In this document: one piece after another, positions 1 through 37,554 of the stretch
Position numbering within the stretch: position 1 is the stretch's first letter
How the letters are laid out: every line of letters begins with the position of its first letter
Origin: a virus
Length of the DNA: 37,554 nucleotides
IMG/VR virus record: IMGVR_UViG_3300034061_001879
Location: 1-37,554 of that record
Direction: 5' to 3' (one strand)
Made by a program: the position numbers and the translations under genes
Notes under the pieces: model-generated
Seen by the model: the letters and a program-made list of their open reading frames with translations, nothing else
Told to the model about the DNA's origin: nothing
Databases searched by the model: none

Positions 1-149
1 TTATGAAGGTGCTTTAAAAGATGCAGTAAGTGAAATTCAAATCTTTGGTGTTTCTTTAGGCTCATTAAACACTACATTTAATACTTATAAGGCAGCCCTT
101 GCAGATGCTAAAGTGCAATTAGCAGGGTATATAACAGGACAAAAGGCAG
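1..149. repeat. Terminal overlap, left copy
   Basis: Bases 1-149 match 37406-37554 at 147 of 149 positions by eye. The differences are at 127 (G against A) and 130 (T against C). The tape-measure frame continues across the join without a shift, and both differences are silent third-codon positions (Gly and Tyr). This means a circular or circularly permuted genome of about 37,405 bp whose ends were assembled from slightly different molecules. Confidence 0.93.
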
Positions 150-2080
150 CAGATGGAGCGACTAAAGCAAGCATAATATCAACTGCTGGGTTATCAGCAG
201 CAATGAACGTGCTTAGATTAGCTTTAATTGCCACCGGTATTGGTGCGTTTGTGGTGTTATTAGGCTCATTAGTAGCTGCATTTGCTACAACTGAAAGGGG
301 TGCAGACTTATTAGAAGATGCAATAGCCAATGTTACAGGTGTATTCAAGGCATTATTTGGTGAAGCGCAAAAGTTAGGGGTGCAGTTAATTGATATATTT
401 TCAAATCCAAAGAAAGCAATTACCGATTTAATTACATTTTTACAAGGCAATTTAATAAATAGATTACAAGGGTTTAAAGTAGTGTTAGATGGCATATTGG
501 AAAGAGATACTAAAAAAATAACTGATGGCATAGCGCAAATAGGGACAGGAGTTGAAAACTTAACAGATAAGTTAGAAGATGGTGCAAAAAAAGGCTTACA
601 ATTTTTAAGCGATGCAGCCAAGAAACAACAGCAAATAGTAAACATACAAAGAGAAATTGAAGATTTAGAGGGTGCAATAAATAAACGTAGAGCAGAAACA
701 GCAACAAGAGAAACAGAGTTGTTAATCATTGCTAAGTCAGTTAATTCAACACAAAAGGAACGCAAAGCAGCAACAGATGAAATACTAAAAAATACAGCCG
801 ACTTACAAAAATTAGAAGAGGATATTGTAAAGAAAAAAATCGAAGAATTAAAACTTACTCAATCTCAAAACATAACAGACAGGAAAGGCAATAAAGAGTT
901 ATTAGATTTAGAAGCGGAATTAATAAAGGTACAGGCAGCAGGAAAAGACAAACAGCTATCATTAATTAAGTTGCTGAATAAAGAGCAGAAAGACCAAACG
1001 AAAGCAATAAAGGAAACTACACAGGCAACTATTGACTATCAAAAAATAGCTACTGAAAATCAACAAAAAGCTATTGAAGAATTTACAACAGGGCTTACTA
1101 AAGAATTAGAATTATTAGACCTTCAGCAAGAACAAAGGCGTAATTTCTTAGAGCAATCAGGTTTAACAGAAGCGGAAATTACTGCAAAGTTTAGAGAAGA
1201 GCGTATTGCATTAATAGATGAATTTGCACAAAAGGAAATAGATGCTAACATAAAAGTAGCTGAAGATAGCCTTAAAGTACAGCAAGAATATATTGAAGAA
1301 CAGAAACAATTATCTCTGCAATTAGCAGAAGCAGAAGAACAGATAACATTACAAAGAATAGACATAGTTGCACAAGCAGCTACACTATTAGGTAATATAG
1401 CAGGTGAACAATCTGTATTATCACAACTTGCATTAGTAGTGCAAAAGTCAGCAGCCATTGCAGACATTATTATGGAAACGCAAAAGGCAAATACAGCAGC
1501 AAGGGCAATGCCTTCAATTTACCCGCCATTTATTCCTAACCCATTAGGTGCGCCAATACCATCGCCAGCATTTTTAAAAGCATTAGCAATATCGCAAGGG
1601 CAAGTAGTAAGAAACAATATACAAGCAGGATTAGCAATTGCAACGATAGGTGCGCAAACAATAACACAAATGCTACCCAAAAAAGCAGAAGGCGGTGAAA
1701 TAGAAATAGGTGGCAAATCACATAGCCAAGGCGGTGTACAATTGGCTTTAGATGGTAAACCAGTAGCAGAAGTAGAGCAAGGCGAAGGTCTATTCGTGAT
1801 GAAGAAAAACGCCTACCAAGCTATTAAGCACTATTCCAATATCAATAAAGCATTTGGCGGTAAATCGTGGAATACTACAAGTTCATTTTTACAAGATGGT
1901 GGGGCTATCAATACCACATTACCAAGACAAACAGCACGTATAAGAGTGAATGAACAAATACAACAGAATAGAGAAATAGTAAGGGCATTAAGCGCAATGC
2001 CTGCACCGGAATTAAGTATAGTTGAATTAGACCGCAAAACAGCTAAGAGAAATAAATCAGTTAGGGTTAGTGAACTATAA
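2..2080 (+). CDS. Tail tape measure protein, C-terminal part (gene continues from 36978)
   Basis: This is the distal 692 codons of the tape measure gene; the beginning is at the other end of the window, and the joined protein is about 835 residues. Tape measure proteins set tail length and pass through the tail at DNA injection. Visible here are a hydrophobic membrane-like stretch near the start (ALIATGIGAFVVLLGSLVAA), a long charged coiled-coil section rich in Glu, Lys and Gln, and a second weakly hydrophobic, Ala/Ile-rich section. The GTG at 113 that opens an ORF in this frame is internal and not the real start. It is the last forward gene before a small reverse-strand pair. Confidence 0.9.
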   Translation, partial: YEGALKDAVSEIQIFGVSLGSLNTTFNTYKAALADAKVQLAGYITGQKAADGATKASIISTAGLSAAMNVLRLALIATGIGAFVVLLGSLVAAFATTERGADLLEDAIANVTGVFKALFGEAQKLGVQLIDIFSNPKKAITDLITFLQGNLINRLQGFKVVLDGILERDTKKITDGIAQIGTGVENLTDKLEDGAKKGLQFLSDAAKKQQQIVNIQREIEDLEGAINKRRAETATRETELLIIAKSVNSTQKERKAATDEILKNTADLQKLEEDIVKKKIEELKLTQSQNITDRKGNKELLDLEAELIKVQAAGKDKQLSLIKLLNKEQKDQTKAIKETTQATIDYQKIATENQQKAIEEFTTGLTKELELLDLQQEQRRNFLEQSGLTEAEITAKFREERIALIDEFAQKEIDANIKVAEDSLKVQQEYIEEQKQLSLQLAEAEEQITLQRIDIVAQAATLLGNIAGEQSVLSQLALVVQKSAAIADIIMETQKANTAARAMPSIYPPFIPNPLGAPIPSPAFLKALAISQGQVVRNNIQAGLAIATIGAQTITQMLPKKAEGGEIEIGGKSHSQGGVQLALDGKPVAEVEQGEGLFVMKKNAYQAIKHYSNINKAFGGKSWNTTSSFLQDGGAINTTLPRQTARIRVNEQIQQNREIVRALSAMPAPELSIVELDRKTAKRNKSVRVSEL

Positions 2081-2371
2081 CTATTGTACGTTACCGTGAT
2101 AATAAGTAGTGTCGCAACAAGGCACATAGACTTGGTGTAACTTATCCTTATACCCATGCGATATAAAGGCAATACTATAAGTAGTATCACATTTAGCAAA
2201 CTTTACAACCTCCATTCCAGAGGGCGGTATAGTAGCTAATACTTCGTTACCTAATTTTACCCACATTACTCTAAATGTAGTGTTTTCAAAATCCATGTAA
2301 TGCCCATTACAATCTCTTTTTGAGCAGCTAAATAATAATAGTGCTACTGCTAATGTTGTTAGTAATTTCAT
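2081..2371 (-). CDS. Small lipoprotein
   Basis: The 96-residue protein starts with a lipoprotein signal peptide (MKLLTTLAVALLLFSC, lipobox LFSC, Cys16), so it should be anchored in a membrane facing the periplasm. The mature part has five further cysteines and no family I recognise. Its ATG overlaps the stop of the upstream reverse-strand gene (ATGA), so the two are translationally coupled. The pair points against the surrounding structural genes, as accessory genes often do. Surface lipoproteins in phages can act in superinfection exclusion; that role is inference only. Confidence 0.75.
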   Translation of the reverse strand: MKLLTTLAVALLLFSCSKRDCNGHYMDFENTTFRVMWVKLGNEVLATIPPSGMEVVKFAKCDTTYSIAFISHGYKDKLHQVYVPCCDTTYYHGNVQ

Positions 2372-2541
2372 TTTTTTTCTAAGTTTTTATTGTAGGTTAA
2401 TTCTCTCAATCCTTTTACTACAAAGTATTTAAGTGCTTCACTTTCCCTCATTCCTTCATCGTGCATAAAAAAACGAAACTTACTTAATAAATCCCCTTTT
2501 AATGTAGTTTTTACTTGTTTCTTATAGGGCAGTTTATCCAT
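2368..2541 (-). CDS. Small ribbon-helix-helix-like protein
   Basis: This 57-residue ORF runs from ATG at 2541 to a TGA that overlaps the lipoprotein start. The basic N-terminus is followed by a pattern like an Arc/CopG DNA-binding fold: a strand-like KKQVKTTLKGDLLSKF, then a helix containing ESEALKYFVVKGLRE. Together with the lipoprotein it forms a two-gene reverse-strand unit, and it may regulate that unit. The start is the only in-frame ATG that gives the complete fold. The assignment rests on pattern, not on a search. Confidence 0.6.
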   Translation of the reverse strand: MDKLPYKKQVKTTLKGDLLSKFRFFMHDEGMRESEALKYFVVKGLRELTYNKNLEKK

Positions 2542-2598
2542 TGGGCTAATTTGGGCTTAAATATAATGAATTGGTAGTAAAATACAAATTTTTACACT

Positions 2599-3717
2599 AT
2601 GAAGTTAAAAGTAAACATAGATGGATATATTGACAAGTACGGAGGGTTCTCACTTGCTCAACTAAAATCTATTGTTGAAAGCAATACAGATGCAACCGAG
2701 TTAGAGTTGTTTATCAATTCAGAGGGCGGTGATGTAGTAGAGGGATTTGCTATTCATGATTATTTGACTGCATTGGATATTCCGATAGGATGTACCATTG
2801 AGGGGTTATGTGCATCTATTGCCACAGTAATAGCATTGGCAGCCAAAAAAGATAAGCGCAAAATGTACTCTAATGCTAAAATAATGGTTCATAATCCTTA
2901 TTGGACACCTTCAGCACCGATAGGAATGGAAGCAGACGAATTGAGTTCATTAGCAGTACAGTTAAAAGATGTAGAAGCGCAACTATCTAACTTTTATGTA
3001 AACAAGTTAGAACTACCTGAGAACGAAGTAAACGACATGATGAAAGCCGAAACATGGTTGACTTCATCTAAGGCTTTGGAGATGGGTTTTGTTTCAGCAA
3101 TTATAAACGAAAAAGCAGTAACAAACAGAAAACAATTAACAATTAAAGCACAAATAAAAATAGAAAACATGACAAAAGAATTTACCGATGAACAAAAAAG
3201 TTGGATTGAAAAGAAATTCAACAACTTAAAATCAATGTTCAAAATCACCATTAAGAACCAAGTAGTAAAACTTGAAGATGGTAACGAAGTTTTTGTTGAA
3301 ACAGAAGATGGCGACTTCATGGGTAAAAGAGTTTTCCTTATGGTAGATGGCAACATGACCGACACGCCAGCACCCGATGGCGAACACGTAACAAAAGATG
3401 GAAGAACCATCGTAGTAGCAGGCGGTATCGTTACTGAAGTTAAAGAAGCAGAAGATGTTGAAGCATTGAAAAAAGAATTAGCAGAAGCTAAAGCTAATGC
3501 AGAAGCATTAAACGCTAAAGTTACCGAATTAGAAACAGCAAAAGCAGAAGTTGAAACCAACTTCGAAAATGCAAACCGTGAGTTTTTGAATTTCAAAAAT
3601 CAAATCCTTACAGGCAAAATTGAAAATGAGCAAGACTTTCCTAAAGGCGGTGAGCCAGAAAAAGTTTCTGCTAAAGCTAAAGCAATAGAAATTATTAATC
3701 AAAATAAAAAAAAATAA
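2599..3717 (+). CDS. ClpP-like prohead protease with scaffold-like C-terminus
   Basis: The first 165 or so of 372 residues form a ClpP/S14-type serine protease: the sheet region ELELFINSEGGDVVEGFAIH, the serine motif GLCASIA (Ser73) and the histidine in MVHNP (His98), followed by the usual ALEMGFV segment. The C-terminal half is highly charged, with a coiled coil at about 285-335 rich in Ala, Glu and Lys, and it resembles an internal scaffold. Protease fused to scaffold directly before the capsid gene is a common phage arrangement. It should shape and then cleave the procapsid. Confidence 0.88.
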   Translation: MKLKVNIDGYIDKYGGFSLAQLKSIVESNTDATELELFINSEGGDVVEGFAIHDYLTALDIPIGCTIEGLCASIATVIALAAKKDKRKMYSNAKIMVHNPYWTPSAPIGMEADELSSLAVQLKDVEAQLSNFYVNKLELPENEVNDMMKAETWLTSSKALEMGFVSAIINEKAVTNRKQLTIKAQIKIENMTKEFTDEQKSWIEKKFNNLKSMFKITIKNQVVKLEDGNEVFVETEDGDFMGKRVFLMVDGNMTDTPAPDGEHVTKDGRTIVVAGGIVTEVKEAEDVEALKKELAEAKANAEALNAKVTELETAKAEVETNFENANREFLNFKNQILTGKIENEQDFPKGGEPEKVSAKAKAIEIINQNKKK

Positions 3718-3720
3718 GAC

Positions 3721-4725
3721 ATGGCAAACGTAATTAACACCGTTCCGGTACAAGAAACAGAAGGCTACAACCTTTATGTAAAACCACTTTTAGACGACCC
3801 ACAAATTCAATCTTTACCGTTTGATATGTTAGTAGGCCCGTTCAAAAACCACGAACTTTACTTTACTCAAAACTTGGATAAGATTTCAAGTAAGAAAGTA
3901 GCGTGTGGTTGGAACTTCAACGGTTCAACCGATGTAACGAAAAAAACATTAGTACCTGTTGAAATTGAAGCAGCAGTAGAGCAATGCTACACACCATTAA
4001 TTAACACTATCTATGCAGGTGGGTTGCCTGATGGTTGGAGACGTGGTGAGTTAAGTGCAGAAGTATTAGCGTTTATGGCTACACGACAACAGTATGCATT
4101 TAACAGAGATTTACTGTCATTCTTGTTCTTAGGTGATACTATTAGCGCAGTACCTTATTACACTCCGTTTGATGGTATTTATAAGAAGTTGAAAGCAGGT
4201 GCAAACGCTTCAGATGGTACTGTTTTCGCAGGTGCTATTACAGCTTCTGATTTGAATGCGACTAACTTCTTTGCTACTATGAAAGGCATTTATGACGCTC
4301 AAAATAGACAGTTAAAAGGTGTGGCTAAGAATGCTAAAACATGGATTTGGACTGAAGCGGTTTATGATGCTTACTTGAATTACTTGTATGTGTCAACTCA
4401 AACCAATGCAGGTATCATCCAAAGAGAAAGCATCGTTAATGGCTTAGAAGCTAACTTCTTCTTAAACATTCCAATCTTAGTTGTACCTATCGTTGACGAA
4501 AGATTAGAAGAAGATTTCTTAACAGGTTCACCTGCTGCACCTACTAATCCATATCGTGTTATTTTGACTGACCCAAGCAACCACAAATTATTGATGGATG
4601 CAAACGGTTTAGCACAACAAGAAGCATGGTACGAGAAAAAAGACGATACCTACTACTTAATAGGTAGCGCACTTATCGCTTATGAGTATGGCTTTGGTGA
4701 TTTGAACGTAATCGCTGGATTTTAA
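3721..4725 (+). CDS. Major capsid protein
   Basis: The 334-residue protein starts three bases after the protease stop. Its position straight after the protease/scaffold gene, its size and its composition (few cysteines, many beta-prone stretches, a C-terminal segment about an early-encoded fold ending in AYEYGFGDLNVIAGF) fit an HK97-fold capsid protein. I recognise the context more firmly than any single motif. It is followed by a short intergenic hairpin and the probable tail tube gene. Confidence 0.8.
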   Translation: MANVINTVPVQETEGYNLYVKPLLDDPQIQSLPFDMLVGPFKNHELYFTQNLDKISSKKVACGWNFNGSTDVTKKTLVPVEIEAAVEQCYTPLINTIYAGGLPDGWRRGELSAEVLAFMATRQQYAFNRDLLSFLFLGDTISAVPYYTPFDGIYKKLKAGANASDGTVFAGAITASDLNATNFFATMKGIYDAQNRQLKGVAKNAKTWIWTEAVYDAYLNYLYVSTQTNAGIIQRESIVNGLEANFFLNIPILVVPIVDERLEEDFLTGSPAAPTNPYRVILTDPSNHKLLMDANGLAQQEAWYEKKDDTYYLIGSALIAYEYGFGDLNVIAGF

Positions 4726-4736
4726 TTAACTAACAA

Positions 4737-4756
4737 GGGCGGTGAAATACCCGCCC
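4737..4756 (+). terminator. GC hairpin between capsid and tail-tube genes
   Basis: GGGCGG (4737-4742) pairs with CCGCCC (4751-4756) over an 8-base loop, followed by an AT-rich stretch without a clean T run. It sits 15 bases before the probable start of the next gene. It could weaken read-through, protect the capsid mRNA from decay, or affect translation of the next gene. A GTG inside the hairpin can open the next frame but is an unlikely start. Confidence 0.5.
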
Positions 4757-4771
4757 ATAAATTTTATAACA

Positions 4772-5332
4772 ATGTCAGCATGTGTTGAAATTATACAGGG
4801 TATAGACCCGAATTGCGCTGCACTAAATAAACAGGGCGGTATTAACAAGCGAGTATGGATTGGGCAACTTTCACAGTTGACAGGCTATACTTTAGATGTA
4901 GATGGATATGTGAACACTATTACTTTAGGTGTAGTAAGTTCTATTCAACAAACATTAAAGAAATTTATCGGTAAGAAGTTTAAGCACGCTGCTACCTTTG
5001 AAGGAGAGATAGGCGAAAACGTGAACACGGTTAATCAATCGGTTGCATTGGCTCTTTACTATTCAACTCCTGCTGAAAGACAGGCAATTGAAAGCCTATT
5101 TAATGCAGATGATGTCTTTATGGCGGTAGAAGGTAACTACGGTGGTATTGAGATTTATGGCATTGAGTTAGGTTTAAATGCTTCTGCTTTAACAGGTGGT
5201 TTACAAACATTACTTAACGATAACACAGCCACTATCTTAACTTTGTCAGGTGCACAGTTAGGATTACCAAAGCAATTCAAGACAGGTACATTAGCGCAGG
5301 ATATAGCCTACTTAGATGCTATTAGTGCATAA
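4772..5332 (+). CDS. Probable major tail (tail tube) protein
   Basis: The 186-residue protein starts at ATG 4772; a GTG 30 bases upstream lies inside the hairpin and would add ten unlikely residues. It is a soluble, beta-rich protein, with features such as YGGIEIYGIELGLNASAL near the C-terminus that are typical of tube subunits, in which one sheet ends in an accessory loop. It is alone after the capsid gene and is followed by a strong terminator, as expected for an abundant structural protein. It could instead be another virion protein. Confidence 0.55.
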   Translation: MSACVEIIQGIDPNCAALNKQGGINKRVWIGQLSQLTGYTLDVDGYVNTITLGVVSSIQQTLKKFIGKKFKHAATFEGEIGENVNTVNQSVALALYYSTPAERQAIESLFNADDVFMAVEGNYGGIEIYGIELGLNASALTGGLQTLLNDNTATILTLSGAQLGLPKQFKTGTLAQDIAYLDAISA

Positions 5333-5354
5333 TTAAGAAAATTGTTTAAATTTG

Positions 5355-5384
5355 AAGCGCAATCATAAAAGGTTGCGCTTTTTT
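5355..5384 (+). terminator. Rho-independent terminator
   Basis: AAGCGCAA (5355-5362) pairs with TTGCGCTT (5373-5380) and is followed by a T run. It closes the capsid/tail-tube transcription unit and separates it from the glycosyltransferase island. Confidence 0.85.
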
Positions 5385-5388
5385 ATTT

Positions 5389-5595
5389 ATGACTAACCAA
5401 GAAAAAGCAATAAAGGCAAAAGAAATCATTGGAGATAAAAAAATGATGGAGTGCAAGTTCACCGAGCTAAACACTGCCTATTATACTATCTATGGCGAAT
5501 ACTTAAAAAGAAGTTGTTTAAACACAATTAGACACGCTTATAATTCAATTCAAACATTTATAAAAGCACATGAAAATAGCAGTAATAACAGCTAA
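5389..5595 (+). CDS. Hypothetical protein, 68 residues
   Basis: The gene starts 4 bases after the terminator T run and overlaps the next gene by 26 bases. It is soluble and charged, with no signal peptide or membrane segment. The pattern CKFTELNTAYYTIYGEYLKR followed by a second basic helix suggests a small helical protein. I do not recognise the family. The overlap with the glycosyltransferase gene suggests co-translation with the sugar-modification island. Confidence 0.55.
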   Translation: MTNQEKAIKAKEIIGDKKMMECKFTELNTAYYTIYGEYLKRSCLNTIRHAYNSIQTFIKAHENSSNNS

Positions 5596-6202
5596 CGTTG
5601 GCGGGTTTGATATACCTAAATTAATTCCTAATCAGACTTTAGAATATGATTTAATAAGAATAGATGATGTGAATATTGTAGGGGATAATAGGCATAAGGC
5701 AAAACTACCAAAGATGCAATCGCATTTATTTTCTGATGCAGATATACACATTTGGATTGACAGCAGCGTACAAGTAAAAAGCGAAAAATTTGTAAAATAC
5801 ATGGTTGAGCAATTAGCTAACAATGATATTGCAATAGGTAAGCATAACTTAAGAGATTGTGCATATTCTGAAATGTACTATATTATTCGTGAAATAGAAA
5901 ACGGCAACAAGTATTTAGAAAGCAGATACAATAAAAATGACTTGTTAGCAGTTAATGCTTTTTTGCGTTCTAATAATTTCCCCGAAAGAATGGGGCTGTG
6001 GGCATGCGGAATATTTGCTAGATACAATAATGATAAAGTAAATGCTATATTTGATAAATGGTGGGAAAGCGAATGTAAATATCTAACTATTGACCAGCCG
6101 ATGTTTTCTTATTTTGCACAACAGATTAAAGTAAATACTATAACTTGGAACACCTTAATTGATAACGAATATTTTAATTTAATTCCACACAATGAAATAT
6201 GA
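5570..6202 (+). CDS. DUF616-like putative glycosyltransferase
   Basis: The 210-residue protein opens with a Rossmann-like strand (MKIAVITANVGGFD), then has a basic segment and the DxD-like WIDSSVQV at about 63-70, and ends with an Asp-Gln-Pro segment near 183. This is the layout of the DUF616/TOD1-like hypothetical glycosyltransferases found in capsule and phage clusters. It overlaps the next gene by 11 bases. With the three genes downstream it forms an island that could decorate phage particles or alter the host surface. The donor and acceptor sugars cannot be told. Confidence 0.65.
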   Translation: MKIAVITANVGGFDIPKLIPNQTLEYDLIRIDDVNIVGDNRHKAKLPKMQSHLFSDADIHIWIDSSVQVKSEKFVKYMVEQLANNDIAIGKHNLRDCAYSEMYYIIREIENGNKYLESRYNKNDLLAVNAFLRSNNFPERMGLWACGIFARYNNDKVNAIFDKWWESECKYLTIDQPMFSYFAQQIKVNTITWNTLIDNEYFNLIPHNEI

Positions 6203-6761
6203 ACATTTAAAGCAGACACCAAGCGATATTAACGAACACTTGGAAATTATCAAACACTATTCAGCAGAATGCGAAATAGTTGCAGAATTTGGCACACGTG
6301 AAGTAGTAAGCACTTGGGCAATTCTTGAAGGGCTAAAACCTAAAACCACTTACATAGGAGTTGATGTTTATAAATCTACGAATTTGGAAATGGCTAAGAA
6401 CTACGCAAAGAAAAAAGCTATTAACTTTTATTTTAAGCACAGTTCAACTTTAGAAGAAGATTTTAATTTAGGCGATGTAGATTTTCTTTTTATTGATACC
6501 TTACACACCTATAATCAGTTGTCAATGGAACTGAGTAAGCACGGTAACGTAGCTAAAAAGTATTTAGGATTTCACGATGTTGTAAGTTTTGCTTATACCG
6601 ATGAACAGATATACGGACATGCAGATAACAAAGTGAAAGTACATAGCGAAAATAGCGGACTGTTGCCTGCAATATTTCAGTTTTTGAAAGTAAATCCGCA
6701 ATGGAAAATAGATTATTTTGCCCAAAACAACAACGGACTATTAATTCTAAAACGTGATTAG
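6192..6761 (+). CDS. Class I SAM-dependent methyltransferase
   Basis: The 189-residue protein has a methyltransferase motif I (EIVAEFGTREVVSTWA), an acidic end to the next strand (YIGVDVY) and a motif IV-like strand (VDFLFIDTLHTYNQL), followed by GFHDVVSF. This is the Methyltransf_24 pattern seen in sugar-modifying enzymes. It lies between two glycosyltransferase genes and overlaps both, so methylation of a sugar is the likely job. The protein is complete for this short family. Confidence 0.7.
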   Translation: MKYEHLKQTPSDINEHLEIIKHYSAECEIVAEFGTREVVSTWAILEGLKPKTTYIGVDVYKSTNLEMAKNYAKKKAINFYFKHSSTLEEDFNLGDVDFLFIDTLHTYNQLSMELSKHGNVAKKYLGFHDVVSFAYTDEQIYGHADNKVKVHSENSGLLPAIFQFLKVNPQWKIDYFAQNNNGLLILKRD

Positions 6762-7677
6762 TATTTGCATACCAGCATACGAACAAGGCGAAGGACACGG
6801 CACACTTGAAAAGCTATTGCAATCAATTAAGATGCAGTCTTTTAAAGAATATGAGGTATGTGTAAGCGATAATAGCGGAACGTTCTATGACCTTTGTAAT
6901 AAGTATGGTGCAAGATGGCAACATAATAATAAGACCTTTGGTGTAAGTGCCAATACTAATGCAGCTATTGACATGGCTAAATATGATTGTGTTAAAATAA
7001 TGTACCAAGATGATTGGTTTATTACTGATTGTCTACACGAATTTTTAACAGATACATGGAAAGTTTCTGCTTCTACACATTATTTTGAAAGTGGCAAAAG
7101 AATAAATCAATATCCTGATTTTATTCGTACCATTACAACCGAAACTAACTGTATAGGTATGCCATCTGTAATATCGTTTAATAAGTGTAAAGTACGGTTT
7201 AATGAGCAATTAAAAATGGTATTGGATTTAGATTTTTACTTTCAACTATTTAATATTTACGGTCAGCCTAAAATAATTAAAGGACATAATATAGCACAAA
7301 GGATTTGGAATAAACAACAGTCTTACCTTTTGCGTGGAATTAAAGAAAAAATACCTACTTTAGTAAAAAAATATTACATGAAACTTACACTTAACCCAAA
7401 GTATATTGGTGGTCTTGCAGTAGTAGGGCAGCACAATATCAAATTAACCAACAATATTACTAAGGCTGAATTAGAAATATTGTATGATAAGCAGCCACAT
7501 TTAGTAATAGCAGAAGTTACGATTGAAAAAAAAAGCCAAGACCATTTAAAACAGTTGAACAGGCATATTACATCAACCTTGACCGAGCAATTGAAAGAAG
7601 AAACGCCTTTGAAAGAAGCATTGCCAAAACAGGAATTAAAGCAGAAAGGAAAGAAGCAAAAGACGGTCAAAAACTAA
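6754..7677 (+). CDS. GT2-family glycosyltransferase
   Basis: The reading starts at GTG 6754 (ISICIPAYEQGEG), a classic GT2 N-terminus; a GT-A fold with acidic YQDDWF near residue 90 serves as the metal and nucleotide-sugar site. The family-like part ends at about residue 255. The last 48 residues are Lys/Glu-rich and lie over the coding sequence of a GT25 domain in the -1 frame. A run of nine A at 7525-7534 marks the crossing. The natural product is therefore probably shorter, or a GT2-GT25 fusion made by frameshift. Confidence 0.75.
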   Translation: MISICIPAYEQGEGHGTLEKLLQSIKMQSFKEYEVCVSDNSGTFYDLCNKYGARWQHNNKTFGVSANTNAAIDMAKYDCVKIMYQDDWFITDCLHEFLTDTWKVSASTHYFESGKRINQYPDFIRTITTETNCIGMPSVISFNKCKVRFNEQLKMVLDLDFYFQLFNIYGQPKIIKGHNIAQRIWNKQQSYLLRGIKEKIPTLVKKYYMKLTLNPKYIGGLAVVGQHNIKLTNNITKAELEILYDKQPHLVIAEVTIEKKSQDHLKQLNRHITSTLTEQLKEETPLKEALPKQELKQKGKKQKTVKN

Positions 7678-8141
7678 GAGATAGCCAATGGATTAATCGG
7701 TTTGAGATTGGCTGTTTACTTTCTCACTTAGAAATAATCAAAGAAGCCAAAGAAAAGAATTTACCACACGTTTTAGTATTCGAGGATGATGTACAGTTTC
7801 CTTTAGACTTTCACGATAAGTTAAATAAATGTATTTCAGAACTTCCAAAAGATTGGGATTTGTTTTATTTAGGCGGTACAAACAAAGCGCACCCATCGCC
7901 ATATTCAGAAAACGTTAACCAATGTTACGGAGCATGGGGAACTTTTGCCTATATCATTCGTGAAAGCGTTTACGATTTATTTATAGAAGAACTTAGCCGA
8001 CAAACATTAACAGCCGATGGACATTTCATAAAAATAAGTGGGCTAATTAACTGTTATATTGCTAAGAAAAAAATAGTTTCGCATAGTGTAGGATATTCTT
8101 ACATAACGAACACGCATAGAAACATTACATGGCTTCAATAA
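7527..8141 (+). CDS. GT25-type glycosyltransferase domain, no start codon of its own
   Basis: In the -1 frame relative to the GT2 gene, an open frame begins after TGA 7524-7526 and runs to 8141 (204 residues). It contains AYYINLDRAIERR, the conserved GCLLSHLEI, and the acidic site VLVFEDDVQF, which together match glycosyltransferase family 25 (LPS biosynthesis type). There is no ATG, GTG or TTG before the core motifs; the first, a TTG at 7860, would cut off the catalytic part. Expression therefore needs a frameshift at the A run, an unusual start, or a corrected sequence. Confidence 0.72.
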   Translation, partial: KKKPRPFKTVEQAYYINLDRAIERRNAFERSIAKTGIKAERKEAKDGQKLRDSQWINRFEIGCLLSHLEIIKEAKEKNLPHVLVFEDDVQFPLDFHDKLNKCISELPKDWDLFYLGGTNKAHPSPYSENVNQCYGAWGTFAYIIRESVYDLFIEELSRQTLTADGHFIKISGLINCYIAKKKIVSHSVGYSYITNTHRNITWLQ

Positions 8142-9454
8142 ACGGTGTATTTAGGTTCTTCAATCGCTATGTCGAAATCATTAAAGACTTAGGAAGTAAA
8201 GACTATATCTTATACGGACATGATAATCTATTGCCTAATAAGTGTTTAAAGTATATTAATGATAGTGGAACTGCTAAATTGTGTGCTGCAAAAGTAGCTG
8301 AATACACCGAAGCAGATGGCTTTGTTAGTGATATAGAAAGCGCAAAAAAAGTAAATAAATATCAGACAGGCGATGACTTTCTAAGAGACATTGCATTGCA
8401 AGTTTCAGTATTCAAAGGCTTTGCTTTATTAGTTAAAAGAAACGGATTTGATATACCTGTTGAAGCAGAAGTAATAGCATTTGAAAAGATACGTAGAAAA
8501 AAAGATGGTAGCGGATTTTATTATAATAAGAATGTAGGAAACTCTAAGTATAAAGAAAGCGAATGGGAATTTTACCCATCATTTAGAATAAATGAGCGTG
8601 GAATATCTACTCAATATCCACAGGGTGAAATAGCATATTTCTACATACGTTCAGCAGAAAACCCTTACTACCCAATACCCGACTATTACGCAGGTATTGA
8701 GGACATCATTACAAGTGCCGAACTATCTAAAATGGATTTAGAGTTGGCATTAAATGGATTTATGCCATCTGCTTTATTGACTATTATTGGAGACCCTAAC
8801 CAAGTTGTACAAGGTGAAGATGGTAAAACAAATAGAGAGGTAGTTGAAAATACCTTATCACATTTTAGCGGAGCTGTTAAAGATAATAACGGACTTAGCG
8901 GTAGATTTAGTTTAGGCACATTGTGGGCGCACAATAAAGATGAAGTGCCTGTATTACAGACCTTCGATGCAAAGGCTATCATAGATGCAAGTAACACAAA
9001 AAGAGATGCTATCAATAGAGATGTATGCCGATTGTTTAAAGTACCGCCTGTATTAGTAGGATTTAGCGAAGCAACAGTATTAGGAAACCAACAAGCGTTA
9101 AGCAATTCGCAAAAGATGCTAATCGATACAGTTAATTCTTATCAAAGATTTATTACAGAAAGCATAAACGAAGTATTTGTAGGCGATTGGGCAATAAGTC
9201 AAAAGACACCTGCTGCTGTTGCAGATGCTCAATTATTACAATCGTTAACAGAAGATGAAAAGCGCAGAATATTCTGGGGATTAGAACCAACTGAAAGACC
9301 GATACCTTCAGAGGGCGAAAGAATATTAGAAGTGTTAAACGGATTATCACCATTATTAGCCACTAAAGTGATTGATTTAATACCAAAAGAAAAATTATTG
9401 GAAGCATTAGGATTAAATACTAACCAAAATGTTAATAACAAAAACAGAACTTAA
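8129..9454 (+). CDS. Portal protein
   Basis: The 441-residue protein fits a phage portal: FFNRYVEIIKDLGSKDYILYG at the N-terminus, a middle region with IRSAENPYYPIPDYYAGIED, and the characteristic wing/stem segment RLFKVPPVLVGFSEATVLGN followed by a polar helix. Portals form the dodecameric ring at the capsid vertex through which DNA is packaged. The gene overlaps the GT25 frame by 13 bases and the downstream connector by 26. Unusually, the portal is far from the terminase and capsid genes. Confidence 0.85.
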   Translation: MASINGVFRFFNRYVEIIKDLGSKDYILYGHDNLLPNKCLKYINDSGTAKLCAAKVAEYTEADGFVSDIESAKKVNKYQTGDDFLRDIALQVSVFKGFALLVKRNGFDIPVEAEVIAFEKIRRKKDGSGFYYNKNVGNSKYKESEWEFYPSFRINERGISTQYPQGEIAYFYIRSAENPYYPIPDYYAGIEDIITSAELSKMDLELALNGFMPSALLTIIGDPNQVVQGEDGKTNREVVENTLSHFSGAVKDNNGLSGRFSLGTLWAHNKDEVPVLQTFDAKAIIDASNTKRDAINRDVCRLFKVPPVLVGFSEATVLGNQQALSNSQKMLIDTVNSYQRFITESINEVFVGDWAISQKTPAAVADAQLLQSLTEDEKRRIFWGLEPTERPIPSEGERILEVLNGLSPLLATKVIDLIPKEKLLEALGLNTNQNVNNKNRT

Positions 9455-9968
9455 AACATACTTACAATTTTCAGATAAAATCGAAGATAGGTTAATTGAA
9501 TTTCATATAAAGAAAGTTCAAGAAACCATTGTACAACCATTGTTAGACCCTACAATGTTTACTAATTTATTGGCAATAGTTGGTGGTTCAACTTCTTTTC
9601 CACAATTAAAGGATTTGTTAGACGATTACATTAAAGCGTGGATAGCGTATAATGTAGGATATTCTTTTTATGCTCAACATGGGGTTAACGTTTCTCAGTA
9701 TGGTTTAGTAGTAATTAATGAAGATACAAGTACACCATTAGCACCACAGGACAGAAGTAATTTACTTGCTACAACTAAAAATGATGCTAATACATATTAT
9801 TTGCGTTTAAGAAAGAAAATGAACGATGATAACTTTACCTACGATAGTATTAAATATGACGATGTAACCAATCCACAAAGGGGCGTAAACGCTGTTATAG
9901 GTCGAGTAGGCAAAGGAATGAACAATAAATATTACGATAGGCTGAAAGGGTGCTGCTATGACTTATAA
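9429..9968 (+). CDS. Head-tail connector protein
   Basis: The 179-residue, mostly helical protein has a gp6-like or DUF6712-like pattern: an N-terminal TKTELKTYLQFSDKIEDR and helices around WIAYNVGYSFYAQHGVN. It sits directly after the portal and overlaps it, the usual position of the adaptor that docks on the portal ring. There is a Cys-Cys at the C-terminus (KGCCYDL). I cannot tell gp6-like from gp7-like function. Confidence 0.6.
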   Translation: MLITKTELKTYLQFSDKIEDRLIEFHIKKVQETIVQPLLDPTMFTNLLAIVGGSTSFPQLKDLLDDYIKAWIAYNVGYSFYAQHGVNVSQYGLVVINEDTSTPLAPQDRSNLLATTKNDANTYYLRLRKKMNDDNFTYDSIKYDDVTNPQRGVNAVIGRVGKGMNNKYYDRLKGCCYDL

Positions 9969-11322
9969 AGACGTTGTAAATATTATTCGCAATGCAGCTA
10001 ATTACGTTAATCCAAACGGTACTTTTATACATGGGCGCAAATCAGATGGCAGTTTACAATACAATGATGATACACCACAGATTATTCTTTTAGAGCCACA
10101 GCCGAACCCAAGTAATAATAATCAGTCTTATATTGAAACGGTTACTTTTCCGATAGTTTTTGTTACTCAAGACAGCACAGAAAGTAGCAACTTAGAAAGA
10201 GAGGACATAAAAGAAGAAATGTTTATTTTAAGCAGACAACTTTTGTCTAAAATAGATGAACAAAGTTTACTTCAAAACGTATCTTACACCAACGGTCAAC
10301 CCGAAATAAGACAATTAAGCGGAACGATGACAGGCTTTAGTTATTCGTTACAAATAACTTACCCATTATCGGAGTGTATTTTAGATTATGATTTACCACC
10401 CGAAATAACGCTATTCGCAACTGAAACAACTGTATCGGCAGGCACTGAAATACAAATAGGTTGGATAGCTAATAACGTTAATAGCGTTACGATTACACCT
10501 TTTGGAGATTTACAAGGTCAGTTTGGATTTGTTGATGTTACAATAAATAGCACTACAACCTTTAACGGTAGTGCAATCAATTCAGCAGGCACAGCTACCG
10601 ACAGCATAACAATAACAGTAAGTAATGGGTGCGATGATGCAACGGCAGTTTTAAAAGACACAGCAGGTAATATTTTATCAACTACCGATATACCAAGCGG
10701 AGATACTGAGGATATTATTGCGCCTAATGGACACGTTCATTTAAAGAAAGAAAACGATGGCACGATAACTAATTTGTTTCCAAGAAGCGGACAAACTATA
10801 ACCTATTTTGTTGATGATAGTACAGTGGTTTTAAAGGACACAGCAAATAATACTATTTTAACCGAAGATATACATGCTACCGAAACAGAAACCATAGTTG
10901 CACCTAATGGAACAATTAACATTGTCAATACTTTAAACGCACCAATCCAAACAGAAACAGTAAGAAGTAACCAAACTAAATCAGCTACTATTGCTAATGT
11001 TAGTTGGACTGATAGCGATGGTAGCGCAGAAAGTACACCTTATGGCGGTTCAATAGTATGTACGCCACAGGTCAAGTCTTTGTTTTTAAAAGGAATATTT
11101 GCAGCAGGTAGCGACACCATGCAAACTATAACTATTGACGCAGATAACGCAGGAACGTACACCACATTAACACAAGATGGAGCAAGCGGAACTATAAGTT
11201 ATACGGTAAACGGAAGCCCTGCTACATTGCCATTTACTTTAAGTGTTGGTAATACTTTAGTAGTGGTTAGAACATCTTTTGCAAGTGTAGGATTTTATAA
11301 AATAACAGGAACATTTGTATAG
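9958..11322 (+). CDS. Virion protein with repeat domains, probable tail-completion plus adhesion
   Basis: The 454-residue protein begins with about 140 residues that resemble a tail terminator or completion protein. They are followed by beta-rich, Thr/Ser/Asn-rich domains like Ig folds. Two similar repeats stand out: one with VLKDTAGNILSTTDI and IAPNGHVHL (about residues 228-265), the other with VLKDTANNTILTEDI and VAPNGTINI (about 282-320). Such repeats are typical of surface-exposed domains that bind sugars or the host. It overlaps the connector by 11 bases. Confidence 0.6.
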   Translation: MTYKDVVNIIRNAANYVNPNGTFIHGRKSDGSLQYNDDTPQIILLEPQPNPSNNNQSYIETVTFPIVFVTQDSTESSNLEREDIKEEMFILSRQLLSKIDEQSLLQNVSYTNGQPEIRQLSGTMTGFSYSLQITYPLSECILDYDLPPEITLFATETTVSAGTEIQIGWIANNVNSVTITPFGDLQGQFGFVDVTINSTTTFNGSAINSAGTATDSITITVSNGCDDATAVLKDTAGNILSTTDIPSGDTEDIIAPNGHVHLKKENDGTITNLFPRSGQTITYFVDDSTVVLKDTANNTILTEDIHATETETIVAPNGTINIVNTLNAPIQTETVRSNQTKSATIANVSWTDSDGSAESTPYGGSIVCTPQVKSLFLKGIFAAGSDTMQTITIDADNAGTYTTLTQDGASGTISYTVNGSPATLPFTLSVGNTLVVVRTSFASVGFYKITGTFV

Positions 11323-11325
11323 ATT

Positions 11326-12165
11326 ATGAAACGCTTTACATATTACGGTTCTACTGCATCAGCACAATTCATAATGGATTTAGTGCCTAATTCTTTTTTT
11401 GGCATATCCTTAAAAAGATTAAGGGCAGCGTATGCAGGAAATTGTATAAGAGTAAGGCGGTCAAATGATAATACACAACAAGACATTGGATTTAGTGGTA
11501 ACAATTTAGACACTGCTGCTTTGCTTTCATTTGTAGGCATTCATAATGCGTTTATAGTTACATGGTACGACCAAAGCGGTAACGGATTTAATGTTACCAA
11601 TGCAACATCAGGACAACAACCACAAATAGTAAGTAGTGGTAGTTTGTTATTAGATGCAAGCGGAAACTTATCAGCAAGATATGATGGCACAAATGACCGA
11701 TTAGTTTCTTCTACATTTACTTTAAGAGCGCAGCCATACACAGCTTATGGGGTATGGCAAGGGCTTAATAGCGGTATTGAATACGCTTTAGATGGCACAA
11801 CCACTAATAGAAGTTCATTAGGTAATACAGGCGCAGGTAATTCATGGAGAGCAGTAAGTAATAGTGCTGCCGATTATTCGGGTGGTACATATACTCCTGT
11901 TAATCGTGCCAACTTGCCTATATTTCAATTTTCTACTTACAACGGAGCAAGTTCAAGAATGAATATAAACAACTTCTTGTATGTTACGGCAATCAGTCCC
12001 GGAACAACAGGAATAGACCGAGTAACAATAGGTGCAAACGCTAACGAAGCAGGACAATTTTGGAATGGCTTTATTTCAGAAGTGGTTTTATTCGATGGCG
12101 ATAAATTAGCAGATTTAACAACAATAAGAACTAACGTATTTTCTAACTACACAATACCTTTATAA
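11326..12165 (+). CDS. Concanavalin-like carbohydrate-binding tail protein (AbfB-catalytic-like)
   Basis: The 279-residue protein carries the arabinofuranosidase-like pattern often found in phage fibres: SLKRLRAAYAGNCIRVRRS, then LDTAALLSFVG and the strongly conserved ITWYDQSGNG-type segment (VTWYDQSGNGFNVTN), with a jelly-roll-like C-terminus ending in FISEVVLFDG. It most likely binds a glycan on the host and is a candidate receptor-binding protein. Hydrolytic activity cannot be judged. The stop overlaps the next start (TAATG). Confidence 0.72.
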   Translation: MKRFTYYGSTASAQFIMDLVPNSFFGISLKRLRAAYAGNCIRVRRSNDNTQQDIGFSGNNLDTAALLSFVGIHNAFIVTWYDQSGNGFNVTNATSGQQPQIVSSGSLLLDASGNLSARYDGTNDRLVSSTFTLRAQPYTAYGVWQGLNSGIEYALDGTTTNRSSLGNTGAGNSWRAVSNSAADYSGGTYTPVNRANLPIFQFSTYNGASSRMNINNFLYVTAISPGTTGIDRVTIGANANEAGQFWNGFISEVVLFDGDKLADLTTIRTNVFSNYTIPL

Positions 12166-12659
12166 TGGCACTACTAATAAACAAACAAGGATTATTTAAT
12201 GTAAACGGTGGGCAACAATTACCATCGGAAGGAATATTTTGCAGATTTAAACCCGAACCCGCATTAAGAGGTACAGGCATAACTATTCAGTTTGAATATT
12301 TCCCCGACAAAGACGCTGAAACAAAATGGTCAAAGATTGGCATTGCTTGGGAAGTAGAAGTTGAGCAACCTATCTTAAACGAATTAGATGAACAGACAGG
12401 AACTCAAACTATTACAAGCAAAGTGTTTGCGCCACAGACTAAAGTAATTGATTTAGCGAGCGGTTTTGCCAAACAAGCGGAAGCGGAAGTAGATGCTTAT
12501 TATGAAGGAATTAAAGACACGCCATTGGGCAAAGGCATTACTTTTCAAATGGGCAAATACACTTTAATAGGTCAAGTTATGTTTCATGTCTTAGCAAAAA
12601 AAGCACTTGAAGAAATATTTGGCGAAGGAACTGTTGTGATTAGAATTGATTTAATTTAA
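12165..12659 (+). CDS. Hypothetical structural or chaperone protein
   Basis: The 164-residue soluble protein starts in a TAATG overlap with the fibre gene. It has no membrane segment or signal. The sequence mixes beta-prone stretches (TGITIQFEYFPD, KWSKIGIAWEVEVEQP) with a helical C-terminal part. The position between fibre and lysis genes suggests a fibre-associated protein or assembly factor. I do not recognise the family. Confidence 0.6.
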   Translation: MALLINKQGLFNVNGGQQLPSEGIFCRFKPEPALRGTGITIQFEYFPDKDAETKWSKIGIAWEVEVEQPILNELDEQTGTQTITSKVFAPQTKVIDLASGFAKQAEAEVDAYYEGIKDTPLGKGITFQMGKYTLIGQVMFHVLAKKALEEIFGEGTVVIRIDLI

Positions 12660-12676
12660 AAGTAAGTATAAATACC

Positions 12677-13150
12677 ATGAAAACACTTAGTTTTGTAATA
12701 GGGAAAAAGATATTGTCGCTTGCTGAATTTGGGGCAATAAGCAGCGTGTTATCTTTTATCGTTTTAATTATTGATAAATACATATTTAATGATTGGGAAT
12801 TTATCGCCATGCTAACAGTACTCATTGCCCTCGACACGCTATTAGGCTTCTATGTAGCCTTTATAAAGAAAAATGTTTCTTCAGATAAATTCGCAAAACT
12901 ATTTACAAAGATTATAGTCTATATGGTAATGCTTATATGTTCCCATTCAGCTACCCATGTTCGAGCTAATGGTTCAGAGATTATAGTATTGGCATGGTTA
13001 GATAGCGTAATATATTCTGGAATAGTAGTAAGAGAAATATTAAGCCTATTTGAAAAATGCGCTGTAATTCAGCCTAATTTAATTCCAAAATGGATTGTTA
13101 ACAGATTAAAACAATACAATGAAACAGGTATTGACATCCCTAATAATTAG
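12677..13150 (+). CDS. Holin (phage holin 4-like)
   Basis: The 157-residue membrane protein has about four hydrophobic segments (ISSVLSFIVLIIDKYIF; FIAMLTVLIALDTLLGFYVA; KIIVYMVMLICSHSATHV; a weaker one after it), with the LIALDTLLGF motif typical of the toxin-secretion/phage-lysis holin family. Holins form lesions in the inner membrane at lysis. The downstream spanin gene overlaps by 32 bases, which supports a lysis cassette. A second small holin candidate lies at 29279. Confidence 0.8.
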   Translation: MKTLSFVIGKKILSLAEFGAISSVLSFIVLIIDKYIFNDWEFIAMLTVLIALDTLLGFYVAFIKKNVSSDKFAKLFTKIIVYMVMLICSHSATHVRANGSEIIVLAWLDSVIYSGIVVREILSLFEKCAVIQPNLIPKWIVNRLKQYNETGIDIPNN

Positions 13151-13697
13151 TTTAGTAATTACTTCGTGTTCAACCACACGTCAAATTAAGAAGTGTGAAA
13201 AGTGTTTTACTTTACTTGACACCTCAACCACAACCATTATAAAAGACAGCATAGCAATAGTTTATGATACGGTTGATTACGTTTATACGGTTAACGCTGA
13301 TACTACTATTCAGTATTTATTAATCGAGTGTGATACATTAGGGAAAGCAACTATTAAAACATCTGAAAAGAAAAAAGGCAATAGAAGCGATTTAAGCCTA
13401 CAATTAAAAGACAATAGGTTAGTAGCTGTTAGCACTTGCGATAAGGTCGTGGATAGCCTGCAATTAGTAATTAGCAATACTCAAAAGTTCAGAAGCGAAA
13501 CAACATCTAATACTGTATTCGTGCCTAAATTAGTTGAAGCAAAATTAACATGGTGGCAAAAGATTAAAATACGCTTTGGCGGTTGGGCTTTTCTAATTAT
13601 AGCCATTTACATAGCCTATAAGGGGCTTAAAACATATTACAAGGTCAATACACCTATGGGATTGTTATTAACGATTAGAAGGAAGTTGTTAAACTAA
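13119..13697 (+). CDS. One-piece spanin (u-spanin) candidate
   Basis: The 192-residue protein has an N-terminal lipoprotein signal (LVITSCS, lipobox Cys17), a long periplasmic region of beta-prone sequence, and a C-terminal membrane segment (WAFLIIAIYIAYKG) followed by a short basic tail. A lipid anchor in the outer membrane plus a membrane helix in the inner membrane is the defining topology of unimolecular spanins such as T1 gp11, which fuse the two membranes. The overlap with the holin agrees. The reverse-strand cassette region begins exactly at its stop codon. Confidence 0.72.
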   Translation: MKQVLTSLIISLVITSCSTTRQIKKCEKCFTLLDTSTTTIIKDSIAIVYDTVDYVYTVNADTTIQYLLIECDTLGKATIKTSEKKKGNRSDLSLQLKDNRLVAVSTCDKVVDSLQLVISNTQKFRSETTSNTVFVPKLVEAKLTWWQKIKIRFGGWAFLIIAIYIAYKGLKTYYKVNTPMGLLLTIRRKLLN

Positions 13698-13772
13698 CCT
13701 AACATCTACAATTGTAGCATTTGATTTTATTGATACGTTTACACTTTAGTCACGTGTATTCGGTAGTTATAC
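13697..13772 (-). repeat. attC-like site D (end of cassette array)
   Basis: On the reverse strand this runs from GTATAAC (13772-13766) to GTTAGGT (13703-13697), a textbook GTTRRRY end. Inner arms pair TAAC/CTAC with GTAG/GTTA, and a further TACAC...GTGTA hairpin lies inside. The element begins at the last base of the spanin stop codon. Its GTATAAC is the exact complement of the GTTATAC at the start of the same cassette, as expected of integron cassettes. Confidence 0.55.
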
Positions 13773-13778
13773 GCAACC

Positions 13779-14021
13779 TTACAAAGACTGCAACTCCGAC
13801 TTGACATCATTCCAAAAATATTCATCGCAATAGATTTCAGAATTAGTTGCATTTGCTTCATCTGTATGGCTTCCGCAATTATTATTTAATATTTCTTCAA
13901 CAGCCATCAAAGCACATTGTATAGCTATATTATCTTTGTGCATTCCTAATGGTGCATCTTTATGAGATAGTGCGTATCTAAAAGTTGTAAATAACTCGTT
14001 TGCTTTTTCTTTTGCGTTCAT
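13779..14021 (-). CDS. Cassette ORF, small helical protein of a phage family
   Basis: This 80-residue protein (MNAKEKANELFTTF..., then NIAIQCALMAVEEIL, ending YFWNDVKSELQSL) belongs to a small helical family common in Bacteroidota phages. The gene at 28418 in this window encodes a related protein. Its function is unknown. It is flanked by attC-like sites C and D, has its own leader of about 40 bases, and reads opposite to the lysis genes. Both flanking GTTATAC/GTATAAC ends match, which makes it a well-formed cassette candidate. Confidence 0.7.
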   Translation of the reverse strand: MNAKEKANELFTTFRYALSHKDAPLGMHKDNIAIQCALMAVEEILNNNCGSHTDEANATNSEIYCDEYFWNDVKSELQSL

Positions 14022-14058
14022 ATTTTTGTTTTTAAATTAAATTCGTAATAAAGGCAGC

Positions 14059-14131
14059 GTATAACAGCACATACACGCTATTTCCATCCCTCAATCCAAC
14101 GCTCACAGCGTGTATCTGCAAACCGTTAGCG
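14059..14131 (-). repeat. attC-like site C
   Basis: On the reverse strand this runs from CGCTAAC (14131-14125) to GTTATAC (14065-14059). The arms CAGATACACGCT and AGCGTGTATGTG pair almost perfectly around a central loop of about 25 bases. The short ends, paired arms and unpaired centre are the layout of an integron attC site. It starts one base after the stop codon of the 70-residue ORF, also as in cassettes. Confidence 0.65.
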
Positions 14132-14132
14132 G

Positions 14133-14345
14133 TCATTGCAGCTCAACAACAACCACTTCACTCAACGGAACACCATCGCCCCATCCATTCATAGCACCTT
14201 CAACTTCTATTCCGTTGTCAGTTACTTTAATCTTGCATCTAAGGTGGTTGCTAAAATCAATCTGATAGCAACGAACCGCTAACACAGTATTGCCGACAAT
14301 AGCGGCTTCTGTGGTTGTTTCAACTTTTTGTTCTTTATTGTTCAT
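14133..14345 (-). CDS. Cassette ORF, hypothetical protein of 70 residues
   Basis: A small acidic soluble protein (NTVLAVRCYQIDFSNHLRCK; NGWGDGVPLSEVVVVEL) with no signal or membrane segment. I do not recognise a family. It stops one base from attC-like site C and starts about 20 bases after site B. The compact gene with almost no non-coding space besides the recombination-site-like elements is typical of integron cassettes. Confidence 0.6.
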   Translation of the reverse strand: MNNKEQKVETTTEAAIVGNTVLAVRCYQIDFSNHLRCKIKVTDNGIEVEGAMNGWGDGVPLSEVVVVELQ

Positions 14346-14360
14346 TTGTACTTGTTTTGA

Positions 14361-14409
14361 AGTTTTGTAATTCTAATTCCGCTACTGCGGCAATACTCGA
14401 CCGTTATGT
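14361..14409 (-). repeat. attC-like site B (degenerate)
   Basis: On the reverse strand this begins ACATAAC (14409-14403), close to the complement of the GTTATGC that starts this cassette, and contains a strong hairpin GCCGC/GCGG-type (ATTGCCGC-AGTA-GCGGAATT). The far end lacks a clear GTTRRRY, so the site is either degraded or shorter than I can define by eye. Confidence 0.4.
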
Positions 14410-14415
14410 GCAAGG

Positions 14416-14688
14416 CTAACTGACCGCTTCATAAGTAGCTTCAAATATTGACTTTTTAACAAGCCATCGTTCACCTTTTACCCCAACGCAAACATAATGT
14501 TGACCAAATTGACCTTTATGAAATTGGTTTTCTAATGTGCTTATGTATGGTACTAAATCAGGTTGTATTCCATATTTAGCATCTTCCATAGCCCCAAGCA
14601 TACCATCATGGTGAACAAAACCATCTTCATCACCTTTTTCAAATAATTTAGCCTTTACTGTGGCAGTCTTTCTGTACTCTTTATACAT
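14416..14688 (-). CDS. Cassette ORF, hypothetical protein of 90 residues
   Basis: Starting at ATG 14688, this gives a 90-residue soluble protein (MYKEYRKTATVKAKLFEKGD...) that ends GERWLVKKSIFEATYEAVS. An upstream ATG at 14757 would translate part of attC-like site A and is unlikely. I do not recognise the family; the segment after the start has the look of small PGDYG-like or repeat-fold proteins in phages, but this is weak. It is bounded by attC-like sites A and B. Confidence 0.6.
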   Translation of the reverse strand: MYKEYRKTATVKAKLFEKGDEDGFVHHDGMLGAMEDAKYGIQPDLVPYISTLENQFHKGQFGQHYVCVGVKGERWLVKKSIFEATYEAVS

Positions 14689-14727
14689 CGTTTTCAAATT
14701 AAATTCAGTGCTGATAAACCGCCCAGC

Positions 14728-14819
14728 GCATAACAGCGGTTTGGCAAAAGCTGCCATTTAAATTTGTGCGAAAATTGAGCATCCGTAGGCAGCCTTCGCC
14801 AAGCCGCCAAACGTTATCC
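14728..14819 (-). repeat. attC-like site A
   Basis: On the reverse strand this runs from GGATAAC (14819-14813) to GTTATGC (14734-14728). Long imperfect arms, GGCGGCTTGGCGAAGGCTGCC-like on one side and GGCAGCTTTTGCCAAACCGC on the other, flank a variable centre of about 30 bases. It abuts the stop codon of the 50-residue ORF. This is the most convincing of the four sites. Confidence 0.65.
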
Positions 14820-14971
14820 TACTTTAAATCCCCTCTTTCTTTTGCTAATTTTTGCACTGTTTTATCAATTTCTATTTTATAGATTAATTTGTTATCTGTT
14901 GGAACTCGAACACCTATAACAGATGTTTGTTGTTTAAATTTAAGCGGTCTGCCTACTTTATTTTTTTGCAT
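14819..14971 (-). CDS. Small basic DNA-binding-like protein, 50 residues
   Basis: ATG 14971 to TAG 14819. The sequence begins MQKNKVGRPLKFKQQTSVIG and has VRVPTDNKLIYKIEIDKTVQKLAKERGDLK, a GRP-type basic N-terminus and a strand-helix pattern close to ribbon-helix-helix proteins. It lies 13 bases after the membrane-protein gene and ends on attC-like site A, so it may be the last gene before the cassettes or itself part of the array. A regulatory role is inferred. Confidence 0.6.
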   Translation of the reverse strand: MQKNKVGRPLKFKQQTSVIGVRVPTDNKLIYKIEIDKTVQKLAKERGDLK

Positions 14972-14984
14972 GATTTATATATAA

Positions 14985-15149
14985 CTATTTAGTTAAAAAA
15001 TTAATAAAAAATACAACCGCAAGAGCTAAATAAATGCCTGCTACAACTATTGTATAAAAAGCTAATTCATATTCTTTTTCTTTATATTTTTTATAAGCCA
15101 ATATCATAAAGCCTATTGCCATAAATGCTGAAAACAATATGTCTGTCAT
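14985..15149 (-). CDS. Small two-span membrane protein, 54 residues
   Basis: ATG 15149 to TAG 14985. Two hydrophobic segments (ILFSAFMAIGFMILAY and FYTIVVAGIYLALAVVFFINFL) are separated by a basic/acidic turn (KKYKEKEYE). It is likely an inner-membrane protein. Small phage membrane proteins can be holins, antiholins or exclusion factors; nothing decides here. It is the first gene downstream of the reverse promoter and the tRNA-like sequences. Confidence 0.6.
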   Translation of the reverse strand: MTDILFSAFMAIGFMILAYKKYKEKEYELAFYTIVVAGIYLALAVVFFINFLTK

Positions 15150-15371
15150 ATAATAATTTTAGTTTAAAAAATGGTTGGGTCTCCCCCCAATTGTCACCCT
15201 CCACTGAATTGCGCATCAATTTGAAAGTAATAGTTAATAAAACTTTCGCTTATCTATTTCGGGCGTGGACAGGTCAGCCCCGACACTTCTTTATAAAAAA
15301 TAGGCAACGGCAAGATTGGTTACTTGCATGAATTGTTTATTGCTAACCACGCACAATCAGGGGTTGAACCG
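15150..15371. other. Non-coding stretch
   Basis: I see no convincing gene here. A 68-codon forward ORF starts at 15125 but lies across the reverse membrane-protein start, has no recognisable features and is probably chance. There is a G-run on the reverse strand at 15181-15190 and a GC-rich patch at 15268-15285. It is probably the leader between the tRNA-like sequences and the membrane-protein gene. Confidence 0.4.
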
Positions 15372-15455
15372 TTTTGTTTGGGAGAGTCGAACTCCCGCTT
15401 CACCAATTCTATTACTACCACTTCAATAGCGTCTAATTCCGCCACGTTGCCATAA
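15372..15455 (-). pseudogene. tRNA-like sequence 2, degenerate (Leu-like)
   Basis: On the reverse strand there is an intact T arm (GGGAG-TTCGACT-CTCCC, 15396-15380) and a D-arm-like GTGGCGGAATTAGACGC as in tRNA-Leu, but the D loop lacks the usual GGT. The best anticodon-stem candidate CTATT/AATAG has an 11-base loop, and I find no 7-bp acceptor stem. It follows the same TATTTGAAAT sequence that precedes tRNA-like 1. It is likely a decayed tRNA. Confidence 0.5.
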
Positions 15456-15471
15456 TTTCAAATAACTTTAG

Positions 15472-15531
15472 TGGAGATAGATGGACTCGAACCACCGACC
15501 CAAAGGCTCTAACCAACTGAGCTATATCCCC
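15472..15531 (-). pseudogene. tRNA-like sequence 1 lacking the anticodon arm
   Basis: On the reverse strand a 7-bp acceptor stem (GGGGATA with TATCTCC, one G-T pair), a normal D arm (GCTC-AGTTGGTTA-GAGC) and a normal T arm (GGTGG-TTCGAGT-CCATC, one G-T pair) are present. Only 9 bases (CTTTGGGTC) lie between D and T arms instead of about 23, so there is no anticodon stem. Total length is 60 rather than about 74. It cannot be a decoding tRNA as written. Confidence 0.7.
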
Positions 15532-15554
15532 ATTTCAAATACCTAAATCGTTTA

Positions 15555-15585
15555 CAAAACTACAAATAAATTCCATACCACCAAA
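15555..15585 (-). promoter_or_regulatory. Reverse-strand promoter, Bacteroidota type
   Basis: On the reverse strand TTTG (15585-15582) is followed after 19 bases by TAGTTTTG (15562-15555). This matches the -33 TTTG and -7 TAnnTTTG elements with ideal spacing. Transcription would start near 15550 and run through the two tRNA-like sequences to the reverse-strand accessory genes. Confidence 0.75.
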
Positions 15586-15598
15586 TAAAAAAAATAAT

Positions 15599-15606
15599 TA
15601 TTTTTG
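15599..15606 (+). promoter_or_regulatory. -7 element TATTTTTG directly before a start codon
   Basis: TATTTTTG fits TAnnTTTG and ends three bases before ATG 15610. No good -33 TTTG is seen 19-21 bases upstream. If used, the transcript would begin at or next to the ATG, making it leaderless. The same arrangement precedes the terminase at 29922. Confidence 0.45.
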
Positions 15607-15609
15607 AGT

Positions 15610-15993
15610 ATGATTATAAAAAGACTTTCAGACGATGGAGTACAAACATTAGGAATAATGACATTGCCTAATGGCAAAGTGTACCACACATTAGAATTAG
15701 CGTGGAAAAACAACAACAGAAAAGTTAGTTGTATACCTAAAGGAAAATATAAAGTAAGGAAAAGAACAAGCGCAAAGTATGGCGAACATTTCCATATTTT
15801 GAACGTGCCAAATAGAGATATGATACTCATACATTTTTCTAACTTTCATTCGGATTTGCTTGGCTGCATAGCACCCGGAAAAGGCTTAAAAGACATTAAT
15901 AATGATGGTAGGTTAGATGTAACAAGTTCTAAACAAGCCATGAAAGAAATATTAACTGTAATGCCTAATGAGTTTGAATTACTAATATGCTAA
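15610..15993 (+). CDS. DUF5675 family protein
   Basis: The 127-residue protein, taken from ATG 15610 (a TTG at 15604 is inside the promoter element), matches the DUF5675 layout: an N-terminal strand hairpin with LGIMTLPNGKVYHTLEL, the conserved CIPKGKYKVRKR turn, HFHILNVPNRDMILIH and a GCIAPGKG segment. Members are common in phages, and several sit near lysis genes. A role at the cell wall has been suggested by context but no activity can be read from this sequence. Confidence 0.75.
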   Translation: MIIKRLSDDGVQTLGIMTLPNGKVYHTLELAWKNNNRKVSCIPKGKYKVRKRTSAKYGEHFHILNVPNRDMILIHFSNFHSDLLGCIAPGKGLKDINNDGRLDVTSSKQAMKEILTVMPNEFELLIC

Positions 15994-16172
15994 AGCCTAA
16001 AATATATCAGATATTACAAGACTGTATAGACAGAGGATTAATTAATGGGCTAAACACCACAATAGACCATTCAGAAGATATAAGTAATATTAACGAAGAA
16101 TTATTATTATCTAATCAAAATCTCGCAATAATGACCGAGATTTGCGAATATTTTAATATTGAACAGGAATAG
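15987..16172 (+). CDS. Hypothetical protein, 61 residues
   Basis: A small acidic, helical protein (LKPKIYQILQDCIDRGLING...) overlapping the DUF5675 gene by 7 bases and the HExxH gene by 14. Similar short proteins with an N-terminal KIYQILQDCIDRGI pattern occur in Bacteroidota phage accessory operons, but I know of no function. The overlaps imply co-translation with its neighbours. Confidence 0.6.
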   Translation: MLKPKIYQILQDCIDRGLINGLNTTIDHSEDISNINEELLLSNQNLAIMTEICEYFNIEQE

Positions 16173-16401
16173 CGAAATAAAAGTAGTTAGAAAGAAGTTG
16201 CGCAAAGCAAGGGGTTACTGCTATATGTTTCCGCCAAAGATTGAGATTGACAGCAGGTTAGAAGGCTTAGAAGAATTAGAAGTTTACATACACGAATTTA
16301 CACATCATATTCAGCCATACTTAGACGAAGATACCGTAGATAAAGTAGGAAAAGATATGAGCGAATTTCTTTTTAAACAAGGTTATCGTAAAACCAACTA
16401 A
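16159..16401 (+). CDS. Small HExxH protein, putative zinc peptidase-like
   Basis: The 80-residue protein contains YIHEFTHHIQPYLDED, an HExxH zinc-binding motif with a further His and a downstream acidic residue. The start is TTG 16159, which overlaps the previous gene; the first ATG (codon 23) would also keep the HExxH motif. It looks like a minimal zincin-type protein such as those associated with SprT or putative phage metallopeptidases, but it is too short for most known ones. Activity is uncertain. Confidence 0.6.
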   Translation: MNRNSEIKVVRKKLRKARGYCYMFPPKIEIDSRLEGLEELEVYIHEFTHHIQPYLDEDTVDKVGKDMSEFLFKQGYRKTN

Positions 16402-17580
16402 ATGGCAACAAGAAATTGGAAAGAAATTTTTGCTAACAACCCACAGTTAGACGAAACAAAAAAAGAATGGTTTGAAAGAATAGCCAAACAAGAGAAAGTA
16501 AAATGGGATTATGTTAGAAAAACACATTACCGACCTCGTTATAAAAAAACATACACTCCGGCTGAAAAAACACCCTTAGAAAAAATACAAGAAGATTTGC
16601 GGGTACGGTCTTTAAACTCTAAAGTAAACGAATACAAAAACAAATACGATGCTTTATTAAAGGCATACCAAGAAAGTGAGCAAAGATTTGAAGTGCTAAT
16701 AGGCATAAAAGAAAAAGTAGAAATAAAATATATTGAGCCGATAAATTCAAATGCTACACACGAAGCAGTACCAATCATTCAGTTATCTGATTGGCACTTT
16801 GAGGAGCGTGTAGATGATTTTACGATAAATGGACTTAATGAATATAATTTAGATATAGCCACTAAACGTTGGAACGCTTGTATTCAGAACTCATTAAAAT
16901 TAATTAAGAAAGAAAACAACACAAGCGAAATAAAACAAGCGGTAATATGGTTAGGTGGCGATTTTATTACTGGATATATTCACGAAGAACTTGAAGAAAC
17001 TAACTATTTATCACCGACACAAGCTACACGCTTTGCAAAAGAAAAAATAATAACAGCCTTAAAGTTTTATAAACAGCATAGCAAATTAGATAAAATCACA
17101 GTAGTATGTAACTATGGAAATCATGGCAGAACTAATAAAAAGCCAAGAGTTAGTTCAAGCTACAAGAACTCTTATGAGTGGATGATGTATAAGGACATAG
17201 AAGATTATTTTAATAGCGATAAATTATTTTCATTCGTAGTGCCTGATGGCTTATTCGCTTATGTCAATATAATGGGCTTTAGTTGTAGGTTTTGGCATGG
17301 AGATACAATTCAGTATGGCGGTGGAATTGGTGGGCTTACAGTGCCTTTAATTAAAGCAATTAGCCGATATAATCAACAGATAAAGGCGGACTATAATTTT
17401 ATGGGTCATTTTCACCAATTATTCCAAGCTACTAAAGATTGCATTGTGAACGGTAGCGGTATTGGCTTTAATGCTTATGCTCAAAGGATAGGTGCATCAC
17501 CAGAAGAACCAATGCAAGGATTTTGCTTGTTAGATAAAAAATACGGTTTAACTATTAAAACGCCTATATTCTGTAAATAA
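16402..17580 (+). CDS. Calcineurin-like metallophosphoesterase
   Basis: The 392-residue protein has all the core metal-binding motifs in order: LSDWHFE (DxH, near 128), LGGDFI (GGD, near 184), NYGNHGR (GNH, near 239), FWHGD (near 299) and MGHFHQ (GHxH, near 335). The N-terminal 115 residues are charged and coiled-coil-like. Phage enzymes of this type act on nucleic acids or phosphate esters; a nuclease role is likely. It starts directly at the stop of the HExxH gene and ends the unit. Confidence 0.85.
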   Translation: MATRNWKEIFANNPQLDETKKEWFERIAKQEKVKWDYVRKTHYRPRYKKTYTPAEKTPLEKIQEDLRVRSLNSKVNEYKNKYDALLKAYQESEQRFEVLIGIKEKVEIKYIEPINSNATHEAVPIIQLSDWHFEERVDDFTINGLNEYNLDIATKRWNACIQNSLKLIKKENNTSEIKQAVIWLGGDFITGYIHEELEETNYLSPTQATRFAKEKIITALKFYKQHSKLDKITVVCNYGNHGRTNKKPRVSSSYKNSYEWMMYKDIEDYFNSDKLFSFVVPDGLFAYVNIMGFSCRFWHGDTIQYGGGIGGLTVPLIKAISRYNQQIKADYNFMGHFHQLFQATKDCIVNGSGIGFNAYAQRIGASPEEPMQGFCLLDKKYGLTIKTPIFCK

Positions 17581-17604
17581 TTAACGGTGAAGTTTACTAA
17601 CACA

Positions 17605-17636
17605 TTTGTAAGTTACAATTAAGTAAGTTATATTAG
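17605..17636 (+). promoter_or_regulatory. Promoter, Bacteroidota type
   Basis: TTTG (17605-17608), a 20-base spacer, then TATATTAG (17629-17636), which departs from TAnnTTTG by one base. It would drive a short leader that ends in the hairpin at 17680. Confidence 0.5.
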
Positions 17637-17679
17637 CACTTTCATATTAATTTTGGTTGGTTGTTTTTAGTTAATTACA

Positions 17680-17711
17680 AGCCTGTTGCTGTGAAGCATC
17701 GGGCTTTTTTT
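17680..17711 (+). terminator. Leader hairpin with T run
   Basis: AGCC-TG-tt-GCT...AGC-atc-GGGCT (17680-17705) followed by seven T. It may be an intrinsic terminator or attenuator after the promoter at 17605. Similar AGCCT...GGGC hairpins with T-rich tails occur at 21982, 25061 and 29529. Confidence 0.65.
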
Positions 17712-17815
17712 ATGCCATTTACCACCAAATAAAAAATAATTCAAAAATAATTACACGCAGAAACCCTTGTAAAATAAAGGAAAATAAAAATAGTTGAAAT
17801 TATTTTGCAAAAAGA

Positions 17816-17847
17816 TTTGCAAAATTAAATTAACAATTATATCTTTG
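17816..17847 (+). promoter_or_regulatory. Strong early promoter
   Basis: TTTG (17816-17819), a 20-base spacer, and TATCTTTG (17840-17847), a perfect -7 element. The first start codon, 17873, lies about 20 bases after the expected transcription start. It should drive the long run of overlapping early genes up to the ERF, NinB-like and NinG genes. Confidence 0.85.
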
Positions 17848-17872
17848 ATTTCGCAAACAAAAACAACACACA

Positions 17873-18010
17873 ATGAAAAAATTAAACCACGATTACCAAA
17901 TGGCAAAGCGTGAAACAATTAAATATTGGAACGCCAACAAAGACTATTTAATTACGATAGCATTAACGGCTCTTTTTATTTGGGCTTCAAGACAAGGATT
18001 TTTTAACTAA
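17873..18010 (+). CDS. Small membrane protein, 45 residues
   Basis: First gene after the early promoter. The polar N-terminus (MKKLNHDYQMAKRETIKYW) is followed by one hydrophobic segment (YLITIALTALFIWAS) and a short end RQGFFN. It is a likely inner-membrane peptide of unknown function; early phage membrane peptides often interfere with host processes. The next gene starts 13 bases downstream. Confidence 0.6.
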   Translation: MKKLNHDYQMAKRETIKYWNANKDYLITIALTALFIWASRQGFFN

Positions 18011-18023
18011 ACCAATAAAACAA

Positions 18024-18203
18024 ATGACACTAACACAAATTAATTTGAACCTATTACACAAATGGCGAAAGATGCCAGAAGATGTAAAGAAGAAAACAGC
18101 ACGTCAGGTAGGCGTATCTGTTGAACGTATTAACGGATTTTTCATGGACCGTAACGATATGACTTATAAAAAAGTTGTAGAGTTAGAAAGATTATTACAA
18201 TGA
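18024..18203 (+). CDS. Small helix-turn-helix-like protein, 59 residues
   Basis: A basic helical protein with KMPEDVKKKTARQVGVSVERINGFFMDR, in which ARQVGVSVERINGFF has the spacing of a helix-turn-helix (Cro-like or excisionase-like). It could regulate the early region. Its stop overlaps the next start (ATGA). Confidence 0.6.
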   Translation: MTLTQINLNLLHKWRKMPEDVKKKTARQVGVSVERINGFFMDRNDMTYKKVVELERLLQ

Positions 18204-18373
18204 CACACTACACTAAACGCATATTGCGAGATATAGGATTATTGTTGCTTTTAACGGCAGTTTGCTATTCATTTGTAATTATAGCCCAACACCTTGAGAA
18301 CAAGCCTAAGAATAGCCCAAAAGCTAATTTAACAACTATTTATAATTTTAACCCAAAAAACAATCAAAAATGA
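18200..18373 (+). CDS. Small single-span membrane protein, 57 residues
   Basis: Starts in an ATGA overlap with the previous gene and ends in one with the next. A basic N-terminus (MTHYTKRILRD) and one hydrophobic helix (IGLLLLLTAVCYSFVIIA) are followed by a polar tail. It is probably anchored in the inner membrane with the tail outside. No family recognised. Confidence 0.6.
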   Translation: MTHYTKRILRDIGLLLLLTAVCYSFVIIAQHLENKPKNSPKANLTTIYNFNPKNNQK

Positions 18374-18699
18374 AAACAACAATTAAAATAACTACTACTC
18401 AGGAAGTAGAAGTGTCATTGCCACAATTCAGAAAAGATGGCAACGAGTATTATGCCTTTTACAGTGAAAATTATTTAGATAACATTTATTTTAGAATTTA
18501 CAAAAACAAACTAATTTGCTTTATGGCATTTTGTGAATTACATAATATCAATAAGGGCAACCAAATAACAAAAAGTGAATTTATCAAAGCGTTTAATTCA
18601 GTAAAAAACACTATTGATTTTGTGGGCGTTTCTCCTTCCATTACCAATGATGAACAAGGCGAATACTACTTAACCGAAATAAACAACAGCCATGAGTAA
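18370..18699 (+). CDS. Hypothetical early protein, 109 residues
   Basis: A soluble protein with an N-terminal strand pair (TIKITTTQEVEVSLPQFRKD), a middle with many aromatic residues, and an acidic end. The start overlaps the stop of the membrane-protein gene and its stop overlaps the following start by 8 bases. The family is not recognised; it precedes the recombination genes and may be an accessory of them. Confidence 0.6.
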   Translation: MKTTIKITTTQEVEVSLPQFRKDGNEYYAFYSENYLDNIYFRIYKNKLICFMAFCELHNINKGNQITKSEFIKAFNSVKNTIDFVGVSPSITNDEQGEYYLTEINNSHE

Positions 18700-18934
18700 A
18701 AGCTATTTATCATCAATGGAATATGTAAGCGACTGCTGTGCTGTTCCACCTCGTAGCAATGGCGATAGTGATACTTCAGATATTGGTATTTGTCCAGAAT
18801 GTGGAGACCATTGCGAATATGTAGATATGTCTGAAAATGACACACAAGAATTGACAGACGACCAAAAGATGTATTATTACGAAATTGCAGAAAGAATTAA
18901 AAGATTATCTAACCAATCGAATTACAAATTATGA
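18692..18934 (+). CDS. Small zinc-ribbon-like protein, 80 residues
   Basis: Cys pairs in DCCAVPP and GICPECGDHCEY suggest a zinc ribbon; the rest is acidic with a helical C-terminal part. Such proteins with an N-terminal SDCCG/SDCCAVPP motif are very common in Bacteroidota phages and prophages. The function is unknown; nucleic-acid or protein binding is possible. It overlaps both neighbours by a few bases. Confidence 0.7.
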   Translation: MSKSYLSSMEYVSDCCAVPPRSNGDSDTSDIGICPECGDHCEYVDMSENDTQELTDDQKMYYYEIAERIKRLSNQSNYKL

Positions 18935-19548
18935 AAAACTTAGCGCAAGCAATTTTAAAAGTCATGGAAGATGTAAAAGGCATTGATAAGACTATGACAA
19001 TCGGTACAGGCAACAGCAGCTACAAAGGCGTTCCCGACCAAGAAGTAAAAAAGATTATAGGCGAAAGCATGAAAAAACATGGCTTAGTAATATTGCCTAC
19101 TTCTGTTGAGCCTACATTACAAATAGACCGATGGACTGAAACAGGCCAATATGGCGAAAAGCAAAAGCAGTCTATTTTTACCGAAGTGAAAACCAAATAC
19201 TTATTACTGCATGAAAGCGGTGAAAGCATGGAGTTAGCAGGATATGGGCACGGAGTAGATACCCAAGACAAAGGTGCAGGTAAAGCAACTACATACGCCT
19301 TAAAGTACACGTTGCTTTATATGTTCTTAGTGCCAACAGGAAAGATTGACGATGCAGACGTAACGCATAGCGACAGCCATGATGCACCGCCACCAAAACA
19401 GCAAAACGATAAAGAATGGCTAAACATTGGCACACCAGCATTTGAGAAAGCCAAACAAGCTATTAAAGCAGGCACCCATACCATTGCAGATGTTAGGAAG
19501 AAATATGCCATATCTAAAAAGACAGAGGAAGCATTAAATGCACAGTAA
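18931..19548 (+). CDS. erf: ERF-family single-strand annealing protein
   Basis: The 205-residue protein has the ERF core: a helical N-terminus, strands at YLLLHESGESMELAGYGHG, and the signature GVDTQDKGAGKATTYALKYT near 115-135 followed by LVPTGKIDDAD. ERF proteins anneal single-stranded DNA in recombination-dependent replication. The C-terminal 55 residues are polar and linker-like. NinB-like and NinG genes downstream make a lambda/P22-like recombination module. Confidence 0.88.
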   Translation: MKNLAQAILKVMEDVKGIDKTMTIGTGNSSYKGVPDQEVKKIIGESMKKHGLVILPTSVEPTLQIDRWTETGQYGEKQKQSIFTEVKTKYLLLHESGESMELAGYGHGVDTQDKGAGKATTYALKYTLLYMFLVPTGKIDDADVTHSDSHDAPPPKQQNDKEWLNIGTPAFEKAKQAIKAGTHTIADVRKKYAISKKTEEALNAQ

Positions 19549-19816
19549 TTGGCAAAATATAGGAAACAACTTACCCGCTGGATATGATGATAGCGGGGAG
19601 TTGCCCTCTATTGGCTTACCAAGTAAGTACAATATGAGAATAGCTAAGTGGGAAAAAGCAAACGAAGCGGAATTAACCGAACTTGAAAACGCTGTTATTA
19701 AAGCAATGAAGTTCCCCGAACACGTTTACGAAAGCGAATTTTGCAACCGATTTGAAGAACTTAAATCTAAGTTCCCGAAACAATATATTTACTTTGGTAA
19801 AAAGCACTGGAAGTGA
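19538..19816 (+). CDS. Hypothetical protein, 92 residues
   Basis: Begins inside the end of the ERF gene and overlaps the NinB-like gene. Charged and soluble, with the short motif KWEKANEAELTELENAVIKA and a basic end KFPKQYIYFGKKHWK. I do not recognise the family; it may assist recombination by position. Confidence 0.6.
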   Translation: MHSNWQNIGNNLPAGYDDSGELPSIGLPSKYNMRIAKWEKANEAELTELENAVIKAMKFPEHVYESEFCNRFEELKSKFPKQYIYFGKKHWK

Positions 19817-20244
19817 TTAAGACCGAAATCTTCTGCAACGTAGAAAATGGCAAGGTAATTAGCAATAGAAAGCTATTAGCTGATACCTTAGCCACTTTTA
19901 GCGGGCGTGTGTCTATAACTATTCAGAAAGCTAAAAAAGTTCGTAGCGGTCAACAAAACAGATATTTACACGCTGCATTTACTATCTTATCTAAAGAGTT
20001 AATTAATTATACAGGTGATGAAAGATATACGGCTGCAATGGTTAAAGATATTGTAAAGTGTAAATTTCTAACTGTTGACATGATTAACGAAAGTAGCGGT
20101 GAAGTAATTGGCACACGAATAAAATCAACTACGGAGCTATCTACGTTTGAGATGAACGAATTTATTGAAAACATGATAAGGTGGGCAGCAGAACAATTTA
20201 ACATTACTATTCCATATCCTAACGAAAATTTACAACTATTATGA
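19813..20244 (+). CDS. NinB-like recombination protein
   Basis: The 143-residue protein starts at GTG 19813 in an overlap with the stop of the previous gene. The segment KKVRSGQQNRYLHAAFTILS and the WAAEQFNITIPYP end match the NinB (Orf) fold, which helps load annealing proteins on SSB-coated DNA in phage lambda. The partner ERF gene lies upstream and NinG follows. The assignment is by pattern and context. Confidence 0.65.
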   Translation: MIKTEIFCNVENGKVISNRKLLADTLATFSGRVSITIQKAKKVRSGQQNRYLHAAFTILSKELINYTGDERYTAAMVKDIVKCKFLTVDMINESSGEVIGTRIKSTTELSTFEMNEFIENMIRWAAEQFNITIPYPNENLQLL

Positions 20245-20462
20245 TAAAAGTAACAATAGAAGATAACAAGGACATAGGCTTTGGTCTAAACGTTAAAAAT
20301 GATGACACTACCTATGGCTGGGTAAGCTATGACCCAAATTTTGGGTTTTCCTTCAACACCTGTGGCAGATTTATTCACCCTAAAGAATTTGACACCTATT
20401 TAAAAGCAATAAAGACTAATCTAAAAATTGTAAAGAACTTAAATAAAAAGTATGGACATTAG
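20241..20462 (+). CDS. Hypothetical protein, 73 residues
   Basis: A beta-rich protein (MIKVTIEDNKDIGFGLNVKNDDTTY-type start, aromatic GWVSYDPNFGFSFN) with a basic helical end. Overlaps the genes on both sides. No family recognised. It could be an inhibitor or accessory of the recombination genes, but nothing decides. Confidence 0.55.
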   Translation: MIKVTIEDNKDIGFGLNVKNDDTTYGWVSYDPNFGFSFNTCGRFIHPKEFDTYLKAIKTNLKIVKNLNKKYGH

Positions 20463-20904
20463 ATGCCTACATTGCAAAGCCTACTTAAACATTAGAGAAG
20501 TAGTTACACGATGTACTGAATGCAAAGAATTAATTAAATTTAAAACAAACAATATGAAAAACAATTTTAAAAATGGCGATAAGGTATTTGTCGCTCCTTA
20601 TGGGTGGTGTGAATTTATAAAATATGGTGTAGAAGGTTTATGTGTTGTTAGGAATGACTTTAAATCATTAGATGTTGATTTGCCACTTGTATCTTTCACT
20701 GAGTACAAACTCGAAGGATTTAGCCAAGAAAGACCGTTTGAGCCTAAAATAGGGGAAAAGTATTATTTTTGGAATGATGAAACAATAATGAATGATGCCG
20801 TTGGATATGGCAGGCTAAAACAAATAAGCAATAACATTAACTTTCCTTACTTTTTTGGTACGAAGTATTTTCAATTTTGCTCAAAAACAAACCCTTTACT
20901 ATGA
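20452..20904 (+). CDS. Protein with N-terminal zinc ribbon, 150 residues
   Basis: The first 30 residues form a CxxC...CxxC knuckle (IRCLHCKAY, TRCTECKEL). An internal ATG follows at residue 35, after which a second beta-rich region begins (KNGDKVFVAPYGWCEFIKYG). This could be one gene or a short zinc-ribbon gene fused to a second protein. The function is unknown. The stop overlaps the next start (ATGA). Confidence 0.55.
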   Translation: MDIRCLHCKAYLNIREVVTRCTECKELIKFKTNNMKNNFKNGDKVFVAPYGWCEFIKYGVEGLCVVRNDFKSLDVDLPLVSFTEYKLEGFSQERPFEPKIGEKYYFWNDETIMNDAVGYGRLKQISNNINFPYFFGTKYFQFCSKTNPLL

Positions 20905-21161
20905 CAACATTTGATAAAATAGAACAAAACGGAAAAGAATGGTTTGGCAAACGCTACCATGAATTAACTACATACGAAAAAGGAGTAATCTTTTATAAAG
21001 AGTTCCAACAAAAAGGAGTAACAAATAAAATGATAGGAGATGAAGTAAAGTTGTCAGAGGGCAGGGTAGGAGTGATGATTGGCGAAGTAGTAAAAGAAGT
21101 AGAATTATGTCGAAACAAAGGATTTGGTAAAGTAAAAAAATGGACAGATGCCAAAGTGTAA
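20901..21161 (+). CDS. Helix-turn-helix-like protein, 86 residues
   Basis: Taken from ATG 20901 in the ATGA overlap; an upstream TTG at 20877 is unlikely. The core KGVTNKMIGDEVKLSEGRVGVMIGEVV has the spacing of a homeodomain-like helix-turn-helix, with basic ends. It overlaps the NinG gene by 14 bases, and a DNA-binding role within this early module is likely. The family is otherwise unknown. Confidence 0.6.
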   Translation: MTTFDKIEQNGKEWFGKRYHELTTYEKGVIFYKEFQQKGVTNKMIGDEVKLSEGRVGVMIGEVVKEVELCRNKGFGKVKKWTDAKV

Positions 21162-21684
21162 AATCTGCAAAGAACCATTTGTTAAAATTAGACCAATACA
21201 GCCTACCTGTAAGAGTTATGACTGTATGGTAGCATTTGCAAAGAACGTAGCAGAAAAGGCTATTGTAAAAAAGAAAAAGGCACAAACTAAGGTATTGAAG
21301 GAAAAGTTAAAAACATTAACCGATTACGAAAATGAGGCTAAAAAAGAATTTCAAAAATATATCCGCAAAAGAGATGAAAATTTACCATGCGTAAGTTGTG
21401 GCACTTTTCAAACTGATATTTGGGACGGAGGACATTTTAAAAAAGCAGAACTATATTCAGGAGTTATATTTGATGAAATGAACTGCCATCGCCAGTGCCG
21501 TAAATGTAACCGTTTTTTAGGCGGTAATGAATTGAACTATCGTGAGGGTTTAGTAAAAAGATACGGTATTGATTATGTTTTAGAAATTGAAGAAAGGGCA
21601 TTAAGATTAAAAAGACATAAGTATAATAAGGAAGATTTAATTGGATTAAAAAACCTTTACAAAGAAAAAATCAAACATTTATAA
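21148..21684 (+). CDS. ninG: NinG-family recombination protein (Rap-like nuclease)
   Basis: The 178-residue protein has the family's N-terminal zinc site (CKICKEPFVK, then C at about 21 and 26), a helical linker, a second Cys pair (LPCVSCG) and the signature WDGGHFKK with HRQCRKCNRFLGG. NinG/Rap proteins cleave Holliday junctions or D-loop intermediates in phage recombination. It fits with ERF and NinB-like genes upstream. Confidence 0.88.
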   Translation: MPKCKICKEPFVKIRPIQPTCKSYDCMVAFAKNVAEKAIVKKKKAQTKVLKEKLKTLTDYENEAKKEFQKYIRKRDENLPCVSCGTFQTDIWDGGHFKKAELYSGVIFDEMNCHRQCRKCNRFLGGNELNYREGLVKRYGIDYVLEIEERALRLKRHKYNKEDLIGLKNLYKEKIKHL

Positions 21685-21908
21685 TGTTCAGCAGCCATAG
21701 AAACTTAGACCGCCACGAACTAAACCCTATTAAGGGAAGTATAGTAACATCTTTAAATACCGGCAATAGGTTTAGAATAGTAGATATTGATTTTAACACT
21801 AAATTTGAAGTCATTAAATACTATTTTCAAACGGCTTCAAGTAAGGATGGTAAGGTACACGAATTAGATTTAGATATTTTTTGGGAAACATTTACAACAA
21901 TGAATTGA
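21684..21908 (+). CDS. Hypothetical protein, 74 residues
   Basis: Starts in a one-base TAATG overlap with NinG. A beta-rich, soluble protein (SIVTSLNTGNRFRIVDIDF, FEVIKYYFQTASSK) with an acidic end. No family recognised. It ends the early recombination run before the leader at 21909. Confidence 0.55.
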   Translation: MFSSHRNLDRHELNPIKGSIVTSLNTGNRFRIVDIDFNTKFEVIKYYFQTASSKDGKVHELDLDIFWETFTTMN

Positions 21909-22036
21909 AAATTATTTACTAATATTGCAAAAGGTTGTGCAGAGCCTATATCTAACCTTATTAGCCCTTATTTGTGAAAGAAGCCTGCACGCTTCGAGTA
22001 GCGGTAGGGGCGTTTTAATTTTATGACATACTTAAA
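21909..22036 (+). promoter_or_regulatory. Leader region with AGCCT...AGGGGC hairpin
   Basis: The 128 bases before the Ibr-like operon contain a weak -7-like TAATATTG (21920-21927) and a hairpin AGCCT-gcac-GCT...AGC-ggt-AGGGGC (21982-22011) followed by a T-rich tail. A five-codon ORF starting at 22023 ends in an ATGA overlap with the next gene. This looks like an attenuator or translational leader; the promoter is not certain. Confidence 0.45.
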
Positions 22037-22450
22037 ATGAAACAAATATTTGAGACATACGATAAATGGGAAGACTATCATTGTGGAATGTACAACCTTA
22101 ATGATGTTTTAGATAAGGACAAAAAAGTAATCAATGCTATTTATCTTTTATCTTCAACCGAACAATTTTATAATGTTTGTTTAGAAATATTAGATAAATG
22201 GAAAGTTAGTTGTGATGTTAATTTAAGTAATAAAAACCAAAATAGAAGGGCTTGGCTAGGTGCAGCAGCGTGTACATATTTGCATAATTGCCCTGAATAT
22301 TTAACAAGAATAGCATGGTCTTTATTAAATAAAGATGTTCAAGACAAAGCAAATAATATAGCTGAAAAAATTATTAAGGAATATGAAAGAAAGAATACTA
22401 AAGTACATACAGGAGTGGGAAACCAAATGTTATTACAATGGAATACCTGA
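22037..22450 (+). CDS. Hypothetical protein, 137 residues, Ibr operon
   Basis: First gene of the IbrA/IbrB-like operon; it follows a five-codon leader ORF with an ATGA overlap. A soluble, helical protein with a Trp-rich N-terminus (YDKWEDYHCGMYNLNDV), a central KNQNRRAWLGAAACTYLHNC segment and a Lys-rich end. Similar small proteins accompany phage IbrA genes; the family has no assigned function. Confidence 0.6.
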   Translation: MKQIFETYDKWEDYHCGMYNLNDVLDKDKKVINAIYLLSSTEQFYNVCLEILDKWKVSCDVNLSNKNQNRRAWLGAAACTYLHNCPEYLTRIAWSLLNKDVQDKANNIAEKIIKEYERKNTKVHTGVGNQMLLQWNT

Positions 22451-22643
22451 TGAAGCCCCACATGAATTGGAAGTAAGAAATAAAGTGCCATCATATAGAA
22501 AAATAGCAATAGCAATATTAAAAAATGATAATTCACTTAAAACACTTGGATTAAACACATTTATATCAAAGTATTATAGTTGCTATAAAAAAATAGAAAT
22601 AGAACAAAGAAATAAATCAAAACAACTAAAACTTAATTTATGA
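22383..22643 (+). CDS. Small protein related to the C-terminal domain of IbrA
   Basis: The 86-residue protein overlaps the upstream gene by 68 bases and the IbrA-like gene by 4. Its segment VPSYRKIAIAILKNDNSLKT resembles the IbrA-like protein's VASWKRFAITILKNDHTCKY, so the two share a domain, likely a DUF3440-associated helical unit. It may help IbrA bind its substrate or partner. The relation between the two is visible directly in the window. Confidence 0.65.
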   Translation: MKERILKYIQEWETKCYYNGIPDEAPHELEVRNKVPSYRKIAIAILKNDNSLKTLGLNTFISKYYSCYKKIEIEQRNKSKQLKLNL

Positions 22644-23935
22644 TAAAAAAATTAGAAATTAATGTACTTGAGGCTTCAAAGCAAAGAATTACTTACATAC
22701 TTCAAAACTTTAAAAAAGTATATGTAAGTTTTTCAGGAGGCAAAGATAGCGGTGTCATGCTTAATCTAATGATAGATGAAATAAGGCAAAATTACCCTGA
22801 CAGAAAGATAGGCATAATGATCTTAGACAATGAAGCTAACTATAATCTTTCATTAGAATTTATGCATCGCATGATGCAAAACAACAGAGATGTGTTAGAT
22901 ATTTATTGGTGCTGTTTGCCTATTACTTTACCTTGTACGGTATCAAGTTATGAGGTTGATTGGCAGTGTTGGGGAGAAAACGATAAAGATAGGTGGATAA
23001 GACCAATGCCAAAAGATGATTATATAGTTAATATTAATAACCACAAATTCCCTTTTTTTAAAGAAAACATGGGTTATCAAGAGTTTTGGGATGAGTTTGG
23101 CGAATGGTATTCAGGTGGCGAAGACTGCGCCTGTTTAATAGGCATTAGAACACACGAAAGTTTAAACAGATGGAGGGCAATAGTTAATGAAAATAAAGAA
23201 ACGCATGGTAATAATCTATGGACAAAACGAAATACACAGCATACATATAATTGCTACCCAATTTATGATTGGAGAACAGAAGATATTTGGATAGCAAACT
23301 GTAAATATGAATGGGATTACAATAAGTTATATGACGTTTTTTGGAAAGCTGGTTTGTCTATTCATCAAATGAGGGTTGCCTCTCCATTTATGAGCGAGAG
23401 TAAGAGTTCATTAAATCTTTATAGAATAATAGACCCACATGTATGGGTAACATTATGTGCAAGGGTAAACGGTGCAAATTTTGTAGCTACATATGGTAAA
23501 CAATTAAATTACCATAGTTTTAAATTGCCAAAAAATCATACTTGGAAAAGTTTTGTAAAATTTTTATTAGATACTTTACCCGAAAAGTCTGCTCTAAATT
23601 TTAAGCAGCGATTTATCCAATCTATTAAATATTGGGGCAGGATAGGTCGAGGATTGCCTGAAAAAACTATACAAGAACTAAAAGATAATAATATTGAATT
23701 TAAGCTAAATGGCAACACGGCACATGGTAATAAAGATAAAGAAAGGGTTATAATACAATCGTTACCAGACCATTTGGATATGCTTAGTTGTCATAATTCA
23801 GATGTAGCAAGTTGGAAAAGATTTGCTATAACAATACTTAAAAATGACCACACGTGTAAGTATTTAGGGCTTGCACCTACAAAAGACCAAATAGAAAGAA
23901 TGAAATACATTAAACGCAAATACAGCAAAATATGA
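22640..23935 (+). CDS. ibrA: IbrA-like PAPS reductase-family protein (DUF3440)
   Basis: The 431-residue protein has the ATP-pyrophosphatase loop SFSGGKDSG (residues 30-38), a MILDNEANYNLSLEF segment, and the DUF3440-type CLPITLPCTVSSYEVDWQCW followed by WIRPMP. This family is related to phosphoadenosine phosphosulfate reductases and DndC-type enzymes, but the true reaction is not established. It sits in an operon with a cupin and an IbrB-like gene. Its C-terminal domain resembles the small protein encoded just upstream. Confidence 0.85.
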   Translation: MIKKLEINVLEASKQRITYILQNFKKVYVSFSGGKDSGVMLNLMIDEIRQNYPDRKIGIMILDNEANYNLSLEFMHRMMQNNRDVLDIYWCCLPITLPCTVSSYEVDWQCWGENDKDRWIRPMPKDDYIVNINNHKFPFFKENMGYQEFWDEFGEWYSGGEDCACLIGIRTHESLNRWRAIVNENKETHGNNLWTKRNTQHTYNCYPIYDWRTEDIWIANCKYEWDYNKLYDVFWKAGLSIHQMRVASPFMSESKSSLNLYRIIDPHVWVTLCARVNGANFVATYGKQLNYHSFKLPKNHTWKSFVKFLLDTLPEKSALNFKQRFIQSIKYWGRIGRGLPEKTIQELKDNNIEFKLNGNTAHGNKDKERVIIQSLPDHLDMLSCHNSDVASWKRFAITILKNDHTCKYLGLAPTKDQIERMKYIKRKYSKI

Positions 23936-24294
23936 AAACAAAAAACGTAAATGAATTAAATGGAGTAGCTTTTACTGGAGGTAAAAGTTACAGGTCAGTC
24001 TTAAAAGATGACAACATGGGCTTTGCTATGATGAAAACATGCATTAATAAAGGCGGTCCATATAAGTGGCATTATAAAAACCACAAAGAAGCATGTTATT
24101 GTGTAAGTGGCAGTGGCTTATTAAAAGATTTAACAAATGGTGTAGTTTCTGAAATAAAAGAAGGAATTACATATTTTGTAGACAATCATCAACCACATGA
24201 ATTTACAGCATTAACAGAAGTTGTATTAATTAGTGTTTTTAATCCTCCATTAAGAGGTGATGAAACTCACGATGAAAACGGAAATTATATTTAA
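23932..24294 (+). CDS. Ectoine-synthase-like cupin
   Basis: The 120-residue protein aligns by eye with ectoine synthase EctC: LKDDNMGFAMMKT, WHYKNHKEACYCVSG, ITYFVDNHQPHEF and VFNPPLRGDETHDENG. The residues of the EctC metal site are present with the right spacing: Glu53, Tyr81 (28 later) and His89 (8 later). No ectA or ectB is seen. It overlaps the IbrA-like gene by 4 bases and precedes the IbrB-like gene, so its substrate is probably linked to theirs rather than to ectoine. Confidence 0.82.
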   Translation: MKTKNVNELNGVAFTGGKSYRSVLKDDNMGFAMMKTCINKGGPYKWHYKNHKEACYCVSGSGLLKDLTNGVVSEIKEGITYFVDNHQPHEFTALTEVVLISVFNPPLRGDETHDENGNYI

Positions 24295-24311
24295 CCAATA
24301 AATTAAAAAAC

Positions 24312-24965
24312 ATGAAAAACAAGATTAAAGAATTAATACCAAATTATGACAGCTTAAGTATTGATGAACAAATTGATGCAATAAATGAAATAAAGATTGC
24401 ATTGCATGAAATTTCACCAATGAAAAACGAGCCTGTCGATTGCGTGTTGTGGGTAAAAAACGAAATGGTAAGGGCTAATGATTATAACCCTAATGCGGTT
24501 GCCCCTCCAGAAATGGAATTATTGAAGCAATCAATTATGGAAGATGGATACACGCAACCTATTGTTTCTTATAAAGAAGAAAACAATATAACTGTTGTAG
24601 ATGGTTTCCATAGAAATAGAGTTGGTAAAGAGGTGCGAGAAGTAAAAGAAAGGGTATTTGGGCGTCTTCCTGTAGTAAATATTAATGAATGGAAACAAGG
24701 TAGAGGAGACCGTATGGCGTCAACAATAAGGCATAATAGAGCAAGGGGTTCACATAATATTGAACTAATGAGTACAATTGTTTCTGAGTTAGTAGAGATG
24801 GGTAAAGGTGATGCATGGATATGTAAACATGTTGGAATGACCACAGATGAACTACTAAGGTTAAAACAAATAACAGGCTTAGCATCTTTGTTTGAAAATA
24901 AGGAATTTTCTAATGCTTGGGAAGCTGAAAAAAGTGATGATTTTATATTCTTAAAAGGTAGCTGA
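24312..24965 (+). CDS. ibrB: IbrB-like ParB-domain protein
   Basis: The 217-residue protein has a ParB/Srx-type N domain: NDYNPNAVAPPEMELLKQSI, then YTQPIVSYKEENNITVVDGF followed by HRNRVGKEV. The following segment has AWICKHVGMTTDELLRLKQI, a helix-turn-helix-like unit. ParB-domain proteins bind and often hydrolyse nucleotides. IbrA and IbrB genes are typically paired; here they are split by the cupin gene. Confidence 0.82.
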   Translation: MKNKIKELIPNYDSLSIDEQIDAINEIKIALHEISPMKNEPVDCVLWVKNEMVRANDYNPNAVAPPEMELLKQSIMEDGYTQPIVSYKEENNITVVDGFHRNRVGKEVREVKERVFGRLPVVNINEWKQGRGDRMASTIRHNRARGSHNIELMSTIVSELVEMGKGDAWICKHVGMTTDELLRLKQITGLASLFENKEFSNAWEAEKSDDFIFLKGS

Positions 24966-25126
24966 ACTATTTTAAATTACCAAAATAAACCGCTATCTTA
25001 GCGTAGAAAATAGCTTTTGTATTAGGTAGAAGATAATACAAGTAATTAGATAACTTTTATAGCCTTATTAGATTTTTGAGGGTGCTTCTACCACCCGATA
25101 AAGTTTGGTAGGGCTTTCTTAATTTT
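24966..25126 (+). promoter_or_regulatory. Leader region before replication genes
   Basis: A -7-like TATCTTAG at 24994-25001 with only a weak upstream TTTA suggests a promoter. The leader then holds an outer pair AGCC (25061-25064)/GGGCT (25111-25115) and an inner hairpin GGGTG/CACCC (25080-25096), with a T-rich tail before ATG 25127. It resembles the leaders at 17605 and 21909. Confidence 0.45.
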
Positions 25127-25843
25127 ATGAACACATACTACATTTTAGGTCAACATGCTCATTGGAATATAAATAAAAGATTAGCTAAAAAAGTTGGTAT
25201 TGAAGCAGCTTTATTGCTTTCAGATTTAATTTCTAAAAGGGAATATTTTATAATTAATAAAGATATTTCTATAACAGATTGGTTTTTTAACACTGCTGAA
25301 AATATAGAAATGGACACTTTATTAACTCCACACAAGCAACGAGAGGCAATAAAATTACTTATTGAACATAATTTTTTAGAAGTTAAATTAATGGGAATAC
25401 CTGCAAAAAATCATTTCAAAGTCAATGATATTCAGTTATTAAATTTTTTAACAACAAGAAGTGAAGAAATTAAACAACAAGAAGTGAAAAATTTTGACAC
25501 TAATAATAATAAAGAACAAGAACAAAGTAATTTTAATAATAGTAATAATAAACCCGAAAATGAATTAACCGAATTACCACCTCATATAAATTTTGCATTA
25601 AGGCTCTTAGATGAAAACGATACAGAGGGGGCAGCACATCTTGAAGCAATAGAATATCAGACGAAAACTAAAATTACTAAAGAACAAACAAAATTATTTA
25701 GAATGCACCTTGTTACCGAAAATAAGAACTACGATAATTTTAATGACTGGATACGACATTTTAGGAATTGGTTAAATACTAAACCAAATGTTAAACCTAA
25801 GCAAGAAATTAAAATGCCTTACGAAAAAAGAAATCAGCAATGA
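25127..25843 (+). CDS. Replication initiator-like winged-helix protein
   Basis: The 238-residue protein opens with a winged-helix pattern of phage replisome organisers (YYILGQHAHWNINKRLAKKV; LTPHKQREAIKLLIEHNFLE), then an Asn/Lys/Glu-rich linker at about 120-150, and a C-terminal helical part (DNFNDWIRHFRNWLNTKPN) that fits a helicase-loader domain. It probably opens the phage origin and loads the DnaB helicase encoded two genes downstream. Start and stop overlap the neighbours. Confidence 0.7.
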   Translation: MNTYYILGQHAHWNINKRLAKKVGIEAALLLSDLISKREYFIINKDISITDWFFNTAENIEMDTLLTPHKQREAIKLLIEHNFLEVKLMGIPAKNHFKVNDIQLLNFLTTRSEEIKQQEVKNFDTNNNKEQEQSNFNNSNNKPENELTELPPHINFALRLLDENDTEGAAHLEAIEYQTKTKITKEQTKLFRMHLVTENKNYDNFNDWIRHFRNWLNTKPNVKPKQEIKMPYEKRNQQ

Positions 25844-26517
25844 AAAAATATAGAATTCTTAATCTTTATGCCTGTTTGGGCGGAAATCGTTATAAATGGG
25901 ATTTAGTAGCGAAACAAGCGGGAGTTGAAATAGAAGTAACTGCGGTTGAATTAGACCCCGAACTTGCAAGGCTATACCAAGAACGTTTCCCTAATGACAT
26001 AGTAATTATTGCCGATGCCCATCAATATTTATTAGACCACTATAAAGAGTTTGATTTTATTTGGAGTTCGCCAAATTGCCCAACCCACAGCAGAATAAGA
26101 TTTAATCAAGCAAAAGGTAGAAATGATAATATTTATAAAGCAGAATACCCAGACATGAACCTATACGCTGAAATAATTTTACTTGATAATTATTTCGATG
26201 GAAAGTTTGTAGTTGAAAATGTAATACCATATTACGAGCCATTAATTACAGCGCAAAAAAGAGGAAGGCATTTATATTGGTGCAATTTTACATTACCTCA
26301 AGTATTAAGCAATAGAGAAGTGCAGGTTGGTAGCGGGACTGAAGAAGTAAAAAAACTATGTGAATTTCACGAAATAGACCTATCAACATACAAAGGGAAA
26401 CAGCGTAAAGATAAAATAGCCCGAAACTTAGTTGACTACGAAGCAGGTAAAACAATATTTGAAACCGCTTTAGGAATAATAAACAAACCCTATACTAAAC
26501 AAGCAGAACTATTCTAA
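25840..26517 (+). CDS. C5-cytosine DNA methyltransferase-like protein
   Basis: The 225-residue protein has motif I as LNLYACLGGNRYKWDLV, an acidic SAM site (VTAVELDPELARLY), a motif IV variant SSPNCPTHSR with the catalytic Cys at about 79 (in place of PPCQ), the ENV of motif VI (VVENVIPYYEP) and RGRHLYWCNF like motif VIII. The space for a target-recognition domain is small. It may protect phage DNA from restriction or act in regulation; the target is unknown. Confidence 0.75.
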   Translation: MKKYRILNLYACLGGNRYKWDLVAKQAGVEIEVTAVELDPELARLYQERFPNDIVIIADAHQYLLDHYKEFDFIWSSPNCPTHSRIRFNQAKGRNDNIYKAEYPDMNLYAEIILLDNYFDGKFVVENVIPYYEPLITAQKRGRHLYWCNFTLPQVLSNREVQVGSGTEEVKKLCEFHEIDLSTYKGKQRKDKIARNLVDYEAGKTIFETALGIINKPYTKQAELF

Positions 26518-27965
26518 TGAAAAAACAACCCGAAGAAATATTAAGCCATTATACATTTGGAAAACTTCCACCACAGGCTATAAATTTAGAAGAAGCGGTA
26601 TTAGGTGCAATTTTAGTAGAAAGCAAGTCTATAATGATTGTAATTGATACTCTAACAGAACAGTCATTTTACACGCCACAGCATCAATATATCTACAAAG
26701 CAATCATTAATCTTTATGAAAAGAATAGACCAATAGATATTTTAACGGTTAGCGAAAACTTAAAGGGTAGCGGACACTTAGAAGATGTTGGGGGAGTTTA
26801 TTACATTTCAACTTTAACCAACAAAATTGCATCAAGTGCTAATATCGAAGAACATGCACGAATTATTCAAGAAAAGTACATACAAAGAGAGTTAATAAGA
26901 ATTTCATCTAATTGCATACAAGAAGCCTACACCGACCAAGAAGATGTTTTTAGCTTAGTAGATTACATTCAGGCTCAATTAATTGAACTAAGCAAATCAG
27001 GAGTTAAGCAACAAATACAGCATTTATCATCAATCGTTAAGGAAAGTCGAAAACAGATAAACAGACTATCAAGTTCACCCGATGCAATCATTGGAATAAG
27101 TACAGGCATTAAGTGTTTAGATAAAGTTATTAGCGGTTTAGAAGATGGAACGGTAATAACATTGGCAGCACGCCCGGGCATGGGCAAAAGTGCTTTAGCG
27201 GTTTCAATTCTTAAAAACGTAGGTATAGACCAAAAGATACCATGCGCTTTATTTAGTATAGAAATGCCCTCTATTCAACAAGAACAACGATTAAAGGCTA
27301 ATGTATCAGGTATTCCTTTTTCAAGGCTTAGAGCAGGCAAATTGCATGAGGAAGATTGGGAAAAATTAGACCGAGCCGAAAAGCTAATGAGTGAAAGCCC
27401 GATTTACTTTGATGACAGCAGTAGTCTTTCAGCTATTGAATTGCGCTCTAAAATTACTTTAATGGTTTCGGAACACGATATAAAGTTTATAGTTATTGAT
27501 TACTTACAACTAATGTCAGGTAGTGGAAAAAAAGGACAAAATAGAGAGCAAGAAATATCTGAAATTTCCAAGATGGTAAAAAGAATTTCTAAAGAGTTGG
27601 CAATACCTATTTTACAATTAGCCCAACTAAGCCGAAACGTAGAACAAAGGGGTGGTAATAAAACGCCATTGCTTTCAGATTTAAGAGAAAGTGGAAGTAT
27701 AGAACAGGACAGCGATATTGTTATTTTTATTAACAGACCTGAATATTATGGAGTAATGCAAGATGAACAAGGTTTTAGCACAGCAGGAGTAGCAGATTTG
27801 ATTATAGCTAAAAACAGAAACGGAAGTGTAGAAACCATTACCACTAAGTTTGAAGGTGAATACATGAGGTTTAGCGATGTAGAAACAAGCTATCAGTTTC
27901 CATTAAATGAAACCACTAAAACACAATTTCCAAAAGGCAGCGAAAAAGATTTTACTGATTTTTAA
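26517..27965 (+). CDS. dnaB: Replicative DNA helicase (DnaB-like)
   Basis: The 482-residue protein has the DnaB N-terminal domain (PPQAINLEEAVLGAILVES), the Walker A loop ARPGMGKSAL (near 219-228), the Walker B-like FIVIDYLQLM (near 322-331), the H4 region and the arginine/sensor segment LSDLRESGSIEQDSD. Its length is normal for DnaB. It starts at the methyltransferase's stop with a one-base overlap, and works with the initiator upstream and host or phage primase. Confidence 0.95.
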   Translation: MKKQPEEILSHYTFGKLPPQAINLEEAVLGAILVESKSIMIVIDTLTEQSFYTPQHQYIYKAIINLYEKNRPIDILTVSENLKGSGHLEDVGGVYYISTLTNKIASSANIEEHARIIQEKYIQRELIRISSNCIQEAYTDQEDVFSLVDYIQAQLIELSKSGVKQQIQHLSSIVKESRKQINRLSSSPDAIIGISTGIKCLDKVISGLEDGTVITLAARPGMGKSALAVSILKNVGIDQKIPCALFSIEMPSIQQEQRLKANVSGIPFSRLRAGKLHEEDWEKLDRAEKLMSESPIYFDDSSSLSAIELRSKITLMVSEHDIKFIVIDYLQLMSGSGKKGQNREQEISEISKMVKRISKELAIPILQLAQLSRNVEQRGGNKTPLLSDLRESGSIEQDSDIVIFINRPEYYGVMQDEQGFSTAGVADLIIAKNRNGSVETITTKFEGEYMRFSDVETSYQFPLNETTKTQFPKGSEKDFTDF

Positions 27966-27983
27966 AACCAAAAACAAAAACAC

Positions 27984-28415
27984 ATGGAAACAATTAAATT
28001 TAGAGGAAAAAGAGTTGATAATAGCGATTGGGTTTATGGCGTGCCATATTTTTTAAACATTATCGAAGATGAACCTGAAGATTGCGTAAATAAGGCATGT
28101 ATAATTGCAGGCGTTGATTGGGATGGTTTATGCGGTTTTATGTCTCCCGAAAACAAGGCATTTATTGAAGTAATTACAGAAACAGTAGGGCAATATACAG
28201 GCTTAAAAGATAAAAACGCAAAAGAGATATACAGTGGGGACTTAATTAAGTCAAATGATTTAATAGGTCATGTAAAATATCACGGCTGCGCTTTTATGAT
28301 TGAATGGCATGATGACGTATATGCGGATTTATTGGGTTGGGAAGATTTTAAGCATGGTAAATTATCAGGTGGCAGCGAATATCAAATAATAGGTAACATT
28401 CACGAAAACAAATAA
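27984..28415 (+). CDS. YopX-family protein
   Basis: The 143-residue protein begins TIKFRGKRVDNSDWVYG and has VGQYTGLKDKNAKEIYSGD in the middle and SEYQIIGNIHEN at the end, the family's pattern. YopX proteins are very common in phages but have no known function. It lies just downstream of the helicase among small early genes. Confidence 0.85.
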   Translation: METIKFRGKRVDNSDWVYGVPYFLNIIEDEPEDCVNKACIIAGVDWDGLCGFMSPENKAFIEVITETVGQYTGLKDKNAKEIYSGDLIKSNDLIGHVKYHGCAFMIEWHDDVYADLLGWEDFKHGKLSGGSEYQIIGNIHENK

Positions 28416-28417
28416 AT

Positions 28418-28660
28418 ATGAAAACACCAAAACAAAAAGCAAAGGAGTTAGTAGAAAAATACAAAGAAATAATTTGGCAAGCCGATAAGTTTAGCTACCT
28501 ATTAGATAGCGAAGGGTTACATTTTGCTAAGCAATGCGCTTTAATTGATATACAAAACAGCATAGACTTTCTAAAATATATAGACGAAAACGAAGCCTAT
28601 AATGTTGAATATTATATTAAAGAATTAATTGAAATAAAAACCGAAATAGAAAAACTATGA
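28418..28660 (+). CDS. Small helical phage protein, relative of the 13779 cassette ORF
   Basis: The 80-residue protein (KQKAKELVEKYKEI, then AKQCALIDIQNSIDFL, ending YYIKELIEIKTEIEKL) belongs to a small family widespread in Bacteroidota phages, with conserved AKELV and QCAL segments. The reverse-strand cassette gene at 13779 encodes another member. The function is unknown; it is part of the early small-gene run and overlaps the next ORF by ATGA. Confidence 0.7.
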   Translation: MKTPKQKAKELVEKYKEIIWQADKFSYLLDSEGLHFAKQCALIDIQNSIDFLKYIDENEAYNVEYYIKELIEIKTEIEKL

Positions 28661-28722
28661 AAAAGATATTACAATCAGAAATAGAAGTAGATAATAATTT
28701 TAACGTTTTAAATTATAGATGA
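28657..28722 (+). CDS. Possible micro-ORF, 21 residues
   Basis: An ATG in an ATGA overlap with the previous stop starts a 21-codon frame (MKKILQSEIEVDNNFNVLNYR) whose stop overlaps the next gene's ATG in the same way. The tight coupling at both ends suggests it is translated, whether for its product or to carry ribosomes on. It is too short for any family call. Confidence 0.4.
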   Translation: MKKILQSEIEVDNNFNVLNYR

Positions 28723-28934
28723 TGACAAACGCAGAAGCATATACTAAAGAACTAATGAATGAAGTTGCTAAAGAAGCAATTAAAAAGAAAACCATTCAAG
28801 AAATTATTGAAGAAGAACTAAGCTATAAAATCAAGCCATTACCCGAAATTCCAACTATTCAATACCACTACCCTAGCGGTCAAGAAAAGAGAAGGGAAAG
28901 AAGAAAGAAACAAAAACCTAAAAAAAATAACTAA
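28719..28934 (+). CDS. Hypothetical basic protein, 71 residues
   Basis: Starts in an ATGA overlap with the micro-ORF. The first half is a mixed-charge helix (YTKELMNEVAKEAIKKKTIQ) and the end is strongly basic (KRRERRKKQKPKKNN), as in small nucleic-acid-binding proteins. No family recognised. The next gene begins 9 bases later. Confidence 0.55.
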   Translation: MMTNAEAYTKELMNEVAKEAIKKKTIQEIIEEELSYKIKPLPEIPTIQYHYPSGQEKRRERRKKQKPKKNN

Positions 28935-28943
28935 ATTTACACC

Positions 28944-29261
28944 ATGAGCGAAAAAATAAGAATAGGAAATGGAACTAAGAAAAGCGACAAATGGCTTAAG
29001 AGTTCAATATGCTTAACAGACATACCAAAAGAAAATACCTTTGAGTACAACGGAAAAACTTATGTAAAGGTAGATATTAACATTTTTGATAAGCCTAACA
29101 AGTTTGGCAAAGATGTAAGCATTTCAATTGATGAGTATAAGCCCGAAGAAAAGCAATACAGCGCACATGCTGAAAGAAAAACGGCAAGCGATACGATTGC
29201 AAGGAAAGTTCAAGAAAGTGCTTTAAATAGCAGTAATGAAGAATTTGAACTACCATTTTAA
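28944..29261 (+). CDS. Candidate single-stranded DNA-binding-like protein
   Basis: The 105-residue protein has a strand-rich middle (FEYNGKTYVKVDINIFDKPN; FGKDVSISIDEYKPE) compatible with a small OB-like or beta fold and a C-terminal tip EEFELPF, an acidic end with a final Pro-Phe like the SSB tip that recruits partners. It lies with the replication and recombination genes. The tail is seen directly; the SSB role is inference. Confidence 0.5.
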   Translation: MSEKIRIGNGTKKSDKWLKSSICLTDIPKENTFEYNGKTYVKVDINIFDKPNKFGKDVSISIDEYKPEEKQYSAHAERKTASDTIARKVQESALNSSNEEFELPF

Positions 29262-29278
29262 CCATAAAAACAAAAACA

Positions 29279-29440
29279 ATGGAAAAGACATTAGGAGTTA
29301 TCAGACACGTACTTACATTTGTAGGCGGTATTTTAGTATCACAAGGATTATTAAGCGAAGGCTTGACATCAGAAATCATTGGCGGTGTACTAACTATCGC
29401 TGGAACTGTATGGAGTATTGTTGCTAAGTTTAAGAAGTAA
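29279..29440 (+). CDS. Small holin-like membrane protein, 53 residues
   Basis: Two hydrophobic segments (VLTFVGGILVSQGLL and IIGGVLTIAGTVWSIVAKF) joined by SEGLTSE, with a basic end. The pattern RHVLTFVGGILVSQGLL...GGVLTIAG matches small class II phage holins of the Pam3-gp28-like type. A 63-codon frame in another phase overlaps it and is a shadow. Its place next to the late promoter fits lysis timing; the larger protein at 12677 is the other holin candidate. Confidence 0.7.
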   Translation: MEKTLGVIRHVLTFVGGILVSQGLLSEGLTSEIIGGVLTIAGTVWSIVAKFKK

Positions 29441-29441
29441 C

Positions 29442-29472
29442 TTTGCACAATAAAAATTAATTACTATCTTGC
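29442..29472 (+). promoter_or_regulatory. Promoter upstream of the non-coding region
   Basis: TTTG (29442-29445), a 19-base spacer, then TATCTTGC (29465-29472), one base away from TAnnTTTG at the G position. Transcription would start near 29477, run into the terminator at 29539, and on read-through into the hairpin-rich region and the terminase. Confidence 0.6.
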
Positions 29473-29528
29473 ATTCGCATTTTAGCGGGTGCTGAAGAAA
29501 CTAAAGTGGTAGGACTTTGCCACACAAA

Positions 29529-29570
29529 AGCCTTGACAAGCCCGCTAACTTGTTAGGGCTTTTTGCTTTT
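29529..29570 (+). terminator. Rho-independent terminator or attenuator
   Basis: AGCCC (29539-29543) pairs with GGGCT (29556-29560), extended by GCTAA/TTA, and is followed by a TTTTTGCTTTT tract. An extra AGCCT at 29529 could pair with the same GGGCT, so two alternative structures are possible, as in attenuators. Confidence 0.75.
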
Positions 29571-29921
29571 TAGCCCTTTACAAAGCAACGGAGAGGTTGT
29601 ATAAGAGCATCGGAGTAGTGGTTTGGCTAAAGACGTTTACAGCTACTCTTAAAGCGTTATAAATGGGACTATGCAAAGCGCAACGGTGGTGCGAAAGTTA
29701 CGAGCCGTAAGACATAGATGCAAGTTGAATATTGCAGACAGTGGGTAACAAGTAATCGGTAATCAACGACACGATTAACACTAAAGACGAGAGGCTCATT
29801 TCGACAAGCTAATTAAGTCTAAAGTGGTGCAACCAACTACTAATTAACTTTAGTAGGGGGACTTGCTATCACTTTAACTCAAGGTCTATTTCTCTAAGCT
29901 AATAATAAAAGAAAAAAGTAT
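29571..29921 (+). ncRNA. Hairpin-rich non-coding region before the terminase
   Basis: About 350 bases without a credible ORF. Visible pairings: CAAC/GTTG (29586-29599), GAGTAG/CTACTC (29613-29648), CGCA/TGCG (29679-29693), TAATCG/CGATTA (29753-29777), CTAAAGT/ACTTTAG (29819-29853). The number of compact stems suggests a structured RNA, or a packaging (pac/cos) signal next to the terminase. I do not recognise a family. Confidence 0.5.
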
Positions 29922-29929
29922 TAACTTTG
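29922..29929 (+). promoter_or_regulatory. -7 element TAACTTTG just before the terminase start
   Basis: TAACTTTG matches TAnnTTTG and ends four bases before ATG 29934. The -33 position has no TTTG. If active, it gives a leaderless late transcript, as also suggested at 15599. Confidence 0.5.
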
Positions 29930-29933
29930 AAGT

Positions 29934-30371
29934 ATGGGTAGACCATCAAAATTTAGTGAAGAACTAGCCAATCAGATATGCGAAAACATCGCGCATTCAG
30001 ATAAAGGATTAGTTTCTATATGCAAAGAATTAGGCTTAAATGCTTCAACTGTTTATGATTGGATTAATAATAATTTAGAATTTGCCAACAAATACGCGCG
30101 CGCGAGAGAAATTCAAGCTGATTATTTAGCCGACCAAATAATTGAGATTGCAGACGAAACACATTCAGATACTACCGTAAATGAACAAGGCTATGAAGTA
30201 ACTAACCATGAAGTCATCGCGCGAAGTAGGTTAAGAGTTGACGCGCGAAAGTGGAAAGCATCTAAATTATACCCTAAAAAATACGCGGATAGAATAGATA
30301 GTGATTTTACAACTAAAGGTGAAAGTCTAAATTTACCACCATTTATGCGCGCCAATGAAAGTAAATCCTAA
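29934..30371 (+). CDS. terS: Terminase small subunit
   Basis: The 145-residue protein has an N-terminal helix-turn-helix (LVSICKELGLNASTVYDWIN, residues about 25-45), a central coiled helix (FANKYARAREIQADYLADQI) and the ARSRLRVDARKWKASKLYPKK segment typical of phage small terminases. It binds phage DNA and helps the large subunit start packaging. It overlaps the large subunit by 17 bases. Its codons are odd for this genome: several Ala GCG and Arg CGC/CGA codons produce CGCG repeats. Confidence 0.88.
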   Translation: MGRPSKFSEELANQICENIAHSDKGLVSICKELGLNASTVYDWINNNLEFANKYARAREIQADYLADQIIEIADETHSDTTVNEQGYEVTNHEVIARSRLRVDARKWKASKLYPKKYADRIDSDFTTKGESLNLPPFMRANESKS

Positions 30372-32397
30372 CTTTACCCATCTATACGACAAGATTGAAC
30401 AAGACCGTGTTATATTGCTACAAGGCGGAACGCGATGTTTTGTTGGGTCCACATTAGTAATGGCCGAACATGGCCCGAAAAAAATACAGGATATAAAAAT
30501 TGGCGACAAAGTTTATTCATGGTCCGGTAGTCAACAAGTATTAAGAAAAGTTGTTAATAAGTTTATATACAAGAGTGAACAGTCATGCCATAAATTAGTT
30601 AAATTTACGTTTATTAATAACGAAACAATTGAATGTACTTATGGACACAAATTTTTGTATGAAGGCAAATATGTTGAAGCAATTAACATTGCCAAACGAA
30701 CAATGGAAAGAAGTAAAGAATACGGATGGCCGATACATGGTAAGCAACTTGGGCCGATTAATGGCCATGAATTACAAGCTAACCGGAAAGGCCAAGATAA
30801 TGAAGCCTGCGGAAACGGATGGCTACATGAGAACAATGATATTAATAAAAGGGAAATATTCAACCGTAAAGGTCCACAGATTAGTAGCGGAGGCATGGGT
30901 GGAGAACAAATTGGCCAAACCAGAAGTAAACCACATCAATCACAATCGGGCCGACAATCGGGCCATAAACTTGGAGTGGGTAACTCATCGCGAAAATATA
31001 GACCACATGATGAAGCACAACAGGCAGGCAATGAACAATGGGGCCAAGAATGGAATGGCCAAGATAACAGAGGATATCGTAAGAGCGGTCAGGACCGAAT
31101 ACAAACCAAAGATTGTTATGGCGAAACACTTGGCCGAGAAGTACAATTTAAAGGTGGGCCATGTGAAAGAAATAGTGCAAATGAGAACTTGGGCCCATGT
31201 GAAATAACTGATTGCATAATTTCGGCCATTGAGTTTATAGAGTATAACGGACCTGTAATTGATATTGAGGTCCAAGAGTATCATAATTACTTTGTAACTA
31301 ATCAAAAAATAATAACCCATAATTCTGGCAAAACTTATTCAACTATACTTTTTTTAATTGACTACTGTTTACAATATCGCGGAATGGAAATTGATATTGT
31401 TCGCGATACATTTACCGCGCTAAAGTCAACGGCATGGAAAGACTTTCGCGATGTTTTAATTAATTGCAACCTTTATAAAGAAAGCAACCATAATAAGACG
31501 GACCACGAATATGAGTTAAATGGCAATGTTATTAGTTACTATGGCGCGGACACCCCCGCGAAGATACATGGACGCGCGCGCGATATACTTTGGGTAAACG
31601 AAGCGCATCAGTTCCCTGCCGAAACAATAGACCAACTATTCCCACGTACAAGGCATAAGATAATAGCAGATTATAACCCTGCATTAGGGTTAGAGCATTG
31701 GTTAGATACTTACATAGACCAATACCCACCTTGCATAACTACCTATAAGGACAACCCACATTTAACCGAAGCGCAAATCCAAGACATTGAAAGCAGAAAG
31801 AATAATCAATACTGGTGGCAGGTGTACGGAAGCGGACAACGTGCTAATCGTGAGGGCGCAATATTTACTAATTGGATAACAGGCGAATTTGACACATCGT
31901 TACCTTATTGCTACGGTCAGGATTATGGTTTTAGCGTTGACCCTACCACCTTAGTTAAGGTAGCAGTAGATAACAAGCTAAAAATAATATACGCTGAAGA
32001 ACTACTTTACAGCCAAGCGGGCATGGGTACAGATGCAATCTTTGAAGCTAACAAAAGATTGATACATAAGCCAAACGATTTAATAATTGCGGATAGTGCC
32101 GAACCGAGATTGATTGATGAACTTAGTAGAAAGGGCTTAAACATTCGAGGAGCGGTTAAAGGTCAAGGCAGCGTAACAGCAGGCATAACCCAAATGCAAG
32201 ATTATAAGATAGTTATCACGCCACAGTCAACTAACTTAAAGAAAGAGATATCTAATTATTGTTGGTCAGATAAGAAAGCAGGTATACCGATTGATGACTA
32301 CAACCATTTGATTGACCCGATTAGGTATAGCTTACAGTCGATGACACGAACAGTACAAGCGTTTGCACGAAACTTTAAAAAGACTTTTGACGTATGA
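30355..32397 (+). CDS. terL: Terminase large subunit interrupted by an intein
   Basis: The 680-codon frame encodes N-extein residues 1-27, an intein (28-323) and C-extein 324-680; the spliced protein is 384 residues. Splicing joins GGTR and SGKT into the Walker A loop GGTRSGKT, so unspliced protein cannot be an ATPase. The Walker B strand is DILWVNEA (near 410-416); nuclease acidic sites are likely at GQDYGFS (Asp523), IADSAEP (Asp579) and IDDYNHL (Asp647/648). The enzyme pumps DNA into the capsid and cuts it. The extein flanks up to 31582 are CGCG-rich; the rest of the gene is not. Confidence 0.93.
   Translation: MKVNPNFTHLYDKIEQDRVILLQGGTRCFVGSTLVMAEHGPKKIQDIKIGDKVYSWSGSQQVLRKVVNKFIYKSEQSCHKLVKFTFINNETIECTYGHKFLYEGKYVEAINIAKRTMERSKEYGWPIHGKQLGPINGHELQANRKGQDNEACGNGWLHENNDINKREIFNRKGPQISSGGMGGEQIGQTRSKPHQSQSGRQSGHKLGVGNSSRKYRPHDEAQQAGNEQWGQEWNGQDNRGYRKSGQDRIQTKDCYGETLGREVQFKGGPCERNSANENLGPCEITDCIISAIEFIEYNGPVIDIEVQEYHNYFVTNQKIITHNSGKTYSTILFLIDYCLQYRGMEIDIVRDTFTALKSTAWKDFRDVLINCNLYKESNHNKTDHEYELNGNVISYYGADTPAKIHGRARDILWVNEAHQFPAETIDQLFPRTRHKIIADYNPALGLEHWLDTYIDQYPPCITTYKDNPHLTEAQIQDIESRKNNQYWWQVYGSGQRANREGAIFTNWITGEFDTSLPYCYGQDYGFSVDPTTLVKVAVDNKLKIIYAEELLYSQAGMGTDAIFEANKRLIHKPNDLIIADSAEPRLIDELSRKGLNIRGAVKGQGSVTAGITQMQDYKIVITPQSTNLKKEISNYCWSDKKAGIPIDDYNHLIDPIRYSLQSMTRTVQAFARNFKKTFDV
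30436..31323 (+). mobile_element. Intein in TerL Walker A with an out-of-frame endonuclease
   Basis: The 888 bases (296 codons) begin with Cys (CFVGSTLVMAEHGPKKIQDI, block A), have block B as IECTYGHKFLYEGKYVEA (T-Y-G-H), and end with block F DIEVQEYHNYFVTN and block G ITHN followed by Ser, so Cys1, the TxxH, the final His-Asn and the +1 Ser are all present. Intein residues about 1-78 and 257-296 form the splicing domain. Residues about 79-256 in this frame are Gly/Gln/Asn/Lys-rich and unlike any domain; those bases encode an HNH protein in the +1 frame. GGCC occurs 15 times in this stretch, and I found only two elsewhere (near 3835 and 19143). Confidence 0.92.
30671..31207 (+). CDS. HNH homing endonuclease nested in the intein in the +1 frame
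   Basis: The 178-residue protein has a NUMOD4-like N-terminus (NEQWKEVKNTDGRYMVSNLG), the HNH core VHRLVAEAWVENK with PEVNHINHNRADNRAINLEW and HRENIDHM (His88, Asn96, Asn100, His112), and a C-terminal helix-turn-helix (KITEDIVRAV; HLAEKYNLKVGHVKEIV). It is complete and undamaged. ATG 30671 is chosen because the domain begins just after it; ATGs at 30641 and 30659 and a TTG at 30629 are also possible. It must be made by internal initiation or a +1 shift. It is expected to cut intein-less terL genes and cause homing. Confidence 0.9.
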   Translation: MLKQLTLPNEQWKEVKNTDGRYMVSNLGRLMAMNYKLTGKAKIMKPAETDGYMRTMILIKGKYSTVKVHRLVAEAWVENKLAKPEVNHINHNRADNRAINLEWVTHRENIDHMMKHNRQAMNNGAKNGMAKITEDIVRAVRTEYKPKIVMAKHLAEKYNLKVGHVKEIVQMRTWAHVK

Positions 32398-33074
32398 TTA
32401 AACTTAAAGTTAAAGAAACGATTTACGATGTACCTACGAACTTTGATGAATTGACATGGCAACACTTTGTTAAAATATGTTCAAATCAAGATAGGTCAAT
32501 TATAGAGCGAATAAACGCTGTAACTAATATTCCAATAGAACATTTATTAGAAGTCAATATTGAGTCGTTTGGTAATATTTGTAATATACTTGAATACATT
32601 GACAAATTGGATATTGTACAATATTTCGGTGGCTTAGAAATAGATTTAAACATAGGAAAAGAAAGTTATGGAGATCTAGAGAAAGCACGCCAAGAAATAA
32701 ATCAAAGTGGTTCATGGATTAAAGCAGCAAATAAAGTTGGGCTAATTTACTTAAAAGAGGATATTAGTGAATTACATTTGCCTTTAGCAATAGCTAAGAT
32801 TAAACCTGTATTTGATAAGATAAATGAATTTCTAGAAAAGTACAGAAAGTTGTTTGAAGGTGAAGTAGAAGCAGAAGAACAGATGGCAGGGGTTGAAGTG
32901 TTGAGTAAGTTTGGTAGTTTTCCTACTATTGACCGTTTGGCAATAGCTTATGGAAAGACACATGATGAAGTCTTAGCAATGCCTGCCGAAATAGTCTATA
33001 CTAAGTTACTATATGACTTAGAGAGTAGTGAGTACCAAGAAAAATTGCATAAAATTAAATCAGCTATAAAGTGA
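32394..33074 (+). CDS. Tail assembly chaperone-like protein
   Basis: The 226-residue protein overlaps TerL by 4 bases. It starts with a short strand segment (KLKVKETIYDVPTNFDEL), is helical throughout, and has the ending DEVLAMPAEIVYTKLLYDLE. The genes that follow are tail genes leading to the tape measure. Such proteins before tape measure genes are often assembly chaperones. I do not see a frameshift version, and the identification is by position and pattern. Confidence 0.5.
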   Translation: MIKLKVKETIYDVPTNFDELTWQHFVKICSNQDRSIIERINAVTNIPIEHLLEVNIESFGNICNILEYIDKLDIVQYFGGLEIDLNIGKESYGDLEKARQEINQSGSWIKAANKVGLIYLKEDISELHLPLAIAKIKPVFDKINEFLEKYRKLFEGEVEAEEQMAGVEVLSKFGSFPTIDRLAIAYGKTHDEVLAMPAEIVYTKLLYDLESSEYQEKLHKIKSAIK

Positions 33075-33616
33075 TTTGGTTAGACCAAATAGGACAGAAA
33101 GCAGTTCAGCAGTTGCAGAACAATATCCGCAACGTTGACTATTCGGGATTTGGTGCAGCTAATAACACAGGTAAATTAGCCAATAGCGTAAGATATGAAG
33201 CGACTGATACGAGGGTAACGGTATACGCAGAGGGTTATGTATTTAATGTTTCAGAGGGCAGGAAAGCAGGTAAGTATCCACCTTACAATCCCAATGATAC
33301 ACGCTACGGATTTAAAACACGTGGGGAGAATAAAGGCAAGCCAAGGGGAACGTTTCCGAATATAGCAGATTGGATTGAAACAAAACAAAGTGCTAACAGT
33401 AGATTTAATTTTGCTTCCAAATCAGATAGTGAGAAAGCAGGGTTAATCTTTGCCATCAGCCGTAAAATGAAAGAAAAAGGAACGGTAATAGCACAAAAGG
33501 GCGGGAGTGATATGTTGAGTAGTGTTATTGATGAAGCGTTTACAAGTGCTATTAAAAACGAAATATCAGGGTTATTAACTTTAGAGTTTAAATCAATATT
33601 AAGTGGCAAGTCTTAA
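33071..33616 (+). CDS. HK97 gp10-like head-tail or tail-completion protein
   Basis: The 181-residue protein starts at GTG 33071 inside a four-base overlap. The sequence LQNNIRNVDYSGFGAANNTG, LANSVRYEATDTRVTVYAEGY and the later GTFPNIADWIE resemble phage neck proteins of the gp10 family, which seal the connector or tail end. Basic segment KAGKYPPYNPN separates the parts. The overlap with the next gene is 14 bases. Confidence 0.6.
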   Translation: MIWLDQIGQKAVQQLQNNIRNVDYSGFGAANNTGKLANSVRYEATDTRVTVYAEGYVFNVSEGRKAGKYPPYNPNDTRYGFKTRGENKGKPRGTFPNIADWIETKQSANSRFNFASKSDSEKAGLIFAISRKMKEKGTVIAQKGGSDMLSSVIDEAFTSAIKNEISGLLTLEFKSILSGKS

Positions 33617-34331
33617 CGATTACATAGATGTTCAAGTAGAACCTGCTGAATGGAGTGCAGCGCATACACCAATAATATTCAATGGCGTTCCTTATGGAAC
33701 TTCAGTAACAGCAGTTACAGACAATAGCGGATTTGCTGAAATAGAAGTTAACATAGCTTTGCCTATTGCCTACCAAGTAGGGCAGTTAGTTCATATCGTA
33801 GATAGCAATTATGAGGGGTTTCACATTATTAAGAGCATTACTTCAACTACCGAGTTCGTAGTTGAAACGGCATACGGTGGTGCGTTGTCAGGTACAGGAT
33901 TAATAATCTATTTACCTGTTTTACAATTCGATTTATATTCGGGATATATGACAGGCGAAACATACGATGTTGAATTACCCTATACTAAGATAGCCACGTT
34001 TAAAGTTGAGCCAAATACCAAGACTTTAGACTATACTTGGAATGTATCGGGATATTTGCAAAGTATCTTTACAATAGTACCGCCAACATCGGGCATTGAC
34101 TTCAATATGTTTAATAGGTTTAGATTGGTGTTCGATAACGAAGAATTAGAAACCTATCAAGTAGCGAACGCAAGTATAGATAACACCGAGTTTGACACTA
34201 TTTACGCTAATACAGGACAACCATTGAACCAATATGATACGATTATATTCAATTGTGGTTATACAGTTCAATCTTTTATTATTGGGGATACCATACAAAA
34301 CAAAGTTTATTTAGATGGCAACGAACTATAA
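33603..34331 (+). CDS. Tail protein, beta-rich, 242 residues
   Basis: A soluble, beta-rich protein with hydrophobic and Thr-rich strands (FNGVPYGTSVTAVTDNSGFA; VVETAYGGALSGTGLI) and an acidic region. It is encoded in the run between terminase and tape measure, suggesting a tail or baseplate component. No family motif is visible. It overlaps the genes on both sides. Confidence 0.55.
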   Translation: MASLNDYIDVQVEPAEWSAAHTPIIFNGVPYGTSVTAVTDNSGFAEIEVNIALPIAYQVGQLVHIVDSNYEGFHIIKSITSTTEFVVETAYGGALSGTGLIIYLPVLQFDLYSGYMTGETYDVELPYTKIATFKVEPNTKTLDYTWNVSGYLQSIFTIVPPTSGIDFNMFNRFRLVFDNEELETYQVANASIDNTEFDTIYANTGQPLNQYDTIIFNCGYTVQSFIIGDTIQNKVYLDGNEL

Positions 34332-34977
34332 AACATTTAATCTTTGTGTAGGTGAACAGGCTATTGAGTTGTTTCCCGATTTTAACCCTGAAGTTGCTGA
34401 ATATGGAAACTTTCTTGGCTTACCGGAATGGGTAACGCTTACTTATAGCGGTCTTTATGTTAATGGGTTTATCATTAACCCGCCAACAGAGGGCAGTTAT
34501 AGTTTTACGTTTGAAGAACAAGGCGATATAACAATCGAATACGAAGTAGACATAAATGTAAGCAACTGTAATCAAGTAGCTTATGACAACTGTTGTGATA
34601 ATCAGTGCAATATTGTTTGGCTTAATCCTCAGGGCGGTTGGCAAAATTATATCTTTACAGGCATTAAGACCTTTGAAGTTGAACAGGATAATGGCAATAC
34701 CTTTAAGACTGTATCGAAGGTTATTAAATATACTGAGAAGAAAGAAGTCTATAACGCAATGATATGTACCACAGGAAACATACCTAAGTCGCACGTTGAC
34801 TACTTGGATAGTTTAAGATATTCGATACAGGCGTATTTATATCCTTCAGGATTTGACAATGGTATTCCTATTTTATTAGACAGCGAAAGTTTCACCAAAT
34901 ATACTTCAAGAGATAAACTATTTGATGTAGCAGTTAGGTTCTTATTTGCAAAAGAAATTCAAATCCAACGACAATAA
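34315..34977 (+). CDS. Tail protein, 220 residues
   Basis: A beta-rich protein with a Cys/Asn-rich patch (ALKNC-type segment VAYDNCCDNQCNIVWL) and the later part YLDSLRYSIQAYLYP. It overlaps the previous gene by 17 bases and the next by one base. It is probably part of the tail or baseplate together with its neighbours. Four cysteines in one short stretch might bind metal. No family recognised. Confidence 0.55.
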   Translation: MATNYKTFNLCVGEQAIELFPDFNPEVAEYGNFLGLPEWVTLTYSGLYVNGFIINPPTEGSYSFTFEEQGDITIEYEVDINVSNCNQVAYDNCCDNQCNIVWLNPQGGWQNYIFTGIKTFEVEQDNGNTFKTVSKVIKYTEKKEVYNAMICTTGNIPKSHVDYLDSLRYSIQAYLYPSGFDNGIPILLDSESFTKYTSRDKLFDVAVRFLFAKEIQIQRQ

Positions 34978-36977
34978 TGGCAGTAGAACTCTATATCGAA
35001 GATGAGTTAATAGATTTGATTGGAGATGAAAAAATCCAAACGGACTATGCTATTGCTGAGATTGGAAACTTCAGTACAAGACAAGGGTTTAGAGGAATTA
35101 ACTTTGACATTCCGAAAACAGCCAATAATAAAGCTATTTTAGAAAATAGCGACATAGTTAATAATACAACGCTAAGACCTTACAGACGATTAAAAGCAAG
35201 AGTTTATGTAGATGGCATAGACCAAAATATTAGATTTGCAGATATTGAAAGCATACAAGATAACTTCAACATAAGGTTATACGGTGGTAATGCAAGTTTT
35301 TTTGATGCTATCAAAAATAAGCAACTTAGAGAACTAAGTTATTTGCCATCTTTAAACCATGAATTTAATCTTACAAATGTTTACGACAGTAGGGATAATA
35401 CAGATGGATATGTTTACCCTTTAATAGATTGGAACGCTGATAGCCCAAATAACATCATGAACAATACAAGTAAGACCTTTGATGTAAGGTATTGCTACCC
35501 TTGTTTATTTGTAGATGAAATGTTAGATAATATTTGTTTAGATGCGGGCTATACATTAGTTAATAATTTGTTGAATGATATTAATTATCAGAAGGCTGAT
35601 TTAATAATGCCAATAATTAGTAGCAATCCAAATCAAATTAATAGCACCTCAATTTTTTCAGGCAGTAATACTTCAGTTTTTAACAAAGATAAAACCACAT
35701 TTTATTTAACATACAACAATATAACTTTTGATAATACAAGCGGTGAACAATTAGATACAGAAACTAATACATTTACAAGCGATGGAGCATTGACAGGTGA
35801 ACCATTAGACCCATTTACCACTACATTAGAGTATTATGAAATACCTTTTGATGGTGAGTATCAGTTGACATTTAATATTCAAGGCATAAAGAATGCAGCA
35901 GGTGTAACAGCAGGAGTGATATATAAATTAAATGGAACGGTATTAGAAGAAATAGCAAAATCAGATAATGCGACTTCAGTAACATCATTTGATTTGCCAT
36001 TAACATATCAAGCAGAATTTAGCGCAGGGGATAAAGTAGGGTGTATAGTAATATCTTTAGAAGGCATAGTAGTTTCTCCACCTGTAACTATACAAAATTC
36101 AAGATATGATATAAAAAGTTTAGACTTATCAATAAAATTTGGTAGGGAATTATTATTTGAATATTTAGAAAGTAAAATAAAACAATCCGATTTACTGAGA
36201 GCCTATCTACAAATGTTTTGTTTATTAATAAATGTGAATGAAGATACTAAGACCGTTTATATTAATAAGTTTAACGACATTAGTAATAATATAGGATTAG
36301 CTTTAGATTGGAGTTTAAAGTTAGATTATACAGACAATGAGCAATTAGAATTTGAATTAGATAAATATGCTCAAAGTAATACGCTAACCTACAAAGAAGA
36401 TGACAGCATTGACCCTACATTTATTCAGGGGTCAAATGGCACGATAAACATTGACGATGAAACTTTAGACAGCGAAGAAGAATTTGTGGAGTTGCCTTTT
36501 GCAGCAACAGAAATGGATAGCAGGTTACAAGCGTTTGTAATTCCTAAAATAAAAATATTTAGGACAAATGATGATAGCCCACCAGAAACTAAACCAACAG
36601 ACAAAGTAGAACCAAGAATATTATTCTTAAATAGAGAAACAACCGTACCGAGTGTAATTTATTCAGATGGTACAAGCACTTTAACCACAAACGTTGATTT
36701 ACCGTTACCGTGGTTTATGTTGGCAGGTAAAGAAGTAAACCTAGGATTTGCTAACAACCTTATTCCGCTTTATTATGGTGGATTACAAAGTGTTTTAACA
36801 CGAACTAAAATAGTAACCGAAAACATTAGGTTAAATGCTTTAGACATTCAGCAACTTGATTTTTTGAAGCCTATTTATTTAGATAAACATAATGCTTATT
36901 TTTATATTAGTAAGATAAGCGGATTTGATTATGGCAGTAGTGAAGCAACAGAAGTAGAATTAGTAAAAATTAGATAG
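34977..36977 (+). CDS. Large tail or baseplate protein, 666 residues
   Basis: A long beta-rich structural protein: AVELYIEDELIDLIGDEK at the start with the later DIPKTANNKAILENSD pattern, common in the tail-tip proteins of Bacteroidota siphoviruses, followed by regions rich in Thr/Ser/Asn and Ile. No enzymatic motif is seen. It ends directly before the tape-measure ATG (stop and start adjacent), so it is probably a tail-tip or baseplate hub component. Confidence 0.6.
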   Translation: MAVELYIEDELIDLIGDEKIQTDYAIAEIGNFSTRQGFRGINFDIPKTANNKAILENSDIVNNTTLRPYRRLKARVYVDGIDQNIRFADIESIQDNFNIRLYGGNASFFDAIKNKQLRELSYLPSLNHEFNLTNVYDSRDNTDGYVYPLIDWNADSPNNIMNNTSKTFDVRYCYPCLFVDEMLDNICLDAGYTLVNNLLNDINYQKADLIMPIISSNPNQINSTSIFSGSNTSVFNKDKTTFYLTYNNITFDNTSGEQLDTETNTFTSDGALTGEPLDPFTTTLEYYEIPFDGEYQLTFNIQGIKNAAGVTAGVIYKLNGTVLEEIAKSDNATSVTSFDLPLTYQAEFSAGDKVGCIVISLEGIVVSPPVTIQNSRYDIKSLDLSIKFGRELLFEYLESKIKQSDLLRAYLQMFCLLINVNEDTKTVYINKFNDISNNIGLALDWSLKLDYTDNEQLEFELDKYAQSNTLTYKEDDSIDPTFIQGSNGTINIDDETLDSEEEFVELPFAATEMDSRLQAFVIPKIKIFRTNDDSPPETKPTDKVEPRILFLNRETTVPSVIYSDGTSTLTTNVDLPLPWFMLAGKEVNLGFANNLIPLYYGGLQSVLTRTKIVTENIRLNALDIQQLDFLKPIYLDKHNAYFYISKISGFDYGSSEATEVELVKIR

Positions 36978-37554
36978 ATGGCAGAAGTAGTAGTATTTGA
37001 TATAGATGCAGCAAGTGCAATTCAGAAGTTAGCACAGTTAAGGGCTGATACTAATGCTTTAAAAGAAGCACAAAAACAGTTAGCCGTTGAAGTGCAAAAG
37101 GGCAATAAAGATGCTGCAACAAGTTATGAAGCCAATGCTATTATATTAAAGAACTTAACTAATGAGCAACGCAATCTAAGCCGACAGGTTGAGGGATATG
37201 CTCAAGTTCAAAAACAAGCAACCGATACTGTAAACTTTGCCAATAATTCTATCCAACAAAACAGAGATTTATTAAAACAATTAACGGCTCAATATATTAA
37301 TTTAAAGAACCCAAGTACAGAAGCAACAAACCAAATTAAAACATTAAGCGATACTCTTAAACAACAAGAAGGTGTAATAGGTGATGCAAGGCGTAACGTA
37401 GGTAATTATGAAGGTGCTTTAAAAGATGCAGTAAGTGAAATTCAAATCTTTGGTGTTTCTTTAGGCTCATTAAACACTACATTTAATACTTATAAGGCAG
37501 CCCTTGCAGATGCTAAAGTGCAATTAGCAGGATACATAACAGGACAAAAGGCAG
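36978..37554 (+). CDS. Tail tape measure protein, N-terminal part (continues at position 2)
   Basis: ATG 36978 opens a frame that continues over the window end into base 2 and closes at 2080 (835 residues). The N-terminal part is helical and coiled-coil-like: ASAIQKLAQLRADTNALKEA, LTNEQRNLSRQVEGYAQVQK. This is the usual start of phage tape measure proteins. It directly follows the large tail gene. Confidence 0.9.
   Translation, partial: MAEVVVFDIDAASAIQKLAQLRADTNALKEAQKQLAVEVQKGNKDAATSYEANAIILKNLTNEQRNLSRQVEGYAQVQKQATDTVNFANNSIQQNRDLLKQLTAQYINLKNPSTEATNQIKTLSDTLKQQEGVIGDARRNVGNYEGALKDAVSEIQIFGVSLGSLNTTFNTYKAALADAKVQLAGYITGQKA
37406..37554. repeat. Terminal overlap, right copy
   Basis: Same 149 bases as 1-149 with two silent differences (positions 37532 and 37535 of this copy). 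It shows that the genome closes on itself. Confidence 0.93.

Follow-up and report, generated by a model that had tools for sequence, protein, structure and literature searches.

A conserved five-gene phage module that combines the IbrA/IbrB core with an ectoine-synthase-family cupin

Gene content and recurrence of the module

The analysed stretch of DNA (hereafter the window) is a single virus record of 37,554 bases, possibly incomplete, that belongs to a tailed phage, as portal, head protease and terminase genes are present. Five genes form an operon on the plus strand of its replication/recombination region, in the company of genes for an exonuclease, Erf, NinB, NinG, a replication initiator and DnaB. 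The operon opens with orf137 (22037-22450), a conserved partner gene encoding an all-alpha protein, and continues with orf86 (22383-22643), which encodes the C-terminal domain of IbrA/DUF3440 as a free-standing copy. These are followed by IbrA (22640-23935, 431 aa), a PP-loop/PAPS-reductase-fold ATP pyrophosphatase with a DUF3440 domain, by a cupin of the ectoine-synthase family (23932-24294, 120 aa; EctC-like, phage clade) and by the ParB-type gene IbrB (24312-24965), a member of the ParB/sulfiredoxin superfamily with an HTH-like C-terminal part. Both orf86 and the cupin gene overlap IbrA by 4 nt, and the ParB gene follows the cupin after 17 nt, which bears out the tight packing described in an earlier note on this sequence. 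That note had recognised an IbrA-IbrB-like operon with a cupin placed between the two genes; the core pair and the position of the cupin stand, but the operon comprises five genes, and orf137 and orf86 had gone undescribed within 22037-24965.

The module is flanked by two elements on the plus strand, each consisting of a nested hairpin and a T-rich run. The first (21964-22011), terminator- or attenuator-like, lies just 5' of the module (RNA fold, -20.9 kcal/mol, z -1.8), and the second (25061-25115) directly 3' of it, ahead of the next gene (-25.9 kcal/mol, z -4.3; none of 200 shuffles as good). Their 3' ends share 83% identity across 24 nt (22003-22026 vs 25107-25130). The upstream hairpin was missed by a simple terminator scan, relatives do not conserve the two hairpins and close relatives showed none ahead of orf137, hence the role of the 21964-22011 element is uncertain. 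No RNA family was recovered by Rfam across 21500-25600. A short C5-methylase-like protein is encoded near the module (25840-26517; PF00145 barely above the cut-off), as it is in one other locus (L075, 7717-8376), and relatives are encoded near the module in five loci.

Matches to all five window proteins (tblastn against the first loci) were obtained in Pseudoalteromonas phage XCL1123 and Mycobacterium phages Gaia and Nebkiss, as well as in contigs of IMG/VR, with a gene order that varies among these loci. The profile survey of 81 viral loci recruited with the cupin (one of them, L013, a false hit rejected as a module locus, and some others short or partial contigs) recovered IbrA in 78, ParB in 78, orf137 in 76, orf86 in 75 and all five genes in 74, so that the gene-neighbourhood check proposed by the earlier note came out clearly in favour of co-occurrence and of a functional tie between the cupin and the core pair. 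The association was also apparent from the other genes: the cupin was present in 79 of the 80 best loci recruited with IbrA (those with IbrA closest to that of the window, unselected for the cupin), and orf137 homologues adjoined IbrA/ParB in 75 of the 77 newly fetched viral loci found with orf137. As loci of different searches partly share contigs, these counts are not independent. Among cellular loci recruited with the cupin 78 of 80 were devoid of any partner gene, and two MAG contigs of the cellular set (L233 and L234) carry all five. Of the 174 loci having both genes, 51 encode the cupin and ParB as a fusion (in Gaia and Nebkiss they form a single protein). Purifying selection acts on all five genes (dN/dS 0.03-0.29, with synonymous sites partly saturated; 0.22-0.29 for orf137), and since dozens of divergent viral contigs repeat the arrangement, it lies far beyond chance. 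Thus, orf137, orf86, IbrA, cupin and ParB constitute a conserved five-gene phage module of the DNA replication/recombination region; it is a branch of the IbrA/IbrB family that carries a cupin and has the C-terminal domain of IbrA as a gene of its own as well.

The neighbours of the module are primase/helicase, DnaB, NinB, Erf, RusA and DNA methyltransferase genes rather than structural ones, and no base-supplying or nucleotide-hypermodifying enzyme recurs beside it. PADLOC called no defence system and registered only a weak DndC similarity. MT835761 was discarded as a module locus: its cupin carries the Trp21 of EctC and looks like an ordinary EctC, and module genes are missing. One contig (L188, 223-3889) holds two IbrA genes (442 and 300 bits) flanking ParB and orf137.

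IbrA, its C-terminal domain and the ParB-type partner

The three core assignments of the earlier note (an IbrA with a SFSGGKDSG loop and a DUF3440 core, a cupin with EctC spacing and a ParB-domain gene) withstood profile searches, with 202 bits for DUF3440 (Pfam, cut-off 25), 117.9 bits for PF06339 Ectoine_synth (cut-off 27) and 241 bits for PHROG 2159. The PAPS_reduct domain was likewise above its cut-off in IbrA (39 vs 22.5 bits) and a ParB-type partner is adjacent, as in the IbrA/IbrB pair. The SFSGGKDSG loop occupies residues 30-38, and the PP-loop is fully conserved. The structural model (pLDDT 88) combines a PAPS-reductase/PP-loop fold (residues ~2-260) with an alpha-helical DUF3440 part. 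Over residues 2-260 it matched this fold at Z 13-15, the closest kin being the PAPS domain of human FAD synthase (Z=15.4), followed by ATP sulfurylase (1zun, Z=14.0) and PAPS/APS reductases (Z ~13-14), with GMP synthetase, TilS and LarE at Z ~10. The protein remained far below the NCBIfam CysH models (16.1 vs 154 and 14 vs 165 bits) and the DndC model TIGR03183 (21.6 vs 290.4 bits).

The orf86 product matched the C-terminal part of DUF3440 (E=1.9e-4, 21.7 bits, below the cut-off of 25) and aligned with the IbrA tail at 97% probability (hhalign, E=5.7e-11). IbrA proteins were sorted into lineages by the wording of their active-site motifs, and the orf86 profile matched the tails of lineage I ('SGGKDST') at a median of 61 bits, no separate orf86 being seen there; tails of lineage II, in which orf86 is a separate gene, scored ~21 bits. 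By these profile comparisons, orf86 is the C-terminal domain of IbrA as a detached gene, fused to the end of IbrA in lineage I. For orf137, the AlphaFold model is all-helical (pLDDT 92), and fold searches gave no convincing PDB match (best E=1.9, Z=4.1), which does not imply a new fold.

The ParB-type protein scored below threshold for the Pfam ParB_N domain (18 vs 26.3), while its profile matched the solved ParB 4umk (E=6e-5) and recovered the IbrB proteins of CHPC1230, phiAQ113 and PhiR5_2 at 192-266 bits. Its DGFHR motif aligns, weakly (E=0.24), with VIDGVHRYTSLK of the serine kinase SbnI. IbrB is unnamed in the main text of a survey of the ParB fold (PMC12704722), according to which ParB/Srx folds bind NTPs. 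This NTP binding, together with the early replication-region location and the patchy spread over phages of distant hosts, would suit a counter-defence role in which DNA is left unmarked and the module acts early in infection on a nucleotide or signal (e.g., a defence second messenger or a pool nucleotide), altering or destroying it. We consider such a role unlikely, as no known counter-defence family matches and DNA targeting better explains a ParB joined to the cupin in one chain.

The cupin and its history on the IbrA tree

Ectoine is a salt protectant, and EctC acts by closing a ring through the loss of water. The window cupin aligns over ~105 residues with solved ectoine synthases (5bxx, E=7.6e-23; 5onn) and narrowly misses the NCBIfam cut-off of PRK13290.1 (120.3 vs 128 bits). 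Glu53, Tyr81 and His89, which the earlier note had proposed as an EctC-type metal site, do fall on the iron ligands of the aligned ectoine synthases (EctC Glu57, Tyr84/85 and His92/93), and these ligands are ~99% conserved among 123 distinct phage cupins. Residues matching EctC Ser23, Arg25, Thr40, Tyr52, Phe107, Glu115 and His117 are retained as well.

Two further positions depart from EctC. All 437 EctC proteins of ect clusters that were compared have Trp21 (PMC6344544); the corresponding place is Gly17 in the window, and phage cupins carry Phe or Gly there but in no case Trp. In 57 of 116 phage cupins the Phe sits at the Trp21 place and in 51 of 116 three places earlier, where orphan cellular cupins have Trp. 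The orphan cellular cupins and roughly half of the phage ones, that of the window included, have an aromatic residue shifted to five before the conserved Ser; Phe14 of the window cupin may stand in for Trp21. Asn38, a substrate/product contact, is Met34 in the window and mostly Thr, His or Met in phage cupins (SaEctC itself carries His in the aligned column). In a tree built from a short alignment with few columns, 80 phage cupins formed one clade (support 97), apart from both the canonical EctC and the orphan cellular cupins. Because the iron ligands and most catalytic residues are kept, Trp21 and Asn38 are missing and the phage proteins form a clade of their own, the cupin is likely an EctC-type enzyme with EctC-type chemistry and unlikely to be an ectoine synthase.

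In two published surveys, viral ectoine synthase and PAPS reductase are assigned to auxiliary metabolism (PMC13079714, PMC10232697). Transferred to the module, this would mean a true ectoine synthase and a true PAPS-reductase sulfur enzyme that aid the salt tolerance or sulfate assimilation of the host, in line with the Pfam names and with the 9.7% activity kept by a W21A ectoine synthase (PMC6344544). We regard it as very improbable: Trp21 and Asn38 are not conserved, the phage cupins are phylogenetically separate, IbrA scores far below the PAPS reductase models and the cupin is tightly tied to ParB, orf137 and orf86. Moreover, neither ectA nor ectB was seen within the 37,554-base window (a possibly incomplete record), in agreement with the earlier view that ectoine is not the obvious product. 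Phage XCL1123, named in one of these surveys (PMC10232697), carries the five-gene module.

The orphan cellular cupins have surroundings of their own. An AMP-binding gene lies beside them in 21 cellular loci, and operons with an AMP-binding enzyme, a carrier-like protein and an acyl-CoA dehydrogenase (L242, L244, L276, L298 and others), in some cases accompanied by a transglutaminase-like protein, apparently encode an amino-acid pathway. In four Mesorhizobium loci (L253, L254, L264 and L291) the orphan cupins adjoin proline racemase and amino-acid oxidase genes, a setting that suggests a role in hydroxyproline breakdown. From these neighbourhoods, this side of the cupin family is suggested to act on amino-acid-like substrates.

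The presence of the cupin follows the IbrA lineages closely. It was absent from all 24 loci of lineage I (SGGKDST, CLPIHLRNAVS) and from all nine of lineage IIb (SCGKDSG, AACSVS), present in 110 of 111 loci of lineage IIa (CLPITLPCTVS) and recorded in 10 of 18 of the mixed remainder. On a tree of 126 IbrA proteins its distribution required 2 changes, compared to a mean of 33.6 in shuffled data (0 of 500 shuffles as low), and it accompanied 87 of 88 members of its clade and none of the 38 other rows. Considering the low number of changes, the cupin was probably gained once into one IbrA lineage and then retained near-obligately, which accords with the earlier description of the gene as 'inserted' between IbrA and IbrB (about one gain is needed).

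The sole cupin-less member of the cupin clade (L107) has its cupin slot, between IbrA and ParB, filled by a 1-Cys peroxiredoxin (3868-4617; PF00578, E=2.6e-24). Sulfiredoxin repairs peroxiredoxins, and as it shares a superfamily with ParB, this single case deserves attention. The same slot in cupin-less lineage-IIb loci is occupied by PD-(D/E)XK-like or methyltransferase-like ORFs with weak family matches (L164, 2802-3344, L168, 6729-7256, and L175, 2195-2743; L196, 4150-4695, and L222, 4315-4941), with a PD-(D/E)XK-like match in L175 (PF12705, E=2e-4, just below the cut-off) and a weak methyltransferase-like match (E=0.01).

The tracking of one IbrA lineage by the cupin bears on a regulatory explanation, in which IbrA and IbrB would act as a transcription co-activator or epigenetic switch for phage or host genes, with the cupin as a metabolite sensor that tunes ParB. 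The pair is annotated as 'co-activators of prophage gene expression' in many phages and is so presented in the literature (PMC6008420), ParB has an HTH-like part and the cupin is often fused to it. Such a switch leaves the lineage tracking unexplained, and the complete retention of the PP-loop and of the iron-binding and catalytic residues speaks for enzymes rather than simple binders; we give it only a small chance of being correct.

Proposed function and relation to known systems

We tentatively favour, with somewhat less than even confidence, the reading of the module as a DNA or nucleotide modification system in which IbrA would adenylate, the cupin would close a ring and ParB would target DNA. 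This reading rests on the enzyme classes, the ParB fusion and the replication-region neighbourhood. In outline, IbrA (with orf86 and perhaps orf137) would bind ATP in its PP-loop and adenylate a carbonyl so as to activate it, releasing pyrophosphate; the adenylated carbonyl would then take an amine or sulfur, as in TilS, GMP synthetase and thiolases. The cupin, often joined to ParB, would remove water and form a ring on the attached amino-acid-like group (an EctC-like closure on another substrate), and ParB would keep the machinery on DNA or provide an NTP switch. Most likely, the resulting product would serve as a mark on phage DNA, for protection against host nucleases or for regulation. A more specific version, that of a new DNA hypermodification class (PP-loop adenylation of a base or nucleotide, addition of an amino-acid-like group and formation of a cyclic amidine, hence a novel nucleoside, by a ParB-tethered EctC-type cupin), strikes us as rather doubtful.

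Several lines of evidence count for a modification system: the near-obligate co-occurrence in viruses, the absence in cells (the two MAG contigs aside) and the single gain on the IbrA tree; the cupin-ParB fusions (51/174) and the fusion of orf86 to IbrA in the sister lineage; the conserved EctC metal and most catalytic residues of the cupin; the adenylating or ATP-pyrophosphatase enzymes among the structural kin of IbrA; the replication/recombination neighbours and the PD-(D/E)XK- or methyltransferase-like ORFs in the cupin-less slot; and the presence of ParB and PP-loop/PAPS-reductase proteins in known DNA-modification systems (DndB/DndC, DpdB). Against it count the existence of a minimal IbrA/IbrB pair, annotated as a co-activator of prophage genes, the weakness of the DndC similarity, the lack of a recurrent base-supplying or hypermodifying neighbour and the alternative that the cupin is a ligand sensor.

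The IbrA/IbrB and EctC families are already known, and the combination of the five genes is described in no paper that we found. Our literature search, which covered few subscription journals, returned no account of the module as a whole, of the split-off orf86, of a single acquisition of the cupin or of its loss of the EctC Trp. The database records of Gaia and XCL1123 carry the label 'ectoine synthase/ParB multidomain protein' already. Viral annotations as 'ectoine synthase' or 'PAPS reductase' may well denote this module rather than salt or sulfur metabolism. Phages commonly carry IbrA/IbrB genes (the window IbrA has matches in 215 sequenced phage records), and the cupin lineage offers a handle on them, as the type of reaction is known for the partner that it adds (ring closure, water loss), with XCL1123, Gaia and Nebkiss as cultivable phages in which the module can be studied.

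Among known systems, Dnd phosphorothioation, in which DndB and DndC (of the ParB and PP-loop/PAPS-reductase kinds, respectively) act (PMC10853773), shares with the module a ParB-superfamily protein that is paired with an ATP pyrophosphatase of the PAPS-reductase fold; DpdB acts in 7-deazaguanine insertion (PMC12839542). Unlike Dnd, the module has no recognised DndD/E or desulfurase and a cupin instead, and its IbrA lies far below the DndC cut-off. The phage cupin has the fold, the iron site and most catalytic residues in common with EctC (PF06339), yet it lacks Trp21 and Asn38, forms its own clade and is found outside any ect operon, fused or coupled to ParB. Cellular orphan EctC-like cupins score like the phage ones (113-130 bits), but have Trp where these have Phe and, except for two MAG contigs, never occur by the module. 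A further close relative is the IbrA/IbrB system itself (E. coli IbrAB, YbdN/YbdM; DUF3440 plus ParB-type), for which activation of prophage genes is reported for E. coli only (eib genes; PMC6008420, citing Sandt 2002). The minimal pair of Firmicutes and E. coli phages comes without orf137, separate orf86 and cupin, and IbrA of lineage I reads SGGKDST and CLPIHLRNAVS where the module reads SGGKDSG and CLPITLPCTVS. The module thus has the same core families in the same order, borne by phages, with orf137, the separate orf86 and the cupin as its additions.

Follow-up and report, generated by a model that had tools for sequence, protein, structure and literature searches.

The window analysed here is the whole of a virus record, 37,554 bases long. 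It carries overlapping genes for the terminase small and large subunits, terS (29934-30371) and terL (30355-32397), the latter open throughout its 680 codons. Within the TerL frame lies an intein that splits the Walker A loop between the residues GGTR and SGKT, and much of this intein is overlapped on the same strand, in another reading frame, by an ORF for an HNH nuclease (Table 1). The TerL predicted from the sequence after splicing, itself inferred, would have 384 amino acids.

Table 1. Features of the terL intein and its nested nuclease ORF in the window
Feature	Coordinates	Strand	Basis
TerL N-extein, last residues GGTR of the Walker A loop	30355..30435	+	Pfam; empty homologous site in L008 reads GGTRSGKT
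Intein, Cys1 to His-Asn, 296 codons	30436..31323	+	Motifs; profile matches solved mini-inteins at both ends
N-terminal splicing part, residues 1-95, with block B TYGH at 30637-30648	30436..30720	+	AlphaFold prediction, pLDDT block means 84-94 for residues 1-90
Intein-frame linker, residues 96-250, overlapping most of the nuclease	30721..31185	+	pLDDT <50 (predicted disordered); 0 stops
C-terminal splicing part, blocks F and G, ending IITHN	31186..31323	+	Predicted, pLDDT block means 78-93; motifs
TerL C-extein from Ser-Gly-Lys-Thr, with the RNase H-like nuclease domain further 3′	31324..32397	+	Pfam Terminase_3, Terminase_3C
HNH homing-endonuclease ORF	30641..31207	+	+1 frame; ATG 30641, alternatives TTG 30629 and ATG 30671
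NUMOD4 segment of the nuclease	30698..30838	+	Pfam PF07463, E 4.2e-9, +1 frame
HNH_3 catalytic segment of the nuclease	30869..30997	+	Pfam PF13392, E 1.1e-6, +1 frame
C-terminal helical (HTH-like) part of the nuclease	31070..31177	+	Predicted helices within model residues 144-179; 1U3E alignment

An earlier sequence-only reading of this DNA had called an intein in the Walker A loop from a Cys1, a TxxH in block B, a terminal His-Asn and a +1 Ser, and had placed NUMOD-like, HNH and helix-turn-helix parts in the +1 frame; both claims were confirmed. The intein begins with Cys, its block B reads TYGH, it ends in His-Asn, and the next residue is the Ser of SGKT, satisfying the intein signature of Cys1, TxxH, His-Asn and Ser, Thr or Cys at +1. 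Pfam found Terminase_3 and Terminase_3C in the TerL frame together with Hint at 31.0 bits (cut-off 29.7); Intein_splicing (PF14890) reached only 18.9 in the window, under its cut-off of 35.8. A further mark of inteins, in-frame insertion at a conserved site with intein-free alleles, is also present, the site being an empty GGTRSGKT in L008 and L009-L012. The mark of split inteins and fractured genes, stops separating the halves, is absent: there are none in the intein frame of the window.

AlphaFold models of 23 inteins gave high confidence and Hint-like strands for residues 1-90 and about 251-296, and pLDDT below 50 for residues 96-250, nearly the stretch that the nuclease overlaps. The intein model and profile match the BIL, gp41-1, DnaB and DnaE inteins, with NpuDnaE among the structure matches. 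The intein is thus predicted to consist of two confident Hint halves joined by a disordered linker, and in the models both splicing halves meet the expectation of a Hint fold.

The nuclease frame is open from 30599 to a TAA stop at 31205-31207; a start at ATG 30671, the last of the three candidates, would yield 178 amino acids. The Pfam matches in this +1 frame score 36.9 bits for NUMOD4 (cut-off 23.4) and 28.7 for HNH_3 (cut-off 24.8), and the PHROG matches are HNH families. The best sequence-profile match is I-HmuI (1U3E; E 2.8e-22, positions 19-181), which is also the only PDB chain that Foldseek matched at E <= 0.001 to the nuclease model (mean pLDDT 85). The nuclease can be described as I-HmuI-type, with HNH, NUMOD4 and a predicted I-HmuI fold, cleavage being inferred only. 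For the putative C-terminal DNA-binding part, the evidence is the I-HmuI profile match together with modelled helices.

We found the same nested layout at the Walker A site (site a) in at least 31 contigs, the window included, by searches with the nuclease and with the intein. These contigs were tallied by name and by hand, one seen through several loci being counted once; in one of the 31, L007, the contig end cuts inside the intein. Many are near-copies, leaving 19 complete non-redundant nucleases. At site-a loci with a full-length intein match, the intein frame is stop-free across the nuclease and the offset is the same, the exception being L203, where the intein halves look like separate ORFs. 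Among the best 80 of the 562 relatives from the nuclease search, 18 have the layout; in the remaining 62 that frame is broken by 4 to 33 stops, and the surroundings of only some of these 62 were examined. The host genes of site-a elements include terminases of different Pfam families (Terminase_6C in L022, Terminase_3C in L037). Counting both insertion sites, a motif pattern recognized the intein in 60 of 65 non-redundant loci; four of the five misses show the motifs on reading, and the fifth is a fragment. In L160, L177 and L191 the pattern hit the wrong positions, and for L191 no Cys1 was seen. A scan of bacterial genomes with the site-a nuclease alignment gave no relative, and three site-a intein queries found no intein match covering 80% of the query in GenBank phages. 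Those of the Ruminococcus phage matches to the site-a intein that were read are Hint domains of other proteins, without a nuclease-profile match.

A second TerL site (site b) was found in L008, whose TerL is closely related to that of the window. Its Walker A site is intein-free, but an intein lies further 3′ in its terL, again with an HNH nuclease out of frame, here at offset +2, with an HNH_3 match and no NUMOD4 match. Searching with the site-b nuclease, the intein frame was open across the nuclease in 73 of the best 80 of 227 relatives; the remaining seven are four fractured terL genes (L182, L183, L187, L188) and three cases with the nuclease downstream of terL (L173, L180, L186). A few site-b inteins finish in Ser-Asn. 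A single TerL, that of L020, has both the site-a and the site-b kinds. The site-b layout also occurs in the GenBank genomes of Tetrasphaera phage TJE1, Acinetobacter phage vB_AbaM_Highwayman and Rhodobacteraceae phage LS06-2018-MD07, all three annotated there only as terminase large subunit, and in the unannotated faecal clone MT838676. Among bacterial genomes the site-b alignment found two loci, neither dual: a fractured terL (L219) and a stand-alone nuclease downstream of terL (L218). The earlier reading had suggested searching related terL inteins for an HNH gene in the +1 frame, and had named relatives conserving only one of the two frames as a refutation. The search yielded the site-a contigs described above, with the intein frame open and the offset conserved, and the opposite of that refutation was seen: both frames are open in at least 31 site-a contigs and in 73 of the best 80 site-b loci.

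The likelihood of such an open frame was evaluated by synonymous recoding of the nuclease, counting stops in the intein frame in 500 trials for each scheme. For the window, recoding with window codon usage gave a mean of 20.8 stops (lowest 11 of 500 trials) and shuffling the gene's own synonymous codons gave 7.5 (lowest 2 of 500), against the 0 observed; the third frame across the same gene has 31. The 19 non-redundant site-a genes have 0 stops against a recoded mean of 20.0, with no stop-free recoding in 9500, and 45 site-b genes have 0 against 5.4, with 378 of 22,500 recodings stop-free; the open frame is less rare per gene at site b than at site a. Relatives without the dual layout have stop counts like those of recoded genes: 19.2 observed and 17.9 expected for 63 site-a relatives (near-copies and fractured ones included), and 5.7 and 4.4 for seven site-b relatives. 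The dual-frame overlap of the window is not due to chance.

Comparison of elements with their host genes bears on mobility. L008 and the window are 96.2% identical in DNA over 29877-30434 and 92.6% over 31324-32308 (985 bases of the C-extein), and their joined terL coding parts have equal length, 1152 bases. Between the window and L003, L006, L021, L022 and L193, the nucleases are 56-60% identical and the TerLs 23-38%; for L030, L035, L037 and L195 the values are 53, 49, 40 and 40% for the nuclease and 27, 34, 23 and 22% for TerL. These identities are from local alignments, some TerL pairs spanning only 150-240 columns. In pairs with seemingly vertical descent TerL is the more conserved, 85% vs 79% in L003/L006 and 78% vs 72% in L021/L193. 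On these alignments the identities favour lateral spread without proving it, and the higher identity of the nuclease may come partly from different constraint. That the nuclease cleaves an element-free allele is inferred, with only the indirect support of the empty site and the identity comparison.

Relatives of both the site-a and the site-b nucleases also occur in other layouts. Stand-alone HNH relatives lie just upstream of terL in L032, L033, L036, L048, L051 and L056. L042 and L047 each have a fractured gene with the nuclease between its halves, and in L042 the C-half resembles DnaB; L043 has the same coordinates as L042, and the nuclease ORF of L046 is itself interrupted by a stop. The fractured layout with a related HNH gene was also seen in L042, L182, L183, L187, L188, L203, L219 and L228. 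GenBank has separate N- and C-intein ORFs at terL in Vibrio phage 1.238.A, Lactobacillus phage CL2 and Brochothrix phage BL3, with only a short nuclease match left in the last. On trees, which were quick and unrooted with many weak forks and long branches, the layouts are grouped with few label changes (4 and 7); separating nested rows from the rest takes 3 changes at site a and 5 at site b, so that a single origin per site is not shown. Whether fractured forms descended from nested ones could not be settled, the trees being unrooted with weak forks and the frame offsets among fractured loci being mixed.

The base composition of the element has one peculiarity. Of the 17 GGCC sites in the window, 15 fall in the intein, leaving 2 in the rest against 48 expected; over 1000 dinucleotide shuffles of the intein the mean was 2.6 and the maximum 8. 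The L017 intein has 13, with none in 2.9 kb of flank. GGCC enrichment does not suffice as a simple sign that the element is foreign: the window and L017 share only 5 aligned sites, and 12 other site-a inteins have 0-3.

We judge it quite likely that the window carries a mobile TerL intein with a nested, separately translated I-HmuI-type nuclease; splicing, internal initiation and homing are inferred. Translation of the terL frame would give a precursor with two Hint halves and a disordered linker, and splicing, as inferred, would restore TerL. The DNA for the linker would double, in the +1 frame, as the gene for an I-HmuI-type NUMOD4-HNH homing endonuclease, presumably translated separately from the same mRNA through internal initiation at ATG 30641 or ATG 30671. 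Judging from the empty sites and the patchy distribution, terL alleles without the intein would be cleaved by the nuclease and would acquire the element during repair. Selection keeps the nuclease sequence and keeps the overlapped intein frame mainly free of stops. The proposal of the sequence-only reading that one DNA stretch serves as intein linker and as a separate HNH ORF is supported by the openness of both frames in relatives; that the nuclease is expressed, that the intein splices and that the two are regulated independently is inferred.

Internal initiation of the nuclease is an inference whose main rival is programmed ribosomal frameshifting from the terL frame, which would produce the N-extein and N-intein fused to the HNH protein; slippery sites were outside the analysis. 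The HNH frame is open from upstream of its likely starts, overlapping the intein frame there, and no strong Shine-Dalgarno site was found at the candidate starts of the window; both points are compatible with frameshifting. Against it, an in-frame ATG lies near the nuclease start in 61 of 64 non-redundant loci, site b shows the same layout in the other frame, +2, nuclease homologues exist as stand-alone ORFs beside terL, and strong Shine-Dalgarno-like sites precede candidate ATGs in a few loci (L178, L189, L191, L221), although in L191, as in L179, the strong site precedes a later ATG and not the first. We regard frameshifting as unlikely and internal initiation as the better account, which the start codons themselves do not prove. 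By reading, the ATG is often formed at site a by the block B Tyr-Gly or Tyr-Asp codons, ATG 30641 of the window falling inside the TYGH codons, and at site b it usually straddles the junction between one codon and the TGG of a conserved Trp; since these are conserved intein codons, the intein frame alone could keep the ATGs. Shine-Dalgarno pairing was rejected as general proof of internal initiation: in the 64 loci, 6 starts fall in the strongest 5% for anti-SD pairing against 3.2 expected, an excess that is doubtful because the best of several candidate ATGs was taken and the expectation is therefore an underestimate.

Starts at site b are A-rich, with 11.4 A in 20 bases against 7.2; 31 of the 44 rank in the top 5%. 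They are also weakly folded, and 21 of the 44 belong to the least structured 10%. This A-richness is strong but confounded by the lysine codons of a conserved intein motif. For site a the figures are 2 of 17 in the top 5% for A and 8 of 17 in the least structured 10%, and ATG 30641 of the window is unremarkable in A content and folding (ATG 30671 was outside that analysis). Bacteroidetes mRNAs are reported to be devoid of Shine-Dalgarno sites and to prefer an A at -3 with little structure (PMC6847099); the A-rich, weakly folded site-b starts resemble these.

Selection on the two frames was compared in pairs with 75-97% identical DNA (14 from site a, 33 from site b, and 6 non-dual control pairs), which are not independent. 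Only isolated changes were classed, setting aside clustered ones (787 at site a, 1299 at site b, 210 in the control). Per opportunity, transitions that are silent in the nuclease and change the linker occurred at 0.096 at site a, 0.085 at site b and 0.087 in the control, and such transversions at 0.040, 0.066 and 0.057. Changes creating a stop in the intein frame were absent from 1747 opportunities at site a and 2826 at site b, against 15 in 604 in the control. As far as these comparisons go, the nuclease is conserved in its amino acids and the linker mainly kept stop-free: nuclease-changing substitutions are rare, linker-changing ones about as frequent as in the control, and intein stops absent. 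Some constraint on the linker is not excluded, since at site a changes silent in both frames (17 of 160) exceeded in frequency those that alter the linker (271 of 3805), an excess absent from site b (15 of 249 vs 640 of 8219). The expectation that both frames be conserved was met in part: both stay open, but constraint is unequal, with nuclease amino acids kept and the linker mainly free of stops.

Homing endonucleases often decay once fixed, and the HNH frame might accordingly be a decaying relic, leaving the intein as the sole product that matters. This is very improbable, given that nuclease-changing classes of substitution are roughly 8 to 20 times rarer than nuclease-silent ones, that no nuclease-stop change was found in 1156 opportunities at site a or 3347 at site b, and that the His and Asn of the HNH catalytic region are invariant in 23 rows, stand-alone and fractured relatives included.

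Such HNH enzymes are typically found in group I introns, and I-HmuI is borne by a phage group I intron. The window nuclease shares with I-HmuI (1U3E) the HNH and C-terminal DNA-binding architecture and differs from it in sitting in an intein. This structural match would suit an insert removed as RNA, an intron with an HNH ORF, and a related possibility is an insert never removed, as proposed for the ShiLan domain (PMC11855218). Rfam matched no family over 29800-32500, so an intron is not indicated; the conservation of Cys1, TxxH, His-Asn and the +1 nucleophile, the predicted Hint fold and the intein frame being held open also oppose both forms of this explanation, to which we give very little credence. 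In the ShiLan domain, an insert in phage DNA methylases, an HNH nuclease is encoded out of frame; the authors of the 2025 article conclude that it is no intein, and they detected no intein motifs or self-splicing domains and did not expect splicing (PMC11855218). The off-frame HNH, the open host frame and the patchy distribution are common to both elements, and in both the route of nuclease translation is unresolved. The window element is not filed as ShiLan-type, since its host frame, in a terminase gene, is a recognisable intein with motifs and predicted Hint fold, whose absence marks the ShiLan type.

A sequencing or assembly error that moved an ordinary in-frame HNH out of frame, of a kind that does occur in metagenomes, found no support and can be practically dismissed, given the identical offset in at least 31 contigs, both intein halves in one frame, a stop-free overlap and the occurrence of the site-b layout in named phages in GenBank.

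The nested intein with a separately translated nuclease can then be compared with known intein layouts. Fractured genes, as Dassa and colleagues reportedly described them in 2009, involve split inteins whose halves are separated by a free-standing endonuclease gene. The window shares the endonuclease gene between splicing halves; unlike those cases, where the gene is broken and splicing must be in trans, its intein frame is free of stops and the nuclease is nested within it. Ordinary mobile inteins have the endonuclease domain in frame between two Hint halves, and the whole element homes. The window is like them in having two Hint halves split by endonuclease-coding DNA and, by inference, in whole-element homing; it departs from them in that the nuclease lies outside the precursor polypeptide, the in-frame segment being a predicted disordered linker, and the HNH lies out of frame, by +1 for the window along with its site-a relatives and by +2 at site b. 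crAss-like phage TerL inteins have been reported as in-frame Hint-Hop inteins (PMC7886860). The claim that this layout is distinct from in-frame, endonuclease-less and fractured inteins thus holds, the HNH being off-frame and the intein frame without a stop. The accompanying claim that no case had been described stands only in part: no described intein of this kind was found in the open-access literature, while out-of-frame HNH inserts in methylases, the closest published case that turned up, have been described (PMC11855218). Most subscription papers and all bioRxiv preprints were beyond reach, so the novelty of the nested-intein layout is provisional.

A broader proposal, which we offer tentatively and with slightly less than even confidence, is that out-of-frame nesting is a widespread mobile phage intein design that evolved at least twice: terL-targeting HNH genes would have entered small inteins, the second frame would have become stop-free, and a start codon would have been borrowed from conserved intein codons. 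Stops arising in that second frame would leave the gene fractured and its intein split, so that nested elements may be a source of split inteins, though the direction of change is not established.

The layout adds to the list of inteins one whose endonuclease is nested in another frame, with the consequence that the precursor protein lacks the nuclease and that annotation of terL hides it. These are natural long overlapping genes, at two offsets and with measurable unequal constraint, and are a test bed for the origins of overlap. Related elements occur in three states (stand-alone beside terL, nested in an intact intein, and between fractured halves), whose connection makes the origin of split inteins testable. 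Tetrasphaera phage TJE1 is a sequenced phage with a named host that already carries the layout.

GGCC is concentrated in the inteins. The TerL intein of the window, inserted at the Walker A site (site a), holds 15 of the window's 17 GGCC sites, and the motif is avoided in the remainder (2 vs. 48 expected). The site-a intein of the same nested layout at the related locus L017 has 13, with none in 2.9 kb of L017 flank. Because just five sites are common to both inteins, the GGCC gain looks parallel, as judged from the sequences. Outside its intein the window is also depleted of GATC (2 vs. 64 expected), CTAG (7 vs. 108 expected) and CCGG (9 vs. 33 expected), and the depletion of these motifs and GGCC is as if restriction pressure had acted.

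The window was compared with L008, a close TerL relative without an intein at site a. Over the whole joined terL there are 88 differences in 1152 bases, and joined bases 66–171 have 14 DNA differences in ~105 bases. Differences thus seem denser near the insertion point, possibly marking a co-conversion tract, with the caveat that this region was chosen after the data were seen.

Elsewhere the window carries a short ORF resembling C5 cytosine methylases, for which no solved structure gave a sequence match, as well as a PAPS-reductase/DUF3440 gene. Ruminococcus phage NatCom_3870 (L229) encodes three neighboring Hint-domain proteins that differ in their C-terminal parts; none matched the profiles of the nested nucleases.

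Two inteins occur within a single TerL ORF at L020, and each holds an HNH nuclease in another frame; the two nucleases belong to different families and are offset by +1 and +2. The L175 contig, which has the nested nuclease of the second insertion site (site b), also stops within an intein resembling those of site a, of which it has the C-terminal part (L206), and from its sequence may be a second double carrier.

Coordinates of the features discussed
Locus	Feature	Position
Window	site-a intein	30436-31323
Window	PAPS-reductase/DUF3440 gene	22640-23935
Window	C5 cytosine methylase-like ORF	25840-26517
L017	site-a intein	2796-3683
L020	TerL ORF with two inteins	2691-5561
L206	site-a-like intein, C-terminal part	12-116
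L229	Hint-domain protein	314-2008
L229	Hint-domain protein	2576-3373
L229	Hint-domain protein	4236-5789
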